DNA from: Alphaproteobacteria bacterium
GTDB lineage: Bacteria > Pseudomonadota > Alphaproteobacteria > Rs-D84
Assembly: GCA_015062495.1 (NCBI GenBank)
Contig: SUUN01000001.1
Location: 347,069 to 411,068 of the forward strand
Direction of reading: 5' to 3'
Length of the DNA: 64,000 nucleotides
The notes below the pieces were generated by a model. That model searched no databases and was not told where the DNA came from. It was given only the letters and a program-made list of their open reading frames with translations. This document shows positions 1 to 64,000 of this stretch, piece after piece. The position numbers were made by a program, and so were the translations under genes. Every line of letters begins with the position of its first letter. Position 1 is the first letter of the stretch.

Positions 1-1
1 G

Positions 2-145
2 GGAGTGTGTAATCGCCTGGTGCGTGAACTTGGGTTGTCGGCACAACTAAAACGCGAGTATGAAACAGAAATCAATTCTGCGAACGACTATCAATCCCGC
101 CTGAGCATCATGCAAAAATGGTTTGGCATTGTGTTTGTGGAGTAA
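2..145 (+). CDS. C-terminal end of an unidentified protein
   Basis: The window opens inside a reading frame that runs to a TAA at 143-145. The 47 visible residues are hydrophilic and charged, then end in a short hydrophobic stretch (WFGIVFVE). I do not recognise the family; the start lies outside the window. Confidence 0.5.
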   Translation, partial: GVCNRLVRELGLSAQLKREYETEINSANDYQSRLSIMQKWFGIVFVE

Positions 146-182
146 ATATTCGTAATAATAAATTAAAAATAATTGTGAGAGA

Positions 183-518
183 TTACATAGGCAGTTCAAG
201 CTGTTCACGTAATACGTATGTTCCGCGTCTGTGTGATGACAGAACTGCACCAGAATCCTTGCTCATGCTGTAAAGCTTAAGGGTTATTTGACGTTTCGTT
301 TTAGGAGTCACTCCCGGCTTGGTTTCGTAAACACCATCTGCATTTTTAGTAGCAGAAAACATTCTATAATGCGCAACCAGTACCTCATTTATCGTGAGCG
401 GCCTGTTTGCAATATTAAACAGTCTAATAATTTCTTCTGCAAATTGATCAATACCCAATTCCGTTTGGATCACTTCAGGAACGTCATCAATTTTTGAAAT
501 ATCAAAAATATCGTCCAT
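183..518 (-). CDS. small winged-helix-like protein
   Basis: About 111 residues. The middle (RPLTINEVLVAHYR) followed by a basic helix and a GTYVL hairpin looks like a winged-helix DNA-binding fold. I do not recognise a named family. I prefer the ATG at 518 to a GTG at 527, because an AAGAGG ribosome site lies 8 bases upstream of it. A minus-strand TTGACA with a near-consensus -10 lies just upstream. A regulatory role is inference only. Confidence 0.5.
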   Translation of the reverse strand: MDDIFDISKIDDVPEVIQTELGIDQFAEEIIRLFNIANRPLTINEVLVAHYRMFSATKNADGVYETKPGVTPKTKRQITLKLYSMSKDSGAVLSSHRRGTYVLREQLELPM

Positions 519-626
519 GTCTAGCACCTCTTTGTTTTTAGTATTGCAAACAATTCGCTGTTGTCAAGCGTTTAAAAGTATGTTCATTGTCTTTTATTAA
601 ATTTTATTGAATGTATACAGTTTGTC

Positions 627-654
627 TTGACATTGCGTATTTCTGCGGTATGCT
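627..654 (+). promoter_or_regulatory. sigma70-type promoter for the MBL gene pair
   Basis: TTGACA at 627-632, 16-base spacer, TATGCT at 649-654, pointing toward the hydrolase gene at 845. The roughly 190-base leader that would result contains the oppositely oriented small RNA below. Confidence 0.5.
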
Positions 655-686
655 GTATCCATACTCGAATCGGCGAATTGCCGAAA

Positions 687-787
687 CGAAAAAAAATCTG
701 TCGCGCCAACGACAGATTTGGGATATCCAATATAATCGGACACCACTTGACAAGTCTGATTATATCAAATTCCCACAAAGTGGTCAA
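687..787 (-). ncRNA. candidate small RNA with promoter and terminator
   Basis: On the minus strand a canonical promoter (TTGACC at 787-782, 17-base spacer, TATAAT at 764-759) is followed about 45 bases on by a perfect 10-bp hairpin (719-710 with 703-694) and a run of eight T. The predicted transcript is about 65 nt, from about 752 to 688. The -10 region lies inside an imperfect inverted repeat (730-741 with 754-765) that could be an operator. The RNA is antisense to the 5' leader of the MBL gene. No homology is recognised. Confidence 0.5.
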
Positions 788-844
788 TCAGTTTGTTAAT
801 TGATATGGCTGAATGTTTGAAGAAACGAAGAAAAGGAATTAGAT

Positions 845-1690
845 ATGGCAGAAACAAAAATAACATTTTTTGACGTGGGACACGGTTCCTGCACACATAT
901 ACAAACCCCAAATGGAAAAAATATTTTGGTTGATATAGGCGGTAGTGACGATTTCTCGCCAGCTTACCATCTGGTAAACATCGGTCAAATCAGCCAGTTG
1001 GATGCGTTGGTTATCACACATCCACATGAAGATCACTATCACGATATTATGAATCTTGAAAGGTATGGAATAAGCCCCAGGGTCTTAAGCAGGGCAAAAT
1101 CTGCATTCCCGATAGATCGTACCAAATTTGATGTAAAAGATCGTACTAGAGTTGATTATATAAACGCAATGAACAGCAGTTATACAAAAGCCGTTCCACC
1201 AGAGGAAGATCCTTTTTCAGAATATGTCAATGGTGGGCTTAAATGGCAGGCGTTTAGCCCAGATAAAAACGACCAAGATCTAGAAGACCCAAACACTTTC
1301 TCTAAAGTTTATGTTTTAAGTTTTGGGGAATGTAAAGTCGTGCTTACTGGTGATAACAACAAAGAAATCTTGGTAAAGATGATGACGAATCCAGAATTTG
1401 TGGCCGCAGTAAAAAACGCTGATTTTTTATTAGCGCCACATCATGGTCGTACAACAGATTTTTGTCCCGAATTTTTCGCTGTGGTTAATCCGCGCGCAAC
1501 GATTATATCTGATAAACGTTGCGAGCACGATAGTCAACTTGGATCTTCATGCGCTTATAATAATGGACGCGGAATATGGCTTAACGGTGAATCCAGACAT
1601 GTGTTAACGACCAGAAAAGACGGCAACATTGTTTTACGCATTGATCAGTTTGGGAATTACTCATTTGATTCTTGGCATCATGCCGCATAA
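845..1690 (+). CDS. ComEC/Rec2-type metallo-beta-lactamase-fold hydrolase
   Basis: 281 residues, one domain. The metal-binding signature is HPHEDH at about residues 59-64, with FFDVGHGS near the N-terminus, a later TGDN and an APHHG motif near residue 199, all typical of the stand-alone MBL domain related to the C-terminal part of ComEC. There is no signal peptide or membrane segment, so it is probably cytoplasmic. Substrate is unknown; family members are proposed phosphodiesterases or nucleases. An AAAAGGAA ribosome site precedes the ATG. The next gene begins 12 bases after the stop and encodes a membrane protein, so the two probably act together. Confidence 0.8.
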   Translation: MAETKITFFDVGHGSCTHIQTPNGKNILVDIGGSDDFSPAYHLVNIGQISQLDALVITHPHEDHYHDIMNLERYGISPRVLSRAKSAFPIDRTKFDVKDRTRVDYINAMNSSYTKAVPPEEDPFSEYVNGGLKWQAFSPDKNDQDLEDPNTFSKVYVLSFGECKVVLTGDNNKEILVKMMTNPEFVAAVKNADFLLAPHHGRTTDFCPEFFAVVNPRATIISDKRCEHDSQLGSSCAYNNGRGIWLNGESRHVLTTRKDGNIVLRIDQFGNYSFDSWHHAA

Positions 1691-1702
1691 GTGGGGGTGG
1701 TC

Positions 1703-2230
1703 ATGAACAAGATTCCTTTTTATCATTTGATAAACATGTTGTTTATTGGTCTGGTTTCTTTAATTGGGCTTGTGTTAATCGATCCTTTGTTCTTTGGCGC
1801 ACAGTGGCGACTGCTACAAGGGGTAATAAATAGCCCAACTACGGAAACAGTGTGTTTTATTGCATTGGCTTATTTTGTAGGACTGGTTATGAACCGTATG
1901 GCATCCGTATTCCTGGAAGAAATTCTAATGACGGACGTGCCCCCAGAACGCAGAACTTGGGTGTCGCGTAAAATCAAGATCCAATGGCATGATTATAAAG
2001 AATATGTTTCTGCTGAAAAAGAAGACGTGTTTTTAAAAACATTGAGTCGTGAATACGCACTGTCTCGTAATGTGTTGATGGCATCAATTGTTTTGATGAT
2101 TTTTGCCTTGGCAGTTGGAAATAGTGTTGTTGGAATTACTTGTTTGGCGATTTCGTTCGTGTTCTACCTTTCCGTCAGGAAACACGCAAAGAAATTATCT
2201 GAGCGGATAAATATCGCCCTGCATAACTAA
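1703..2230 (+). CDS. membrane protein paired with the MBL hydrolase
   Basis: About 175 residues. Two hydrophobic segments (about 8-28 and 45-65), a soluble charged middle with basic and tryptophan residues (about 80-125), then two more hydrophobic segments (about 130-170) and a basic tail. I do not recognise the family. I chose the ATG at 1703, which follows a GGGGGTGG sequence, over the in-frame GTG at 1691. Tight coupling to the upstream hydrolase suggests an enzyme plus membrane-anchor module; a defence role is possible but unsupported by a named family. Confidence 0.6.
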   Translation: MNKIPFYHLINMLFIGLVSLIGLVLIDPLFFGAQWRLLQGVINSPTTETVCFIALAYFVGLVMNRMASVFLEEILMTDVPPERRTWVSRKIKIQWHDYKEYVSAEKEDVFLKTLSREYALSRNVLMASIVLMIFALAVGNSVVGITCLAISFVFYLSVRKHAKKLSERINIALHN

Positions 2231-2252
2231 ATATCCGCCCTGTGTGGGCGGG

Positions 2253-2786
2253 TTATTTTTTATATGCGTTCCACAAAACTTCAAACCGTTTACTGTACTC
2301 TTGCGCTGGGTGGGTCAGGAAGATGCAGTTTTCGCTGTTATACTTGGTGGCGGCGGTGGTCCAGTTATAAGAGCCGGTCACCATGCGCCGATTATCAAAG
2401 ACGGCGAATTTATTATGCTCAATCTTGTGCCGGCGGTTGATGCGGACGGGTATGCCGGCGGTGACCAGTTCATCAATCATGGACGATTTATGCCCAGCCA
2501 TAGTTCGGTCTGTGACAATTCGCACCCTTGCGCCCCGACGGTGGGCGGCAATAATGGCGTTCGCAATTTTTGGATTGGTTATGGAATATACGGCAATGTC
2601 AATTGTTGTGGCCCGACCCAGCTCGGCGATTATGCGGTCTTCGCATTCGGTGCCGGGGGTGAAATATGATTCTATGTGTACGGGTGCGCTGGGTGGGGTG
2701 ACCGTCCGTGTGGGCAATTGCGCCCCAACGCCAACCCCAATGGCAAACGCAATTCCAATAACAAAAGTCCATTGTCTGACAAACAT
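2253..2786 (-). CDS. periplasmic PLD-family endonuclease (Nuc-like)
   Basis: 177 residues with an N-terminal hydrophobic signal or anchor (about 5-25). The single HKD motif is HNKFAVFD followed by GSYNWT, as in Nuc-type phospholipase D-fold nucleases, which work as dimers with one HKD each and cleave DNA without divalent metal. The expected location is periplasmic or membrane-attached. The start at 2786 gives a proper signal sequence; a longer frame would run back into the leader RNA. The gene starts about a dozen bases beyond the leader's terminator and is probably controlled by it. Confidence 0.8.
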   Translation of the reverse strand: MFVRQWTFVIGIAFAIGVGVGAQLPTRTVTPPSAPVHIESYFTPGTECEDRIIAELGRATTIDIAVYSITNPKIANAIIAAHRRGARVRIVTDRTMAGHKSSMIDELVTAGIPVRINRRHKIEHNKFAVFDNRRMVTGSYNWTTAATKYNSENCIFLTHPAQEYSKRFEVLWNAYKK

Positions 2787-2797
2787 ACAACCCCAAA

Positions 2798-2983
2798 CAA
2801 AAGACCACTCAAACAAGAGTGGTCGGGAGTTGATCAGTTCACATACAGAACCCCATTGCCTTTGGGACAAGCCCTGTTGTATAGCAACGGCATCCCGACC
2901 GGAGTCGGGACATTAGAAGTTGTGGTATGTGGGTGATCAAACCCGTTCTCACTTTTAATGTCGCTTGTGCAATTACTTGCACA
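2798..2983 (-). ncRNA. leader RNA family copy B, upstream of the PLD nuclease
   Basis: Promoter on the minus strand: TTGATT (3016-3011), 16-base spacer, TAGAAT (2994-2989). Outer closing helix 2940-2934 with 2836-2830 (7 bp), inner closing helix 2930-2925 with 2846-2841 (6 bp), separated by a CCC/GAAC internal loop. Inner hairpin CCCGAC/GTCGGG (2909-2904 with 2899-2894). A bulged helix 2890-2884 with 2859-2853 carries TATACAACA on one side and AAA on the other. The strand CCCGACC (2827-2821) overlaps the terminator stem 2823-2817 with 2810-2804 and could pair instead with the inner hairpin arm. Confidence 0.6.
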
Positions 2984-3222
2984 CACATATTCTACACCAT
3001 TTCCCACAAAAATCAAGGGGCGTGTTGCGGGGGGTAAAACGCCATTTTTGCAATATGTTCAAAATATGTAGATTTTTTATGGGTTGTGAAATGGTAAGTT
3101 ATTCATCGGACTGCGGACAGGTTGCGGATCCTGTGTAGCTGCTGTGTAGCCAAGGGGTTAAATAGTGTTGTTTTTGGGTGGATTGTGGTGTGCCTAAATC
3201 CAAAAGTGTTAACAAAGAAAAA

Positions 3223-3249
3223 CGTCGCAAAATCAACGATTTTGCGACG
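3223..3249. terminator. strong hairpin downstream of tRNA-Asn
   Basis: A perfect 12-bp inverted repeat with a three-base loop (3223-3234 with 3238-3249). It lies just beyond the 3' end of tRNA-Asn and probably ends that transcript. The stretch from about 3020 to 3220 contains nothing else I can support. Confidence 0.55.
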
Positions 3250-3256
3250 GAATTCG

Positions 3257-3332
3257 TGGCTCGGGCAGTTGGACTCGAACCAACGACATACGGATTAACA
3301 GTCCGTTGTTCTACCGACTGAACTATGCCCGA
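3257..3332 (-). tRNA. tRNA-Asn (GTT)
   Basis: A full cloverleaf on the minus strand: 7-bp acceptor TCGGGCA/TGCCCGA, anticodon loop CTGTTAA giving anticodon GTT, T-loop TTCGAGT, discriminator G and an encoded CCA. A minus-strand promoter lies upstream (TTGAAA 3373-3368, 17 bases, TATTAT 3350-3345). Unknown accessory genes lie on both sides, but I see no integrase and no duplicated tRNA end. Confidence 0.95.
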
Positions 3333-3471
3333 ATAGCGTTGCATATAATATACCTTATTAAATCCTATTTCAAGTATTTTTTTATGTTTTTGAAAAATAT
3401 TGTATATGTATTGAAAAACTGCGATTTTGTGCTAAGTTCACAACAGAATTAAAGCATAAAAGGTAATGAAA

Positions 3472-3801
3472 ATGTCATTTACACAGGAAAAAGGTCTGAA
3501 CATTGGCGAGAATTTCAAAAACCAGCAAATAGTATTTCCGCATATTACACCCGTTCAAAAAACGACCAATTGTGGTGGTTGTGATAAAAAATGCGAAATA
3601 GGAACCGTCATCGTTTGCGATGCTATTTATCCAACGATTTGTGGGGAACGTGTATTGTATTTCAAGTCTCAGGCTGGCGTACAATATCCATTAACGGGTC
3701 TGTATGTACACGAATTTAAGTCACCCACATTAGCACGAATTAGGATACTGCAGTTCGGACAAGAGCTGACCAGTCTGTGCGACCATTATAAAACACGATA
3801 A
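3472..3801 (+). CDS. unknown CxxCxxxC protein, first gene of a three-gene cassette
   Basis: About 110 residues. It has the cysteine cluster CGGCDKKC (C34, C37, C41), which may bind zinc, followed by a segment ending IYPTICGE. The same arrangement (CYGCPKNC, then IYPTIDGE) occurs in the third gene of this cassette, and both proteins start MSFTQ, so they are paralogs. I chose the ATG at 3472 for this reason; an ATG six bases earlier is also possible. There is no signal peptide. Function is unknown. A promoter with TTGAAA and TAAGTT lies upstream at about 3409-3436. Confidence 0.6.
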   Translation: MSFTQEKGLNIGENFKNQQIVFPHITPVQKTTNCGGCDKKCEIGTVIVCDAIYPTICGERVLYFKSQAGVQYPLTGLYVHEFKSPTLARIRILQFGQELTSLCDHYKTR

Positions 3802-3813
3802 AGGAAAATCAAA

Positions 3814-4197
3814 ATGCCTGTACCGAATCCATGGCCTGCATTTTGGGCGGCAAAAAAAATGAATGAAGAACGTCACAAATACGATGCTTATGACAGGTAT
3901 GAACTTGATGAAAGTCCTGTTCCCCAGGCTTTAGTTGCTGCGAGTGCGATTTTGCTTTTGTCAGCATATATTGGGGGGATGGGTTATGTGCTTTACAAAT
4001 GTTTCGCCCCAGAAAAAACAGACAAGGCAAAAAAGACAGAATATGTGGCACCAACAAGTCCTCTGGGCAGACAGTTTGAATTCCAGATGGAGTGGGCTGT
4101 AAAATCTCCAAACTCATTCTATGAGTACATTGATAGAAATCCGGATGAAAATATCCGCAAAATTACCAAACTGCGTGAGCCTTGCAAAACAAGATAA
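3814..4197 (+). CDS. unknown single-span membrane protein of the cassette
   Basis: 127 residues with one hydrophobic segment (about 43-65), a charged N-terminal part and a C-terminal soluble part. It ends CKTR; the flanking genes end KTR and KQR. The gaps to the neighbours are 12 and 11 bases, each with a ribosome site of the form AAAGGAA. I do not recognise the family. It may anchor the two cysteine-cluster proteins at the membrane, which is inference from order only. Confidence 0.55.
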   Translation: MPVPNPWPAFWAAKKMNEERHKYDAYDRYELDESPVPQALVAASAILLLSAYIGGMGYVLYKCFAPEKTDKAKKTEYVAPTSPLGRQFEFQMEWAVKSPNSFYEYIDRNPDENIRKITKLREPCKTR

Positions 4198-4208
4198 AAG
4201 GAATCAAA

Positions 4209-4928
4209 ATGTCATTTACACAGATGCCAGCAGAACAACCGCCTATAAAAATGTCAGTCGGGGATATGTATTCTATTGCGGAATCCGTGCTAAGCAACAG
4301 TGAATGTCCTGTTTTTATAGAAAACATGGGAACAGAAAACAAGACAAAATGGCAAATAATCATTGCTTATGTATCAGAGGTGGGACGTTGTGGCAAGGCA
4401 AGAATGACTGTCGAAGCCCAACACAACCCGTCCGGCAAAGGAAAAATTGACCTGTTTCATAATGACAAACATATAGCCACCGCAACAACCAGACTAAATG
4501 TCGGACATGCGATTTGTCCGTCAAAACGCAGTCCAGCGGACGTGTTTGTGCCTCTGTTATCTTCTCACTTTTTTATGCTGATTGACAAGATACAATTACG
4601 ACTGAACAAGAAACTGGAATTGCGTAATAATACAAATTATCTTATAGACACGTTTGAAAGTTATACAGACAAGCACAAGGGTAATCGTTGTTATGGATGC
4701 CCCAAGAATTGCAAGCTGGGATTTGTATATAGTGGGGATTATATCTATCCAACAATTGACGGCGAGCAAATAACGGAGTTCAAAGGTGCAAGTGGCAACA
4801 TGGTGAAAACTGGCCGTCATAAATCATTTCGGTTTCACAAAGATGGCACAGAATGGTTTACAGACGAACGGCTGATAGACAAGGCACGTGATGTCGCAAA
4901 AAACTGCTATTACTATAAACAAAGATAG
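4209..4928 (+). CDS. unknown CxxCxxxC protein, third gene of the cassette
   Basis: About 239 residues. The C-terminal half carries CYGCPKNC (about residues 161-168) and IYPTIDGE and matches the first gene of the cassette. The N-terminal 150 residues are extra, with a possible beta-rich domain. The start at 4209 (MSFTQ) follows AAAAGGAATC and mirrors the paralog. Function is unknown. Confidence 0.6.
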   Translation: MSFTQMPAEQPPIKMSVGDMYSIAESVLSNSECPVFIENMGTENKTKWQIIIAYVSEVGRCGKARMTVEAQHNPSGKGKIDLFHNDKHIATATTRLNVGHAICPSKRSPADVFVPLLSSHFFMLIDKIQLRLNKKLELRNNTNYLIDTFESYTDKHKGNRCYGCPKNCKLGFVYSGDYIYPTIDGEQITEFKGASGNMVKTGRHKSFRFHKDGTEWFTDERLIDKARDVAKNCYYYKQR

Positions 4929-4946
4929 AAACAACAAACGACCATA

Positions 4947-4969
4947 CCGCCCAAATCGGGCGGTTTTTT
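4947..4969 (+). terminator. terminator of the three-gene cassette
   Basis: CCGCCC (4947-4952), a short loop, GGGCGG (4958-4963), then a T run, directly after the third gene of the cassette. Confidence 0.8.
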
Positions 4970-5021
4970 GCACGACGGACGGGGTGGTGGTGGAACAAGT
5001 GCTGGTGTACCGTACGGGTGA

Positions 5022-5267
5022 TTATTCTTGGTCCAGAAACATTTGAACAATTTCTGCGAATTGGATTGGCGTGGTGTTGGTTTTGTGTAAAACCTTGGCC
5101 AGGGTTGCGGTGCTGATCCATCGTGGCTGGCCATAGGACGTTTGGCGTTTGCTGGGGTTAAAAATTGTCGCGTCCAGACCACACATTTTGGCAAGACCAG
5201 AACATGTTGTGTTATTAATTTGTGCGATATAGCATATTGATTGCCAAATTGCGTTATGATATTTCAT
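5022..5267 (-). CDS. stand-alone HTH protein resembling the N-terminus of S24/LexA-like repressors
   Basis: 81 residues. The segment CSGLAKMCGLD...FNPSKR...GQPRW is the N-terminal helix-turn-helix block of alphaproteobacterial S24-peptidase repressors (family knowledge), but the protease domain is absent; the usual length is above 200 residues. A paralog lies at 30216-30461. The ATG at 5267 follows AGGGGAATAAACC. A perfect 8-bp inverted repeat upstream (5301-5322) may be its own operator. It is probably a DNA-binding regulator, either domain-reduced or a remnant. Confidence 0.65.
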   Translation of the reverse strand: MKYHNAIWQSICYIAQINNTTCSGLAKMCGLDATIFNPSKRQTSYGQPRWISTATLAKVLHKTNTTPIQFAEIVQMFLDQE

Positions 5268-5300
5268 TGGTTTATTCCCCTGTATGTAAAAATATATATG

Positions 5301-5322
5301 ATATTTATTTTGACATAAATAT
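5301..5322. promoter_or_regulatory. inverted repeat, possible operator of the HTH gene
   Basis: ATATTTAT (5301-5308) and ATAAATAT (5315-5322) form a perfect inverted repeat about 35 bases upstream of the divergent HTH gene. The assignment as operator is inference. Confidence 0.4.
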
Positions 5323-5452
5323 AAAAAAATATCGAACAATACAACCACAGGTTGTTTTGAGTCCTGACATACCGGGAACACACCCCGGATTCGAATTTAT
5401 AAAAATGAATCGGATGCAAGATAAAAAACAATTCCCCGGAACGGATAATAAT

Positions 5453-5480
5453 TTGACTTTTGTTTGGACAGAACTATAAT
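5453..5480 (+). promoter_or_regulatory. promoter of the DUF4160-like gene
   Basis: TTGACT at 5453-5458, 16-base spacer and a perfect TATAAT at 5475-5480, just upstream of the gene at 5504. The transcript leader would be short. Confidence 0.65.
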
Positions 5481-5503
5481 ATTGTCAACAAAAGGATTTA
5501 AAA

Positions 5504-5947
5504 ATGGCAGATTTAGAAGACTTTATGACGCCCGCGGAACACGCGCAACAAATTGAACAGACAATGGCGGAAATGGCCGATGATTTGATGGTTGCGGCAC
5601 GGATTGAACCACGCCGCCGCGAAAGATTGGTTGGTGGCGGTTCGCATGGCATAGGTATGATGGTGCGGTTAAAGGATAAACCGCGCATTGACTTTAAACT
5701 GGAAATATTTCCAAACGAAATCGAAGAACCACACTTCAAGGTCGTTTATAAAAACACATCGTGCCGGTTCAAGATTATTGACTGTATGCCAATGAAGGCC
5801 GAGGCCGAACGTGGTATTCCCCGCCCAATCAGCAAAATTATGAAGGAAATTCAGACCGCATGGTCAAATAACTATGATGATTTGGTTAAGGTTTGGAACA
5901 AAACACGCCCCAGCGACCGGGTGTTGATGCATCAAAAGATAAAATAA
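5504..5947 (+). CDS. DUF4160-like small protein
   Basis: 147 residues. The C-terminal half (EEPHFKVVYKN...ISKIMKEIQTAWSNNYDDLVKVWN) resembles the DUF4160 fold, whose members have a conserved PPHFHV-type strand and a terminal helix ending in NW and are often antitoxin-like. The first 65 residues are charged and helical. AAAAGGATTT precedes the ATG. No toxin partner is adjacent, so the toxin-antitoxin link is weak. Confidence 0.5.
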   Translation: MADLEDFMTPAEHAQQIEQTMAEMADDLMVAARIEPRRRERLVGGGSHGIGMMVRLKDKPRIDFKLEIFPNEIEEPHFKVVYKNTSCRFKIIDCMPMKAEAERGIPRPISKIMKEIQTAWSNNYDDLVKVWNKTRPSDRVLMHQKIK

Positions 5948-5976
5948 AAATCCCCGGCGTGCCGGGGATTTTGTCC
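5948..5976. terminator. terminator between the DUF4160-like gene and the porin-like gene
   Basis: AAAATCCCCGGC and GCCGGGGATTTT flank a two-base loop. It works in both orientations and separates two convergent genes. Confidence 0.8.
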
Positions 5977-6018
5977 AATATATGTTAGTTTTATTTTTTG
6001 TTTTTAAGTTCCAATTAA

Positions 6019-7134
6019 TTAGAACTGAACATTCAGGCGAACACCCATTTCAGCCTTGACATCTGTGCCATTCTGGGACTGGGTATTTGCATCGTCGAAT
6101 GTATATTCGCCATAGACGGCAACCTGCATAGCATCTGTCATTTGATATGCGGCAGACAGGCTGATGATATATTCATCAAAACCGTCGTTCATGTCGGAAA
6201 CAACCGCCATCAGACCATCAACGATTTGCTGCTGCGCACCGGCTGCAGTCTGGGTAACAATACCTGGATTTGCAGTAATCGCAGCCATGGCTGCACTTTG
6301 ATCCATACCTTGGCCCATCAGGGTTTGGATTGCCAAGCCCTGGGCAACCGCTGTTGGCATTTCGCCCAAACCAGACGCCAGACCTTCGACACCGTTATCG
6401 GCATGGTGTTTGAATGTAAAGCCAGCACCAAACGACCAACGATCATCCAACTGATAAAATGCCTTTAACCCGGCATTAACTTCGGTTGTAGATTTCAAAT
6501 CAACTGAAATTTCTTTGTCGAAACCCAACTGGGTCATTGGCATACCCATAACAGAGTATTTGGTTACATCAATGCTGTTGTTGTCGTTGCCGAATGTGCG
6601 CAGGACTTCTACGAATGCAGCAGTGCTGAATTTAGACCATGTCTTGCCCACCTGAGTTCCAACGTGGAATCCCCAGCGACCATTTGAATAGTTATCATAT
6701 GTGAAACCATTTGCCGCATATGAACCAGACATTTCACTGATTCCGCCCAACTGTGCGTCGGCATACAAATCCCACACCCAACCATCGTCCGTGTTAATGG
6801 CACGGTATTTTAACCCAGCGCGCCCCAGGTGCATACCCTTGCGATCAATGTCGCCGTCGTGGGTATAACCGAATTTTGCGTACGCTTCCAGGTTGTCCAA
6901 GATACCGTATCCCAATTCTTCGTGAACACGCCAGATTGGAAATTCTGTTGCGCCATCATGATTCTTTCTAACATGTGCGTCTGAATCATCTGCGATTTTG
7001 TACATAACACCCGCAGATGTTTTGGAATACACACTGCCCTGCTTTGGCATATACAGTGGGTTTTCCAGATTGGCCGCAATCGCAGGTGCCGCGAATATCG
7101 ACAATGCAACTGCTGCACTGATAGTTTTTTTCAT
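6019..7134 (-). CDS. outer-membrane beta-barrel (porin-like) protein
   Basis: 371 residues. The N-terminal signal peptide is MKKTISAAVALSIFAAPAIAA, cleaved after AIA. The rest alternates aromatic and polar residues in strand-like blocks and ends in the beta-signal LNVQF with a terminal phenylalanine, so it should be inserted by BAM. A 60-residue Ala/Gly/Met-rich insert (about 255-315) interrupts the strand pattern. The specific transport role is unknown. The 250-base upstream region has two copies of a 14-base direct repeat. Confidence 0.8.
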   Translation of the reverse strand: MKKTISAAVALSIFAAPAIAANLENPLYMPKQGSVYSKTSAGVMYKIADDSDAHVRKNHDGATEFPIWRVHEELGYGILDNLEAYAKFGYTHDGDIDRKGMHLGRAGLKYRAINTDDGWVWDLYADAQLGGISEMSGSYAANGFTYDNYSNGRWGFHVGTQVGKTWSKFSTAAFVEVLRTFGNDNNSIDVTKYSVMGMPMTQLGFDKEISVDLKSTTEVNAGLKAFYQLDDRWSFGAGFTFKHHADNGVEGLASGLGEMPTAVAQGLAIQTLMGQGMDQSAAMAAITANPGIVTQTAAGAQQQIVDGLMAVVSDMNDGFDEYIISLSAAYQMTDAMQVAVYGEYTFDDANTQSQNGTDVKAEMGVRLNVQF

Positions 7135-7171
7135 CTGTTTAACTCCTTAGTTCTCGATGAAATGCCACACC

Positions 7172-7222
7172 CCCATTATTGGCAAGATGTGGGTTCATAT
7201 CCACACCGCCCATTATTGGCAA
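7172..7222. repeat. two direct repeats in the porin leader
   Basis: CCCATTATTGGCAA occurs at 7172-7185 and 7209-7222, 37 bases apart. Between them is an inverted repeat, TGTGG...CCACA. They lie in the 5' region of the porin-like gene. On the minus strand a TTGACA lies upstream at 7281-7276, but no good -10 is seen. They may be regulator sites. Confidence 0.5.
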
Positions 7223-7308
7223 CAGCATGTTTTTGTGATATGAACATCCGTATTGTTGCATCAGATTAGGACAGATGTCAAAAAATAAATTTTCTTGACA
7301 TGGGGGAC

Positions 7309-7337
7309 TTGAAAAGTTATGACGGGCGACCTATATA
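7309..7337 (+). promoter_or_regulatory. promoter of the gene at 7384
   Basis: TTGAAA at 7309-7314, 17-base spacer, TATATA at 7332-7337. The leader that follows contains GAACC and GGTTC, which could pair and mask the AAGGGG ribosome site. Confidence 0.55.
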
Positions 7338-7383
7338 AAATTGCTGTGGGGGAACCGCAGTACTTTAATCAAGGGGTTCTATC

Positions 7384-8382
7384 ATGAATACACAAATGAA
7401 TATCGCTGAAAATCAAGAAAAGTTTATTATCCAAATCGACCCACAAATCGCAAAAATTGTGTCGCCGGTTGACCGCAAAGAATTAGCGGTGGCGTATTTA
7501 CAAATGTTTTCAGGGTTCGCATGGCGAAATTGGACAAATAAATATTCACTGGGGCGCGCATGGCAGACCGCGTTGGCGCAATGTGCGGCATTCACAGATA
7601 CAAAAAACGATAAAAATCCGGCGGCAAAATATCTGAAAAATGTGTACGAGGCACATAAAAAATACTGGTCCCGTGTTATTATGACGCACAGTGGGCGCGA
7701 CAATACAATTAACCCAAATGACCAAGACATCAAAAAATTACGCGCGCATGGCGAACGTATGATTCGCGAAGCGATGGATAAAATTAACCTGATATTGGCA
7801 CGATATAACGAACGTGGCGAAAAATTGGTTGGGCAACAAAAACAAGCACAGGCGCAACATCATGCGGCACAACCACAGGTGGGCGCAATGGCGCAACAAA
7901 ACACACCGCAACAGGCGGATATGATGGCCCAGGCAACAAAATCGGTTGCCCAGCCCACTGCGCAATCGGGGGCGTTTGCGATGATGCGCGATACTGTTAA
8001 ACGGCCAAATGCCGCAATCGTCGATAAACCGGTCGAAGTGCCGATGGCGAAACCCGCCGAACAACAAATGGAAAAACAACAGCCGACCGTGGCAAAGCCT
8101 GCGCAAATGCCAATTGACGTTCAAAAGCAGACCCCACAGACAGTTGTTCAGCATGCACCAAAATCGGTGGCACAGCGCGTAAAACCATCGGGGGCGTTGC
8201 CGGTCACCCAGGATAAGGCTAAACAGCAAAATGTTGTTAAGACAGAAACCAAGGCAGAAGAATTTGCCAAGGCGGAAAAACGCGTGGAAATCAGTGCAGA
8301 ACAGCGCGCACAATTGCAAATTGAATTTCAGAAACGCATTCAAATGTGGCAATTGGGACAATTCAAACAGAATGCTGCATAA
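7384..8382 (+). CDS. unknown protein with Gln/Ala/Pro-rich C-terminal half
   Basis: 332 residues. Residues 1-150 look like a folded helical domain (FSGFAWRNWTNKYSLGRAW, later RMIREAMDKINLILARYNERG). Residues about 155-330 are low-complexity, rich in Q, A, P, V and K, and probably disordered, with a short helix at the end. There is no signal peptide. I do not recognise the family. It is divergent from the porin-like gene and has its own promoter and terminator. Confidence 0.6.
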   Translation: MNTQMNIAENQEKFIIQIDPQIAKIVSPVDRKELAVAYLQMFSGFAWRNWTNKYSLGRAWQTALAQCAAFTDTKNDKNPAAKYLKNVYEAHKKYWSRVIMTHSGRDNTINPNDQDIKKLRAHGERMIREAMDKINLILARYNERGEKLVGQQKQAQAQHHAAQPQVGAMAQQNTPQQADMMAQATKSVAQPTAQSGAFAMMRDTVKRPNAAIVDKPVEVPMAKPAEQQMEKQQPTVAKPAQMPIDVQKQTPQTVVQHAPKSVAQRVKPSGALPVTQDKAKQQNVVKTETKAEEFAKAEKRVEISAEQRAQLQIEFQKRIQMWQLGQFKQNAA

Positions 8383-8410
8383 AAAACCGGGGAATTACCC
8401 CGGTTTTTAT
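8383..8410. terminator. bidirectional terminator
   Basis: AAAAAACCGGGG and CCCCGGTTTTT flank a five-base loop between two convergent genes. Confidence 0.8.
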
Positions 8411-9786
8411 CTGTCATAAATAACGGGCGTCTTGTTTATCGTATATATACGGCCGTCGTTTTCAATGTTATGATATATGTATAACACGTTTGCCGGACCA
8501 TCCGTCGCCGTCCATGGGTTATAGTACCCAATTATATGGCGTGATGTGTTATATGGAAACACAGAACGGAATGTATTATCAAACACGCGTGAATATTTAT
8601 CGTCAAATTCAGGGGACACAATCATATTCATCGCAACAACGCCACCGGGTGCAATACGCGATTTAAGACGTGCCATAAATTCCGCCGTGATTAAGGATTC
8701 GGGGACCTGGTACGAATTAGAATACACGTCCAGCAATATAAAATCATATTGGTCGGGGGTGTTCTTTAAAAACTGGCTGGCGTCGGCAACGACGAAACGC
8801 TTGTTCGGGGTCAGTTTTTTACGCAGAAAATGTTGTTCGGAAACATCTTTTAATGTGTGCTCGATATCAATAAATGTGTAATCATTGCGTGCGTCTTTTA
8901 GCCCCAGGGTAAAGCCACCTGCCCCCAGAACCAGGATTTTATGCGTTTTATCCGTGGGCATATTATAGATATAGTGCGCATTCAGGTAATTTATATAATC
9001 TGCCATATTGCCATCGGTAAAATAAACAGACATCGGCAGGCCATTCATATTCAACACACGACCGTCTGGCCATTCAGATACAGATATTGTGGAATTTGCA
9101 TTATTTACAATTATGCCATAATGGTCGCGCTGGTACGTGTTGCTGTTGATATAACAAGACGCCGTCAACACAATCGCACACACAATCCATACCCACCAAC
9201 GCCGACACAATATCAGTGCCCCCAGGGCAGATAAAACAGTTATTAAAACGACTGTATAATTTACCCCCATAAATGGCATCAACAACAACGTTGTTGCCAT
9301 AGATCCAAAAACCGATCCAATTGTATCCCACGCCATAATGTTGCCGGTGCAATTTTTGTTATATACGTGCAGTTGGCGCGACAATAATGTTGTGTTAAAT
9401 CCAAACAAAAATGGACCGGCCGACAGAAATATCAGCGAATATATAAATGTCTGGATTGCACCCGATTGGATACCGCCCGCGTACATCCATGCGAAATACT
9501 GGGTGATAAGCGGGAAACTGGCCGCGCAAACAGACAGGGTTGCAATAACCAAAAAACTGAAATTCAAAATGCGACGAATTTTCGCGTCATTTATTTTCTG
9601 GGATTCACCAATAAAGTACCCCAATGACATAAAGCCCAAAAATATTGCCATAATAATACTGGTGATGACGGCACTGGAACCGACATAGAACGATAACTGG
9701 CGCAGGACAGCCAATTCCAAGGACAAACTGACATAGCCATTTAAAAAGATTAAAAATACCAACGTGGTACGTGATAACTTACGCAT
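8407..9786 (-). CDS. fused membrane protein/spermidine-synthase-like methyltransferase-fold protein
   Basis: 459 residues from the ATG at 9786, which follows GGGGGATTTA. About seven transmembrane helices occupy residues 1-215. The C-terminal domain has a Rossmann SAM-binding loop (ILVLGAGGFTLGL), an acidic YTFIDIE strand and a DFILLDVYS motif, as in spermidine-synthase-fold proteins. This architecture is annotated as fused MFS/spermidine synthase. Actual aminopropyl transfer is unproven for such fusions. Stop and neighbouring terminator overlap slightly. Confidence 0.75.
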   Translation of the reverse strand: MRKLSRTTLVFLIFLNGYVSLSLELAVLRQLSFYVGSSAVITSIIMAIFLGFMSLGYFIGESQKINDAKIRRILNFSFLVIATLSVCAASFPLITQYFAWMYAGGIQSGAIQTFIYSLIFLSAGPFLFGFNTTLLSRQLHVYNKNCTGNIMAWDTIGSVFGSMATTLLLMPFMGVNYTVVLITVLSALGALILCRRWWVWIVCAIVLTASCYINSNTYQRDHYGIIVNNANSTISVSEWPDGRVLNMNGLPMSVYFTDGNMADYINYLNAHYIYNMPTDKTHKILVLGAGGFTLGLKDARNDYTFIDIEHTLKDVSEQHFLRKKLTPNKRFVVADASQFLKNTPDQYDFILLDVYSNSYQVPESLITAEFMARLKSRIAPGGVVAMNMIVSPEFDDKYSRVFDNTFRSVFPYNTSRHIIGYYNPWTATDGPANVLYIYHNIENDGRIYTINKTPVIYDR

Positions 9787-9851
9787 TAAATCCCCCATGT
9801 ACATATGTGCGAAATCTTAGTAAAAAAATGAATAAATATGCAACGACTTTT

Positions 9852-10226
9852 TTAATGTGCGTTCATTAATCGGATATCATCAAATTCAGAAAACCGATTA
9901 AACATCGCACGCGCAAATGGACACAGCGTTATTACATGACGATGCTGGGCGCGCGCCATGTTCGCAACATTACGAACCAGTGTCAACCCGATATGCCGAT
10001 TGCGATAATCGGGCGCAACACCGGTATAGTCAATTATTAATTTGTCTGCACCAACGCGCACAAATGTTATTTCGCCAACCTTGTGTCCGTTTATCACAGC
10101 ATCAAATCCGTCATGGGTTTCTGATATAAAATACTGAACATTATCCGACATGTAATCAATATAACATGTGGGGATTTCTTTGTATATCGGACAGTATTCA
10201 AAATTCACACTAGCGGCCACGAACAT
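9852..10226 (-). CDS. GNAT-family N-acetyltransferase (COG2388/YjdJ-like)
   Basis: The GNAT core is visible: VGEITFVRVGADKLIIDYTGVAPDYRNRHIGLTLV-type beta strand plus pyrophosphate loop, then LCPFARAMF near the C-terminus as in the short COG2388 group. The full frame is 124 residues and overlaps the end of the MFS gene by 17 bases. An internal ATG at 10151 (MSDNVQYF) gives a 99-residue protein closer to family length, so the start is uncertain. The substrate is unknown. Confidence 0.7.
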   Translation of the reverse strand: MFVAASVNFEYCPIYKEIPTCYIDYMSDNVQYFISETHDGFDAVINGHKVGEITFVRVGADKLIIDYTGVAPDYRNRHIGLTLVRNVANMARAQHRHVITLCPFARAMFNRFSEFDDIRLMNAH

Positions 10227-11406
10227 GGTGGGTCAACTGCCACGCCGCCAATGATGACAGTAATATTGCCAACGTTATCACAACCAGATACCAACGCAAC
10301 CACGCATAGCCACCAAACACCCCAATATACATCAATCCAACATATCCAATCCAACGTCCCAAGAACAATGCAAAATCGCGGAATACAAAATATTCTACGC
10401 GATGATTGGCCGTCACACACCGCGAACGCGACAGGTTAAACATACCAACCGAACAAATCTGGTCCATTAATATCATGGCGGTTGCATATACCAGGTTATA
10501 GAACAGGAATGTAATCGGTGTCGTACGATACACAAATATCGATATAGCCACCAATGTCAGCAACATTGCAACGGATAATATATAGGGATAATAACGTCTG
10601 CGCCCCCAACGACCAAACGCCCACGACGTAATAATAGAAAACACAGCAAAAATAGTTGTAAATATCCCCAGATTCAAATCAGTCTGGAACATATAAACGG
10701 TGTACATTGTGATGACAGTCCCCAACAGGCCAACGCCGAAGCCACGCAGAACCTCCATCGCGAACATTTCACGGATAACAGGAAAACGCATCATACAACG
10801 AAAAAAACCAACAAAGTCAACCGGACGATGACTGCGGTGGCGCGACGGTGTCAGAAAGAAAGTCAGCCCCAATTCAACCAACGACAAGAAAAACAGAACA
10901 TATGCCACATTTGTGTATGTGCCCATATCAATGAAAAATCCCAGGACGATTGGTGCGACAACCTTGGTAATATAAATAACTGTGTTTTTTGTGCCAATAA
11001 ATTGGTTCATGACGGCGGGCGTACCCTTTTCACCAACCATCGTATTCATAGGCAGGTGGTACATTGCCGCCCCAAATCCATATAACATTCCCAACGGAAT
11101 CAAGAAATCAACAACGCGATCGCCCAAAAACATAATGGATGCCAACAATGCAATTTTTGGAATCAGATTCAGGGCAAACACAGAAACCTTGTTATAACGC
11201 TTGCACCAATGCGCCAACAAAAAGAACCCGGCACAAGTTGCCGCATATTCAAATAATTTATACGTTGAAACGGCGATAATTTCACTGGCCGACAGGTGCA
11301 TGATAAAAGACACCAAAAAAGTCCCCAGGAACAGGTCCGTGATATTGCGCAAAGCCGAAAAAACAATTAACAGGCGCAAATCGCGCGACAAATTCTGTGT
11401 GGCCAT
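10210..11406 (-). CDS. MFS transporter
   Basis: 398 residues with 11-12 hydrophobic segments and short basic loops, in the two-bundle arrangement of the major facilitator superfamily. The ATG follows a GGGGGGGATA ribosome site. The substrate cannot be read from the sequence. It is likely cotranscribed with the acetyltransferase that overlaps its 3' end. Confidence 0.75.
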   Translation of the reverse strand: MATQNLSRDLRLLIVFSALRNITDLFLGTFLVSFIMHLSASEIIAVSTYKLFEYAATCAGFFLLAHWCKRYNKVSVFALNLIPKIALLASIMFLGDRVVDFLIPLGMLYGFGAAMYHLPMNTMVGEKGTPAVMNQFIGTKNTVIYITKVVAPIVLGFFIDMGTYTNVAYVLFFLSLVELGLTFFLTPSRHRSHRPVDFVGFFRCMMRFPVIREMFAMEVLRGFGVGLLGTVITMYTVYMFQTDLNLGIFTTIFAVFSIITSWAFGRWGRRRYYPYILSVAMLLTLVAISIFVYRTTPITFLFYNLVYATAMILMDQICSVGMFNLSRSRCVTANHRVEYFVFRDFALFLGRWIGYVGLMYIGVFGGYAWLRWYLVVITLAILLSSLAAWQLTHHVRGR

Positions 11407-11447
11407 TATCCCCCCCAGATATGGATTATATCATATCATATAAAAAT

Positions 11448-11476
11448 TTGACACAGAATTATGCCGCGATTATAAT
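11448..11476 (+). promoter_or_regulatory. consensus promoter immediately upstream of lptM
   Basis: TTGACA (11448-11453), 17-base spacer and TATAAT (11471-11476), both perfect matches. The ATG of the lipoprotein gene is at 11484, seven bases beyond the -10, so the mRNA should be leaderless. The same promoter can serve the tRNA that follows. Confidence 0.75.
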
Positions 11477-11483
11477 AGTGGGC

Positions 11484-11603
11484 ATGAAAAAAATAATTCT
11501 GGGCTTTATTATTGTGGCAACGTTAGTAGTTGCGGGGTGCGGGGTGAAATCTGACCTGCGGCGTCCCGACCCGTCGTTCCCACGTGATTATCCGGTATAT
11601 TAA
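11484..11603 (+). CDS. lptM: LptM-like small lipoprotein
   Basis: 39 residues. Signal peptide with lipobox VVAGC, then GCGVKSDLRRPDPSFPRDYPVY, which matches the short GCGxKGxL-type tail of LptM/YifL lipoproteins that assist maturation of the LptDE translocon. There is no ribosome site because the promoter's -10 ends seven bases before the ATG. Elsewhere this gene is commonly next to argH-lysA; here it precedes a tRNA. Confidence 0.7.
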   Translation: MKKIILGFIIVATLVVAGCGVKSDLRRPDPSFPRDYPVY

Positions 11604-11606
11604 ACG

Positions 11607-11691
<85 letters not shown>

Positions 11692-11774
11692 AATATGATT
11701 TAATATAAAAAATACTTGATTTGGCGAAAAAAATAACTTAATATACTGCGCAGAATAAATAAAAGGCGAATAAA

Positions 11775-11954
11775 ATGGCATCTAAAAAAGGTAGCAAAGA
11801 AGTTGTACAGTTAAGAAACAACGAAACTGGCGTATTCTATATTACAACGAAAAATACGAAGTCCGAAAATACAGCAGGCAAAATGAAGTTCCGTAAATAC
11901 GACAAAAAATTGCGCAAGCATGTCGTTATGACCGAAGCGAAGGTTTCGCACTAA
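11775..11954 (+). CDS. rpmG: 50S ribosomal protein L33
   Basis: 59 residues. The sequence has the L33 pattern ETGVFYITTKN followed by KMKFRKYDKKLRKHV, close to the alphaproteobacterial form, without the four-cysteine zinc version. The ATG follows AAAAGGCGAATAAA. Confidence 0.93.
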   Translation: MASKKGSKEVVQLRNNETGVFYITTKNTKSENTAGKMKFRKYDKKLRKHVVMTEAKVSH

Positions 11955-11971
11955 TACAAATGTGGTATAGC

Positions 11972-12006
11972 CTAAAAAATCCCTGCGTTTGCGGGGGATT
12001 TTTTAT
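11972..12006 (+). terminator. rpmG terminator
   Basis: AAAAAATCCC, a GCG stem and GGGGGATTTTTT, 18 bases after the rpmG stop. Confidence 0.75.
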
Positions 12007-12018
12007 GTAATCTGTGGC

Positions 12019-12270
12019 TTGACAAGATTTGCTTTTATTCCTATGATTGATGTGGTTTTCCCATTGCGTGGAAATCCGGGACTTAGAAACTCCCAAAAAA
12101 CAATCCGGTGCGTTGTGCATCGTTAAAACAGCGGTGCATACGCATCATTTCCCGACGCGGGTCGGGAAACCGCGGGTTATATAACAGGGCGCACGCCCAA
12201 AGACCCATGGGCTCATTTGATTGCTATGAGGTTTCTAACTTCCCGGCCGCCAGTTATTATGGCGGTTTTT
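12019..12270 (+). ncRNA. leader RNA family copy A, upstream of the glycan operon
   Basis: Promoter TTGACA (12019-12024), 17 bases, TATGAT (12042-12047). Closing helices: TTAGAAAC (12083-12090) with GTTTCTAA (12231-12238), then CAATC (12101-12105) with GATTG (12219-12223). Inner hairpin CCCGAC/GTCGGG at 12151-12166. Bulged helix GGGT (12174-12177) with ACCC (12203-12206), enclosing GGGCG/CGCCC and the bulge TATAACA. TTCCCGGCC (12240-12248) leads into a GCCGCC/GGCGG terminator ending near 12270. The next gene starts about 150 bases later. Confidence 0.6.
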
Positions 12271-12418
12271 ACGTATTTGGGGCAACCGGATCTCATTCCC
12301 ATGTGGGGTGGATGCGTGTGCCATATATTGAAAGCGCGCGAAGTTAGAAAAACAGTTTAACACGGTTTTCTGATTGCTTGAACGTCCATTCCCTGTTTTT
12401 TTAACGTAAAGGACGCCC

Positions 12419-13495
12419 ATGCCAAAAGTTTCGGTTATTTTACCATGTTATAATGTTGCACCGTATGTTGGAGCATGCCTGGACAGTTTGGTTAATCAGA
12501 CACTGCGCGACATTGAAATTATTTGCGTGGATGATAAATCAACGGATGACACAGCCAATATTATCAAAAAACGCGCGGGGGCGGATGCGCGCATAAAACT
12601 GATTGAATTACCGAAAAATGCCGGTGTGTCGGTTGCGCGAAATACGGGCATAGATGCGGCAAATGGCGAATATATCGGCTTTGTTGACCCAGATGACTAT
12701 GTAGATTTGGATTTTTATGAAAAGTTGTATAACACCGCGAAAAAAACAAATACAGACATCACAGTAGGTAATATTCGTGAATGTATGCTGGATGGGAAAC
12801 AGAAGAAATTTACAGATTGGTTGAAACAGGTTGGACGAAACAAGTATTATTTTAACCGTTGGTTGTGGTGTGCAATATATAAGAAAGACTTTTTAATCAA
12901 TAATAAAATATATTGTCCAGTTGGTATTTCCATGACAGAAGATACGGTTTTTGTTACCAAGTGCGCTGTGCTGGCGGAAGGTATATCTGTTGTCTATGAT
13001 ACGTATTATAATTATATGCGTGTTCAAAATTCTGCAGCATCTGTTTATCTGTCATCAACCAAGATTAAGCACATCATAGAAGCTAGCCTAATGATTGTGG
13101 ACTTTCTGAACAATCAAGACATACCGGAACGCGATTATAATAGATTATTTAGAAAACCATTTGGTTTTGTCAGTTATGGGGCGTATTGGCGCACAACCAG
13201 ATGTGATGATAGAATGAATTTAGCGCATGCAACCCAAGAAATGTACAACAGACACAAATACAAACACATATTTGCGAATCATGCTCTGTACCCATTTTTT
13301 TACAACAATGATTATAATGGTATTTTTGAATATGTATCCAAACTGGCAGAAAAACCAGAAAAAATAGAAATAAAACTTTTTAATATCATAACTATTCTAA
13401 AATTTAAACAGTTCGAGCATAAAACAAGAATCTATATACTTGGAATTCCAACACTTACCGTTGGGTGGACCAGACGTGGCGTTTATAACGGGTAA
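12419..13495 (+). CDS. family 2 glycosyltransferase
   Basis: 358 residues. GT-A fold: KVSVILPCYNVAPYV at the N-terminus, the nucleotide-sugar aspartate in CVDDKSTDDT, and the DXD-type metal site FVDPDDYVD. The last 150 residues are a helical extension seen in polysaccharide-type GT2 enzymes. TAAAGGACGCCC precedes the ATG. It is five bases upstream of a CDP-glycerol transferase-like gene; together they suggest synthesis of a surface glycan or a phospho-polyol decoration. Confidence 0.9.
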   Translation: MPKVSVILPCYNVAPYVGACLDSLVNQTLRDIEIICVDDKSTDDTANIIKKRAGADARIKLIELPKNAGVSVARNTGIDAANGEYIGFVDPDDYVDLDFYEKLYNTAKKTNTDITVGNIRECMLDGKQKKFTDWLKQVGRNKYYFNRWLWCAIYKKDFLINNKIYCPVGISMTEDTVFVTKCAVLAEGISVVYDTYYNYMRVQNSAASVYLSSTKIKHIIEASLMIVDFLNNQDIPERDYNRLFRKPFGFVSYGAYWRTTRCDDRMNLAHATQEMYNRHKYKHIFANHALYPFFYNNDYNGIFEYVSKLAEKPEKIEIKLFNIITILKFKQFEHKTRIYILGIPTLTVGWTRRGVYNG

Positions 13496-13500
13496 ATGAT

Positions 13501-14688
13501 ATGAAAAAGTTTTGCATAAAATATAAAATCAAAGAAGATAATAAAATACACATGCATTGTTATGCGTTTGGTGTGAGGTATTTTTGGCGAAAATTTCCGA
13601 TGTTTGCGCGCGCAAAAGAAAACAGAGATATTATACTTTGTTGTGATTCCTTGACCGATAAATGTGCCGAAGCGATTGATATGTGGACATTTTTTCAGTT
13701 CCTGCAAAGCCAGAACATTCCGTCGCGATATGTGCTGTTAAAGCAAAATAAATTGTACGATGTATTAAAAAAGCGATCAAAGTTAAAAGATGTAATCGTC
13801 ATTAGGCGTATGGAACATTTGTTTATGCACCACGCTGATGTAATCGCAAAATCAAAAATTCTTATCAGCAGTTTTGAAATGCGTTGGGATGTGAACCCGC
13901 TGTTGGCGCAGAATCCAAACCTGAAATATATCTTTGCACAACACGGCAGTATTTTTTTGAAAGAGTCTGTTTTGGATTTATATACAGAAGATTTATACAA
14001 CTATATTATATCAGCGACCAAGAAGGAATCCGAACTGTATGAAACACGCGGGTTGTGGCAAAATGGCAAACAAATTAAATGTGGGCTGCCACGCTGGGAT
14101 GCGCTGTACAGAAAACCGCATGACAAGAAAAATATATTTGTTTTCTTTACATGGCGCACCAGTATAGCAGGATGGCCTGAATCACATAAAATCTATTCTG
14201 ACAGAATTTTTGATTTTTTATGCGATGAACGTTTGAACAAATTATTGTCAGAAAATAATATCAACTTAAACATCGCTATGCACCATGCTATGTTACGCAA
14301 TAATGGGGCTATTGAAGTTCCTAAAAACGTTAATATAATATCAACAGATAAAATATCATCCGCTATTAAAGAATCTGATTTGTGCATTACGGATTATTCC
14401 AGCATAGTATTTGATTTTATGTATATGGATATACCTGTTATTTTCTATCGTTTTGATGCAGACGTGGCGTACCCAGACGAACGCGACAATCAAAACGCCA
14501 CATCTGCCAAGGCAAAAGACAGCCAATTATATAATTGTCTGTATTCGAAAAATGATGTTATTGATAAAATAGAATTTTATATTAAAAACAATTTTGAACT
14601 GGAATCAGAATACAAGGAAATAAACAATAATATATTCTGGGAACGGTCCGATATTTGCAAACATTTATATGAGATTATATCTAAATAA
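13501..14688 (+). CDS. CDP-glycerol glycerophosphotransferase-family protein
   Basis: 395 residues. The C-terminal two thirds match the TagB/TagF-type polyol phosphotransferase family: YIFAQHGS, then GLPRWDAL, and the diagnostic CITDYSSIVFDFMYM...PVIFY block. In Gram-positive bacteria these enzymes make teichoic acids; in Gram-negatives they decorate capsule or LPS with glycerol- or ribitol-phosphate. The substrate is not certain. It forms an operon with the GT2 gene. Confidence 0.8.
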   Translation: MKKFCIKYKIKEDNKIHMHCYAFGVRYFWRKFPMFARAKENRDIILCCDSLTDKCAEAIDMWTFFQFLQSQNIPSRYVLLKQNKLYDVLKKRSKLKDVIVIRRMEHLFMHHADVIAKSKILISSFEMRWDVNPLLAQNPNLKYIFAQHGSIFLKESVLDLYTEDLYNYIISATKKESELYETRGLWQNGKQIKCGLPRWDALYRKPHDKKNIFVFFTWRTSIAGWPESHKIYSDRIFDFLCDERLNKLLSENNINLNIAMHHAMLRNNGAIEVPKNVNIISTDKISSAIKESDLCITDYSSIVFDFMYMDIPVIFYRFDADVAYPDERDNQNATSAKAKDSQLYNCLYSKNDVIDKIEFYIKNNFELESEYKEINNNIFWERSDICKHLYEIISK

Positions 14689-14718
14689 AGAACTGGGGCA
14701 TTGCCCCAGTTCTTTATT
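14689..14718 (+). terminator. terminator of the glycan operon
   Basis: AAAGAACTGGGGC and GCCCCAGTTCTTT flank a short loop directly after the phosphotransferase gene. It also separates this operon from the convergent tail-fibre gene. Confidence 0.85.
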
Positions 14719-15196
14719 TGGCAAAGCCAAATACACACCAACAAACCGCACCGCTATTAGAAGTGTTAGAAACAAATACGGTAAAACCCGTTGTAGATTC
14801 CGCACCTGCGCCATATGCAACAACCCCACCAGACGAACCTGACAAATCACAAGTGCTGATTGTATAGTAGGTATCCAGCATTGCAATTGGAAACACAACT
14901 TGTTTGTTTCCGGTCCCGCTCTCTGTTCTTCCGCCCATTTCAACCCAGCCGGATTTATATAATCTGTACCAGGTGTAATTATTGTCGGCGGTGGGCGATT
15001 GCCAGGCAACGACATAGTCTGTGCCGGTCATATCGGTAACTGCGTCTGCACGGGCCAATGTTGTGCCGCCGGTGGTGTGCCCGTCGTGTACGCGCAGGGT
15101 GTTGTTCGTGGTGTCAACCGTGATTTCACCGGGCGCGCCGGTAAATGTTTCGTGTTCGGCGGATGTGCCGCGTCGGAATTGTATTTGTCGTGACAT
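14714..15196 (-). CDS. phage tail-fibre/tropism-determinant-like protein
   Basis: 160 residues. The N-terminus (IQFRRGTSAEHETFTGAPGE...RVHDG) is the short beta domain found at the start of many tail fibres and of the major tropism determinant of BPP-1-type phages. The C-terminal 90 residues (YKSGWVEMGGR, then VVFPIAM) resemble tail-fibre tips. It is the last gene of the podovirus-like cluster. Confidence 0.75.
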   Translation of the reverse strand: MSRQIQFRRGTSAEHETFTGAPGEITVDTTNNTLRVHDGHTTGGTTLARADAVTDMTGTDYVVAWQSPTADNNYTWYRLYKSGWVEMGGRTESGTGNKQVVFPIAMLDTYYTISTCDLSGSSGGVVAYGAGAESTTGFTVFVSNTSNSGAVCWCVFGFAK

Positions 15197-15220
15197 TTTG
15201 TTTCCTTTGGTTATAAATTT

Positions 15221-15457
15221 TTATTTGATAACTGCGCCTTTGATAAGGGTTAAATCTTCTTTGATGTCGTCGATTTTTATCTGGATTTGGCCGATGCCTG
15301 TTTCCAATATCGTCGTGCGGTTTTCCAGCGATGTTATGCGCGTGTCAAATGTTTCGTGTTCGGCAACTGATAAGTCTTGGCGGGCCGCCCAATAGACCAA
15401 CCCACCAATAAAGACAATTAAAAACCAACTGTTGCGCAAAAGCTCCAGCGATATCAT
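15221..15457 (-). CDS. small membrane-anchored coiled-coil phage protein
   Basis: 78 residues with one N-terminal transmembrane segment (about 8-25) and a heptad-like helix (about 35-75). The layout resembles inner-membrane spanins or similar small phage proteins, but no definite family is seen. It overlaps the upstream gene by four bases. Confidence 0.55.
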   Translation of the reverse strand: MISLELLRNSWFLIVFIGGLVYWAARQDLSVAEHETFDTRITSLENRTTILETGIGQIQIKIDDIKEDLTLIKGAVIK

Positions 15458-15657
15458 GTGTTATCCCCCCTGCCCCGCGCAATTAGTGCTTCGATTTGAC
15501 GAACCAGGGCGCGCTGGGATTCCGCCCAGCGCAATTCGTTATCTGATGCGTTCGGGCCCAATGTGCGCGCAATTGTTATTTTACGCAGATGTTCCAGGAC
15601 AACTTGCCCTGCGGGCGTGCCAAAACAGCGCGCGTAGTTTTGTTCTGTGTTTTTCAT
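15454..15657 (-). CDS. Bbp19-like small phage protein
   Basis: 67 residues. The pattern CFGTPAGQVVLEHLRKITI...LRWAESQRALVRQI matches a short protein that commonly sits next to portal genes in alphaproteobacterial podovirus clusters (Bbp19-type, from memory). Function is unknown. It overlaps the portal gene stop by four bases. Confidence 0.6.
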   Translation of the reverse strand: MKNTEQNYARCFGTPAGQVVLEHLRKITIARTLGPNASDNELRWAESQRALVRQIEALIARGRGDNT

Positions 15658-16889
15658 AGTTCACCCCCAATCACCGTTTCCAGCGCCGATATTTGGGCAA
15701 TTGGCGCAATGTATTTTAATTCTGCGTCCCCGTTCAGGCGGATTGGTTCAATCAGACCGCGACGCGATAAAATCTGCAAACCACGATCGCACAGTGGGCG
15801 AACTAATTCATGAATCAGGCGGCCGTACGTCGCACCCAAAATACGCATCATGTCCGCATTGCGCGCCATGATTTCAGTGGCGGTCATTTCTTTTTCTGAT
15901 AACAGACCCAGCCGATCCGCCAGCAATGTATGACGAATCCGTTCGCGCAAATCGCGCAGCACTAATTGTGAAACATCAAAGTTTGCACCACTGGTCAATG
16001 GGGTCAGGCCAGATGAACCAACAGCCTTGGGGATAATCGCGCCGGGCGTCAGGTTTATGTTTTGCAGGTTGATAACACCATCATCGTCCGCCATCCAGAT
16101 GCCGGATACAGCAATCGTTGCGTTCTTTAATACCAGTTCGACGACTTTGTTCGCGGTTTTTATATCGGGCAATGCGCGCAGTACCGGACCACGACCATAT
16201 AATTCACCCGATGACACCGCCCAACGGAATATAATGTATGGGTTCGTTTCAAATGTGCCGGTTGATACAATATTATTTTCAATATCGCCACCAACATCCA
16301 ACCAGGCTACAAAATCTGTACCAACCAGGCTTTGCACCAGTTTTAATGGGGTTTGGGGGTCGCGTTTTATCGTATCGCGCAAATTTGCCGGTGGCGTCCA
16401 TGTGGGATATTTTTCCATAACTTCACGTGCCGACATGGATGTGGTATGAAAGACTGCGTTCGGCAATATAGCAATGTCGGTCATTGGGATTGCTGTAAAG
16501 TTAAATGCAGATGATGCGCCGATTGGGGATTCGGCCATAAACAGACATGCTGTGCCCAATATAACCATGTCCATATAGCACTGGTGAATGGTTGTATAGA
16601 AGTTTGAATCATTCAAATGCGCACGCAGGACAGATGTCGCATAGTCTGCGTTCTGGGATAAATCACTTTCACCGACTAATTGCAGCCACATCGATTCAGG
16701 CGGTGTCATCAATGTATAAATCGATGCCGCCAGATTGTCAGACGCATCCATGGCGGTCGCATCATACAATGTTGCCGCATCATCGTCGGCCATGGGCATC
16801 GCATAACGACGCGCTGCATCCCAACGGGCAATCCAAGGGGCACGCATATCCAAGGCACGTTTATACAAGTTTTGCAAGTTTTGATACAT
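15654..16889 (-). CDS. podovirus portal (head-tail connector) protein
   Basis: 411 residues from the ATG at 16889, which follows AAAGGAAAACAAA. The pattern is that of T7 gp8-like connectors: YKRALDMRAPWIARWDAARRYAMP at the start, LMTPPESMWLQL, and KEMTATEIMAR toward the end. It would form the dodecameric ring through which DNA is packaged by the terminase. It lies directly downstream of the C-terminal terminase fragment. Confidence 0.85.
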   Translation of the reverse strand: MYQNLQNLYKRALDMRAPWIARWDAARRYAMPMADDDAATLYDATAMDASDNLAASIYTLMTPPESMWLQLVGESDLSQNADYATSVLRAHLNDSNFYTTIHQCYMDMVILGTACLFMAESPIGASSAFNFTAIPMTDIAILPNAVFHTTSMSAREVMEKYPTWTPPANLRDTIKRDPQTPLKLVQSLVGTDFVAWLDVGGDIENNIVSTGTFETNPYIIFRWAVSSGELYGRGPVLRALPDIKTANKVVELVLKNATIAVSGIWMADDDGVINLQNINLTPGAIIPKAVGSSGLTPLTSGANFDVSQLVLRDLRERIRHTLLADRLGLLSEKEMTATEIMARNADMMRILGATYGRLIHELVRPLCDRGLQILSRRGLIEPIRLNGDAELKYIAPIAQISALETVIGGEL

Positions 16890-16911
16890 TTTGTTTTCCT
16901 TTTTTTGTTTT

Positions 16912-17760
16912 TTAGATTTTAAAGTTTGTGTTGGCGGTGAATGTTTGTATGTGGGCGCCGGTGGCGCGGACTGGGATTGGCGTGTCCACAATTGCACCCG
17001 CCACCGCGTCCAGGCCGTCATCATGAATGCCCGGCGTTCCAATCGGCGACCAACCCAACATTTCCGCCATCAGGGCTGTGTTCTGGACACGGGTATGTGC
17101 GTGCAGACGCCCCGTTGACAACGCTGGTTCAATGGCACTTAAAATACGGTCTGATTTTGATTTGTGGTTCTGGATTTTATTAACATATATGTTTGCACCA
17201 CGGCGGGTGGCGCAATCGCGCATTATTTCCGGTACACCCATACCAATGCCGTTGGTTTCCAGACTGATTCTGGTTAAATTATGCGCACGCATGTAATCCA
17301 GCACCATGTCGCATTGGCGCGACAAGGGGAACATTTCATCATCTGATACAATCAGGTATAAAATATCGTGGATAAACAAATGGCGCGTTTTGTCATCACG
17401 GTACAGCAATACACAGGCACTGCCGTCGCGATGGCGACGGCCGGTGGATGGGTCCCAGTATAATGTCATACCGGTTATATTAAATTCACCAATGCGGGCG
17501 GTCTGCGAATCAAATTCTGTGTCATAAAATTTTAGGCCGCCGGGATCAAGACGCGCCCGTTCCAGTGGCGCAGATTCCAACATCATCTGGGACGCAAAGT
17601 GACGCGCACCGACCGTTTGACGTAATTCTTCAATGCGCGAAGGCGGAAACAGTTCGGGCCACGCGGATGTGCCATCTGGGTTAACCATCGGAATTTTCAA
17701 CAATTTATACCCACGCAAAAAAGGCGTTGAAAAAGCATTTTTTTCATATACCATTGGCAT
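16912..17760 (-). pseudogene. terminase large subunit, C-terminal (nuclease) half
   Basis: About 283 residues, beginning where a normal large terminase continues after its ATPase domain (EKNAFSTPFLRGYKLLKIP...WPELFPPSRIEELRQ). The RNase-H-like nuclease acidic residues are visible in YWDPSTG and HDDGLDAVAG. The ATPase half is encoded separately at 21095-21736. Candidate starts are the ATGs at 17760, 17754 or 17781, none with a clear ribosome site. Between the halves lies a 3.3-kb block in the other orientation. It may be a broken gene or a functional split protein. Confidence 0.75.
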
Positions 17761-17779
17761 AGAAGCAAAGGAATTTGAC

Positions 17780-19345
17780 ATGGATTTTACCCCCAAAACA
17801 TTACCAACCAATCTGGAAGCAGAACAGGCGGTTTTGGCCGCAGTACTGATGAATAACCGTGCGTTGGAACGGGTTGGCGAATTCCTGAATTACAAGCATT
17901 TTTCACATCCTGCGCATCAAGAAATCTATAAACTGGCGGAAAAGCAGTTTGCCGCCGGTATTCCATTCGACATTATCACCGCGAAAAATTATCTGGACCA
18001 ACAGGGTGTTCTGGAATCCGTTGGTGGTGTGGATTATTTAAGCCAACTGACCAGTGCCGGCGCAACCGTTGTTAATGTCGAACAGTACGGTCGCATTGTT
18101 TATGAACACGCCCTGCGTCGAGATTTAATCGCACTGGCCCAGGATATTACAGACAAGGCATATGTCGAAGATATGGACAACCCCGTCGCGCGCCAGATTG
18201 AAATCGCAGAACAAAAATTATTCGATATGGCGACCACAGGCACGTCTGAGCGCGAAGTCACATCGATTTCAACCGCATTGCAAAGCGCACTGGCCGAAGC
18301 GGAAATTGCATACAAGGCCGATGGACAGTTGTCAGGCCTGACCACTGGGTTGAATGCGTTGGATAAATCAATCAGCGGTCTGCACCATTCAGACTTGATT
18401 ATCATTGCAGGACGACCGGCGATGGGAAAAACCACGTTGGCAATGAACATTGCATTTAATGCCGCCCAGGCAATTGCGTTTGGACGCGCAAATAAAAATT
18501 ACAAGGGCGCGGTGGTGTTTTTCAGCCTGGAAATGTCGGCATCACAGTTGGCGGCGCGCGTGCTGTCATCGCAATCTAAAATTCCGGCAACATCTATGCG
18601 TGAAGGAACGCTGACAGATGAAGATTTCTTGAAAATGTCCCAGTATTCCGCCGCGATTGGTCAGGTACCATTATTTATCGATGATACACCGGGCATGTCG
18701 GTGCCAATGATGCGCACACGCGCGCGCCGGTTGGCACGCAAACATGGTGGGATTGCGCTGATTGTAATCGACTATCTGCAATTGATGACGTCGCCGGGGG
18801 GCAAACATAATGACAACCGTGTTCAGGAAATTTCTGAAATCACGCGTGGGCTGAAAATGCTGGCCAAAGAATTAGATGTGCCGGTAATCGCCCTGTCCCA
18901 GTTGTCACGTAGTGTGGAATCGCGCGATGATAAACGACCAATGCTGTCGGATTTGCGTGAATCAGGTTCTATTGAACAGGACGCCGACATTGTTATGTTT
19001 ACGTATCGTGAAGAATACTATTTACAAAATCGCGATCCGTCCGAACGTATGTCTAATACCACAAATAACGCAATGGTCGAAAGTTGGCAAAAACGATATG
19101 AACGTTCGCGTGGCAAGGCCGATATTATCATTGGCAAAAACCGTCATGGTCGTCCAGAAACGGTACGCACAGCGTTCTTTGGCGATTACAGTTTGTTTGA
19201 CAATCTGGACGAATTCGAAGCACGCGGCGAAAATGATTTTGCACAGCCGGCCCCAACAATTACGGCCGCGCAACTGGCAAACGATGTGGATTCAATGCCG
19301 ACTGCAATCGATCCAGATGCGATTCCAGACGATATGCCATTGTAA
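17780..19345 (+). CDS. dnaB: replicative DNA helicase DnaB
   Basis: 521 residues from the ATG at 17780, after AAAGGAATTTGAC. The N-terminal DnaB domain (LPTNLEAEQAVLAAVL) is followed by the RecA-like motor with Walker A GRPAMGKTT near residue 210, FSLEMS, Walker B LIVIDYLQLM and the DLRESGSIEQDAD motif. The tail KADIIIGKNRHG is as in cellular alphaproteobacterial DnaB. It unwinds DNA at the fork and binds primase and the clamp loader. It is probably the host enzyme, although it lies inside the phage-like cluster between two terminase halves. Confidence 0.93.
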   Translation: MDFTPKTLPTNLEAEQAVLAAVLMNNRALERVGEFLNYKHFSHPAHQEIYKLAEKQFAAGIPFDIITAKNYLDQQGVLESVGGVDYLSQLTSAGATVVNVEQYGRIVYEHALRRDLIALAQDITDKAYVEDMDNPVARQIEIAEQKLFDMATTGTSEREVTSISTALQSALAEAEIAYKADGQLSGLTTGLNALDKSISGLHHSDLIIIAGRPAMGKTTLAMNIAFNAAQAIAFGRANKNYKGAVVFFSLEMSASQLAARVLSSQSKIPATSMREGTLTDEDFLKMSQYSAAIGQVPLFIDDTPGMSVPMMRTRARRLARKHGGIALIVIDYLQLMTSPGGKHNDNRVQEISEITRGLKMLAKELDVPVIALSQLSRSVESRDDKRPMLSDLRESGSIEQDADIVMFTYREEYYLQNRDPSERMSNTTNNAMVESWQKRYERSRGKADIIIGKNRHGRPETVRTAFFGDYSLFDNLDEFEARGENDFAQPAPTITAAQLANDVDSMPTAIDPDAIPDDMPL

Positions 19346-19377
19346 TTTATAATTATTTACTTGCGCGGGGAACTAAA

Positions 19378-19406
19378 ATTGACTATTATTTTGTCAAGTA
19401 TTAGTC
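19378..19406. promoter_or_regulatory. nested inverted repeats upstream of the double-HTH gene
   Basis: TTGAC and GTCAA form one inverted repeat and GACTA and TAGTC a second, overlapping one, within about 30 bases and ending just before the AGGAG ribosome site. A regulator binding here would block its own gene; autoregulation is inference. Confidence 0.4.
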
Positions 19407-19422
19407 ATTTAGGAGTTTGCCC

Positions 19423-20430
19423 ATGGCCCAAGAAGAAATTATATTTCCAAATAATATCCGCAACATTCGACTGGCGAATGGTATGAAGATGACCGAACTG
19501 GCCCGTCGGGCGGGGTTGTCGTTGTCGGCGGTATCCAAGATTGAAAAGGGTGTGCGTCGATTGAACCAGAAGCAGTTGCTGAATATTTGCAATATCTTGG
19601 GGTGCAAATTATCCGATATATTTATCAAGGAATCTGATGATGTGGCCGACCAATGGCAGAGCGAAATTAAACGCCGTATGTCAGATAACGAAAACAGCGG
19701 TCTGAAAGTGTTCGGCAGCGGTCTGCGCAAAATCCGCCAACAGACCGGCAAGACAATCGCCCAGGCCGCCAAAGATGCCGGCATGACATTGTCGGTTTAT
19801 CATAAAATCGAAGTTGGCCAGCGCGAAATATATCAGAACGAAATCGAACCATTGGCAAAATCTTTTGCGTTGGGTGCAGAAGAACTGTTCGATAAAATCG
19901 CAAACCTGTATAAATCGGGCGCGCTGAACAAACAAATCAGCAAGGTCAAAGAACGTGTTAAATCTGTTCTGGTGCCGGGTAACCCAGTGTCAGGTATGGA
20001 CATGCACGGTGGGTTGTATGGCGCAAAATTGTATGACAGCGCACGCAAGAAATTAGTGCCAGTGTTCGGAACACCCGCAGGCAAAGTAATTGCATTCAAA
20101 AAATCTGACAAAACCATGATTGTTGCACCAATGACATTGGAAGGACGCGCAGAAATCTATGCGGTTATGCCAAATTCTAAGCGTTTGGGCGGATTTATTC
20201 CCGAAAAATCATATGTGTTCGCCGATGCATCTGTCCCGGCAAAGCCCGGTGATTTAGCAGTGGCAATTGATACAGACTTTAATTCGCTGGATGACGACAC
20301 AACCGTTAATGCATATATTGTCAGTGTACGTCAGGATTCTAAGGGCAAGGTTTATGGCCAAATGTCATCACCAGATGAAAAAATCACACCACAGACCATG
20401 CACAAGGTTGTTATGATTGTTATGGAATAA
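19423..20430 (+). CDS. transcriptional regulator with two XRE helix-turn-helix domains
   Basis: 335 residues. The first HTH is at about 10-60 (IRLANGMKMTELARRAGLSLSAVSKIEKG) and the second at about 100-150 (IRQQTGKTIAQAAKDAGMTLSVYHKIE). The C-terminal 150 residues contain a beta-rich region with GTPAGKVIAF and are not recognised. I chose the ATG at 19423, which follows AGGAG, over a TTG six bases earlier. It follows dnaB and precedes a gene of unknown function. Confidence 0.75.
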   Translation: MAQEEIIFPNNIRNIRLANGMKMTELARRAGLSLSAVSKIEKGVRRLNQKQLLNICNILGCKLSDIFIKESDDVADQWQSEIKRRMSDNENSGLKVFGSGLRKIRQQTGKTIAQAAKDAGMTLSVYHKIEVGQREIYQNEIEPLAKSFALGAEELFDKIANLYKSGALNKQISKVKERVKSVLVPGNPVSGMDMHGGLYGAKLYDSARKKLVPVFGTPAGKVIAFKKSDKTMIVAPMTLEGRAEIYAVMPNSKRLGGFIPEKSYVFADASVPAKPGDLAVAIDTDFNSLDDDTTVNAYIVSVRQDSKGKVYGQMSSPDEKITPQTMHKVVMIVME

Positions 20431-20456
20431 TACAGACATATACGGAGAGAGAACCC

Positions 20457-21098
20457 ATGAACGTCAAAACCAGTACAATCGCATTGAAACTGTTGAACCT
20501 GTATCGCCAAGAACATGTTATTATTGGCGGGTGGGCAACTGTTAATCCGATATTTGTAAACGAAGCAACCGATGATGTAATCAAAGAATTGCGCGATATG
20601 CCGACGGGTAAATTGCTGGTGCGGCATATTGAAAATCTGCGCAGTGGCAAAACACCAATGGATTCGATTGATCCAGAACTGTTACCATATGGTGGGATGA
20701 TGACCGCCGAAGATATAGCAACGATTAAATTAACCACAAATCAATGGCAAGAACTGGAAGACGCACTGAATAATTTTACCCCGGACCAAGTGGGACTGGA
20801 ACGTTTTATGAAATTGGACGTTGTTCGCGAATTCGGCGAAGAATGGCAGAATGCAATACGTTCTGCGTTAAATGCACGACCACAATTACTGGACCAGTGG
20901 AATATCGTTAACCAAACATACAATGCATACAGATTGTGGGATACAGCAAACGAAATTATCGCCAACCCCATATCAGAACGATCACGCGCCCAGGTTCAAG
21001 CCGATATGCCAGAATATGAAACATACCTGCCGATGTTTGGGGATGCGGGGACAGAACTGTTGGCCAAGTTGCGCACGTTCGTCAGTTCTATGAATTAA
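20457..21098 (+). CDS. unknown protein downstream of the double-HTH regulator
   Basis: 213 residues, mostly helical and acidic, no signal or membrane segment. GGAGAGAGAACCC precedes the ATG. I do not recognise it. Its TAA stop overlaps by two bases, on opposite strands, the TAA stop of the terminase ATPase half, so the insertion boundary lies here. Confidence 0.6.
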   Translation: MNVKTSTIALKLLNLYRQEHVIIGGWATVNPIFVNEATDDVIKELRDMPTGKLLVRHIENLRSGKTPMDSIDPELLPYGGMMTAEDIATIKLTTNQWQELEDALNNFTPDQVGLERFMKLDVVREFGEEWQNAIRSALNARPQLLDQWNIVNQTYNAYRLWDTANEIIANPISERSRAQVQADMPEYETYLPMFGDAGTELLAKLRTFVSSMN

Positions 21099-21736
21099 TC
21101 ATCACTGGTGCGGTAAATTGTATCGTGTGTGTGTGGTGTGCCAATATAAATCATCGCGCCGGTGGGCGACAATATAAAATCCAATTCACGCAAACGTTCA
21201 CGCATGTTTTCCCGTTTCTGGGGTGTGTTTGATGTATTGGGCACTTCGACATCGTCACAGATAATTAAATCCGCACGCAGGCCGGTTATGTTGCCGTGCA
21301 GGCCCTGGCATATAACCGAGGGTTCACGAATTCCAACCGGACGATTAATAGTTATGCGGGTAGACGCCCATTCTTTTTTATTTTTTGGCACCATGTGTTC
21401 ACACCACGGGTGGTTTTCCAGTATATGACGAATATGCGATACCATGCGCGATGCCAGCCCGGATTCCGCAGATAATATCAATATTCGTGTCTGGGGACGC
21501 AAATACAGAACACAGGCAACAAAAATACCAACAACCGTGGATTTGCCCGAATGACGAAACGCCATCAGCAATCCACGATGGGGCGCATCGCATAAAATGC
21601 TGTATAAAAATTCCAAAATTTGTCGATGATGTGCGGGTGTTTCCAAACCCAGTGTTCGATTCCATTCATCCAGAAAACTATAAAACGCCGTAATCATCGC
21701 GGTTTTCATTCGGCGCGGGTTCTGTGATTGAACCAT
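21095..21736 (-). pseudogene. terminase large subunit, N-terminal (ATPase) half
   Basis: 213 residues containing the packaging ATPase: Walker A RHSGKSTV near residue 65, LILSAESGLA, and Walker B LIICDDVE. The frame stops after GTPHTHDTIYRTSDD, exactly where the family normally continues into a linker and nuclease domain. That missing part is found at 16912-17760. The gene overlaps the start of the split cluster and follows the tail-fibre gene, whose end it overlaps by about 59 bases. Confidence 0.8.
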
Positions 21737-22229
21737 AATCGTTTATCAATTTTGGTAATGCATTTTCCAATACGCCCAACAGATTACGATACAGTCCCAA
21801 TACCGCACCACCACCCAATTTGTCACCAATAACATCATGAGTGTAATTGATTAGTGATTTTACATCATCATGAATATTTGCCCATTCCGTCAAGTCAATA
21901 TTTACAGAATGTAAATCCTGAAATGCAGATAATAGAAAATTAAAGTCTGTGTTTAAATCTTCGGGATCAATCCTGTGTGTTGGCTGATAATCAATTGTGC
22001 GCGATAACGATATCTGGCGAAATATGTCCAGTTTTGTGTCGGCGGGTGGCGCAACGTCAAACACTACATTGCCACCGGTAAAATCCGAATTCGGCATAAC
22101 GGTATAATTGTAATTTGAATCCCCAACGATATCATTGATGGCGACACGAACATCTGCCGCCTGAAAAAACGGAAACGCAAAGGCGAATTCAGTCGTTAAA
22201 CCATCAGAAACATAAGATATTTTATACAT
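21678..22229 (-). CDS. T7-like tail fibre protein, N-terminal type
   Basis: 183 residues from ATG 22229 after GGGGGTGATT. The start YKISYVSDGLTTEFAFAFPFFQAADVRV is the T7 gp17-type N-terminal domain that attaches a fibre to the tail. The receptor-binding tip is absent or supplied by another gene, for example that at 14714. Confidence 0.75.
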   Translation of the reverse strand: MYKISYVSDGLTTEFAFAFPFFQAADVRVAINDIVGDSNYNYTVMPNSDFTGGNVVFDVAPPADTKLDIFRQISLSRTIDYQPTHRIDPEDLNTDFNFLLSAFQDLHSVNIDLTEWANIHDDVKSLINYTHDVIGDKLGGGAVLGLYRNLLGVLENALPKLINDYGSITEPAPNENRDDYGVL

Positions 22230-22248
22230 AATCACCCCCATGTCCGCC

Positions 22249-22596
22249 CTAGGACATTAAATCATCAAATCTGGATAACAGCGATTTTAATAAATTTGGC
22301 TTTTTTGCAGTTGCCTGTTTTAACTTATTTAAATTGTTGCGACGCTTTTGCGCATATGGCGCGGTGGTTTCTGATTTCAGACGTTTTAGTACCGCACCTT
22401 CGGTAACGCCAGATGCACGCATACCAGATGCGCCATATTTGGCACGCTGGGTGGCCAAGGCCTTTTTAATCAGGTTCGTTTTTTCCACGTCGTCGGCCGC
22501 CATTTGCGCCAGAATTTCTTTGCGTTGATTGTTGGCCGATTTTTTTGCATCTTTATAATCCAAGATATCTGTTATATCTGATACAACTTGTCCCAT
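22249..22596 (-). CDS. small podovirus structural protein
   Basis: 115 residues, basic and helical. The segment RAKYGASGMRASGVTEGAVLKRLK is typical of a small protein between the gp12-like and fibre genes of alphaproteobacterial podoviruses and may be an internal virion protein. Assignment is by pattern memory and position. Confidence 0.55.
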   Translation of the reverse strand: MGQVVSDITDILDYKDAKKSANNQRKEILAQMAADDVEKTNLIKKALATQRAKYGASGMRASGVTEGAVLKRLKSETTAPYAQKRRNNLNKLKQATAKKPNLLKSLLSRFDDLMS

Positions 22597-22623
22597 ATTT
22601 TATCCTTATGTATTGTTATTTTG

Positions 22624-24339
22624 TTAAACTGTGTACCAACCATGCATACTGACCGACAGTACGGTGATTGGATAATTTTCATTGCCATGTATTGTCCAGC
22701 ATGGGGTCGTACATTCATGGGATGTTCCCAGTAAACTGATTGATACATCGCCCGTATAACCCGATGCGCCATCCGCATATACTTCGTTCGGCAATGTTAT
22801 GCGATGGTCGTTTATTGATATGGATTTGGTATCAATAACACGCGCAACAATTTTACGCAATCGCAGACGCGATGCATTATGCCCCGACACACGTAACGGC
22901 AAACCAGATGCAGTAAATGAAAAACTGTATTTGTTCACATCCGTCATGGCCACAGGCGAAAAACGTTCCAGATAAGTGTCACCATCACGATTAACCGCAA
23001 CATATGTATGACCATTGCATACTGTGACCGATAAAAATTCGCCGCGGGTTTTGTATGTACCCCAGGCACTTATCCCCAGGGATGCATTCTGGTTCAAGAC
23101 CGACATAACACCATTTGATTGAACAACGAATAACTGGCGCGTGGTGTCGTTATAGGCAATATCAACGGGCGACGTCATTAAATGCTTGGACAATGCGCAT
23201 AAATCATTTGCATTATAATTTTCCCCCAGTTCATCCAATGATAATTCACGTATATCGTGACCCGATGCGGATACGAATATGGTTGCACTTTCAATCTTTT
23301 GTGGGGCAAGATAACACGCACCAAATGAACCGACCGATGTATGTTGTTTAATATCAACCGATGCAGGGGTCAAAGGTTTACTGGAAATTGCCCATTCGCC
23401 AACATTGGTCAGAATTTGCAGGTTATCACTGCTGACAACGGTGCAAATTTGTTGACGCTGGGTCGATAAAAGGGATATAAAGATTGCCTGGTCATCAAGG
23501 CCAGTGCCTGCGTTAAAGTCATTATGCACACCAACACGCGACAGCCATATACCCGACGGCCAATCGCGTGAACCGCCAAAGACCAATCTGTCCTGGTGAA
23601 AAGTAATACTGCATGGCCAACCACGACGCGCGCCGAATGCACATTCACGCCAATCAGATACGGACGCGCTGGGTAATGTATATGTGCCGTTGGTATGAAC
23701 GACAATCTGTGTTGGACTGATGTATTCTGTAATGCGCCATTGCCGATCCAGTAAATATAAACGCCCACCGACGTTTTCAGGTGTCCAAAAATCTGCGTTG
23801 GTTGTAAACGTGGCATAGTTATTGCCAGACGCATGTGCAGAAACTGTAATTTTTATGTCCGAAGCATCGTCAAATTTTACAAACGGCATATTTACCGTCA
23901 TGTCCGCATCATTGCGTGAAAATTCAAATTCGCGAATGTAAAATTTATTGCCCGACTTATACAATGTCTGGGGTGGATAGTTTGGATGAACAAATATCAT
24001 CGTTCCAAAACGTTGGGCGTATTGCAGGTTGGTGATATCAGTGTATGGCCATGGGGTTTTAAGGGACTGGTACAAAGTGTCGTCAATGTAGATATCAATA
24101 TAGCAATCTGTTATGGCGATTATATATTCATCGCCATCAGATACAGAAAACGAAACCAGGCGCGCGGGCCCAACCAGTTTATCAACCGACACCAATCCAC
24201 TGCGACGTGACAAACCGCCACCCGCCAGCACATCCATATTTTCTAGTCTGGACAATCCATTGATATTATCATGCGCATAGAATTCAGGGGCGACTTCGCC
24301 ATTTGCAAATGAATTTTGTGTTTTTATAAAATCTGCCAT
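22624..24339 (-). CDS. tail tubular protein B / nozzle (T7 gp12-like)
   Basis: 571 residues. It starts with the family pattern QNSFANGEVAPEFYAHDNINGLSRLENM...GGLSRRSG and has propeller-like beta repeats (FHQDRLVFGGS, LQILTNVGEWAIS). It would form the distal tail tube of the virion. It appears full length and intact. Confidence 0.85.
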   Translation of the reverse strand: MADFIKTQNSFANGEVAPEFYAHDNINGLSRLENMDVLAGGGLSRRSGLVSVDKLVGPARLVSFSVSDGDEYIIAITDCYIDIYIDDTLYQSLKTPWPYTDITNLQYAQRFGTMIFVHPNYPPQTLYKSGNKFYIREFEFSRNDADMTVNMPFVKFDDASDIKITVSAHASGNNYATFTTNADFWTPENVGGRLYLLDRQWRITEYISPTQIVVHTNGTYTLPSASVSDWRECAFGARRGWPCSITFHQDRLVFGGSRDWPSGIWLSRVGVHNDFNAGTGLDDQAIFISLLSTQRQQICTVVSSDNLQILTNVGEWAISSKPLTPASVDIKQHTSVGSFGACYLAPQKIESATIFVSASGHDIRELSLDELGENYNANDLCALSKHLMTSPVDIAYNDTTRQLFVVQSNGVMSVLNQNASLGISAWGTYKTRGEFLSVTVCNGHTYVAVNRDGDTYLERFSPVAMTDVNKYSFSFTASGLPLRVSGHNASRLRLRKIVARVIDTKSISINDHRITLPNEVYADGASGYTGDVSISLLGTSHECTTPCWTIHGNENYPITVLSVSMHGWYTV

Positions 24340-24356
24340 GTGAATGTCCCCCGAAA

Positions 24357-24875
24357 TTAAAAGCGTGTATTAAGTAATGAAAAACTGTCGATATTGTTTG
24401 CAATTGATGTGGTGCTGTCTATGAATTTTGCGGTCTGCAATTCTGATTCGTACATTGCAACTAACATGCGAAATACCGTTTGATCACCCATCAAGGGAAT
24501 ACAAAATTCCATGGCAAGACGCGTTGCCGCCAATGACACAAAATACCCAGGGTATGATTCCGGTGCAGTTTTGACCACCGCTGTGATTGTTGTTGTGTCG
24601 CCGTCCGCGATAATTTTATTGCCAATGATACGACCAGATGTCTTTAATACGCGCAATACATTTGCAGGTATCAGAAAATCGCCGTCTGTATTTTTGGTCA
24701 GTTCTATATTCTGGGTTGCAAAACGCCATGGATGTGCCGCAATAACAGAATCCATAACCGGTTCAAACAGTGTGCGCGCAAGTTTGGCGGGTGCACTGTC
24801 ATCAGTTAATGACTGAATTGGATTTTCGCCCATTTTTAATAATGCCATGGAACATAAATCTATTTTAGTAAGCAT
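24357..24875 (-). CDS. tail tubular protein A (T7 gp11-like)
   Basis: 172 residues. LCSMALLKMGENPIQSL...LFEPVMDSVIAAHPWRFA is the gp11-type adaptor pattern. It would sit between the portal ring and the nozzle. The gene is intact. Confidence 0.8.
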   Translation of the reverse strand: MLTKIDLCSMALLKMGENPIQSLTDDSAPAKLARTLFEPVMDSVIAAHPWRFATQNIELTKNTDGDFLIPANVLRVLKTSGRIIGNKIIADGDTTTITAVVKTAPESYPGYFVSLAATRLAMEFCIPLMGDQTVFRMLVAMYESELQTAKFIDSTTSIANNIDSFSLLNTRF

Positions 24876-24959
24876 TTTTTGCCACCTTGGGTTAAAAAAT
24901 AATTTTGGGCCGACAATATTTTGCCGACCCAGGAAAGGAATAAAAAAAAGAAATGTTTA

Positions 24960-25193
24960 TTATGCCAATGCAACGGTTGTTACATTCAAATCTGTGATAT
25001 TTATTTTCTTAATCGCTGTGTTATCCGATGCGTTGATAATGATAATATCACCGATATTCATCAATGTTTTTACATTGTTAAAATATCCATTGGCGGTAAT
25101 CGTCGCCAATGTTTCAGATGCACTGCTGTAATGCCACAATGTAAATCCATTTGCATACGCGATGACAGATAAATTTTTGTTCTGAAAAGCCAT
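24960..25193 (-). CDS. small phage protein downstream of capsid
   Basis: 77 residues, beta-rich, with ANGFTLWHYSSASE and a central NVKTLMNIGDIIII. Similar short proteins follow capsid genes in related clusters (from memory); the function is unknown. A GC-rich hairpin and T run follow the gene on the minus strand at about 24890-24925. Confidence 0.65.
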   Translation of the reverse strand: MAFQNKNLSVIAYANGFTLWHYSSASETLATITANGYFNNVKTLMNIGDIIIINASDNTAIKKINITDLNVTTVALA

Positions 25194-25233
25194 ATGTGTT
25201 TTCCTTTGGTTTAGGGTTGAATTTTAAATTGTG

Positions 25234-26055
25234 TTATTCGGCGTCTGAACATTTAACGCGAACAATCCCGTCGCCATCAATTAAGACTGCGCCTTGGGAC
25301 ATGCTGTTGCTGATAAAGTGTGCAGCACGTTCACCATGCCATGAAATATCTGTTTTTACATCCTGGCCACAGGCATGACCAATGCTGGACGCGTGATAAA
25401 TAAAGCAATCACGGTTTGTGCCTGTACCCGGCAGACCGTTATACAGAACCCATGTAATCCCCAACCATTTGCGTGCAACACCACCGTTTAACAGTGGCAA
25501 CGCATCGCCAACATAATCCGCCGATACGAATTCATCCATCGACAACAGTTCATTCCACTGACGTACGCCAACAACCGCAAAGCGACGGCCATCATCGGGC
25601 ACATCGTTTGTATTCAGCACTTCGACCGCAGACAAAATCAAATCTTTGGTCAGGCCAGTTGAATAATCACCAACATTTGCAGTTGCGTTATTCATGGCAG
25701 ATACAATCAATTCATCGGTCTTGCGCCCCAGTGCATATGCACCAGCCGATGCAACAACACGGCGTTCATCAATATTGACCTTTAATTCATCCAATGCATC
25801 AACCCAATCGCCTGCATAATAATCAGACAACATACATTCAACAGGTTCATGGTTCAGATTCATCACAGGTACAATGCCATGACGCGATTTTGTGCTGGCT
25901 GTGCCACGGCCAACCTTTTGGAATGTGGTGGATGCACCGATAACACCCGATTTGCTGCGAACCGTAGAACGCAATTTTGTGCCCATCTGTTGATATGCCA
26001 AATGAACATCGGCTTCGAATTGTTTCACAAATACATTATCTATGGAAACAGACAT
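25234..26055 (-). CDS. major capsid protein
   Basis: 273 residues from the ATG at 26055, after CCAAAGGATTATTAC. The N-terminal half (VKQFEADVHLAYQQMGTKLR, TTFQKVGRGTAS, DYYAGDWVDALDELK) is characteristic of a phage capsid family common in alphaproteobacterial podoviruses. The order scaffold, capsid, gp11, gp12 supports this. The gene is intact. Confidence 0.85.
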   Translation of the reverse strand: MSVSIDNVFVKQFEADVHLAYQQMGTKLRSTVRSKSGVIGASTTFQKVGRGTASTKSRHGIVPVMNLNHEPVECMLSDYYAGDWVDALDELKVNIDERRVVASAGAYALGRKTDELIVSAMNNATANVGDYSTGLTKDLILSAVEVLNTNDVPDDGRRFAVVGVRQWNELLSMDEFVSADYVGDALPLLNGGVARKWLGITWVLYNGLPGTGTNRDCFIYHASSIGHACGQDVKTDISWHGERAAHFISNSMSQGAVLIDGDGIVRVKCSDAE

Positions 26056-26197
26056 GTAATAATCCTTTGGTAAAAAAAAATTAAACAAAGATGTCATAAC
26101 AGACACCCAATCAATTTTTGTGTTTTTGGTTATGCATAAAATGCGCCATCCGACAAAAAACTTTTGGGTCCGCGTATGCGGATTGTCCATAAAAAAA

Positions 26198-26266
26198 ATC
26201 AGTCAGACTGGTATAACATCTGACTGATATTTTCATTTTAAAACCCCGCGTACGCGGGGTAAGTTA
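26198..26266 (-). terminator. two tandem terminators after the histone-like gene
   Basis: On the minus strand, CCCCGCG/CGCGGGG followed by TTTT, then a second inverted repeat, ATCAGTCAGA with TCTGACTGAT, followed by a T run. They isolate the histone-like gene from the capsid gene. Confidence 0.75.
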
Positions 26267-26274
26267 GTTAAAAA

Positions 26275-26754
26275 TTATTTTTTCTTGCAAACTTTTTTTG
26301 CACATGCCTTTTTGGCGCATGGTTTCTTTGCAACTGGTTTTGCCGCTACCTTTTTAACAGCAACTTTCTTTGCAGGTGCTTTTTTTGCAACTGGTTTCGC
26401 TGCTACTTTCTTTGCAGGTGCTTTTTTTGCAACTGGTTTTGCTGCAACTTTCTTTGCAGGTGCTTTCTTTGCAACTGGTTTCGCTGCTACTTTCTTTGCA
26501 GGTGCTTTCTTTGCAACCGGTTTCGCAGCTACTTTTTTTGCAGGTGCTTTCTTTGCAACTGGTTTTGCCGCTGCTTTTTTTGCAGGTGCTTTCTTTGCAA
26601 CTGGTTTCGCCGCTGCTTTCTTTGCAGGTGCTTTCTTTGCAACTGGTTTTGCCGCTGGTTTTTTTGCAGGTGCTTTCTTTGCAACCGGTTTCGCCGCTGG
26701 TTTTTCAGCAACTACTTTTTTTGCGGCTGCTTTTCTTTTGAATAAAAATGCCAT
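26275..26754 (-). CDS. histone H1-like lysine/alanine/proline-repeat protein
   Basis: 159 residues: a short start MAFLFKRK, then about ten copies of a 13-residue unit of the form KPVAKKAPAKKxAA, then a Cys/Lys tail. Such AlgP/Hc-like proteins bind DNA through charge and are disordered. The start at 26754 follows TTAAGGAGAGAAAG. It has its own promoter-like sequence (TTTACT, 17 bases, TAAAAT) and two terminators, although it lies between phage scaffold and capsid genes. The repeated DNA makes its length prone to change. Confidence 0.8.
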   Translation of the reverse strand: MAFLFKRKAAAKKVVAEKPAAKPVAKKAPAKKPAAKPVAKKAPAKKAAAKPVAKKAPAKKAAAKPVAKKAPAKKVAAKPVAKKAPAKKVAAKPVAKKAPAKKVAAKPVAKKAPAKKVAAKPVAKKAPAKKVAVKKVAAKPVAKKPCAKKACAKKVCKKK

Positions 26755-26866
26755 TCTTTCTCTCCTTAATCTAAAAAGTTTTGGACAGAACAAATCTGTT
26801 TTGTTCTTGGTTACATTTTATCGTAATTACAAAACTTAGTAAAGTAGAAAAGTGCATTTATTCAAA

Positions 26867-27523
26867 TTACGAATATAATTTTTTAAATCCATTTTCTATT
26901 TTGCGAATGTATTCGACATCGTTATCACGCCAATATTTCGGATCGCGCATCATGCGTCGTAAATCTGAATCAGACAAATTTTCATTTTCGTTTTTGTCTG
27001 TTTTTATTGTTGGTTCGATTGATTGCATCATTTTGTACATGCTTTGAATTCCCTGGGGTGTAGCGCACAGTGATTCAAATGCATCATGTGGTAAAAACCG
27101 TTCACCAAACGCATTTATCGCGCGTAAATTGTCAATCATTTTTTCATCACTACCAAAGAAAGTTTTTAATTCATTCATCGCAGTGGATTCATCACGTGCA
27201 GAAAATAAATCTGATATCACAGGTGATAGAAATTCATTTGCAATATCATAAATTTTTTCAACCTGTTTTTTTGTTAAACCGATTTCAAAAAATTTCTGGC
27301 GCAGGTTTTCATCATCATACAATTCATGTGTTGGGTATTCGGATGCGTTTTCCGGCACACCAATTGCACGATTAAATTTTTGACGCGCAACATCATCTGA
27401 ATTTTCATTTGGAATCGATACCATTGAACCAATCTTTTTTTCCAGTTCTGTGTATGAATTCATCAAGGCTGCTGTATTTAATGTACCATCATCATTACGA
27501 AATTTTTCTGGGATGTTATCCAT
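26867..27523 (-). CDS. phage scaffold/capsid assembly protein
   Basis: 218 residues, acidic and helical, without signal peptide. It starts MDNIPEKFRNDDGTLNTAALMNSYTELE, the usual opening of T7-like capsid assembly proteins, and ends in basic helices that would bind capsid. The ATG at 27523 follows AAAGGAAAAG and overlaps the holin-like gene by eight bases. Confidence 0.75.
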   Translation of the reverse strand: MDNIPEKFRNDDGTLNTAALMNSYTELEKKIGSMVSIPNENSDDVARQKFNRAIGVPENASEYPTHELYDDENLRQKFFEIGLTKKQVEKIYDIANEFLSPVISDLFSARDESTAMNELKTFFGSDEKMIDNLRAINAFGERFLPHDAFESLCATPQGIQSMYKMMQSIEPTIKTDKNENENLSDSDLRRMMRDPKYWRDNDVEYIRKIENGFKKLYS

Positions 27524-27719
27524 TTTCTTTTCCTTTGGTTTCATTTGAACGGCGCAGAAAGTATATCCCCGCCAGTGTAAATATTGCCTGCAACATAGAA
27601 AACAGGTCTGTATCGCCAACCAAATATGCACCAATGGCCGACAATATCCCCGTCGCAGAAATTATGTATGTGCGATATCCCGCCAGATATCCACCACGTA
27701 TTATTCGTTGCATAAACAC
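27516..27719 (-). CDS. holin-like small membrane protein
   Basis: 67 residues with two hydrophobic segments (about 17-35 and 42-57) and a charged tail. Size, topology and position next to a cell-wall hydrolase fit a holin, but no family signature is certain. Confidence 0.55.
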   Translation of the reverse strand: MFMQRIIRGGYLAGYRTYIISATGILSAIGAYLVGDTDLFSMLQAIFTLAGIYFLRRSNETKGKENG

Positions 27720-27724
27720 ACCCC

Positions 27725-28141
27725 TTATAAATAAAACAGGATGCCGTCAATGTCTGCAATATATCCACGCGATGTTGCCCATGCGGGAATTATATCGGAT
27801 GCATGAAATCTGGTTGCGCCATAACACGAATCAGGCAACTGGCCCATCAACATGCGGTATGCTGTACGAACACACATTTGAAATGCGCGTGTGTTTGCGG
27901 CGACATGCAACCGCGAATGATTTTCATCCGTCGCGGATAATGCTGGAAAAATTGTCTGGTCCATAATCAAATTTGATATATCGACGCCGGATGCATCTGA
28001 TAAATTTTTTATCATGGATGTAAATGCACATACCAATGGCAATGATACACCACCGGTATGCGCATAAACAACGCGCGCGACTTTATATGCCAGGTTCATG
28101 TGTCCAGACGTGTCTGGATTTTTAACTAAGGTCATTTGCAT
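27725..28141 (-). CDS. SleB-like cell-wall hydrolase of the phage cluster
   Basis: 138 residues. The C-terminal part CYGATRFHASDIIPAWATSRGYIADIDGILFYL fits the hydrolase_2/SleB domain, which ends in a GAxxFH...PxWA...IGxHxFY pattern. At the position where family members have a catalytic glutamate (ARxVYxE), this protein has ARVVYAH, so activity is doubtful. It is first in the cluster, with the holin-like gene immediately after. Confidence 0.6.
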   Translation of the reverse strand: MQMTLVKNPDTSGHMNLAYKVARVVYAHTGGVSLPLVCAFTSMIKNLSDASGVDISNLIMDQTIFPALSATDENHSRLHVAANTRAFQMCVRTAYRMLMGQLPDSCYGATRFHASDIIPAWATSRGYIADIDGILFYL

Positions 28142-28172
28142 TTGATTGTCCCACAGTTGTTAAAAATAAAAA

Positions 28173-28279
28173 CCCATGCAAAAATGCATGGGCAATAAAA
28201 AAACCACAACGCGATGGATGTGGACAGAATTTGTGCTGTTTATGCTTTTTATATTATCACAAATTCAACAAAAAGTCAA
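28173..28279 (-). promoter_or_regulatory. promoter followed by two terminator hairpins
   Basis: Minus strand: TTGACT (28279-28274), 17 bases, TAATAT (28256-28251), then a hairpin CCACA/TGTGG with a T run (28223-28198) and a second hairpin CCCATGC/GCATGGG (28192-28173). The promoter is about 45 bases from the first terminator. This could be a short RNA or an attenuated leader for the phage cluster; the second hairpin may also end the birA transcript. Confidence 0.5.
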
Positions 28280-28313
28280 GACATTATTTTCAAACCCGCG
28301 GAATTCCGGCATT

Positions 28314-28979
28314 TTACACTGTAATCTCGTCCCCATAAACCAATAAATAACGCGTTCCACGACGCAAAACCAATGCGCCATTTTCATTGATTCCGACCAG
28401 TTCGGCAACCTCGCCCTGGTATTTAACGGGACGATTTATACACGCCGCCAGTTCAGTCCAGCGTGCACGCACCGCACGAAAATCGCTGCGACGCCATTTG
28501 TCCATATTACGCATCAGGCGCGCCAACAATTCATTCATTGGAATTTCAGAATAATTGTCCATTTTGGTCGTTTTATATCGATCAACCGTCGGATTTGAAT
28601 TCACATTTATACCGATGCCAACAACAACAAAATCACCAGAATATTCAATTAATACGCCGGCAATCTTGTTCCCGTCAACCAGGATGTCATTTGGCCATTT
28701 TATCGTTGGATGAATGCCAAATGACGCGATTGTTTCTGCAATTGCCACACCAACAGAATAAGACAGACGGGCATCGCGTTCAGGGGACGAAAAAATAAAA
28801 CTGATATACAGGTTGCCGTGGTGCGATACCCACGTACGACGCATGCGACCACGCCCCGCAGACTGGGCCGCGGCCAATACCGCCATATGGTCGGTGGCGC
28901 GTCCAAACGCAATTAATTCCAGGGCATAATCCTGGGTGCTGGGGATTTTATCAAATGATAATAATTTATAGTTTGCCAA
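28314..28979 (-). CDS. birA: biotin--[acetyl-CoA-carboxylase] ligase
   Basis: 221 residues. It has the biotin-protein ligase core: PSTQDYAL, AQSAGRGRMRRTW (biotinyl-AMP loop) and KWPNDILVDGNKIAGVLIE, plus the small C-terminal SH3-like domain. It lacks the N-terminal winged helix of the regulatory type, so it is the enzyme-only form. It attaches biotin to the BCCP subunit for fatty-acid synthesis. Its start overlaps the upstream gene by 14 bases. Confidence 0.93.
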   Translation of the reverse strand: MANYKLLSFDKIPSTQDYALELIAFGRATDHMAVLAAAQSAGRGRMRRTWVSHHGNLYISFIFSSPERDARLSYSVGVAIAETIASFGIHPTIKWPNDILVDGNKIAGVLIEYSGDFVVVGIGINVNSNPTVDRYKTTKMDNYSEIPMNELLARLMRNMDKWRRSDFRAVRARWTELAACINRPVKYQGEVAELVGINENGALVLRRGTRYLLVYGDEITV

Positions 28980-29385
28980 TGCGATATACCCCGTTTGTAT
29001 TTATAATAAATCCACGTCCGTATGTGCGACGCAACTGATAAATAGCAGTATCCACCGTATGGGTGGTGGTATCCGGCGCATACCCCAATGCGTCCCTTAG
29101 TTCATTGCCGGTCATACCACCGGATTTATGCAATAATACTATGATTTGTGCCTGAATACGTGGCAATGACACAGACATGCCAAAAATTTCGCGCAAAACC
29201 GATGCACTGTCGTTGGCATCCAGTATAACAGACTTTAATTCCAGTGAACTGAGCGGACAATCAATATGTAAATTATCAAAATTTATATCCGTGGCATTTG
29301 GCGCGTCCAAAACAGTCGCCCCAAAATCGGTCAAGATTTGGCGCCATATTGTATCAGATGCATAAATACGAACACCGCTTAACAT
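28966..29385 (-). CDS. winged-helix protein coupled to birA
   Basis: 139 residues. Residues about 75-139 form an OmpR/PhoB-type winged helix (GMTGNELRDALGYAPDTTTHTVDTAIYQLRRTYG...GVYRIG). The N-terminal part could be a degenerate receiver domain without the phospho-acceptor pattern. Similar degenerate regulators are common in alphaproteobacteria. Overlap with birA suggests translational coupling; whether it regulates biotin genes is unknown. Confidence 0.65.
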   Translation of the reverse strand: MLSGVRIYASDTIWRQILTDFGATVLDAPNATDINFDNLHIDCPLSSLELKSVILDANDSASVLREIFGMSVSLPRIQAQIIVLLHKSGGMTGNELRDALGYAPDTTTHTVDTAIYQLRRTYGRGFIINTNGVYRIGKL

Positions 29386-29419
29386 GTTTGTTATTCTAGA
29401 CTATATAATTTTTCATGTC

Positions 29420-29454
29420 CAATAAAAACCGCACTGGAATTGCCTGTGCGGTTT
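29420..29454. repeat. first copy of a 35-bp terminator repeat
   Basis: A 35-base sequence with a CCGCAC/GTGCGG hairpin and flanking A and T runs. It is identical to 30157-30191. The two copies flank the two-gene cassette 29464-30104. Confidence 0.8.
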
Positions 29455-29463
29455 CAATTTAGA

Positions 29464-29655
29464 CTATTTCTTGTCTTGTGGTACATTAACGATGATTTTG
29501 CCGCCCTGCCCCGTTTTTATCCACTCTAACGCAGCAATTCTACCTTCTACATGTTTCCTATCTTGCTCATTATCCAGTTTCAATTCGCGTAGCAACCGAA
29601 TTGTATTATCTATTGATTGAATAATTTCGTCTGTCAAAACTTTGTTTTTCAGCAT
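29464..29655 (-). CDS. unknown small helical protein of the repeat-flanked cassette
   Basis: 63 residues, charged, probably two helices (DEIIQSIDNTIRLLRELKLD, then a helix with EGRIAALEWI). No family recognised. It follows the next gene by 20 bases. Confidence 0.5.
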   Translation of the reverse strand: MLKNKVLTDEIIQSIDNTIRLLRELKLDNEQDRKHVEGRIAALEWIKTGQGGKIIVNVPQDKK

Positions 29656-29675
29656 GGTTTCCCCCTTGTTTTACA

Positions 29676-30104
29676 TTAACGAATTCGTGCGAATTTTTGT
29701 TGTTGCATTAACATAGTCGGATATTTTAAACGATAATCAACTCTATGTGCCCTGGGTTTATAACGTGGATTAAAAACAGAGCGTCCTTTGGAACTATATG
29801 TTATTTCGCCATCATCATCGGCGTCTATTAAGTCCGATACAGGAATCTCGTAAGTTTGTCCCTCAGGAGATTCATAGATTATCGTTTCTGCATTCGCTGG
29901 AACCTCTATTGTTCCACGATCTTCTGGTTTATAATTTATATTATTCAAACGGTCATACGCATCCCAATCAATCTTAACATCAGACTCTTTTTTCGTGTCA
30001 CTATCTTTTTTATCGAACCAGCCCATATGATATGTAATAGACGGCTGTTTTACATCTAAAATTGATTTAGTATTTTTGGTATAATATGGGACTACAAAAA
30101 TCAT
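29676..30104 (-). CDS. unknown protein of the repeat-flanked cassette
   Basis: 142 residues, acidic centre and basic C-terminal tail. The ATG at 30104 follows CAAAGGAGTTGAT, a strong ribosome site. A middle segment (TIIYESPEGQTYEIPVSDLIDADDDGE) could be a small beta domain. No family recognised. Confidence 0.55.
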   Translation of the reverse strand: MIFVVPYYTKNTKSILDVKQPSITYHMGWFDKKDSDTKKESDVKIDWDAYDRLNNINYKPEDRGTIEVPANAETIIYESPEGQTYEIPVSDLIDADDDGEITYSSKGRSVFNPRYKPRAHRVDYRLKYPTMLMQQQKFARIR

Positions 30105-30156
30105 ATCAACTCCTTTGAATGCTATACTATATGCTAATACGGTATTTTATGTTTTT

Positions 30157-30191
30157 CAATAAAAACCGCACTGGAATTGCCTGTGCGGTTT
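30157..30191. repeat. second copy of the 35-bp terminator repeat
   Basis: Identical to 29420-29454 over 35 bases. It follows the HTH gene at 30216 as its probable terminator. Confidence 0.8.
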
Positions 30192-30215
30192 TTGGGGTGT
30201 CGAAACAGATATAAT

Positions 30216-30461
30216 CTAGTCGCGCCCGTTATCGGGTGGATCAATAAACTTGGTAAAGTCTTGAATTTTTGCACCCGTGGACGACAAAATCTTGGAAATA
30301 CTGTTGGTGGATGGCCATCGTGGTTGCCCTTCTTTGGACCAACGCTTGCTCTTATTAAACGTCGTTGGGTCAAGACCGCTGCATTTTGCCAACCCTGAAC
30401 ATGACATACCGTGTTCGGTTGCAAAGCGTTCGATGGCACGCCACACATCTTCATGTGTCAT
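30216..30461 (-). CDS. stand-alone HTH protein, paralog of the one at 5022
   Basis: 81 residues. HGMSCSGLAKCSGLDPTTFNKSKRWSKEGQPRW is the same N-terminal repressor block as in the protein at 5022-5267, again without an S24 protease domain. GAGGGAGAGAAAA precedes the ATG. It is upstream of, and divergent from, two structured RNAs. Confidence 0.7.
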   Translation of the reverse strand: MTHEDVWRAIERFATEHGMSCSGLAKCSGLDPTTFNKSKRWSKEGQPRWPSTNSISKILSSTGAKIQDFTKFIDPPDNGRD

Positions 30462-30609
30462 TTTTCTCTCCCTCTTGGTTATACATCAGGAACAACTTTC
30501 CGTCTGATACAATGTTGATTTTATTCCAGAAAACCGGGCAAAACAACAAGTACCATTTCCTAGGAATAGACAGATTAAATTGACACAAAAAATTTTTTTG
30601 ACAAAACAC

Positions 30610-30833
30610 TTGACGAATCGATTTTAGTGTACTATATTTTAAATCGTCAAAGGGACAAACCCAATGACGGATGTGAAAACATCACGTGGGGACCAGAGGT
30701 TCAGACTCCCTCCTACATTCTCTCTCCTCTGGACTCTGGTGCCCACACCACAGTTTAGAGTGTCCAATTTCTTTTTCTCCTTTCCTTCCTTTCGGGACAC
30801 TCGGAAATACCGCCGGCAACGGCGGTGTTTTTC
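30610..30833 (+). ncRNA. four-hairpin RNA with pyrimidine-rich loops
   Basis: Promoter TTGACG (30610-30615), 17 bases, TATATT (30633-30638). Then come four consecutive hairpins: CGTCA/TGACG (30645-30649 with 30665-30669, inner GGG/CCC), GATGT/ACATC with a GAAA tetraloop (30670-30683), CCAGAGG/CCTCTGG (30693-30699 with 30726-30732, extended by GTGGG/CCCAC), and GAGTGTCC/GGACACTC (30758-30765 with 30795-30802). A CCGCC/GGCGG terminator ends near 30833. The loops of hairpins three and four are almost all C and U, with CUCC and UUCC elements complementary to ribosome sites. It is about 189 nt. No known family recognised. Confidence 0.6.
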
Positions 30834-30872
30834 TTGGCAGATACATTGACTGACTTTTATTTATCATTGTAT

Positions 30873-31078
30873 TTGAATTTATGATTTTTATGGCGTATAA
30901 TATATGGGCATTGGGCGATTTCCAGTGTGGGGCTTAACAACCTCTTGTAGAACGTCGTCAAGACGAAAAACTCCAACTCCTGCGGTTGGAGGGTTGTGAA
31001 TATCCAATAAACAACGCTATTTTCTACAATAGTTGTTAACCTCCAACCGCTTTTGATATTCAATTGCGGTTTTTTGTT
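30873..31078 (+). ncRNA. leader RNA family copy F, upstream of a small HTH gene
   Basis: Promoter TTGAAT (30873-30878), 17 bases, TATAAT (30896-30901). Closing helix TTAACAAC (30934-30941) with GTTGTTAA (31032-31039), a CTC/TA internal loop, TTGTAGAA (30945-30952) with TTCTACAA (31022-31029). Inside: CGTC/GACG (30953-30965), CTCCAAC/GTTGGAG (30971-30991) and GTTGT/ACAAC (30993-31015). The strand CCTCCAACCGC (31040-31050) is complementary over 11 bases to 30982-30992 and also forms the terminator AACCGC/GCGGTT (31045-31071). The two pairings exclude each other. Confidence 0.65.
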
Positions 31079-31101
31079 TCACACAAACAATGGGGGACAA
31101 T

Positions 31102-31317
31102 ATGCGCATCGGACATCAGATAGAAGCCACCAGACAAAAATTGGAAATTCCTGTTTTTAAAATGTGTGACATTTTGGCAATCGAAACCGAGTTGGAATAT
31201 CATAAAATAACAACAGGCTGGATATCATTAACGACATATCAAAAAATTATGTTTATTGCCGCGACCGAACGTCCGCTGGAATTATCCAACACGCAATCCA
31301 AGACGGATTTAGTTTGA
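31102..31317 (+). CDS. small HTH-like protein downstream of leader copy F
   Basis: 71 residues. IGHQIEATRQKLEIPVFKMCDILAI...ITTGWISLTTYQKIMFI is arranged like a short XRE helix-turn-helix, with a five-helix bundle size. I chose ATG 31102, after GGGGGACAAT, over 31090. It starts 24 bases after the leader's terminator. Function is unknown. Confidence 0.55.
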   Translation: MRIGHQIEATRQKLEIPVFKMCDILAIETELEYHKITTGWISLTTYQKIMFIAATERPLELSNTQSKTDLV

Positions 31318-32202
31318 TTATATAATACGACGGCGAATTGTGCCAAATATCGCAAAGCCCAACAGCAATACCATTATGAATATAAATATCACTGTGGCGG
31401 CATTGCTGTGTTCGGCAAATGGTAATTCCAGATTCATTCCGTAATAACCAACAATTACCGTTGGCACAACCAGTATAATGTTCCACATGGTCAAACGATT
31501 AATGTTCGTGTTTGAATCCATGTTAATAACACTTTCAAATGTTTCTTTTATCGACTTTAACATTTTGCTGTATGATGCGACAACCTCGGTCGCCTGGGAT
31601 AATTCGATACGGGCGTCTTCGGCCAATTCGCGGGCATCATCTGTTTTTACAAAGCCACGAACCTTTTCCAGTTTATCCAGCACCGCAACATTTCCACGAA
31701 TGCCCGCCATGTACAGGGTATAACTGTTTTCAACTTCTAATAAATCCATTAATTCTTTCTTGCGGATGCGTTCCAATAATACACGCTTGGACGCAATAAC
31801 ACGTTTGTTCAATTCCTTTAACATACGCAGGTATGATTCTGCAATATAGTACAGAATATTTAAAATAAATTCTTCGCGTGATGTTTTTTCAGAACGTTTG
31901 ATTTTATCTAATAAATCACAACGCTTGCGACATACGGTAATTACACGGTTTGATGACAGAATAATTGATAATGGTTCGGTATGCCACAGGGTATCATTTT
32001 CGCGGTTAATAATTGGAAAACGAACAATTATAACCTTGTAATCATCTTCGATTTCAAGGCGGGGTTGTTCATCAGGGTCAAGGATGTCTGATATCGTATC
32101 CTCGTCAATTTTGTATTCGGTTTGCAGTTTTTCAAAATCTTCGTGATCGGGATTGCCAACGTTTACCCAAGAGAATGTTTTTAATTTTTCGGTCACAAAC
32201 AC
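31318..32202 (-). CDS. corA: CorA-family magnesium transporter
   Basis: 294 residues. The soluble N-terminal domain and long helix are followed by two C-terminal transmembrane segments joined by the CorA signature YGMN (GYYGMNLELP). It would form a pentameric Mg2+ channel in the inner membrane. The start is a GTG at 32202 after AAGGGGG. CorA relatives that move Co2+ or Zn2+ cannot be excluded. Confidence 0.88.
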   Translation of the reverse strand: MFVTEKLKTFSWVNVGNPDHEDFEKLQTEYKIDEDTISDILDPDEQPRLEIEDDYKVIIVRFPIINRENDTLWHTEPLSIILSSNRVITVCRKRCDLLDKIKRSEKTSREEFILNILYYIAESYLRMLKELNKRVIASKRVLLERIRKKELMDLLEVENSYTLYMAGIRGNVAVLDKLEKVRGFVKTDDARELAEDARIELSQATEVVASYSKMLKSIKETFESVINMDSNTNINRLTMWNIILVVPTVIVGYYGMNLELPFAEHSNAATVIFIFIMVLLLGFAIFGTIRRRII

Positions 32203-32341
32203 GGCATCCCCCTTTGGCTGATATCAAGTTCGTGTTATAATATCGCAAAAAAAATTGTTTTGCAATATTTTCTGGGAAAACAAATACGTTTTTTGCCATC
32301 TGATTATGTGATAGAATCAATAAAAATGGGGGGACGCACAT

Positions 32342-32827
32342 ATGGCAAAGAAATTTAAAACAAACACCACTGCATTTGGTATCGCACACTATATTTTATT
32401 GTTCTTGGTCGTTGGAATGTGCATCGCAATCATTGCGTGGATAATGGTAAAAAATAATAATCCAAATCCAACCAGTAATGTCAAAACCAATGTTGTCCAT
32501 GTCCGCGATTCTGATCCATGTGTGCAACGCACGCGTGATATGGTGGCGCGCATGTGGGCATATGACCCACGGGCAGTACCACAAAAATACTGGGATATGG
32601 CCGGCAATTATTTAAATCAGACAATCACAACACGCACATATGGCATTTGCCAGGACGTAGCATACACATGTCGCCCGGGGCAAATTCGACGCGACTGCGA
32701 TCCGTGCGCTGTACCAAGTGCGCGCGACTGGGCACAAAGCATTCATGTGGCGGATATGATAAAGAAAAACTGTGGCACAAATATTAACGACCACACGACG
32801 GAATCAGGCGACGCAATAACTGAATAA
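32342..32827 (+). CDS. unknown membrane-anchored cysteine-containing protein
   Basis: 161 residues with one N-terminal transmembrane segment (about 13-36), then a periplasmic domain with six cysteines (DPCVQRT, YGICQDVAYTC, RDCDPC, KKNC). I do not recognise it. A GGGGGG ribosome site precedes the ATG. It overlaps the convergent gene by 44 bases at the 3' end. Confidence 0.6.
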   Translation: MAKKFKTNTTAFGIAHYILLFLVVGMCIAIIAWIMVKNNNPNPTSNVKTNVVHVRDSDPCVQRTRDMVARMWAYDPRAVPQKYWDMAGNYLNQTITTRTYGICQDVAYTCRPGQIRRDCDPCAVPSARDWAQSIHVADMIKKNCGTNINDHTTESGDAITE

Positions 32828-33536
32828 CATATGGTGTGTCGGTACGCGTTAAAATTTTTGCAAGTTTCGCCCTGTGTTCGGGACACAATACCAGACAGCC
32901 CGTATCAATGTTATATTTGTTTGCGCACCAATTTTTAAACACCAACTGTTCTGTGTACATTTTATCGTATTCGGCCCTGCTTAAATCCGGCGCGTTGTGG
33001 TGGGTTATAAATTCATTAATATCACGTGGATGAAATTGAAAACCAACCCCCAACAGAAAGTTTAATATCAGTCCCCAATCGCGATACATATGAAAACGGG
33101 TCGCATAATCAAAACGCGCACTGGGGTTCAATGCCCAAATATACTGGGCATAATAATAAGATACGCGTGCGGCGTCGTCAAAAATGTGATGAACTGCGTC
33201 GCGATGTCCAAACTTGATATTTAGACGGGGGTTGGTTGCCAAGTTATAGAAATATTCCAATCTATACGCCTCATTGATTATGTCTTTATACAACAGCCAA
33301 GAAATATTATAATCGTATGAAAATTTATGCGTGGTTTTGAATCCCGCATCGCGCAATTGTTTATCCAGATTTATCGCGCTGGATTTGATGTCGGCATATT
33401 GCGAAATTTGCCGTTTAGCATACAGGTCGGGTGTTTGTTTAATGTTATGTATATGTTCGCGCATATCATTCCCCAGTACCTGACGCACCGAGTCGCGCAA
33501 ATCCAGAAGCGTGAATTTATCACCATTTTGAATCAT
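32784..33536 (-). CDS. unknown protein
   Basis: 251 residues from ATG 33536 (after GGGGGCTATA). Rich in tyrosine and histidine, helical (YRLEYFYNLATNP, HHIFDDAARVSYYYAQYIW), no signal or membrane segment, and a C-terminal CLVLCPEH. No family recognised. Confidence 0.55.
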   Translation of the reverse strand: MIQNGDKFTLLDLRDSVRQVLGNDMREHIHNIKQTPDLYAKRQISQYADIKSSAINLDKQLRDAGFKTTHKFSYDYNISWLLYKDIINEAYRLEYFYNLATNPRLNIKFGHRDAVHHIFDDAARVSYYYAQYIWALNPSARFDYATRFHMYRDWGLILNFLLGVGFQFHPRDINEFITHHNAPDLSRAEYDKMYTEQLVFKNWCANKYNIDTGCLVLCPEHRAKLAKILTRTDTPYVIQLLRRLIPSCGR

Positions 33537-33616
33537 TATAGCCCCCAAAGTTGAAAAGATTCTACACGATTATATGCATACGTCAATTAAAAATCCCGCC
33601 AGGTGGCGGGGATTTG

Positions 33617-34729
33617 TTATCGGTTGGTTAGTTGTAATTCTATGCGACGGTTTTTCTGTAATGCGGATGAATCGTTCCCCAATTCGACCGGATGCATATC
33701 GCCAAAACCACTGGGGACCAAGCGACGTGGGGACACGCCCGCCGCCGCCAATTCATTGGCAACCGCCGTGGCACGCAATAATGATAATTCTGTGTTATTT
33801 TTATATCCAGCAGTTCCGGAAATAACCTGTTTTTTATCGGTATGACCGTCGACACGAATAATCCAGTTGATGTCGGTTGGGATTTTTTCTTCCATATCCT
33901 TGATAACATTGGCAATCAGGTGCAACTGCTTTTTCCCATCATTGGATAATTTATACGAACCACTGGGGAATAAAATGTCACTGTTGACGATAAAACGGTC
34001 GCCGTCGGTTTGAATTGTCGTGCGGTCGCCCATGGCGATTTTAACCGCCTTGTAAAATTCGGACTGATATTGCGACATGTCTTTTAATTCTGCAACCTTG
34101 TCTGCAAGTGCACGGTTCAGGCGCGTTGACATTTCAACATACTGAATTTCCTGGGCACGGGATTTTTCTTCGGCGGCGTCCAGCGCAGTTTGCAATTTGG
34201 CCAATTGTTCAGCCAGGTTCAGACGCTGGGTTTCCATCTCGTCCTGGAGTTGTTTGCGTTCCAATTCAAGCGCGGCGGTTTTTTCCTTGTCTAATTTTGC
34301 CTGGTTCAACTGGGTATTTAAATCTGCAATTGTTTTTTGCAGGTCGTTGCCCTGGGATTGCAGTTCAAGTACCTTGGCCTCGTACGCGGTGATTAATTCC
34401 GTTACACTTAAATCCAGGTCATTTAATTCATTATTTAATTCTGTGTTGGATTGTTCTAAATCCTCTAACTGATTACGCGCCAGGATAAGCAGGCGTTTGG
34501 CCTCTATCTCGTCCAGGGACATTTGTTCAATGGTCTGGGCCTGTTCAGCGTTTGTCGCGCGCAACTGGGCAACCGTTTGTGCCCCGTTCGTTTTGTTAAA
34601 TACACTGGTCGTGGTCCACAAAAACACAAAAACAATCATCAAAAATATCAAGATGATTACCAGGTTTGAAAATAAATCTACAAAGCCTGGCCATGGATTT
34701 GTTGATGTACGATAACGAATGTTCATCAT
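33617..34729 (-). CDS. MotB/OmpA-domain peptidoglycan-binding protein with coiled coil
   Basis: 370 residues. One transmembrane segment near the N-terminus (about 20-42) is followed by a long coiled coil (about 50-220) and a C-terminal OmpA-like domain with VDGHTD and the LSLLRATAVANEL and NRRIEL signatures. It would sit in the inner membrane and grip peptidoglycan. The MotA-like gene lies just upstream in the same operon, so the pair should be a proton-driven stator-like complex. Confidence 0.8.
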   Translation of the reverse strand: MMNIRYRTSTNPWPGFVDLFSNLVIILIFLMIVFVFLWTTTSVFNKTNGAQTVAQLRATNAEQAQTIEQMSLDEIEAKRLLILARNQLEDLEQSNTELNNELNDLDLSVTELITAYEAKVLELQSQGNDLQKTIADLNTQLNQAKLDKEKTAALELERKQLQDEMETQRLNLAEQLAKLQTALDAAEEKSRAQEIQYVEMSTRLNRALADKVAELKDMSQYQSEFYKAVKIAMGDRTTIQTDGDRFIVNSDILFPSGSYKLSNDGKKQLHLIANVIKDMEEKIPTDINWIIRVDGHTDKKQVISGTAGYKNNTELSLLRATAVANELAAAGVSPRRLVPSGFGDMHPVELGNDSSALQKNRRIELQLTNR

Positions 34730-34759
34730 GGTGTTACTCTCTCTCTTGTATCTATGGTT

Positions 34760-35533
34760 CTATATCCCTGAAATTGTTTGTTCCAGTGACTGAACACTTT
34801 TGGTCAATTCACGTGTTACCAAATCGATTTTTGGCAGTATCTGTGCGGTCGCATCCGTTGCAGAAACACGTGTGTGCGACGCCAGGTAATCTTCTAGTTC
34901 GTGATAAATCATGTTTTGGGCGGTTTGTACCTGTAACCCCAGGAATCCAACAATCAAACTGCCCCCCAGGCCCAGCAGCGAACTGGTAAATGCGGTGGCC
35001 ATACCCGCCAACGGACGCGACAATCCCGCCTGCATCGACTGTAAAACGGTCTCGTCTGAAAAATTCAAATTACCAATTAATTCCGCAAAACCGCCAACCG
35101 TTAAAATTAATCCCCAAAATGTGCCAAGCAATCCCAAAAATATCAGCGTATTTGTTATATAGCGCACCGATTCACGTGAATCTTCGAACCGTAATAAAAT
35201 CATTTCCATAAAACCATTTAACGTCGATGCAGATATGCGTTTAGGACGCGATGACAGCATTTGCGCAACCGGACGCAACAAGTGCGGTGGCAGTGTCATT
35301 CCACGACGACCAGATGTAAACCCGTGCAACCATTTATATTCAGGCAATAATTCGAACATTAACACAAAACACAATCCAATACCAAATAATGACGTGCCGA
35401 TAATCACCCCGTTCAGCCAGATATTCGCAATGGCAATCGCCATAAAATCCGCCCAGAAATACAACACACCCGCAACCAACAGTGCGGTTATTAATGCCAT
35501 ACGATTAAGTGCGCCGTGAAAGTGTTTTGTCAT
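34760..35533 (-). CDS. MotA/TolQ/ExbB-family proton channel protein
   Basis: 257 residues. Two N-terminal hydrophobic segments, then a cytoplasmic part, then two further helices with the family core (TLIFLGLLGTFWGLILTV and LAGMATAFTSSLLGLGGSL). It partners with the MotB-like gene 30 bases downstream. No flagellar genes are in the window, and this type of pair is common in alphaproteobacteria outside flagellar clusters. Confidence 0.78.
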   Translation of the reverse strand: MTKHFHGALNRMALITALLVAGVLYFWADFMAIAIANIWLNGVIIGTSLFGIGLCFVLMFELLPEYKWLHGFTSGRRGMTLPPHLLRPVAQMLSSRPKRISASTLNGFMEMILLRFEDSRESVRYITNTLIFLGLLGTFWGLILTVGGFAELIGNLNFSDETVLQSMQAGLSRPLAGMATAFTSSLLGLGGSLIVGFLGLQVQTAQNMIYHELEDYLASHTRVSATDATAQILPKIDLVTRELTKSVQSLEQTISGI

Positions 35534-35601
35534 CTAAACGTTCCCCCGCTTAATCATAGATTAGTAAATTTTAACGAATATTGTCAATAGACTTTATTTG
35601 G

Positions 35602-36843
35602 TTATTTACATATCGCAACATATGGTGGCAATGAACGCGCAGAATCTATTTCACCCGCACCACAATCCAGACAATTAAATCGCCGATTCTGGGAATGCGA
35701 TTTGTCCAGGGGCACAGATATATTCGCAACCGCGTCCGTGTTTTCTATATACCTAGAATTTGGAAAACCAAAGTAAAATGCACGGGTCGGCCCGACACAT
35801 TCCGCCACCGCACCGGGATAACAACGCGCGTCGTTCAGGCGTGCAGGATCGGGAACACAGGTTGACACACATGTATCATAGTTGATAACCATACGTTCGC
35901 AATCTGTACAGGATGTTTGTGGAACACGCAGTGTCGCACCAATCGCACCATAGACAACCCCAGATGTGATATGTGCACACTTCTTGGTATTAGCCGTACC
36001 CGTGGGATCAACAACACATTCCCATTCAAGCGTGTTATAATTTAAACGGGCAACCATTTTTTCAGGGCAACTTTTATCTGGGAACGGGTCAATACATTCC
36101 CAAACACTGTCAACCATAACGGCCGCCTGATTGTCAGCGCACAGGGGTTTGCGCGACTCGTCCGCGACACATTCGTATAAATCAGAATCCCATATCATAT
36201 CACCACCACAGTCCGTTTTGACATTTTGACCAACACACTGCCAACGGCCGAAACGATATGCCTTGGCCGTGCCAACCGGACAAAAGACATCGGGCGCAGG
36301 CGCAATATCGTATTCAGTGCCAGCGTCTGGAATTTCATACTGGGTCAAATATACCAATTGACCATCAACCAATTCCATATTCGCAATAATTTCAGATGGA
36401 ATTTGACGACGCAGGGATGAACCACCAGACATTATCATATTGTCGTCCAACAATCCAAATGTGCCAGCATCTGAGTAGTACGTTTCCAATATTTCCATCA
36501 TCGCATTATGTTCATTGGAATCCAGGGGGGCGGTCGCAGTAACAATGTAACTGAATGCGGGTTTTTTATTTTTTACAACTTCACAATTGGTTGTTTTTAA
36601 TTTGCTATCCAGACAGATAAATTTGCTGACTATGCCATTTTGTTCAATACAAATATCGTTAAATTCCGCCCCATTAATTTGGGCGTTGTGCATGGCGGTT
36701 GCACACTGGGCAATTGTGCGCAGGTCAGAACGTGATACGGCATATTCTGTGCCATGCTGCGCGACAGTCTGGCTGGGCGAATCCATCAGGTAATAACCAG
36801 CCATAAATAATGCAACCAATATCATGATAAAAATATTCATCAT
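35602..36843 (-). CDS. membrane-anchored cysteine-rich surface protein
   Basis: 413 residues. A single N-terminal hydrophobic helix (MMNIFIMILVALFMAGYY) without a clear cleavage site, then a domain of about 150 residues, then repeated short modules with paired cysteines (CPVGTAK...WQC, CGGDMIWDSDLYEC, CADNQ...WEC, CPEKMV...WEC, CTDC, CLDCG). It is probably exposed in the periplasm or at the surface. The start may be either of two adjacent ATGs after AAGGGGG. The function is unknown. Confidence 0.6.
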   Translation of the reverse strand: MMNIFIMILVALFMAGYYLMDSPSQTVAQHGTEYAVSRSDLRTIAQCATAMHNAQINGAEFNDICIEQNGIVSKFICLDSKLKTTNCEVVKNKKPAFSYIVTATAPLDSNEHNAMMEILETYYSDAGTFGLLDDNMIMSGGSSLRRQIPSEIIANMELVDGQLVYLTQYEIPDAGTEYDIAPAPDVFCPVGTAKAYRFGRWQCVGQNVKTDCGGDMIWDSDLYECVADESRKPLCADNQAAVMVDSVWECIDPFPDKSCPEKMVARLNYNTLEWECVVDPTGTANTKKCAHITSGVVYGAIGATLRVPQTSCTDCERMVINYDTCVSTCVPDPARLNDARCYPGAVAECVGPTRAFYFGFPNSRYIENTDAVANISVPLDKSHSQNRRFNCLDCGAGEIDSARSLPPYVAICK

Positions 36844-36911
36844 TCCCCCTTGCGATTTATAAAAAGTCTAGGTAATATACAAATAAATTGCAACAGGAAA
36901 TGGATGCGGTC

Positions 36912-37400
36912 ATGAAAAAATTTTTATTACTGTTTGTATTAATTTTAGTGGCAGGATGCGGATTTAAACCAATGTTTTCAGGCCAAGACACAAATATCTA
37001 TGTCGAACCAATCAGTGGCATTAATGGTATCGAATTGCGAAATGCACTGTGGGCAAAATTTGGCGGACAACGTGGGGCGGACGCAACATATAAATTGACG
37101 GTAAAACTGAACACACCAAACACCCAGTACAAGGCCCTGGAACAAACCGGGGATGCCACATGGCAAGAAGTATCTTTGACCGCGACATATGTGTTGACGC
37201 ACAACGGTGAACAAATCGCCAGTGGAACGGAACGCGCGGCGGAATCTTATACGTTTGTGCGATACCTGGTGGCGTCAAATGCGTCGTATAATAACGCAGT
37301 CAAAAATACAATTAATGTTCTGGCCGAGAAAATTGGAACGCGCGCAATTGCAGAAACATACAAGTATGCACACACTGACAAAAATACGGATGCCAAATAA
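36912..37400 (+). CDS. lptE: LPS-assembly lipoprotein LptE
   Basis: 162 residues. Lipobox VAGCGFKPMF, which is the LptE pattern, followed by the alternating strand/helix domain (IELRNALWAKFGG...YKLTVKL...ATYVL). It plugs LptD in the outer membrane during LPS export. The stop overlaps the ATG of holA (TAATG). The upstream ATG at 36900 is less likely, because it sits on the AGGA ribosome site. Confidence 0.85.
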   Translation: MKKFLLLFVLILVAGCGFKPMFSGQDTNIYVEPISGINGIELRNALWAKFGGQRGADATYKLTVKLNTPNTQYKALEQTGDATWQEVSLTATYVLTHNGEQIASGTERAAESYTFVRYLVASNASYNNAVKNTINVLAEKIGTRAIAETYKYAHTDKNTDAK

Positions 37401-38389
37401 TGAAATGGAAAGACGCTGATTTTAAAGGTGGCATCGAAAAAATCCGCGCGGTATTAATTTATGGTCCGGACGCCGGTCAGGTTGATGAATACTGTGATTT
37501 GGCCGTCGAAAAATTGGGCATTGAAAAAGATAACTTGTTCGCGTTGGATTCAGATGAACTGCGCGAAAAGCAAGACGCCCTGTTTGCCGAGGCATGCACA
37601 CCATCTATGTTTGGTGGGCGAAAAATGGTAATTATTTCCAATGCAGGGGATGCATGTGCGAAACAGGTGGCAGACCTGGTTAATCATGGGGGACTGTGTG
37701 CAACTGTTATTGTGGCGGCGGGCGATTTGCGCGCGGGGGGCGGATTGCGTGCCATGTTCGAAGGCGCGGATAATATGGCGGCATTGGCGTGCTATACAGA
37801 TGATGCGCGCACGTTGGCAACACTGATACGGAACGAATTATCGGCGGCGGCGGGAATACAGCAGATTACACCAGATGCAATGGCATATATGACGTCGCAC
37901 CTGGGGGGGGATCGGGGAATTACGCGTGGTTTTTTGACCAAAATTGCACTGTATGTTGACGACAAACGCATTGTGGAACTGTCTGATGTGGAAAAGTGTT
38001 TGCCTGATACAGGCGCGGCAGATATTGACGATTTCTTGTATTCACTGACGGCGGGACATATTCAGCCAACGATGCAGGCGTTGGACAGATTGCTGTACGA
38101 CAACAAAGAACCAAATATGCTGATACGTATGTTGGTGGGACATTTTAAAAAACTGCAAACTGCGGTTGTTGATGGGCAATTACCACGCCTGTTCTGGAAG
38201 GTAGAAGATAAATTCAAACAAGCAATCAAAATTTGGCCAGACGCGGAAATAACCGCTGTGCTGGTGCGGTTAAACGAACTGGAACGCCAATTGCGCACAA
38301 CGGGCATGCCCGGTGAAATACTGTTGCGCGATTTCGCACTGAAACTGTGTGCGCGGGCGGCAAAATTGGCAATAAAACGAAGGAATTAA
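37400..38389 (+). CDS. holA: DNA polymerase III subunit delta
   Basis: 329 residues. VLIYGPDAGQVDEYCD at the N-terminus, then the AAA+-like domain and the C-terminal collar helices (MLIRMLVGHFKKLQ). It is the clamp-loader subunit that opens the beta clamp. The order lptE-holA is the usual alphaproteobacterial one. Confidence 0.9.
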   Translation: MKWKDADFKGGIEKIRAVLIYGPDAGQVDEYCDLAVEKLGIEKDNLFALDSDELREKQDALFAEACTPSMFGGRKMVIISNAGDACAKQVADLVNHGGLCATVIVAAGDLRAGGGLRAMFEGADNMAALACYTDDARTLATLIRNELSAAAGIQQITPDAMAYMTSHLGGDRGITRGFLTKIALYVDDKRIVELSDVEKCLPDTGAADIDDFLYSLTAGHIQPTMQALDRLLYDNKEPNMLIRMLVGHFKKLQTAVVDGQLPRLFWKVEDKFKQAIKIWPDAEITAVLVRLNELERQLRTTGMPGEILLRDFALKLCARAAKLAIKRRN

Positions 38390-38394
38390 ATAAA

Positions 38395-39156
38395 ATGTTG
38401 GCATCTGTGTACGCACCCAAGGATTTTAAAAGATTGCGCGCGGCGGGCGATGTTGTGGCGCGTTGCTTTGACTTTATTTCACCGCATATTCGGGCGGGGA
38501 TTTCAACCGGTGAAATTGACCGTATGGTTGCACAATTTCTGAAAGAAAACGGGGCGCGGTCGTCTGACCTGGGATATCAAGGATATCCAAAACATATTTG
38601 CACATCCGTTAATGATGTAATTGTTCATGGCATCCCCAGCGATGAAGTAATATTAAAAGATGGCGATATTGTAAACGTTGATCTGACCGCAGAGTATAAG
38701 GGATTTCATGGCGACGCATCGCGTATGTTTATGATTGGCAATGTTAGCCCCCAGGCACGTAAATTGGTGCAGGTGTGCCAGGATGCACTGAATGCTGCAA
38801 TTTCCATCTGTGCGCCGGGTGTACCACTGTCCGAGATTGGCAAAACAATCGAAGAAGTTGTGAATCCGCACGGTTTTTCAATTTCACGCGACTTTGTTGG
38901 GCACGGTATTGGCAAAGTTATGCACGACGACCCACAGATTTATCATTTCTATGATAAACGCTGGGACAAGGTTAAGATGGTACCGGGGTTGGTGTTCACA
39001 ATTGAGCCTATGATTAACACCGGTTCGGCCGAGTGCAAAATTGACGCAGATGGTTGGACGGCACGCACGGTGGATGGCGGATTGTCCGCACAGTGGGAAC
39101 ACACAATCGGAATCACCGAAGATGGTGCAATTATTTTCACAGAAAAGATGATCTGA
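38395..39156 (+). CDS. map: methionine aminopeptidase, type I
   Basis: 253 residues from ATG 38395 after AAGGAATTAAATAAA. The pita-bread fold is recognisable: GYPKHICTSVNDVIVHGIP, the metal residues in VDLTAEYKGFHGDASR, GHGIGKVMHDDP, FTIEPM and the last glutamate in SAQWEHT. It removes initiator methionine from new proteins. Confidence 0.95.
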   Translation: MLASVYAPKDFKRLRAAGDVVARCFDFISPHIRAGISTGEIDRMVAQFLKENGARSSDLGYQGYPKHICTSVNDVIVHGIPSDEVILKDGDIVNVDLTAEYKGFHGDASRMFMIGNVSPQARKLVQVCQDALNAAISICAPGVPLSEIGKTIEEVVNPHGFSISRDFVGHGIGKVMHDDPQIYHFYDKRWDKVKMVPGLVFTIEPMINTGSAECKIDADGWTARTVDGGLSAQWEHTIGITEDGAIIFTEKMI

Positions 39157-39164
39157 TAAAAACT

Positions 39165-39866
39165 ATGGCAAAGTCAGACGAACTGTTTCATGTGGGTCAC
39201 CGTGAAAGACTGAAAGAAAAACTGCTGAACGGTCAATTGGCAGACTATGAAAAATTGGAATTATTGCTGACATACGCAATACCACGTCGCGATGTAAAGC
39301 CACTGGCGCGCAAACTGATTGCACAATTTAAAAATATATATTATGTGTTGCGTGCACCGGTTGAAGAACTGGTCAAAGTGCCTGGGATTGGTCATAATAC
39401 AGCCATACTGATTAAATTATTTCATGAACTGGAATTGATATCGTATGAACAACGCGCAGTATCTGGGACATATTTACAAGAAGACAAATTTAGAAATGCA
39501 TATTGCCGCACTTTGATTTCAAATGCGACTGTTGAAAAATTCTTTGTGCTGTATATGGGCGCAAATATGCAATTGATATATGTGGAAGAACACTCGAACG
39601 GGACGATTGATCAAACAGGTGCATATCCACGTGAAATTGCCAAGAAGGCATTGCAACTGAATGCGTTAAGTGTGTTGCTGTTGCATAATCATCCTGTTTC
39701 GAATAACAGTCTGTCACTTGACGATTGCACTCTGACCGAACACGTAATCCAGGCATTAGAACCATTGAATATAACGTTGTATGACCACCTGGTATTGGCA
39801 TCAAATGGCGTTTTACATTCTTATCGCGCGTTACCATGGTTGCAAAAGAAATCGTTAAAGTCGTAA
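39165..39866 (+). CDS. radC: RadC-like JAB-domain protein
   Basis: 233 residues from ATG 39165. A helix-hairpin-helix-like N-terminus (KVPGIGHNTAILIK) precedes the JAMM/MPN+ metal motif LLLHNHPVSNNSLSLDD. RadC proteins are linked historically to DNA repair but their function is not settled. The gene follows map by eight bases and overlaps the convergent gene at its end. Confidence 0.85.
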   Translation: MAKSDELFHVGHRERLKEKLLNGQLADYEKLELLLTYAIPRRDVKPLARKLIAQFKNIYYVLRAPVEELVKVPGIGHNTAILIKLFHELELISYEQRAVSGTYLQEDKFRNAYCRTLISNATVEKFFVLYMGANMQLIYVEEHSNGTIDQTGAYPREIAKKALQLNALSVLLLHNHPVSNNSLSLDDCTLTEHVIQALEPLNITLYDHLVLASNGVLHSYRALPWLQKKSLKS

Positions 39867-40376
39867 ATCTGCGGGCTGGCCAGATGACGTCAGGGGCGCG
39901 GCCGAATATGGAACTTCGTGAATGGTCGTATCATCATAGACAGCACCAGAATCATAAATATCAAAATCTTCGTATAAATCATATTCATCACGCGATTTTA
40001 ATTTTGCATTGCGCGCATCTAACAGACGGTTCATTTCAGACATTGGTACAGATATCGTACGACAGCCACGCGCAAATAAATCATCACCATATATCAGGTT
40101 CATCATTGGCCCTGCAATTGATAGCACCCCAAACATAACAATCAAATTACGCAGGTTGGTGAAAAAATCATTTTTTGCGCCACGTATCATTGATATTGCC
40201 CAGCCCACAATCATTGTCCCAGTTAATACAGTTATAAACCACCAGGCATAGTTGGCAAAAATCTCGAAACTGCGCAGGATACAGGATGGATCTTCCATAT
40301 ATACAAAATCAGGGTCCACACGAATATTGTGAAACCCGGAATTTGTTAGCAATCGAATTATCGTATCTGCGTTCAT
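39855..40376 (-). CDS. unknown two-span membrane protein
   Basis: 173 residues. Two hydrophobic segments (about 40-63 and 75-95) and a C-terminal acidic tyrosine-rich tail (YDLYEDFDIYDSG). No family recognised. It overlaps radC by 12 bases and follows the acidic gene at 40386 by nine bases, so the two are probably one operon. Confidence 0.55.
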   Translation of the reverse strand: MNADTIIRLLTNSGFHNIRVDPDFVYMEDPSCILRSFEIFANYAWWFITVLTGTMIVGWAISMIRGAKNDFFTNLRNLIVMFGVLSIAGPMMNLIYGDDLFARGCRTISVPMSEMNRLLDARNAKLKSRDEYDLYEDFDIYDSGAVYDDTTIHEVPYSAAPLTSSGQPADLRL

Positions 40377-40385
40377 ATCAATGCG

Positions 40386-41381
40386 TTATGCGCCCTGCTT
40401 TTTTGATGCGGCGGGGGTAAAAAATCCAGGAATAGAGAAATCTTCGTCGTTGGCCGCAATTCCCGCCCAGCCAAATAAATCACCCATCAAGCCATTGTCA
40501 TCACGTTTGGCCTTTTTAAACGGCAGGATGTTTTTTAATTTCCCAATTTTACCTGCGCCCGATGTTTTTGGGGCGGCGGGAATTTTATCCTGGTTGTCGG
40601 CAAATTCAGTTGCCAATTGCGCCAATGTCGCGTCGGCATCGTCGGTTTCAAAAATATCAATTGGGGTTTCATCCACTTCGGCGATTGGCTGAACATCTTC
40701 GCGCAGGGGTGTCATACTTTCCAATAATTGTTCCAGCGTCTTTTCCATTTGTGGCACAGGCGCATCGTCCGTTATCATATCGCCAATTGAAACGGGTTCA
40801 GCCACATCATCGGTGGAATCGACCGGGGTGGATAATTCGGCATCAATGCTGATATCAGATATTACTGCACCATCCGCCGTATCAATTTCAGGTTCAACAA
40901 TCGCGTTTACAACTGGTTCTGTGACAGGTTCGGCAACCACAGTGGCAACAGGTTCAGTTACCGGTTCGCGCGTTTCATCACCGGCAGACAATATTGATAA
41001 AATTGGAATAACTGGGTCTGGGGTGCTTTCAACCATAGATTCAATGACCGGTTCGGGAATTGGTTCAACCACCGGTTCGATAACTTGTTCGGCCATGACG
41101 ACAGGTTCAATTGTGGGTTCTGATTCAACCATGGGCATGGCAACAGATTCCACGCTTTCCGGGGCAACAACATCATCAACAACGACCGGTTCGACAACAT
41201 CGACCATTGGCGCATCCACATTGTCCGCACCCGTTAATGCAGTATCACTGTCCACCGGAACACCAAACAGAATCGTATCATTATCCAGCCCCAGAGCCGC
41301 ACGCACAGAATCAAAAGCCGCACGAATTTCAGACATTTCAAACACTTCGTTACCGGAAATATAGATTATTTTGGTCTTCAT
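40386..41381 (-). CDS. unknown acidic Val/Glu/Pro-repeat protein
   Basis: 331 residues from ATG 41381 after GGGGGATGAATTT. Residues about 1-45 form a small folded start (KTKIIYISGNEVFEMSE). Residues about 50-190 are repeats of the form EPVxEPV, very acidic and probably extended. A C-terminal basic segment (GKIGKLKNILPFKKAKRDD) and GDLFGWAG end the protein. There is no signal peptide. Function is unknown. Confidence 0.6.
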   Translation of the reverse strand: MKTKIIYISGNEVFEMSEIRAAFDSVRAALGLDNDTILFGVPVDSDTALTGADNVDAPMVDVVEPVVVDDVVAPESVESVAMPMVESEPTIEPVVMAEQVIEPVVEPIPEPVIESMVESTPDPVIPILSILSAGDETREPVTEPVATVVAEPVTEPVVNAIVEPEIDTADGAVISDISIDAELSTPVDSTDDVAEPVSIGDMITDDAPVPQMEKTLEQLLESMTPLREDVQPIAEVDETPIDIFETDDADATLAQLATEFADNQDKIPAAPKTSGAGKIGKLKNILPFKKAKRDDNGLMGDLFGWAGIAANDEDFSIPGFFTPAASKKQGA

Positions 41382-41463
41382 AAATTCATCCCCCACAGTA
41401 TATGGTCGCATTATATCACATTTTAGGGTTGAACGCATATAAAAAATGTCTTAAACTGAAAAT

Positions 41464-41676
41464 ATGGCGGATATAAAACAGCAAATTTTTCAAGAACTGA
41501 CCCACCTGGAAGAAGCGGCCGCAAAATTACGCGGCACGGCGATTCATGCGGGCAAGCAAACGGATTTAGAGGTGGCAATCCTGACCGAACAGGTGCGCAC
41601 CCTGCGCGATAAAAATGCGCGCGCAGCCGACGCGATTGATAAATCTTTATCTATACTAAGGAAATTGAAAAAATGA
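41464..41676 (+). CDS. small coiled-coil protein next to zapA
   Basis: 70 residues, a single amphipathic helix of heptad type (QELTHLEEAAAKLR...RDKNARAADAIDKSLSILRKL). Alphaproteobacteria commonly have a DUF4164-like or ZapB-like coil just before zapA. Its stop overlaps the zapA start by four bases. Confidence 0.65.
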   Translation: MADIKQQIFQELTHLEEAAAKLRGTAIHAGKQTDLEVAILTEQVRTLRDKNARAADAIDKSLSILRKLKK

Positions 41677-41951
41677 GTGTTGTTTCCATACCAATTGTAA
41701 ATAAAAACTATCCCATGGGATGTGAAGACGGGCAAGAGGCACGTCTGGTTGAATTGGGCAAAATGGTGGACGCACGCGCGCGACAGATTTTGGATAAGAT
41801 TGGGCCATTACCGGAAAATGCGCTGTTGGCGACGTTGTGCATCGTCCTTGCAGACGAGGTTAATAACCGCCCTGCCCCAGCCGCGACAGATGCGGATTTA
41901 AAGGAAATACTGGCCCGAATTCGCGAAATTAAGCATAAGATTGCACAATAA
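41673..41951 (+). CDS. zapA: cell division protein ZapA
   Basis: 92 residues. The ZapA pattern is present: VVSIPIVNKNYPMGCEDGQEARLVELGKMVDAR, then LATLCIVLADEV and a C-terminal coiled coil. It cross-links FtsZ filaments. No 6S RNA was seen downstream, where many genomes have it. Confidence 0.85.
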   Translation: MSVVSIPIVNKNYPMGCEDGQEARLVELGKMVDARARQILDKIGPLPENALLATLCIVLADEVNNRPAPAATDADLKEILARIREIKHKIAQ

Positions 41952-42036
41952 AATCCCGCAATGTCCACCCACGCAAACATTCGTTTGCGCGGGGCCCGGA
42001 TGGGGGATTTTTATGAGATATGGACAGGAATATTAC

Positions 42037-42099
42037 GATAAATAAAAGTTTATCTAAGTTTGCCCGTTGGGCAAATTTCGCTAAACTTTTATTTATAGC
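42037..42099. repeat. pair of TAAA-CTTTTA-TTTA hairpin repeats
   Basis: Two copies of a short palindrome in opposite orientation: GATAAA/TTTATC at 42037-42054 and GCTAAA...TTTATAGC at 42080-42099, with a GCCC/GGGC hairpin between. Together they form one 60-base inverted repeat. Other copies are at 55998, 62396 and 62581. Confidence 0.7.
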
Positions 42100-42107
42100 A
42101 GTATAAT

Positions 42108-42141
42108 AAATCACCCACGGTGGTTATCCCGTGGGTGATTT
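42108..42141 (-). terminator. terminator of the rpsF-rpsR-rplI operon
   Basis: AAATCACCCACGG and CCGTGGGTGATTT flank a short loop, just after rplI on the minus strand. Confidence 0.8.
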
Positions 42142-42160
42142 GTTTTATTACAGAAACAAA

Positions 42161-42754
42161 TTATTCTGCGTCTGTTGTTTCAGTGGCCGCTTCGTCGGCG
42201 ACAGGCGCTTCGACAGCAGGTTCTGCGACAACTTCTTCTTCGACTTCTTCAACCTTTTTTGTGCCGAATGTCAAAGATTTACCCGCAACCAATGCATCGA
42301 TTTCGTCCTGGGTTTGTGCAACATAAATTTTCACAGGAACGATAACATCTGGGTGCAACGCGATGGTTGTATCGAACGCACCAACAGATTTAATTGGGGC
42401 ACCCAACATAACCTGGGCGGATTCAACAGATACATTTGCAATTTCTTTCAACATACGTGCAATGTCACGTGTTGATACAGAACCGTACAACTGACCTGTG
42501 TCACCAGCCTGGCGAATCATGTGCAGTTTTGCATTCTTGACTGCGTCAACGTTTGCTTCTGCGTCCTTTTTCGCGGCTTCTTGGCGGGCGGTCAATTCGG
42601 CCTTTTTCGCTTCGAACAAGGCAACGTTTTCACGTGTGAAACGCATTGCTTTGCCGTTTGGCAACAAATAGTTGCGTGCGAAACCTGTTTTAACTTCGAC
42701 TGTGTCGCCGATGTTGCCCAATTTTGTGATTTTTTCTGTTAAAATAACTTTCAT
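42161..42754 (-). CDS. rplI: 50S ribosomal protein L9
   Basis: 197 residues. The L9 N-terminal domain (LGNIGDTVEVKTGFARNYLLPNGKA) and the C-terminal domain are present. An extra acidic Glu/Ala/Val tail of about 35 residues makes it longer than the usual 150. Confidence 0.95.
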   Translation of the reverse strand: MKVILTEKITKLGNIGDTVEVKTGFARNYLLPNGKAMRFTRENVALFEAKKAELTARQEAAKKDAEANVDAVKNAKLHMIRQAGDTGQLYGSVSTRDIARMLKEIANVSVESAQVMLGAPIKSVGAFDTTIALHPDVIVPVKIYVAQTQDEIDALVAGKSLTFGTKKVEEVEEEVVAEPAVEAPVADEAATETTDAE

Positions 42755-42786
42755 TTTATCTGTCCTTATATTCTATAAGTTAGGGA

Positions 42787-43014
42787 TTAACCCAAATTGT
42801 TACGTACGAATGGCATCAAGCCCAAGTGACGTGCACGTTTGATGGCGGTTGCCAATGCGCGCTGATCCTTCTGGGAAACGCCGCTGATGCGGGATGGCAC
42901 AATCTTACCACGTTCGGTGATATAGTGTGACAGTGTCTTGATGTCTTTGTAATCGATAACCTTGCCCTTTAATGGGTTTGATTTTTTACGATAAATTGCT
43001 GCACGGACTGCCAT
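42787..43014 (-). CDS. rpsR: 30S ribosomal protein S18
   Basis: 75 residues, with [21 protein letters not shown] and [26 protein letters not shown], diagnostic of S18. The start overlaps the rpsF stop. Confidence 0.96.
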
Positions 43015-43352
43015 TATTCTGCCTCCTCGGTATTCTTTTTCATCATGATAGATGGTGTTTTTGCCAGTTCATCAACACGAACATTCAAGAAACGGATAAC
43101 GTCTTCGTCAATGCGTGAACGACGTTCCAATTCTGTAATCTGGGCACCCGGCAATTCAATGTTCAACATGACATAGTGTGCCTTGCGATTTTTACGAATG
43201 ATGTATGCCAAATTTTTCAAACCCCAGAATTCTGTGGATTTAACATCACCACCCAGTTCTTTGATGATTTCTGTGAATTTAGCCGCTTTTTCTTTAACCT
43301 GCGGTTCGGTCAGGTCCTGACGGAAAACCAAGACGCTTTCATAGTAAGCCAT
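43014..43352 (-). CDS. rpsF: 30S ribosomal protein S6
   Basis: 112 residues. The S6 fold is recognisable from [12 protein letters not shown], the [22 protein letters not shown] block and [13 protein letters not shown]. It binds S18, encoded next. Confidence 0.95.
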
Positions 43353-43376
43353 TTTATTTCCTTTGGTCTTATATCA

Positions 43377-43440
43377 GCCGACGACCCCATGTCGCCAGCA
43401 GGAACAGGCCATATTATGGCAATTTATAAACAAAAATCAA
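43377..43440 (-). promoter_or_regulatory. rpsF operon promoter and leader hairpin
   Basis: Promoter TTGATT (43440-43435), 18 bases, TAATAT (43416-43411). The leader then has a 9-bp hairpin (43399-43391 with 43385-43377) with loop ATGGG, just before the ribosome site. S6:S18 are known to repress their own operon through a leader in many bacteria; whether this hairpin is that site is inference. Confidence 0.45.
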
Positions 43441-43447
43441 GTGTTTT

Positions 43448-45679
43448 TTATTTGCCGAATTTGCCACTGCGTGGGAAACCAACCGGAACAGTGCGACCCT
43501 GGGACGCGCGACGGCCACGCCATGGCGCCCAATCGTCCAACTTGGTCGTGCCACGACCCGTGGTCCAGCCAAATCCGTTCGCTGCATCAAAGAACATAAT
43601 ATCCAAAACATACGTCCGTTCGGCGTTGTATTTTTGCAGTATCACACCCTTGCCACGGGACATTTGCGGAATTTCGTCGGTCCCAAATATCAACAGTTTG
43701 TCGTTCGAACCCGACATCGCAACTGTGTCACCCGTCACACGCACACACATGTGCGCAGGATTTTTTGGTTCGGTATTCATAACCTGTTTACCATTCTTGG
43801 TCTGGGCAACGCAGCCGTCGCCTGATATGATAAATCCGTTCCCGTGACGCGACACCAACAAATATTTTGCATTAACATCCAAAACAAATGCGTGGACAAT
43901 TTCTTCGTCGGCGGCAATATCTGCCATCATGCGGACAGATTCGCCAAAGCCACGCGCAGACGGCAATTCGTTCGCGGACAGTGTGAACATCTTGCCCGAC
44001 GAGCCAAATAAATTGATTTTATCAATCGACATTGCATGGAACGCAGTTTGCAGTTCATCACCTTCTTTGAATTTCAAATCCAGCGCATTTAAATCCAAGT
44101 GTCCCTTGGCCGCGCGAATCCAGCCCATTGTTGACAAGATGATGGTCAACGGTTCTTTTTCAATAAATTCGTCTGCGTTGACAACGATTTCTTCGGTCTG
44201 TTCCGCCCAGGTTGTACGACGACGGCCCAGTTTTGTCTTTTTATCATATGTCTTTTTAATGTCGTTAAACCATGCCTTTAACTGGTCATTTTGGGCATCG
44301 TCACTGGCCAATAAACTTTGCAACTGTTCCTGTTCGGCACGCAGGGCGGCGTCTTCGCGTTTGATTTCCATTTCTTCTAGTTTACGCAGGGAACGCAGGC
44401 GGGTGTTTAATATCGCCTCTACCTGAATATCGGTCAGTTTGAATTCGGCAATTAATACCCCCTTGGCATCATCTTCGTTGCGGATGATTTCAATAACACG
44501 ATCCAGATTCAAATAAACGACCAGCAAACCGCCCAGAATTTCCAGACGACGTGCAATATTGTTCAGACGCCATTTTGTGCGACGCTGCAGAACCAGTTTC
44601 TGATGCGCGATAAATTCACGCAACACATCGCCAATCGGCATAACACGTGGCGCGCCATTGGAATCAATCACATTAAAGTTCATGTTGAATCGGTATTCCA
44701 AATCCGTCAACGCAAACAGGTGTGCCATCATTTTGTCCGCCGGGATATTACGCGTCTTCGGCGTAATCACAATACGAACGTCGGTTGTTGATTCATCGAT
44801 GATATCATCAACCAGTGGTAATTTCTTGGAATCAATCAGGCTTGCAATTTGTTCAACCAATTTAGATTTTACAATACCATATGGGATTTCAGATATCACA
44901 ACATGCCAACCGCCACGTTCCAGGTTTTCAATTTCCCAGCGCGCGCGAATGCGGAATGCACCCTTGCCCGCTTCGTAATTTTTAACAATGGTATCAAAAC
45001 TGTCAATCAAAACACCACCGGTTGGAAAATCAGGCCCGACCATCTTTTTCATAATTTGGGCGGTCGTCGCGTCCGGTTTATCAACCACCAGGTTCAGGGC
45101 ATCGCAAACCTCGGCCACGTTATGGGTTGGGATATTCGTTGCCATACCAACCGCAATCCCCATACCGCCGTTCGCCAACAAATTCGGAAATGCGCCCGGC
45201 ATTACAACCGGTTCCATCGTCGTGCCGTCAAAGTTCGGCATCATGTCAACACTGTCTTCGTCCAGTCCCTCCATAATCAGCATGGCGGCGTCGGTCATTT
45301 TAGATTCTGTGTATCGATATGCCGCCTGGGGGTCACCGTCAATGTTACCAAAGTTACCCTGGCCATCAATTAATGGATAGCGTACGGAAAAATCCTGGGC
45401 CAGGCGGACCATTGCGTCATAAACAGACGAATCCCCGTGCGGATGATAATGACCCAACACGTCACCCACAACCGTCGCACATTTACGAAACGCGGCGTTG
45501 GGGGCCAATTTCTGGCGCAACATGGAATATAAAATACGGCGGTGTACAGGCTTTAACCCGTCGCGAACGTCCGGCAAGGCGCGCGAAACAATCGTACTGA
45601 CCGCATAAGACAAATAACGTTCAGATAACGCGTCTGATAACTGTTGTGAATCAATGTTTTCAATAATTTCTTTTCCCAT
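43448..45679 (-). CDS. parC: DNA topoisomerase IV subunit A
   Basis: 743 residues. N-terminal breakage-reunion domain with [33 protein letters not shown] and the catalytic tyrosine in [10 protein letters not shown]. The quinolone-determining region is [18 protein letters not shown]. The short C-terminal propeller lacks a GyrA box, which favours ParC over GyrA. It decatenates chromosomes together with ParE. Confidence 0.92.
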
Positions 45680-45746
45680 AGCATAGGGAATTTAAAACAT
45701 TTCAAAAAAAATAACAACACAAAAATTCCCCCAAATGGGGGATTTA

Positions 45747-46877
45747 CTACATAGTCTTTTGATTTAGTTTTAAATCAATAGCCAGGTTTTTCGCCATTTC
45801 AACACGCGACATTGATACAGATGGGGTGGCGTCTGTTATTATCGGCATATAGTTATCCATATCAAAACGGCCAAAATAACGGTCTCGCGCCATACGAACC
45901 AATGTCGTATGCGGGTAAGTTGCCAACATAACCGCCGGTGTTTTTTCATCTGAAATGAATTCAATCAGTTCATCTGACGGCATGGATTCAATGCGCTTTA
46001 ACTCAGCCGCATATTCAGCGCGGGCAATTTTACGCGTGTCGGCGGCAAAAACATTCGACACATCATAGGTCTTGAATATATCGCCCAGGTTTTCACGATT
46101 GTGCCCAACATAGATGTGACGACCGGTGGAATCTGGAATAAATTTACCATCGTCCAGACGACCACGCCCCAGATACATAACGGCGTGGAATTTGCTGCGA
46201 CTGCCGCGATAGCGCGGAACAATCAAGATAGCCCCCGCATCCAAACCATCGGCACTGAAATTACGGGATGCAAATTTTTGTACATGTTCCGCACGCACAG
46301 AATCAGGCGTATCGGCATTTACACGATTACGCGCCAGATATTTATCCAACGCGGCATTATATGCAGAATCAGTTTCATGCATCACACCGTTGTGAATACA
46401 ATCCGGAAAATCGGGCGTATTATACTTTTTATCCATATGATATTTAAAACCCACACATGCGGTGCGTGCGCCGTCGGGGATAATCGTTATTGTATCACCC
46501 ATTTCGTCCAATGCACGCGACAGATGTGTATATTGCCCCCATACGCAATGCATGCCAACGGGCGCGCCCGGCAATTCACGGCGCACCGCGGCGCGATAAC
46601 CACTGCGCCCCATCAGGGGGTGTAATTTTTCCTGGGCGCGCAACATGTTGGACACGTATATGTCACGCAGGCTGTCGGCCTTGGTATCCAGGTAAATTTT
46701 ATTTATCTTGTTTTCAACCGATATGTCATAGCGCAACGTACGCATATATGACACCCGATGTGTGTTATTAGTGGGGATCAAGGTGGCATCCCCATCATTT
46801 TGCGCCGTCGTCAGCCCCGGCCCAATCATTAATGCCGCACCAGAAAAAATATACGGCAATGTCCACTTCCATTTCAT
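45747..46877 (-). CDS. secreted protein, possibly CHAP/NlpC-type hydrolase
   Basis: 376 residues from ATG 46877 after CAAAGGTGTTTAT, with a signal peptide (about 1-25). A cysteine in MHCVWGQYTHL, a histidine in KFHAVMYLGRG, and YVGHNRE suggest a papain-like peptidoglycan hydrolase layout, but spacing and motifs are weak. A promoter and a structured leader of about 200 bases precede it. It ends with a terminator at about 45722-45745. Confidence 0.5.
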   Translation of the reverse strand: MKWKWTLPYIFSGAALMIGPGLTTAQNDGDATLIPTNNTHRVSYMRTLRYDISVENKINKIYLDTKADSLRDIYVSNMLRAQEKLHPLMGRSGYRAAVRRELPGAPVGMHCVWGQYTHLSRALDEMGDTITIIPDGARTACVGFKYHMDKKYNTPDFPDCIHNGVMHETDSAYNAALDKYLARNRVNADTPDSVRAEHVQKFASRNFSADGLDAGAILIVPRYRGSRSKFHAVMYLGRGRLDDGKFIPDSTGRHIYVGHNRENLGDIFKTYDVSNVFAADTRKIARAEYAAELKRIESMPSDELIEFISDEKTPAVMLATYPHTTLVRMARDRYFGRFDMDNYMPIITDATPSVSMSRVEMAKNLAIDLKLNQKTM

Positions 46878-46949
46878 ATAAACACCTTTGCAATCAAACA
46901 GACACAATAAACATAATGCATGTTTATACGCATCTAATTGTTAATATTC

Positions 46950-47111
46950 GTTTTTATTTTGATTGGTTCGTCACATACAGAAAAATTGCGACGTACATTC
47001 AGACATAAATGCCCCGACTTGCCATAACATCATAAGAACCGGCAGCCCGCCCCGTTTCCAGGGAACCAAAGTTTGTATGTACAATATACTGATAAACACG
47101 GGTTTTGTCAA
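46950..47111 (-). promoter_or_regulatory. promoter and structured 5' leader of the secreted protein gene
   Basis: TTGACA (47111-47106), 17 bases, TATATT (47088-47083). The 200-base leader has GTACAT near its start and ATGTAC about 80 bases later that could close a domain, with GCCGG/GGC-type helices inside. It has no terminator and lacks the features of the leader RNA family elsewhere in this window. Confidence 0.4.
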
Positions 47112-47139
47112 GTCCATCACTGTGTTTTTTTGCTAGTTT

Positions 47140-47194
47140 GCAGTTGTAGACCCCCTCTTCGTTAAAACTTCGTGGGACGGGTATATGGCACTGC
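47140..47194. repeat. imperfect inverted repeat
   Basis: GCAGT (47140-47144) with ACTGC (47190-47194), enclosing ACCC/GGGT and a CTTCG/CGAAG-like core. It may be a hairpin in RNA of either strand. A separate ordinary terminator for the 47258 gene lies at about 47214-47242. Confidence 0.4.
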
Positions 47195-47257
47195 GATAAA
47201 TAAATGCGGAATAAAAAATCCCGCCGGATGGCGGGATTTTAATTATTCATCGTCACC

Positions 47258-49306
47258 TTAAAGTTCGCCCAACATTGTTGAAACCCAATTTTTCGTCTGT
47301 GTTGGATCTGGGTCTTTGGTTGTATCACCATTTACAGACATACATGTGCGAATTTGGGCGCGACATGCGTTTATTGCGATATTATTACTTTTTTTGTAAT
47401 TATTCGTTGCTAAACATGATGATACATCAGTTATGCAATTTTCAGCATAGTCGGCAATAACCGCATCCTGGGCAACCTTGATCTTGGTCAATGTGCGTTG
47501 CAGGTATTCCTTGACCACGTCATTGGCTGGGTTATATGTACGGTTGGCTGCAGTCGTTCCAGTGTATGTATAATCCTGGCACTTGTTCAGGACGGACATA
47601 CACATACCATAGTTTTTGCCATCTTCGTTATAACCGATTTTGTACAGCAAATAGTTTGACATGATATCAGAGGTCTGTTTCTGCGCGGTCGTCCCAACTG
47701 TTTTGGAAATATAATCCGCCAGTGTCCCCTTGTCGTTATCGGTGCCGAACGCATACTTGTTGGTATCATAGAACCATGTACTGTACAAGGTTTTGGATGT
47801 ACCATAATCGATACCAGGAGCTGTCAACGCAGTTGTACTTACCACATAACCCGGGGTTGAGCCGACAACGATTTCGCCGTCAACGATATATTTACCCGTT
47901 GGGTCAAGGCAGTATTCATAATCTGTACCGCAGACATAGTCGTCCTGCATACAGGAATCCAGTGCATTTACGCAACCACGCAGGTCATATGAATTCTTCT
48001 GTTGTGCGACCATCAAACGTGCACGTTGCAGTACACCCTTGGCATTGCGGACAGTTTGATTCATTTCTTCGTTCGTGTCGGTCAAACTGCGTTCATATGC
48101 GATACACTGTTTATCAATTTCCAGGTCATATGAATTTGTGATAACGGAAATATCAACACCCTGGGCCGCACAGCTGTTCAGAACCGCCGCCTTGCACCGC
48201 GTTGCCGCCGTTTTATACAGGGTTTCGCCACGCTGGTTGCTGATGGATGATGTGTCCGCCGTTGTTGTGCCGAACAATGACGCCAGGTCAAAGCCAGTGC
48301 TGTCGATACTGAAATCCAACAGGCCAGACAAATCGAATCCCATGCCCGCATCGGATACAGTCGATGCTGATCCACCCTTGACATCAACAATTAAATTCTT
48401 GATTCTGTCCAAATCGTTTTTCAACTGGGTATTATCCTGGGTTGATTGCATTTGGATTTCAGCCTCGGTCTGGGTGAATAATGTTTCAATTTCATCCGCC
48501 GACAGGCCGATATACTGAATCTGTTGGGCAACATCCTGTAATGCTTCGGTTGCAGCCTTTAACGCTTCTTCTGTCTTGGCATAATTTTTGATATTTTTCG
48601 AACATGAACAACGTCCCTGGTTATCGTCCAGAACATTACAGAAGTTATCCATACATGATGTATATTGCGCCTTGCAAAAATCGGTGATTTGCGCCAATTC
48701 GTCCATTGTTTGTGTTGCATCCGCCGCAGATTCAGCCGTTGTCACAACATTAGATGACGTCGATGATATTGTCGGGATACGTGCACGAACCGCACTGGCA
48801 CGGGAACTGACACGACCGGTGTACAATGGTGTGTTTACGGTATCCGTCTGAACAATAGACGCACGGGCCGCCGTTGTTGGCGCGGACTGCATTGCGCGAC
48901 GCGTTGTCGCAATTTGTTGTGTGCCGTTTGTCGCACTGCGCGCAGCACGCGTTGAAACACGCGAAACCGTACCCCGGGCCGACGCATTCGTCGCCGTACG
49001 CGCCGTCACAGCATTTGACGTCGTACGATTTGACGCCGTCACACGACCCACATTGGCACGCGAAGATACATTCGCAGACGCAGTCGATGGCACAGCACGC
49101 GACGCATTACGATTCGCAGTACGTGGATTTACCGAACTGGGCTGGGCCACAGGGGCAACAACCACCGTTTCTGTTGCGGCATCGATTTCTTCGCCCGATG
49201 GTTCTTCGTCAGAATATTCAATCACACCGTCATAGAAAACGGGCGCAACCTCAGCAAATGCGGGCAACACCAACAATCCACTAAGCACGGCAATAAATCT
49301 TTTCAT
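47258..49306 (-). CDS. large secreted protein with Arg/Ala/Ser/Thr-rich region and cysteines
   Basis: 682 residues from ATG 49306 after GAAGGGAAGGATTTACC. Signal peptide (MKRFIAVLSGLLVLPAFAE), then a low-complexity region (about 50-185) rich in A, R, T, S and V. The C-terminal 480 residues are helical, with paired cysteines (FCKAQYTSCMDNFC, GRCSCSK, RGCVNALDSC, YVCGTDYEYC, MCMSVLNKC, CRAQIRTC). I do not recognise a family; it is probably an envelope or surface protein. Confidence 0.65.
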   Translation of the reverse strand: MKRFIAVLSGLLVLPAFAEVAPVFYDGVIEYSDEEPSGEEIDAATETVVVAPVAQPSSVNPRTANRNASRAVPSTASANVSSRANVGRVTASNRTTSNAVTARTATNASARGTVSRVSTRAARSATNGTQQIATTRRAMQSAPTTAARASIVQTDTVNTPLYTGRVSSRASAVRARIPTISSTSSNVVTTAESAADATQTMDELAQITDFCKAQYTSCMDNFCNVLDDNQGRCSCSKNIKNYAKTEEALKAATEALQDVAQQIQYIGLSADEIETLFTQTEAEIQMQSTQDNTQLKNDLDRIKNLIVDVKGGSASTVSDAGMGFDLSGLLDFSIDSTGFDLASLFGTTTADTSSISNQRGETLYKTAATRCKAAVLNSCAAQGVDISVITNSYDLEIDKQCIAYERSLTDTNEEMNQTVRNAKGVLQRARLMVAQQKNSYDLRGCVNALDSCMQDDYVCGTDYEYCLDPTGKYIVDGEIVVGSTPGYVVSTTALTAPGIDYGTSKTLYSTWFYDTNKYAFGTDNDKGTLADYISKTVGTTAQKQTSDIMSNYLLYKIGYNEDGKNYGMCMSVLNKCQDYTYTGTTAANRTYNPANDVVKEYLQRTLTKIKVAQDAVIADYAENCITDVSSCLATNNYKKSNNIAINACRAQIRTCMSVNGDTTKDPDPTQTKNWVSTMLGEL

Positions 49307-49391
49307 GGTAAATCCTTCCCTTCTATTACACATGATTTTATCATATCTGTAAATTTATTACAAATGAAAAAATCGTGTTTTTGCGGTATTT

Positions 49392-50414
49392 CTATTTTAT
49401 TCCGGATACGTGTTTCTGCCACCGCCAAGCGGATGCCAACGTTTCATTTAGCGGAACAACCGCGCGCCAATTCAATACACGCGACGCCAAATCACAATTT
49501 GCCCAGATGGCCGGAACATCGCCGGCGCGACGCGGCGCAATCCGATACGGCAAATCAACCCCGGTCGCATCACGGAATGCGTTTATCAATTCCATAACGG
49601 ACGCGCCCCGCCCCGTTCCCAGATTGAATACGCCAACACCCGTCGCACCCGATAACATATGACGCAATGCCGCCACGTGCGCATGCGCCAAATCGTTTAT
49701 ATCAATGTAGTCACGCACACAAAATCCATCGGGCGTATCATAATCATCACCAAAAACATTCAAATATTCGCGAATCCCGGCCGCGGTCTGGGTAATATAC
49801 GGCATCAGATTATTCGGCACACCGTTGGGCAATTCGCCTATTTCCGCCGATGGGTGTGCGCCAATTGGATTAAAGTATCGCAACAGTGTGGCACTGATTT
49901 GCGGGTATGCGCGCACCGTATCGCGGATAATGTTTTCGCCCATAACCTTGGTCGCGCCATATGGGGATGTGGCCGGTTGCAGTGGGGTCTGTTCGGTAAC
50001 AGGAAGTTTTTCTGGCACACCGTACACCGTTGCCGATGACGAAAAGACAATGTTTGGCACGCCAAATTCACGCATCAAATCCAGAACATTTATCAGACCG
50101 CCCAGGTTGTTGCGATAATACAACAGTGGATTTGATACGGATTCGCCAACAGCCTTGAACGCGGCAAAATGAATCACACCGACTGCATCACGATGCGTTG
50201 CAAATGCAGAACGCAGCGCGATAATATCTGTGCAATCCACATTTACAAATTCTGGGCGCGTGCCGGTAATGCGCGCGACACCGTCCAGTGAATCAATCTG
50301 CGAATTGGACAGATTATCAAATACCACCACATCAAAACCAGATTCAATCAACGCAACACAGGTATGCGAACCGATATAGCCCGCCCCGCCGGTAACAATT
50401 ATTTTTTGGGACAT
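49392..50414 (-). CDS. galE: UDP-glucose 4-epimerase
   Basis: 340 residues. NAD-binding GGAGYIGSHT at the N-terminus, FSSSATVYG and the YGATK catalytic pair, then RYFNPIGAHPS and VRDYIDINDLA. It interconverts UDP-glucose and UDP-galactose for glycan synthesis. CCAAAGGAG precedes the ATG. Confidence 0.93.
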   Translation of the reverse strand: MSQKIIVTGGAGYIGSHTCVALIESGFDVVVFDNLSNSQIDSLDGVARITGTRPEFVNVDCTDIIALRSAFATHRDAVGVIHFAAFKAVGESVSNPLLYYRNNLGGLINVLDLMREFGVPNIVFSSSATVYGVPEKLPVTEQTPLQPATSPYGATKVMGENIIRDTVRAYPQISATLLRYFNPIGAHPSAEIGELPNGVPNNLMPYITQTAAGIREYLNVFGDDYDTPDGFCVRDYIDINDLAHAHVAALRHMLSGATGVGVFNLGTGRGASVMELINAFRDATGVDLPYRIAPRRAGDVPAIWANCDLASRVLNWRAVVPLNETLASAWRWQKHVSGIK

Positions 50415-50506
50415 AAAAAAAACTCCTTTGGTTTAATTATAGCGTGGCATATAGACAAGGCAAAGGTAAATATTCCCAATTTATTAAAAAATATAATGAA
50501 TTTTTG

Positions 50507-50535
50507 TTGCGGGTGTGTTATTGTTTGACTATAAT
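50507..50535 (+). promoter_or_regulatory. promoter of the PLD lipoprotein gene
   Basis: TTGCGG (50507-50512), 17 bases, perfect TATAAT (50530-50535), 33 bases before the TTG start codon. Confidence 0.65.
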
Positions 50536-50567
50536 CGTCAAAAAAAATTAAGCAAAGGGGTATTTGG

Positions 50568-52157
50568 TTGTCGATATTAAAAAAAGTTGCGGTTTGGATT
50601 TTGGCATTGCCCCTGATGGGGTGCACAACCGTGCCGACAACAACACGCGATACGCGCCTGGGCGAATATACGCCCAAGGTTACATCCACAGACTTTGAAT
50701 ACGACCCATATGACACCCCGATTGCACAATGCTATGCGAATGAATTGGCGGCCAGCGATGACACGTCGGGCGCGACACTAATCGAAGATGGATTGTCGGC
50801 GTTCGTCATTCGTTCGGCGTTCGCGCGTATGGCGACCAAGACGATTGATTTACAGACATATATTTACAGTAACGATTTTTCATCCAAGGTTTTAATTGCA
50901 GAACTGAAAAGCGCGGCCGACCGCGGGGTCAAGGTACGCATACTGTTGGATGATTACGGGACAAAATCTGATATCGTGGATGTAATGCTGTTGAATCAGC
51001 ACCCGAATATAGAAGTGAAAGTCTTTAACACCGTCGCCAACCGTTCGAAACTGTTATATTATCCCCAGTTTTTGACAGACTTTAATCGACTGAATTCGCG
51101 TATGCACAATAAACTGTTCATTGTGGATAATATCGCATATATCACCGGCGGTCGTAATGTGGGCAGTAATTATTTCTATCCGGAAACAGCGTCGAACTTT
51201 TCAGACACAGACGTTTTGTTTATCGGTGACATGACGCACTTTGCCACCGACAGTTTTAATGAATACTGGAATCATCACCTGTCTATTCCGGCGTCAGTGT
51301 TCCCCAAGGCAAAATCTAAAAAAGCGTTAAAAAAACTGGAAAAATCATTCGCAGAAATTGAACGGCGCGCATCCGAAGACGTTCGCAAATATAACACCAT
51401 CATCAATATGGCAATGCGCGAATATAAACAAAAACGATTTGATTTCAGTTGGGGACGCGGAAAATTCTTGGCCGATCCGCCTGAAAAAGTCGAAATGACC
51501 ATGGATGAAAAAGAAGCGTATCGTGGCGACATTGTTCGCGCGTTGCAGCACCTGTGGAACAAAACACGTAATTCCGTCTATTTGTCGGCGGCGTACTTTG
51601 TGCCGGGACAAGGCGGACTGGAACACATGCTGGGCGAAGAAAAGTCCGGGGTGCATATGACGATTGTAACCAATTCTTTGGCGTCTACAAACGCGCCAAC
51701 CGTTTATGCAAAGTGGGAAAAATACAGAAAACAATTAATCGAATCTGGGGCGGAAGTGTACGAATTCATGGTGTCGGCCGAAAATCTGCGGGGCAAAGAA
51801 CACGACCGTGAACGCAAACAGTCCAGTTTTTCGGTCCTGCACAGTAAAACCATGGTGTTTGATGATGATATTTCATGGATTGGCAGTTTTAATCTGGACC
51901 CGCGCAGCGCGTACTACAACACTGAAAATGTGGCGATTTTTGAAAGTCGCGACTTTGCCAACAAGTTGCGTGAAATGATTATCCAAGACACCCAGACATC
52001 GTGGCGCGTTACACTGGACGATGATGGCGACCCGGTATGGACGGGGTCGCGCCCGGGGGATGAAAAACCACGGGTATACAAACATGCGCCGGATACCAGT
52101 TTGTTGCGCAGAATTTGGAAAAATATTAGTAATTTAGTGCCAGAAAAGTTCGTATAA
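50568..52157 (+). CDS. ClsC-like phospholipase D-family lipoprotein
   Basis: 529 residues starting at TTG 50568, seven bases after AAAGGGG. Lipobox LPLMGC. Two PLD motifs: MHNKLFIVDN with a GGRNVG follow-up, and LHSKTMVFDD with GSFNLDPRS. This two-HKD lipoprotein architecture fits the YmdC/ClsC-type cardiolipin synthases that use phosphatidylethanolamine and phosphatidylglycerol. The enzyme would act on the periplasmic membrane face. Confidence 0.8.
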   Translation: MSILKKVAVWILALPLMGCTTVPTTTRDTRLGEYTPKVTSTDFEYDPYDTPIAQCYANELAASDDTSGATLIEDGLSAFVIRSAFARMATKTIDLQTYIYSNDFSSKVLIAELKSAADRGVKVRILLDDYGTKSDIVDVMLLNQHPNIEVKVFNTVANRSKLLYYPQFLTDFNRLNSRMHNKLFIVDNIAYITGGRNVGSNYFYPETASNFSDTDVLFIGDMTHFATDSFNEYWNHHLSIPASVFPKAKSKKALKKLEKSFAEIERRASEDVRKYNTIINMAMREYKQKRFDFSWGRGKFLADPPEKVEMTMDEKEAYRGDIVRALQHLWNKTRNSVYLSAAYFVPGQGGLEHMLGEEKSGVHMTIVTNSLASTNAPTVYAKWEKYRKQLIESGAEVYEFMVSAENLRGKEHDRERKQSSFSVLHSKTMVFDDDISWIGSFNLDPRSAYYNTENVAIFESRDFANKLREMIIQDTQTSWRVTLDDDGDPVWTGSRPGDEKPRVYKHAPDTSLLRRIWKNISNLVPEKFV

Positions 52158-52183
52158 AAAATCCCCACATTTGGGGATTTTTT
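52158..52183. terminator. bidirectional terminator
   Basis: AAAAAATCCCCA and TGGGGATTTTTTT flank a short loop between convergent genes. Confidence 0.8.
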
Positions 52184-52515
52184 TAATGCGTATGTGATGC
52201 GATATGCAAAATCAGACTGACAAAAAATAACACTGTTATAATACTAACAACAATCTTTTGCGTGCGATGCGATTTATTGCCACCGCAATGCGCGCACGCA
52301 CAACGGCAATCACGCCAAACCAAATACCAAGACAATACCAGCATACACCCAGAAAATACAAACAACCATGGTTCTAGCCAATGTGGTAAAACATGGAAAT
52401 GTGCAGCGTCCGGCGCAACCAACCCAATAACCGCCAACAACATTGGCAGACCACAGCAAAATATATGTGGCAATATCGTCGCAAAAATCCCAATCTTAAC
52501 TGCTTTGTTTTTCAT
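52183..52515 (-). CDS. small membrane protein, MerT-like in layout
   Basis: 110 residues from ATG 52515, after AAGGAACTATGT. Three or four hydrophobic segments, HIFCCGLPMLLAV in the first, and a CRCACAHC cluster between the later ones. Paired cysteines in a membrane helix recall mercuric or metal transport proteins, but the match is only by layout. Confidence 0.5.
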   Translation of the reverse strand: MKNKAVKIGIFATILPHIFCCGLPMLLAVIGLVAPDAAHFHVLPHWLEPWLFVFSGCMLVLSWYLVWRDCRCACAHCGGNKSHRTQKIVVSIITVLFFVSLILHIASHTH

Positions 52516-52613
52516 ACATAGTTCCTTGGTCGTATGGGCAATTATATATTTTTTTATAATCATAGCAACCAATAAAATATTGACAATATTCCGATAAGTG
52601 ATATAAATCGAAC

Positions 52614-53573
52614 ATGACAGATTTATCAGAAGCAGATTTTTTTTCAACGCGTGCTTTTCACGACCACGACCCGGTCTATTTATTCACAAATGAAAATATA
52701 TACGGAACATTGAAAACGGCCGGCGATATATCAAATAAAAAAATTCTGACCGTTGGTGCGTCGGGCGATCATGTGTTTGAATCATATTTGCTGGGCGCAA
52801 AGGACGTTCACACATTTGATATAAATTCCAGTCAAAAAAATGTAATTGAATTAAAAAATCATATGATTCGCGAATTGTCATATTCAGATTTTATGGATTT
52901 CTTTTTCAGTCGCAGAAACTTTTTTAATCAGAAAATTTTAGCACCAATCAAATCAAAATTTTCAGGTGATTTACAGGCGTTTCTGAAAAAATGTACTGTT
53001 GGTGACACACGTAAAAACTTTAAATACCGTGCCGCACACACAAGCCAATATGACATCACCAAATTACAATACATTGCAAGTAAATCTAATTTCAATACCG
53101 TTCGCGACAGATTGCCCGAACATATACCATTTAAACACTGTGATATATCGACTGTGTACTGGGCGATGCAGAACAATGTACAAAAATATGGCACACACTA
53201 TCTGGAACACGCAAATATTCCATTTGAACAAAGTAGGCCTGAATTGCACGCGGATTTTACAGAACGATATGATTTAATTTTATTATCAAATATTTTTTCA
53301 TACTTATATGGCGATTCGTACAACCCAGAAGAAAGATTAAAACGAACCCAGCGCAATGTGCTGGTGCCACTGATTGCGAATAATTTATCCGAAAATGGGC
53401 GCGTATATTTTCATTATGATTGGAATGGGAAAACGGCGGAATGGGTAAACTTTTTGCATTACTTTCAATCCAAATATAACACCACGGTGCAGTATGTGGC
53501 ACGTACGGTTGACGGCGCATTTCATGATTACAAATTCGATATGGTTTTATACGCCACACGAAAGCAACGTTAA
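52614..53573 (+). CDS. DUF3419-like SAM-dependent transferase
   Basis: 319 residues. KKILTVGASGDHVFESYLLGAKDVHTFDINSSQKNVIELK is a Rossmann SAM-binding segment of the kind seen in DUF3419/BtaA-type aminocarboxypropyl transferases. A later YDLILLSNIFSYL strand and GRVYFHYDW complete the fold. The substrate is not known. Confidence 0.55.
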   Translation: MTDLSEADFFSTRAFHDHDPVYLFTNENIYGTLKTAGDISNKKILTVGASGDHVFESYLLGAKDVHTFDINSSQKNVIELKNHMIRELSYSDFMDFFFSRRNFFNQKILAPIKSKFSGDLQAFLKKCTVGDTRKNFKYRAAHTSQYDITKLQYIASKSNFNTVRDRLPEHIPFKHCDISTVYWAMQNNVQKYGTHYLEHANIPFEQSRPELHADFTERYDLILLSNIFSYLYGDSYNPEERLKRTQRNVLVPLIANNLSENGRVYFHYDWNGKTAEWVNFLHYFQSKYNTTVQYVARTVDGAFHDYKFDMVLYATRKQR

Positions 53574-53580
53574 CAAACAA

Positions 53581-53656
53581 TGGCATCCCCAGCAGGACTT
53601 GAACCTGCATCTAATTCTTAGGAGGAACTTGTTCTATCCGGTTGAACTATGGGGAC
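53581..53656 (-). tRNA. tRNA-Arg (CCT)
   Basis: Full cloverleaf on the minus strand: acceptor GTCCCCA/TGGGGAT, anticodon loop CTCCTAA giving CCT, T-arm GCAGG/CCTGC with TTCAAGT, encoded CCA. Confidence 0.95.
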
Positions 53657-53752
53657 GGGTAAACGGTGATATTTTATTCCCAACAAAATAATATTGCAAG
53701 CCAACATTTGCAACGATATAATGCGTGGGCAAAAAAAAGAAAGATTCAGGAA

Positions 53753-54691
53753 ATGGGCAGCAGACTTGTCGGATATGGTTCTTATTTACCAGAACGCGTT
53801 ATGAAAAACGCGGACTTTGAACGTGTTATGGACACAACCGACGAATGGATTGTCACACGCACAGGGATTCGCGAACGGCACTTTGCGGCGGAAAACGAAA
53901 CCGTGGTTGATATGGCAGTAACAGCCGCCACGCGCGCGTTGGACAACGCAAATTTATCCATTGATGATATTGATTTGGTTATTGTCGCAACAACGACACC
54001 GGAACTGGATTTCCCGTCCGTTGGGGTTCAGGTTTTGGGACGACTGGGGGCGACACACAACATACCGGCGTTTGATGTACGCGGGGCGTGCACGGGGTAT
54101 ATTTATGCGCTGCATTGCGCACGTGCGTTCTTTACCGCAGGGATTCACAGACGCATTATGATAATTGGCGCGGAAAAGATGACCCGTTTTGTTGATATGA
54201 CCGATCGTTCAACCGCCGTTTTGTTTGGCGATGGCGCAGGCGCATTGATATTTGAACATTCATCGTCCAGTTATTCAGGAATTATCGATACCGTCGTTAT
54301 GGCCGATGGGCGCGATTTTGAATGCCTGCACGGAACAGACGACCACAAGATTTCTATGAACGGACCAGAAACATATAAAAAGGCCGTTCAATGTATGCCC
54401 GATGCCGCGCGATATATTATGGAACACGCCGGTATTACCGCGGAAAATGTTGACTGGATTATTCCGCACCAGGCAAACCTGCGTATTATTTCCAGTTGCG
54501 CGGAAAAGTTAGAATTCCCAATGGATAAAATTCTGGTGACGGTGGACAAGCACGCAAATACCAGTGGCGCATCGGGTGTTTTAGCATTGGCATATGCGTT
54601 TGATAATGATATTATTAAACGCGGACAGTTAATTTTATATCCCGCGTTCGGCAGTGGGTTGACATGGGGCGCGGCTTTGATTAGAGTTTAA
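53753..54691 (+). CDS. fabH: beta-ketoacyl-ACP synthase III
   Basis: 312 residues. The active-site cysteine is in FDVRGACTGYIYAL, followed by the catalytic histidine in WIIPHQANLRI and the asparagine in HANTSGAS. DEWIVTRTGI is the usual N-terminal signature. It starts fatty-acid elongation from acetyl-CoA and malonyl-ACP. It is followed by ihfA, as in most alphaproteobacteria, but plsX, usually just before it, is 10 kb away on the other strand. Confidence 0.95.
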   Translation: MGSRLVGYGSYLPERVMKNADFERVMDTTDEWIVTRTGIRERHFAAENETVVDMAVTAATRALDNANLSIDDIDLVIVATTTPELDFPSVGVQVLGRLGATHNIPAFDVRGACTGYIYALHCARAFFTAGIHRRIMIIGAEKMTRFVDMTDRSTAVLFGDGAGALIFEHSSSSYSGIIDTVVMADGRDFECLHGTDDHKISMNGPETYKKAVQCMPDAARYIMEHAGITAENVDWIIPHQANLRIISSCAEKLEFPMDKILVTVDKHANTSGASGVLALAYAFDNDIIKRGQLILYPAFGSGLTWGAALIRV

Positions 54692-54713
54692 GAAAAAAAG
54701 TAGAGGTGTAAAA

Positions 54714-55004
54714 ATGGCAACAATAACAAGAAGTGATTTTGCAAACAGACTGCGGGAACGTTTTGGACTGACGACTGCGGATGCATATAAAATGATTGAT
54801 GTGGTGTTTGATGAAATTCGTGATGCACTGGTCAATGGCGAAGAAGTTAAATTCGCAGGATTTGGCAGTTTTAAAATCTTGGAAAAAAATGCGCGTATGG
54901 GACGCAATCCAAAAACAGGCGAAAGTGCAATTATTTCTGCACGTCGTGTTGCAACATTCCGCCCCAGCAACGAATTCCGCGAACGCGTCGCAAACAAGCA
55001 ATAA
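54714..55004 (+). CDS. ihfA: integration host factor subunit alpha
   Basis: 96 residues. HU/IHF fold with VKFAGFGSFKILEKNARMGRNPKTGE and SARRVATFRPSNEFRERV, closer to IHF-alpha than HU. It bends DNA at specific sites as a heterodimer. Confidence 0.9.
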   Translation: MATITRSDFANRLRERFGLTTADAYKMIDVVFDEIRDALVNGEEVKFAGFGSFKILEKNARMGRNPKTGESAIISARRVATFRPSNEFRERVANKQ

Positions 55005-55005
55005 A

Positions 55006-55036
55006 TAAAAATCCCGCAAATGCGGGATTTTTTATT
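55006..55036. terminator. ihfA terminator
   Basis: AAAAATCCCGCA and TGCGGGATTTTTT with a short loop between two convergent genes. Confidence 0.85.
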
Positions 55037-55373
55037 CAACATAGTATGAATCCTGGCCACACACATATGTACCGGTTGAATCCGTCCAAGATGTCTGTTC
55101 CGCCGGGATATAACATCCAGAAATATCCTTGGTTGCGGTTGATGCGGTTGTACCCACAATATCACCCGACGGCGGACAGGTTTTACATGCAGTCTCTGTT
55201 CCAGAATCTGGCTTAAACGTGCCAATGGGGCATGGCTTGCAGTTGCCACTGGCCAGATAATACCCCGCATTACAAGATGTATAGACGGTTGAACCTTCGC
55301 AATATGTTACTTTTAAAGCACCAAATGCGGATACAGAATATAGCATTGGAATAATAAAAAATATTTTTTTCAT
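55032..55373 (-). CDS. small secreted cysteine-rich protein with CYIPA C-terminal motif
   Basis: 113 residues from ATG 55373 after GTAGGGGGGCGCT. Signal peptide, then CNAGYYLASGNCKPCPIGTFKP...CKTCPPSG modules like GCC2/GCC3-type cysteine repeats. The C-terminal part GCYIPAEQTSWTDSTGTY...YYVE matches the ends of the proteins at 60381 and 62917. It is the second gene of an operon led by leader RNA copy E. Confidence 0.7.
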   Translation of the reverse strand: MKKIFFIIPMLYSVSAFGALKVTYCEGSTVYTSCNAGYYLASGNCKPCPIGTFKPDSGTETACKTCPPSGDIVGTTASTATKDISGCYIPAEQTSWTDSTGTYVCGQDSYYVE

Positions 55374-55383
55374 AGCGCCCCCC

Positions 55384-55686
55384 CTACAACTCAAATCCTG
55401 CTGGGCATAGGCATGTACCAGTATATTTGCGACGATTGTAATAGCCACTGCCCACATCATCTGAAAAAGTCAAAGACGTATCTGTTGTGTATGAACCACT
55501 GCACAAAGTTGTTGCGGATGAATTACTTGAATCACAACATACATAGCAATTACCGTCCGCACATATGGTGCATCCCTGTGCAGCACAGGTCGAACCACTT
55601 GGGACCGAACAAGTCGCGCATTTTGCATGTACATCCGGCATATAAAATACCGACAGAAAAATTAGTAAAAGTAGTTTTGTTTTCAT
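55384..55686 (-). CDS. small secreted cysteine-rich protein
   Basis: 100 residues from ATG 55686 after ACGGGGGTAAT. Signal peptide (MKTKLLLLIFLSVFYMPDVHA), then closely spaced cysteines (KCATCSV, CAAQGCTICADGNCYVCC) and a final CLCPAGFEL. It is the first gene after leader RNA copy E and ends ten bases before the next gene. Confidence 0.7.
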   Translation of the reverse strand: MKTKLLLLIFLSVFYMPDVHAKCATCSVPSGSTCAAQGCTICADGNCYVCCDSSNSSATTLCSGSYTTDTSLTFSDDVGSGYYNRRKYTGTCLCPAGFEL

Positions 55687-55740
55687 ATTACCCCCGTTTG
55701 TTTTTTGGTTAAATCCCATCTGCGCCACAGGCCAAGTGGG

Positions 55741-55994
55741 ACGAACAAAAAAACCATCAAAATTTTTTGATGGTCAGGAGGTTCAGAACAATCTTTGGAA
55801 TTGTGTGCTTATTCAATATATTCGCAACCCTCCTGACCCCGTGGGTTCAGGAGTTATTTTCACCGGAACACAAAAAAAGACGCATTTTGCGTCATTAATA
55901 ATCTATTCCGACGCCAAAGCAGAGGTTCTGACACCCCATCAATGCAAAATCACATCGACGCGTGTATTATATGATATAAATATGCCTTTTGCAA
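55741..55994 (-). ncRNA. leader RNA family copy E, upstream of the cysteine-rich pair
   Basis: Promoter TTGCAA (55994-55989), 17 bases, TATAAT (55971-55966). Closing helices CAGAAC (55930-55925) with GTTCTG (55789-55784), and CTTTGG (55919-55914) with CCAAAG (55798-55793), separated by a CTCTG/ATT loop. Inside are GACGC/GCGTC near 55895 and the hairpin CTCCTGA/TCAGGAG (55853-55830), followed by GGTTGCGAATAT, also seen in copy F as GGTTGTGAATAT. CCTCCTGACC (55781-55772) overlaps the terminator CCATCAAAA (55754-55773). The next ATG is about 60 bases on. Confidence 0.6.
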
Positions 55995-55997
55995 ATA

Positions 55998-56019
55998 GTT
56001 AGATAAATAAAAGTTTAAC
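55998..56019. repeat. TAAA-CTTTTA-TTTA hairpin repeat
   Basis: GTTA...TAAC outer arms around TAAA-TAAAAG-TTTA, the same short palindrome as at 42037, 62396 and 62581, here next to the promoter of leader copy E. Confidence 0.6.
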
Positions 56020-56077
56020 GAAGGATTCTTGGCTCAAAAAAAATCCCCCAGATGGGGGATTTTTGTTTTATAAAAAT

Positions 56078-56419
56078 TTATTTTTTCCAAAATGCAAAAC
56101 CGCGACGTGTTGATTTTTCTTCGCGCTGTTTGCGATCTTCGACCGCGCGGCGGCGTTCGGCACGACGTTCCTGGAAACGACGGGCGGATTCTTCGTCACG
56201 TTGAATAACCGCGATTGTTGTTGCGGATAATTTTCCATTGCGAACTTCTTCTTCGAATTCGACAATGTCGTTTTCATTCAAAAATCTGATGCCGGCGGCC
56301 TTTAATGAACTGGAATGAACAAATACATCATCTGTGTTGCCATCTGCGTTTGGGGTGTCGGGACTAATAAAGCCAAAACACTTTTTACCGTTATACCATT
56401 TTACTTTTCCTTGACGCAT
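56078..56419 (-). CDS. cold-shock-domain protein with basic tail
   Basis: 113 residues. The N-terminal cold-shock fold has GKVKWYNGKKCFGFISPD (RNP1-like KCFGFI) and DVFVHSSSL (RNP2). The last 45 residues are a highly charged Arg/Glu helix not present in CspA. It should bind single-stranded RNA or DNA. An ordinary terminator follows at 56041-56065. Confidence 0.85.
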   Translation of the reverse strand: MRQGKVKWYNGKKCFGFISPDTPNADGNTDDVFVHSSSLKAAGIRFLNENDIVEFEEEVRNGKLSATTIAVIQRDEESARRFQERRAERRRAVEDRKQREEKSTRRGFAFWKK

Positions 56420-56514
56420 AATCCTATCCTTTCCTTATGCTGTTACGGTTCTGCGAAGCACATTCAGAACCTGATTTAATTTTGACAGTTTTGCACGATT
56501 AAAGCAAGGGGAAT

Positions 56515-56541
56515 AAAACACCCCTGGCAATGGGGCGTTTT
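56515..56541. terminator. terminator downstream of the 56579 gene
   Basis: AAAACACCCC and GGGGCGTTTT with a short loop, between the 56579 gene and the cold-shock gene promoter. Confidence 0.6.
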
Positions 56542-56578
56542 CGATACAAGAGACATCAAATATGAGATATGACCGCGA

Positions 56579-57979
56579 TTATTTTTTATAATAACGCTGA
56601 ACTTCGTTCATAACAAAGTTAAACAATTTGCCCGCCTGGGTGTCTGATGGCACTGCCCAATCGCGCTGCATATATGGCATCGCCGCAATCAAGACAAAGC
56701 GCGCCATAAAGTGGAAAATTCGTGATTCTTGGTGCTTGGACAATTTTGCCGGGGCGTTTTGAACATGAAAAACTTCGTTTTCAATTGCGTCGTCTAACTT
56801 CTCGTTAATATTATCCAAAATCTTTTGCGGATAGTACAGGCGACATTCCTTGGGGAAGCCTTCGAACATCGATACATCGTTGTTGCGCGAATATAAAATG
56901 TTCCAGCCAACACGGTCGAACAAATCCGACAGACAGTCACAAATCATAAGGTTGTATGTCTTGACGCCGTTTTCCATGTATGTTGCAAGGCGCGCTTCCA
57001 TATTATCAGATTTGGCACACTTCTTTTTACGCGCCGCTTCGTAGACATCGTGCGTCTTGCTTTCGAATTCAAAGAATGTACGAACCTGGCAGATAATTTC
57101 CATTGGAATTATGTTTTCTGCATTTGGGCCGATGTTCAAAATAATCTTGGCATCGCGATAGTTGCGTGGATTTTTCATATTATAAAACGTGTCGCGAACC
57201 GCCAAAATGCGATCTGGCATCATTTCATACAGGCGTTCAATAAACGTACGTGCCTGGGGGATTAAATCAAACAGACATTTAACACGCCACACATCTTGCA
57301 GTCTTTTGCGTGGCGGCGCAATTTTATCAATCGCACGAACCAAATCCACCGCAATTTTTTCATGACCACGCCCGATTATGGACAACACGGTTTCTGATGC
57401 CGCACTGATGTATTTTTCAGAAAATTTTTGACGGATTTTTTCCGCAATCGCACGCGCCGACGCATCACGTTCATGCGACGCCAATACATGATACGCAGCA
57501 TCCGCCACATCGTTGACATAATCTGTGTAATATTTGCCAGTAATCTTGTCCAGGGCACGATTAATATTCTTTTGCGCGCCAACAATAACCGTCACAATCG
57601 AAGACACCGCCAGGTCAACACGCTGGCCCACGGCACTGGTAAAAAACTGGTTACGCATGGGGTCGGCGTCCAGACGGTGATTTACCACATATGGCGATAA
57701 CGGATTAATGTCCGATATGCGAATTGGGGCATCAACCGCACTGTTGGTTTCATAGTCGTACTTCATAACCGCGGCCTTGGGCGCGCCAAAGCATTTGCCC
57801 AAAACATAGAACACTTCGCGAAACCAGTGCATACTGTTTGAATACAGCCCCTTTAGGTATTCGCCCGCTTCGTCATTTATGCGACCGTCGGCAATTGCAC
57901 GATTTATTATTTCTTGGTTTTTCCGGTCGTTGTCGGCGGCAATATCTTGCGCCCAACTGTCCGACCCAATATAAGACAT
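56579..57979 (-). CDS. unknown protein with possible RelA/SpoT-like domain
   Basis: 466 residues, no signal or membrane segments. The middle, about 225-320 (LQDVWRVKCLFDLIPQARTFIERL, then RDTFYNMKNPRNYRDAKIILNIG...EIICQVRTFFEFESKTHDVYEAAR), follows the order of RelA_SpoT nucleotidyltransferase motifs: RVK entry strand, GYRD-like YRDAK, EIQ-like EIICQV and H-YE. The catalytic pattern is not exact, so synthetase activity is uncertain. It lies directly downstream of lysS. Confidence 0.55.
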   Translation of the reverse strand: MSYIGSDSWAQDIAADNDRKNQEIINRAIADGRINDEAGEYLKGLYSNSMHWFREVFYVLGKCFGAPKAAVMKYDYETNSAVDAPIRISDINPLSPYVVNHRLDADPMRNQFFTSAVGQRVDLAVSSIVTVIVGAQKNINRALDKITGKYYTDYVNDVADAAYHVLASHERDASARAIAEKIRQKFSEKYISAASETVLSIIGRGHEKIAVDLVRAIDKIAPPRKRLQDVWRVKCLFDLIPQARTFIERLYEMMPDRILAVRDTFYNMKNPRNYRDAKIILNIGPNAENIIPMEIICQVRTFFEFESKTHDVYEAARKKKCAKSDNMEARLATYMENGVKTYNLMICDCLSDLFDRVGWNILYSRNNDVSMFEGFPKECRLYYPQKILDNINEKLDDAIENEVFHVQNAPAKLSKHQESRIFHFMARFVLIAAMPYMQRDWAVPSDTQAGKLFNFVMNEVQRYYKK

Positions 57980-57996
57980 TTTATCCCCCCGTGTGT

Positions 57997-59472
57997 TTAC
58001 TTCATTATTGGGAACAAGATTACGTCGCGCAGGGTTGGCTGGTCAAAAATAATACTGGCCAAACGATCTACGCCAACGCCAACACCGGAAATCGGTGGGA
58101 AACCATGTTCCATTGCGCGGACAAAGTCATTGTCGGGGTTAAAGGCTTCTTCGTCGCCGTCGGCGATATTGCGCGCCTGTTCTTCGAATGCGGCCAACTG
58201 TTGAATTGGGTTAACTAATTCCGAATACCCCTTGCATATTTCAGCGCCACAGACCAACAATTGGTACATATCAATGCGACGGTCGTCGTCGTCATTACGA
58301 CGTGCCAGTGGAACCATGTATGCAGGATAATTATACAAGAATGTCGGATTTACAATGTCGCCACGGATTTTACGCTTGTACACATAGTCAACCAGGGTTG
58401 GGATTGACTTTAAATCTTCCAATTCCGACATCGGGAACATGCCGGCATCAACCAATTTTTGACGCAGGGCATCAACATCATCAAAATCCAAAATGTTACA
58501 ACCAAAGAATTCATTCATCTTGGCCGTATAGTCAATCATTTCATAGGATGAAAAGTCCAGTTTTGTGCCCTGGTATTCAATCTGTAATGTGCCACGGCAC
58601 TTCATCAATAATTCCTGGATTAAATCCCATGTAAATTTGATGTTGTCGTTATAGTCCCAATACGCTGCATACCATTCAACCATGGAAAATTCTTGCAGGT
58701 GCATGGCATCCATACCTTCGTTGCGGAAATCCTTGGCAACTTCGTAGACGCGGTCAAAACCGGCACCAATTGCCTGTTTCAAGAATAATTCAGGGGAAAT
58801 GCGCAACTGAAAATCCGCATCCAATGCGTTGTGGTGTGTGGTAAATGGGCGCGCCGCAGCACCAGATGCAATGTTTTGCATAATCGGGGTTTCGATTTCC
58901 AGGAATCCGCGTGCGTTCATAAAATCGCGCCAGTACTGCATCATCTTGAATCGACCCAGCAGTGCTTCGCGGGATTCGGGGTTGGAAATGATATCCAGAT
59001 AACGCTGGCGATAGCGTGTTTCCATGTCGGTCAAACCGTGATATTTTTCAGGCAATGGACGCAGGGCCTTGGACAGGATTTCATATGCTGACACGCGAAC
59101 CGTCAATTCGCCCGCCGTTGTGTGATACAATTCACCCGTAATGCCAATAAAGTCACCCAGGTCAACGTTCGCCTTCATAAATTTATAGTTTTCTTCGCCC
59201 AATTCTTCGCGGGACATAGAAAACTGAATTTCGCCGTTAATGTCATAGATACGACCGAACATCAATTTGCCCAACCAACGCAGTGCCGTCACACGACCCG
59301 CCAGGCGCACAGGCGTACCATCCACCAATTCACGCGCATCGGCAATTGTATGCGTACGATCAAATTTATCTTTCCAAACGACACCGTCACGCGCACGGAT
59401 ATTTTCAGCCTTTTGCAGGCGCGCCGTCAATTCATTGGTTGAAATTGGTGTGTTTGTTGTATTTTCTGACAT
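57997..59472 (-). CDS. lysS: lysyl-tRNA synthetase, class II
   Basis: 491 residues from ATG 59472 after CAAAGGAAACAAAA. OB-fold anticodon domain (VRLAGRVTALRWLGKLMFGRI), then motif 2 FRNEGMDAMHLQEFSMVEWYAAY and motif 3 GVGVGVDRLASI. Unlike usual LysRS, the sequence runs MHLQEF where MTRHNPEFT is common, so substrate assignment is by overall pattern. Confidence 0.88.
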   Translation of the reverse strand: MSENTTNTPISTNELTARLQKAENIRARDGVVWKDKFDRTHTIADARELVDGTPVRLAGRVTALRWLGKLMFGRIYDINGEIQFSMSREELGEENYKFMKANVDLGDFIGITGELYHTTAGELTVRVSAYEILSKALRPLPEKYHGLTDMETRYRQRYLDIISNPESREALLGRFKMMQYWRDFMNARGFLEIETPIMQNIASGAAARPFTTHHNALDADFQLRISPELFLKQAIGAGFDRVYEVAKDFRNEGMDAMHLQEFSMVEWYAAYWDYNDNIKFTWDLIQELLMKCRGTLQIEYQGTKLDFSSYEMIDYTAKMNEFFGCNILDFDDVDALRQKLVDAGMFPMSELEDLKSIPTLVDYVYKRKIRGDIVNPTFLYNYPAYMVPLARRNDDDDRRIDMYQLLVCGAEICKGYSELVNPIQQLAAFEEQARNIADGDEEAFNPDNDFVRAMEHGFPPISGVGVGVDRLASIIFDQPTLRDVILFPIMK

Positions 59473-59501
59473 TTTTGTTTCCTTTGTATTATGCCTGGTA
59501 T

Positions 59502-59531
59502 AAAAAAACGGGTGCATAAAAGTGCGCCCGC
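59502..59531 (-). terminator. hairpin and T run in the lysS leader
   Basis: Minus strand: GGGCGCA and TGCACCC around a short loop followed by seven T, about 30 bases before the lysS ATG. It could be an attenuator of lysS or a terminator for an upstream RNA. Confidence 0.4.
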
Positions 59532-59683
59532 AGTTTTGTTTCTGTTGGTCGCACCGTATCAATTCAAACGTTTAATAAACAATTTCATAATCTGTGCATC
59601 CCGTATTTTGTTGATTGCCCAATGATTATATATGCCTTTTATAAAAAGTAAAGGGAAAAAAAATGACACAATAAAAATTGCCT

Positions 59684-59934
59684 TTGATTTTTCGCCATAC
59701 GGACTGTATAATTGCTTTTGAATCCATGGGATATTGGGTTCGGGACTTCGAAAATCCCTTATAGGTTAGATGCAAGTGTTTGCATCGCAAGAAAACAATG
59801 GCAAATGCCATTGCCCCCGACGCTGAACAGGTCGGGTTGTCGTGGTTATACAAAAGGTCTTGGACCAAAAACCACGAGGTCATTAGCCTATATGATTTTT
59901 CGAACTTCCCGACCACCAAGATTTGGTGGTTTTT
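59684..59934 (+). ncRNA. leader RNA family copy C, upstream of the secreted-protein operon
   Basis: Promoter TTGATT (59684-59689), 17 bases, TATAAT (59707-59712). Closing helix TTCGAAAAT (59747-59755) with ATTTTTCGAA (59895-59904), CCC loop, ATAGG (59761-59765) with CCTAT (59887-59891). Inner hairpin CCCGAC/GTCGGG (59816-59836). Bulged helix GTGGT (59842-59846) with ACCAC (59871-59875) around TATACAAAA, GGTC/GACC and AAAA. TTCCCGACC (59906-59914) overlaps the ACCACC/GGTGGT terminator (59912-59934). CGGGA before the closing helix could also pair with TCCCG. Confidence 0.65.
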
Positions 59935-59963
59935 GTTTAACAACAACAGGAAGGATACGAAAA

Positions 59964-60353
59964 ATGAAAAACACAATCAAAAACATAACCCTGGCCGCAT
60001 GTTGCGTGGCAACGTGCGCCATGTCCAACGTCGCCCTTGCCACCGTCGGGTGTATGACCGTACCCAGCTCATCATCATCAAATGCACCAGCCAGTTACAG
60101 TATAGAATGGTCGCGTGGCGACGAATATAGCGGTATCGCCGTATGCACAGATGAAAACCAAGGCACAAACGTGGACAGGTTGGATATAAGATTAACACAG
60201 GACCATCTGGCCGCATGCTATTGTAAATTATTGCGCCCTGTGACATCGAAATGGCACTTGGTTTCCGTTGCTGGGAGTGGCGGTGCGTCGTCATGCGTCA
60301 CAAATTGCGCAGGCGACTGCCGAGGTACAAGTCCAACAAATTACCAATTTTAA
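59964..60353 (+). CDS. small secreted cysteine-containing protein
   Basis: 129 residues from ATG 59964 after AGGAAGGATACGAAAA. Signal peptide (about 1-28, cleaved near NVALA), then seven cysteines including ACYCKLL and CVTNCAGDC. I recognise no family. It is 30 bases beyond leader copy C and 27 bases upstream of the next gene, which has a related C-terminus type. Confidence 0.65.
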   Translation: MKNTIKNITLAACCVATCAMSNVALATVGCMTVPSSSSSNAPASYSIEWSRGDEYSGIAVCTDENQGTNVDRLDIRLTQDHLAACYCKLLRPVTSKWHLVSVAGSGGASSCVTNCAGDCRGTSPTNYQF

Positions 60354-60380
60354 CAATTTACCCAAGGGAGGGGAAATATT

Positions 60381-61031
60381 ATGAACAGAATACTTATTAT
60401 TTGTGTTGGGGCAGGCACGATACTGCTGGCACACAGTCCCGCAAACGCGATGACAAAATGCTATAAAACACCAGAATGGACTTTGGACGATTCTTATCTG
60501 GATGGCAACAATAGTTATTGGGGGCTGGTTATGGGCGACGCATTTGTCGAAGGTGTCGCACTGTGCAGCAACACAACTACAAAATATGCAACAACAACAA
60601 ATACATTGTGTCAATGCATCGCAACAACACCGTTTGTATCCGAATGGTTCAGCCCCGACGGATATTATGACGACCAAGGCGACTGGCAATACACCCTGGG
60701 ACGCTTTGACAGTCAGTCCGAATGCGAAGACCAATGTGCATATTATTGTTCGCAAACATACAATATTTATGAGAACCATGAATACCTGCCCGTACCCGCC
60801 GATGGACACGAAACACACGCACAATGTCCGAATGGATTTTATGCAGTTTCATATAACACCGTAACGGCCGCTAAATCCAGTTGCGCCAGCGGCTATTCCA
60901 CCGGAACAATTAAGTCGTGCGATGAAATTGAAAGCGACGACCAGGAATGTTGGCTGTTCAAGCCCGCCGGGACATACACGGATGCGACCGGCACATACGA
61001 ATACAGCGAACCATGTCCGTGGACAGATTAA
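60381..61031 (+). CDS. secreted cysteine-rich protein with shared C-terminal motif
   Basis: 216 residues. Signal peptide (MNRILIICVGAGTILLAHSPANA), many cysteines (CEDQCAYYCSQ, CPNGFYAVSYN, CDEIESDDQEC) and the end CWLFKPAGTYTDATGTYEYSEPCPWTD-like segment. The PAGT...TGTY...C.WT end is shared with the protein at 62917. GGGAGGGGAAATATT precedes the ATG. It is the second gene of the operon led by leader copy C. Confidence 0.7.
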   Translation: MNRILIICVGAGTILLAHSPANAMTKCYKTPEWTLDDSYLDGNNSYWGLVMGDAFVEGVALCSNTTTKYATTTNTLCQCIATTPFVSEWFSPDGYYDDQGDWQYTLGRFDSQSECEDQCAYYCSQTYNIYENHEYLPVPADGHETHAQCPNGFYAVSYNTVTAAKSSCASGYSTGTIKSCDEIESDDQECWLFKPAGTYTDATGTYEYSEPCPWTD

Positions 61032-61129
61032 AGCAAAAAAATACACCGCGGGCAATTGCTTGCCCGCGGTGGCTCCCTTCCTTCTGGATTACCAGAAACT
61101 GTGTAACCTGATGCGCAGCCATATGGCGA

Positions 61130-61465
61130 TTATGCCGCCATTGCAACACCGGATGATAATGTAGCGTCAACTGAATCCATTGCCTTTTTCGCTTCGGCAA
61201 AGACCATTTCTTTGACACGCAATGCCAATGCTTTTGTTTCCAGGCTTTCGGCCGCAGTATCAAAATTATCTGTACGAATCTGTAATGAAACATATGCACC
61301 AACCAATGACGCACGTGGCAAATCTTCGATTGAACGTGGTGCGTTGTTGTGACCAATTTTTAATTCATCGGCCAGGGATATAATTTGTCTGTCTTCGTTA
61401 ACCCAAACTGTTGTTGTTAAAACCTGATTCAATGCAATCATAATTTCTTTGATATTCTTTGGCAT
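61130..61465 (-). CDS. unknown small protein with long structured 5' leader
   Basis: 111 residues, soluble, two helical parts (NIKEIMIALNQVLTTTV and MVFAEAKKAMDSVDATLSSGVAMAA). No family recognised. A strong GGAAGGAGGGG ribosome site precedes the ATG, and a leader of about 170 bases with a long hairpin lies upstream. Confidence 0.6.
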   Translation of the reverse strand: MPKNIKEIMIALNQVLTTTVWVNEDRQIISLADELKIGHNNAPRSIEDLPRASLVGAYVSLQIRTDNFDTAAESLETKALALRVKEMVFAEAKKAMDSVDATLSSGVAMAA

Positions 61466-61505
61466 GCGCGTATCCCCTCCTTCCTGGGCGTATGTTGCAA
61501 ATTTC

Positions 61506-61673
61506 TTTCTGTTTCGATGTAAATACGTCGGTATTTACAAATCACAGAAATAATTTTTTGTTTATTGTTTCGTTTTTCCCAAAAAACCGCCAATCCTGCA
61601 GATTTCTGGGACTTTTATTTCTGTTCCCCTTGTCTATACAAACATCTTAGAACAAAAACGAATCGCAGGTCAA
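61506..61673 (-). promoter_or_regulatory. promoter and leader hairpin of the 61130 gene
   Basis: TTGACC (61673-61668), 18 bases, TAAGAT (61649-61644). In the leader, GTAAATAC/GTATTTAC (61538-61519) is a perfect 8-bp stem with loop CGAC, enclosed by TTTCTGT/ACAGAAA (61550-61506). Confidence 0.5.
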
Positions 61674-61729
61674 GCACAAAATACATTTATTTTCATTTTA
61701 TTTTAATTTTTTTATTTTTATGCAACAAA

Positions 61730-61793
61730 ACCATAAAATACCATAAAATAACCATAAATTGTCATTGACAACCATAAATTGCCGTGCTACATT
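61730..61793 (+). promoter_or_regulatory. mraZ promoter with four helically phased operator repeats
   Basis: ACCATAAA occurs at 61730, 61740, 61751 and 61771, so the spacings are 10, 11 and 20 bases, on one face of the helix. The promoter is TTGACA (61765-61770), 17 bases, TACATT (61788-61793), and the last repeat lies between -35 and -10. MraZ is known to bind tandem repeats about 10 bases apart in its own promoter, so these are very likely its sites. Confidence 0.7.
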
Positions 61794-61851
61794 CGATACG
61801 AAGCAGGAAAGGGAAACCGGGGAAAAGCCCCAAAATTAAGAAGTTCATAAA

Positions 61852-62301
61852 ATGTCATTGTTTCTCTCATCTTATGAAAATCGTTTGGATACCAAGGGAC
61901 GCGTTTCTGTACCGGCCTCTTTCCGGGCTTCGATTTCACATGAGAAATTCGCCGGCGTTGTGTTATTTCGTTCGTTCACACACAATTGTATCGAAGGTAT
62001 GCCAATGTCCCGCATGGAACAAATGGCCGCCGCAACTGATAAAATGGGCGTATTCGACAGCGAACTGGACGATTTGACGGCAATGCTGTTTGCGGACGCG
62101 CGTGAATTGGCGTTTGATGTGACGGGACGCATTGTAATACCCGCCGATATGTTAAAGCATGCCGGCATCACCGGCACAGCCGTGTTTGTTGGTCGCGGGA
62201 ACAGTTTTCAGATATGGGCACCGGACGCATTTCGCGCCGCCCAGGAACAGGCCCTGAAAAATTTGCGCAATGCACGTCTCAACTTAAAAATTGGTGAATA
62301 A
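61852..62301 (+). CDS. mraZ: transcriptional regulator MraZ
   Basis: 149 residues. Two SpoVT/AbrB-like halves: YENRLDTKGRVSVPASFRA and FADARELAFDVTGRIVIPADMLKHAGI, then FQIWAP. MraZ normally heads the division and cell-wall cluster and represses it. Here a terminator (62338-62362) and repeats follow, and no rsmH or ftsL is present, so it is separated from its usual targets. Confidence 0.93.
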   Translation: MSLFLSSYENRLDTKGRVSVPASFRASISHEKFAGVVLFRSFTHNCIEGMPMSRMEQMAAATDKMGVFDSELDDLTAMLFADARELAFDVTGRIVIPADMLKHAGITGTAVFVGRGNSFQIWAPDAFRAAQEQALKNLRNARLNLKIGE

Positions 62302-62335
62302 AAAAGATACAGTTTCCTTTCTTGTCTAGTGTAAA

Positions 62336-62364
62336 AAAATCCCCCGTTTGGGGGATTTTTTTTA
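62336..62364 (+). terminator. mraZ terminator
   Basis: AAAAAATCCCCC and GGGGGATTTTTTTT around a short loop, 35 bases after the stop. Confidence 0.8.
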
Positions 62365-62379
62365 AAAAGCAAATAATGA

Positions 62380-62429
62380 ATAAATAAAATACTTAGATAA
62401 ACTTTTATTTATCAAAGTATTTATTTTTA
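62380..62429. repeat. extended TAAA-CTTTTA-TTTA palindrome
   Basis: The core GATAAA-CTTTTA-TTTATC (62396-62413) is extended outward by ATACTT/AAGTAT and then A/T-rich arms to about 50 bases. It lies on the left of the larger inverted repeat. Confidence 0.7.
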
Positions 62430-62439
62430 TTGGCAGGGG

Positions 62440-62554
62440 AAAGTTCCCCTCCTGTGGAGGGGTGGCACGCAGTGCCAGGGTGGTCTTTGAATAATGCGAA
62501 AACATAAAAGACCACCTCCCGGCTGCGCCGTACTCCTCCACAGGAGGAGAACTT
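62440..62554. mobile_element. MITE-like inverted-repeat element, about 115 bp
   Basis: Two arms of about 48 bases (62440-62488 and 62506-62554) are inverted copies with a few differences: AAGTTCCCCTCCTGTGGAGG on the left against the complement of the right, which differs by one or two bases in that stretch. Each ends in GGTGGTCTTT beside a 17-base A/T-rich centre. Each arm has its own small palindrome (GGCACGCAGTGCC; GGCTGCGCC). It has no coding capacity. It lies between two hairpin repeats. Confidence 0.65.
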
Positions 62555-62580
62555 ACCTCTGTTCTTAATTTTTTTTACCC

Positions 62581-62600
62581 CGCTAAACTTTTATTTAGCG
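62581..62600. repeat. TAAA-CTTTTA-TTTA hairpin repeat
   Basis: CGCTAAA and TTTAGCG around CTTTTA, a perfect hairpin. The flanking base pairs differ from those of the other copies but remain paired. Confidence 0.7.
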
Positions 62601-62606
62601 AAGTAA

Positions 62607-62887
62607 TTGAATTTTTGTTGTTGATATCGTATAATTTATTTGAATCCACAGGGATGTGGCATTCGGGACCTGAAAAATCCCTATTGTAGCGGTGCGAATG
62701 CATCGTAATCCGACTGATGAAACAAAATGTCGGCACTGTTTGGTGCCGTGTGTTTTGTGTATAACCCGACTGATTCAACCCGGTCGGGGGTTTGTGGCGA
62801 TACAACAGGGGCTTGCCCCAAAAACCACAAGGTCATTCTACAATATGATTTTTCAATCCCCGACCGCCAATTCCACGGCGGTTTTTT
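62607..62887 (+). ncRNA. leader RNA family copy D, upstream of a secreted cysteine-rich protein
   Basis: Promoter TTGAAT (62607-62612), 17 bases, TATAAT (62630-62635). Closing helices TGAAAAAT (62671-62678) with ATTTTTCA (62848-62855), CCC loop, TATTGTAG (62682-62689) with CTACAATA (62838-62845). Inner hairpin CCCGAC/GTCGGG (62765-62788). Bulged helix TTGTGG (62792-62797) with CCACAA (62825-62830), holding GATACAACA, GGGGC/GCCCC and AAAA. CCCCGACC (62858-62865) overlaps the CCGCC/GGCGG terminator (62864-62887). Variable hairpins lie between 62690 and 62760. Confidence 0.68.
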
Positions 62888-62916
62888 GTATCCAAAAAAA
62901 CAAAAGGGAATTGAAA

Positions 62917-63567
62917 ATGAAGCGTTTAATTTTATGTATGGCGACAATATTGTCGTCCACAATGGCAAACGCCGCAACGTATAACCTGAGCAGTTATTAC
63001 AAAATATCTACGGACTCTGATTATAAATATTTTTCATATGGTGGCACAGGATACCGCTGTGGTTCTTATGTCTCTGATCATCAAGAGTCAGAATTCATAG
63101 ATGTGTCGCATGGCCAAACGGTCAAAATAAGTGGCGACAACAATCTGTATTATTGCTGCGATAACGGTTCAAATTCTGATGGATATTGGATTGCTTTTCA
63201 AGGCGTATCATCGGTTCCAGAATCCTCGTGCAATACACAATACGAATGGAAATCATTGGGGGCAAATAAATACTGTCAGGCAACCAATACGGCGACATAT
63301 GATTGGTGCGCAGATAATATCGATACCGGAATTATCTATTACCCAGTAGGCGAATGCGTATATTCGTCGGGCACATGTTCAACATTTACACACTGTGGCA
63401 CGGGTTATTATAAAAATGGCAGTTCGTGTACGGCTTGTCCCGACGGAGGCACCACAGACGGATATACAAACAGCGGAAAAACCGCATGTTATATACCCGC
63501 GGGCACGGCGTTTTCAGACGATACTGGCAACGGTACATACACATCCAAATGTTATTGGACAGAATAA
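62917..63567 (+). CDS. secreted cysteine-rich protein with CYIPAG C-terminal motif
   Basis: 216 residues from ATG 62917 after AAAAGGGAATTGAAA. Signal peptide (MKRLILCMATILSSTMANA), an N-terminal beta-rich domain, then cysteine modules (CSTFTHCGTGYYKNGSSCTACPDGG) and the ending ACYIPAGTAF...GTYTSKCYWTE. It is 30 bases beyond leader copy D. Probably surface-exposed; the function is unknown. Confidence 0.7.
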   Translation: MKRLILCMATILSSTMANAATYNLSSYYKISTDSDYKYFSYGGTGYRCGSYVSDHQESEFIDVSHGQTVKISGDNNLYYCCDNGSNSDGYWIAFQGVSSVPESSCNTQYEWKSLGANKYCQATNTATYDWCADNIDTGIIYYPVGECVYSSGTCSTFTHCGTGYYKNGSSCTACPDGGTTDGYTNSGKTACYIPAGTAFSDDTGNGTYTSKCYWTE

Positions 63568-63569
63568 TA

Positions 63570-63600
63570 CATAAAAACCCCCGTTTGGGGGATTTTTATT
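63570..63600. terminator. bidirectional terminator between the secreted protein gene and plsX
   Basis: AAAAACCCCCG and GGGGGATTTTTA around a short loop. Confidence 0.75.
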
Positions 63601-64000
63601 CTTCGGATTTGATTTCGGCACGAACGTTCGATAATGCACGGGCACGTTCTTCGATTAATCCGTTCAGGTTAGCCTGGGTCAAATTGGCGGCATACTGAAT
63701 CGAATTCGCAAACGCCAATGCGTCACTGTTGCCATGGGTTTTTACCGCAAACCCGCGCAGCCCCAGGAACGTCGCCCCCGCATATGAACGCGGATCGATT
63801 TTATGTTTAAGACGCTTGAACACGTGAATCAGGAAAAACGCACCAATTATCGCCAGTACGGATTTCTTGAAATTTTCAACAATAACACGCTTGACCAACT
63901 TGGCCGTTCCTTCGACTGTTTTTAGAACGATATTTCCGGTAAAGCCGTCGGTTACAACAACCTGGACACGACCGGCGCTGATATCGTTTCCTTCGACAAA
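63596..64000 (-). CDS. plsX: phosphate acyltransferase PlsX, C-terminal part
   Basis: 135 codons are visible; the 5' end is outside the window. FVEGNDI at the window edge, TDGFTGNIVLKTVEGTAKL, DPRSYAGATFLGLRG and VKTHGNSDALAFANSI are PlsX signatures. It makes acyl-phosphate for phospholipid synthesis. In most alphaproteobacteria plsX is followed by fabH; here fabH lies 10 kb away on the other strand. Confidence 0.93.
   Translation of the reverse strand, partial: FVEGNDISAGRVQVVVTDGFTGNIVLKTVEGTAKLVKRVIVENFKKSVLAIIGAFFLIHVFKRLKHKIDPRSYAGATFLGLRGFAVKTHGNSDALAFANSIQYAANLTQANLNGLIEERARALSNVRAEIKSEE

Follow-up and report, generated by a model that had tools for sequence, protein, structure and literature searches.

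Leaders with copy-specific long-range RNA pairing in a gut alphaproteobacterium: probable transcription attenuators on a phage-type immunity-RNA module

Layout of one leader and its competing helices

The window analysed here is a 64-kb stretch from the genome of a gut alphaproteobacterium of the Candidatus Enterousia type (0.90 Mb in 3 contigs, 97.7% complete), which holds about 34 related leaders. Six of these lie within the window, and one of them, copy F (30908-31050), precedes a small gene. The features along copy F, all on the forward strand, are the following.

30873..30901 (+), promoter of sigma70 type, TTGAAT-17-TATAAT, from the sequence; transcription is expected to start at ~30908
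30908..30928 (+), 5' hairpin CATTGG..CCAGTG, from the fold, kept in the family alignments
30929..30952 (+), U strand, consisting of GGGG-C-TTAACAAC (5' strand of P1) and TTGTAGAA (5' strand of P2), from its pairing with M, covariation and permutation
30971..30977 (+), strand a, CTCCAAC, of the inner hairpin P3, which sequesters b; from the fold and exact pairing
30982..30992 (+), strand b, GCGGTTGGAGG, partner of a (OFF) or c (ON); from pairing and family comparison
30993..31015 (+), P4, with the internal-loop motif GUGAAUA...AAUAA(G) common to sRNA-Xcc1; from the gammaproteobacterial alignment and the fold
31016-31033 (+), P5, local hairpin of M when U is unavailable, from the folding model
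31022..31044 (+), M strand, TTCTACAA, GTTGTTAA, CTCC, which pairs with U or else forms P5
31040..31050 (+), strand c, CCTCCAACCGC, partner of b (antiterminator), of the GGGG of U, or start of the terminator
31045..31077 (+), intrinsic terminator T2, from sequence and family comparison
31102..31317 (+), the controlled ORF of 71 aa (MRIGHQIEATRQKLEI...), with an alternative ATG at 31090

The 71-aa protein has no Pfam match; its paralogues are encoded behind two other leaders (L010 and L011), and it belongs to a family of 60-79-aa proteins found behind leaders. A leader peptide (GGAGGGTTGTG AAT ATA...) was considered and rejected, since L013-like copies have CGCG in place of the start codon and keep the P4 stem. 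Upstream of F, the region at ~30600-30835 contains a promoter-like TTGACG...TACTAT, a long hairpin of the GGGACCAGAG...CTCTGGTGCCC type and a terminator (CCGCCGGCAACGGCGGTGTTTTT), with no Rfam match, and a second structured RNA is possible there. The hairpin AAAACCGCACTGGAATTGCCTGTGCGGTTT occurs twice in the window, at 29406-29454 and 30143-30191, with 88% identity between the two, and a tandem array with a 42-bp higher-order period (15/12/15) lies at 26239-26775, located in overlapping ORFs on both strands.

A sequence-only reading of this DNA had noticed three mutually exclusive pairings in copy F, and all three hold. The strands b (30982-30992) and c (31040-31050) form a perfect helix of 11 bp, correct to the base, GTTGGAG at 30985-30991 pairs with CTCCAAC at 30971-30977 in the inner hairpin, and AACCGC at 31045-31050 pairs with GCGGTT at 31066-31071 in the terminator, followed by a U-run; their mutual exclusion is seen in folding models. 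The 11-bp complement alone is too common in shuffled sequence to be decisive, as 26 of 5000 dinucleotide-shuffled versions of the F leader (0.5%) contained a perfect complement of 11 bp or more; the full three-way arrangement with terminator arose in none of the 5000. That reading had passed over a stronger long-range pairing, between 30929-30952 (U) and 31022-31044 (M). As for the terminator/antiterminator switch that it proposed, the attenuator logic is supported by comparative sequence evidence, while the deciding element appears to be U:M, which lies partly outside the stretch it had considered. The leader is neither isolated nor of a metabolite type; it belongs to a large family with kinship to prophage RNAs of the sRNA-Xcc1/C4 type.

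The family in this genome and in the lineage

Searching the window's own genome with blastn gave seven further copies. The covariance model R1, built from seven copies, matched 21 type I leaders in this genome at E<=2e-5, and R2, a second covariance model for the GGTCGGG type built from Enterousia sequences only, matched 13 type II copies at E<=1.2e-6. The copies in the window besides F are listed below.

2818..2900 (-), type II copy, core b-c domain; R2 53.9 bits; the ORF behind it has at least 177 aa
12160..12251 (+), type II copy, core; R2 81.4 bits, RF02221 25.4 bits; the protein encoded behind it resembles, by sequence only, family 2 glycosyltransferases
55770..55959 (-), type I leader of the CAGGAG subtype with terminator-like T1; R1 55.5 bits; the gene behind it encodes a secreted Cys-rich protein
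59830..59917 (+), type II copy, core, the leader starting from ~59720; R2 97.2 bits, RF02221 32.2 bits; upstream of a secreted protein
62782..62868 (+), type II copy D, core, the leader starting from ~62645; R2 94.7 bits, RF02221 38.1 bits; a secreted Cys-rich protein is next

The same competition had been suggested earlier for copies of two other strand types, and these were found as described, with GGTCGGG(G)/C(C)CCGACC in the four type II copies above and GGTCAGGAGG/CCTCCTGACC at 55770-55959 (-). An imperfect inverted repeat around ATAAACTTTTATTTAT occurs in either orientation at 30841-30882, 42029-42104, 55994-56023, 62389-62430 and 62575-62616, often just upstream of leader promoters, the one at 42029-42104 having no leader; it may serve as an operator or belong to a dispersed repeat. 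Outside this genome, an exact motif scan of named genomes identified MAGs of gut alphaproteobacteria, among them Candidatus Enterousia intestinigallinarum and Ca. E. avistercoris, and R1 matches were obtained in 164 of 190 sampled genomes of the order.

Comparison of the sequences establishes the architecture, the covariation and the size of the family. In 110 leaders the order is promoter, 5' hairpin, U, variable hairpins, inner hairpin a:b, P4, M, c, T2, about 25 nt, and ORF. The b:c helix, which is not part of R1, can form in all 110 non-identical leaders (mean duplex -20.3 kcal/mol) and closes a three-stem domain that carries the M strand. It occurs in compensated types (GGUUGGAGG/CCUCCAACC, GGUCAGGAGG/CCUCCUGACC and GGCUGGAGG/CCUCCAGCC), and the strands a, b and c co-vary between copies. 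In 95 of the 110 leaders with a good promoter score, 6-7 nt separate the end of the -10 box from the 5' end of the RNA-model match, control windows further upstream giving lower scores. Intrinsic terminator T2 is present in 104 of 110 alphaproteobacterial leaders compared with 1 of 22 gammaproteobacterial sRNA-Xcc1 loci. Both features that characterise a transcription attenuator are found, namely an intrinsic terminator directly before the gene and an antiterminator helix that competes with it. The loop sequence of P4 is the best-conserved part across all copies, and many copies have NCC(A)-like tails. A terminator-like T1 in the variable region is seen in 33 of 47 leaders of the CAGGAG subtype versus 5 of 58 in the AA subtype, to which F belongs. 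Some CAGGAG-subtype leaders (L021, L022, L025 and L029; ~55860-55900 on the minus strand of the window) have a second terminator-like hairpin, e.g. GACGCAAAATGCGTCTTTTTTT, with GCGTC before it, which could be a second terminator/antiterminator pair.

The dominant element of the leaders, judged from sequence comparison, appears to be the long-range, copy-specific U:M pairing with its very strong covariation. In P1, a part of this pairing, 90.8% of cells are paired, both sides are changed in 9 of 12 pairs, and there are 180 double-changed cells, a number reached in 0 of 500 shuffles, slid controls collapsing as well; since the alignment was fitted to that helix, the permutation test serves as the independent check. 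When the pairing of M with its own U was set against that with U strands taken from other leaders within its subtype, z values of about -25 and -21 were obtained. A U strand was found in every copy tested, and within the window's own genome M pairs best with the U of its own copy in 20 of 21 type I and 8 of 13 type II copies.

The genes behind the leaders encode in many cases Cys-rich proteins without Pfam match. A signal-peptide-like N-terminus was assigned to 75 of 113 downstream proteins by a crude rule that also lets through some false positives, F's own ORF among them. Glycosyltransferases of families 2 and 6 and one HTH_3 protein are found among the other downstream genes, and a Pfam scan of proteins downstream of Enterousia leaders revealed no antirepressor.

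Relation to sRNA-Xcc1 and phage immunity RNAs

An Rfam scan of the whole window returned three tRNAs only, isrK (RF01394) not being matched at its gathering threshold, and in permissive scans all matches were weak with the exception of sRNA-Xcc1 (RF02221). The best RF02221 score in the window's own genome, 49.5 bits for L060, lies below the gathering threshold of 53 bits. Over model positions 1-87 the type I leader L016 reaches 37.9 bits and window copy D 38.1 bits, with E 1.8e-5 each in short searches (261 bases for D). The consensus structure of sRNA-Xcc1, i.e. closing stem, P4 and following hairpin, is present over its full length, and strand b aligns with the 5' strand of the sRNA-Xcc1/C4-type closing stem. 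The similarity is reciprocal, in that R2 matched most of 16 sRNA-Xcc1 loci of other Proteobacteria with E from 2.6e-8 to 0.003, and the aligned Enterousia and sRNA-Xcc1 cores contain the motif GGAGGGcGGUGAAUA...GAAUAAGCCCGC...UUUCGAACCUCC. The shared traits comprise the closing stem, P4 with AAUACAA-hairpin-GAAUAAG, the following hairpin and, in many copies, the acceptor-like NCC(A) tail, whereas the Enterousia leaders are sub-threshold, have T2 added and precede host genes instead of prophage antirepressors, and the type I copies have a shrunken P4. The attC site of integrons, which came into view through the Xanthomonas integron link, was set aside, as the copies come with promoters, terminators and ORFs in a fixed spacing.

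Among 398 sampled genomes of the phylum, 39 have sRNA-Xcc1 above the cut-off. Most of the loci examined have an M strand and a U strand, the latter in most cases lying 75-125 nt before the core; 12 of 22 loci have a strong terminator, and many have an RBS-proximal D strand that repeats U. In the gammaproteobacterial leaders M pairs with both U and D (own -23.1 versus cross -19.1 kcal/mol). In Enterousia this context is found as U in all copies tested, and D is statistical and limited to one subtype. Nine proteins encoded downstream of sRNA-Xcc1 were scanned and have Bro-N (four, one just under the Pfam cut-off), P22_AR_N (two), KilA-N, Phage_pRha and SymE domains. These sRNA-Xcc1 loci (L067-L096) apparently form the middle part of leaders that precede symE or prophage antirepressor genes and are not stand-alone sRNAs. 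Priority is not claimed for this reading of sRNA-Xcc1, the literature compared being open-licence papers; an sRNA-Xcc1/symE cassette has been published (PMC12444791).

Membership among the C4 antisense RNAs was rejected, as the C4 covariance model (RF01695) gave 0 matches in the window's own genome at E<=1. The likeness to C4 RNA of phages P1 and P7 is one of layout, the order U, terminator, three-stem RNA and D/RBS being seen at C4 loci, and the difference is that each Enterousia copy is an attenuator leader fixed before its own gene and ending in an intrinsic terminator. For many copies per genome there is a precedent in Acinetobacter baumannii, with 21 C4-like Group 1 sRNAs (PMC5320573). 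The RNase P site reported in C4-like RNAs is GGW (PMC5320573), and strand b of F begins with GGT, which resembles it. IsrK of prophage Gifsy-1 (PMC4825925) is comparable in having a short terminated form and a read-through mRNA with alternative structures, an upstream strand that pairs with a downstream one, and a small RNA that acts in trans. It differs in that IsrK controls orf45-anrP translation, while the Enterousia terminator lies directly past the M strand. A likeness to the immunity system of phage P4 is drawn from the description in PMC4825925 alone, according to which CI RNA (seqA, seqC) pairs with complementary sequences on both sides and controls premature termination. The published sRNA-Xcc1/symE cassette, IsrK and the C4-like RNAs of A. 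baumannii fit one picture of prophage immunity-RNA leaders.

The b-c domain looks derived from the leaders of prophage antirepressors, or closely related to them, and would here have spread to host genes. Two viral-classed contigs (L216 and L217) were found by scanning IMG/VR for the Enterousia motif; both have the leader before a secreted-protein-like gene, and no antirepressor was found behind these leaders. A phage ancestor was thus not found in the Enterousia lineage, and it is from the distribution that a direction from phage to host is suggested.

Proposed switch, alternatives and meaning

We consider it likely that the F region is the 5' leader of the small gene and acts as a transcription attenuator on a phage-type immunity-RNA module of sRNA-Xcc1/C4 architecture. 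By default, M would pair with the upstream U once it is transcribed, the inner hairpin a:b would stay closed, and the 3' end of c would nucleate T2, giving a stop at ~31077. If some input made U unavailable, perhaps a protein, an M-domain copy acting in trans or a different RNA, M would fold on itself and b would exchange a for c; with b:c formed, T2 could not form and the gene would be transcribed. Action in cis or in trans and excision by RNase P are suggested by the relatives. The general logic of three mutually exclusive helices and an intrinsic terminator is that of known attenuators such as riboswitches and T-boxes, but the deciding helix in Enterousia is a copy-specific long-range RNA pairing and not a conserved ligand or tRNA site.

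The OFF-to-ON flip of the F leader is predicted by folding models, which are equilibrium calculations on short RNAs and not kinetics. In its free state the leader is assigned P(AT)=0.00, P(inner hairpin)=0.96 and P(T2)=0.95; once U is held single-stranded, P(AT) rises to 0.99 and P(T2) falls to 0.01. For nascent RNAs ending just past c, a block of U raises P(AT) from 0.11 or 0.07 to 0.88 or 0.84, and 88 of 97 such RNAs then exceed 0.5; blocking the 5' hairpin left P(AT) unchanged. At equilibrium with T2 present, the U block moves only 40 of 96 leaders past P 0.5, so many copies would have to rely on the order of co-transcriptional folding.

The main control could instead lie in translation, M/c (CCUCC...) masking the Shine-Dalgarno sequence as in IsrK/C4, U:M freeing it, and T2 setting a background level. 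This fits the gammaproteobacterial sRNA-Xcc1 leaders, where M pairs with U and the RBS-proximal D, the precedent of IsrK (PMC4825925), and the CAGGAG subtype, where M:SD complementarity is above permutation (z -3.9, p<0.0002) and SDs with CAGGA are common; such SDs are rare in the other subtype. We nevertheless regard it as unlikely, for in the AA subtype with F the complementarity reaches only p=0.08, and T2, typical of the Enterousia lineage, would stop most transcripts first. It is improbable that the leaders are independent genes for trans-acting sRNAs ending at T2, with the nearby ORFs reached by read-through or marking insertion sites. Although discrete RNAs are known for both sRNA-Xcc1 and the C4-like group, in the latter as products processed from longer transcripts (PMC2996969, PMC5320573), the start codons, which in nearly all copies lie ~48 nt past the RNA, leave no evident room for a second promoter, and U is complementary to M within each copy. 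A ligand-binding riboswitch, with the P4 internal loop (GUGAAUA...GAAUAAG or AUACAACA...AAAA) as aptamer and the remainder as expression platform, seems improbable as well: the conservation of that loop and the promoter-leader-terminator-ORF layout would suit it, but a U:M pairing that is different and self-specific in each copy is odd for one ligand, the P4 motif also occurs in phage antirepressor leaders, and no Rfam riboswitch or T-box model matched in the window. Chance complementarity around an ordinary terminator is hardly credible, since, common as short inverted repeats are, the three-way arrangement never arose in the shuffles and the covariation throughout the family refutes it in practice.

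Under the attenuator reading, each copy has its own U:M code, so the copies should be largely self-specific. A bolder extension, which we hold to be doubtful, is that the M domain excised from a copy in expression binds U on later transcripts from that copy, holds the antiterminator open and thereby locks the gene on. In this genome-reduced bacterium the ~34 leaders would then be near-orthogonal, self-specific switches made from prophage immunity RNAs for surface and secreted proteins, allowing a heritable or stochastic choice without a protein regulator.

If the attenuator reading is right, a phage immunity-RNA leader has been taken over genome-wide for host surface genes and is widespread in the lineage. 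sRNA-Xcc1, which the papers compared describe as a small RNA with an unsettled role, would gain a concrete context as the middle segment of prophage antirepressor leaders, and the family would offer dozens of naturally occurring, near-orthogonal RNA attenuators with a specificity that can be read from the sequence.
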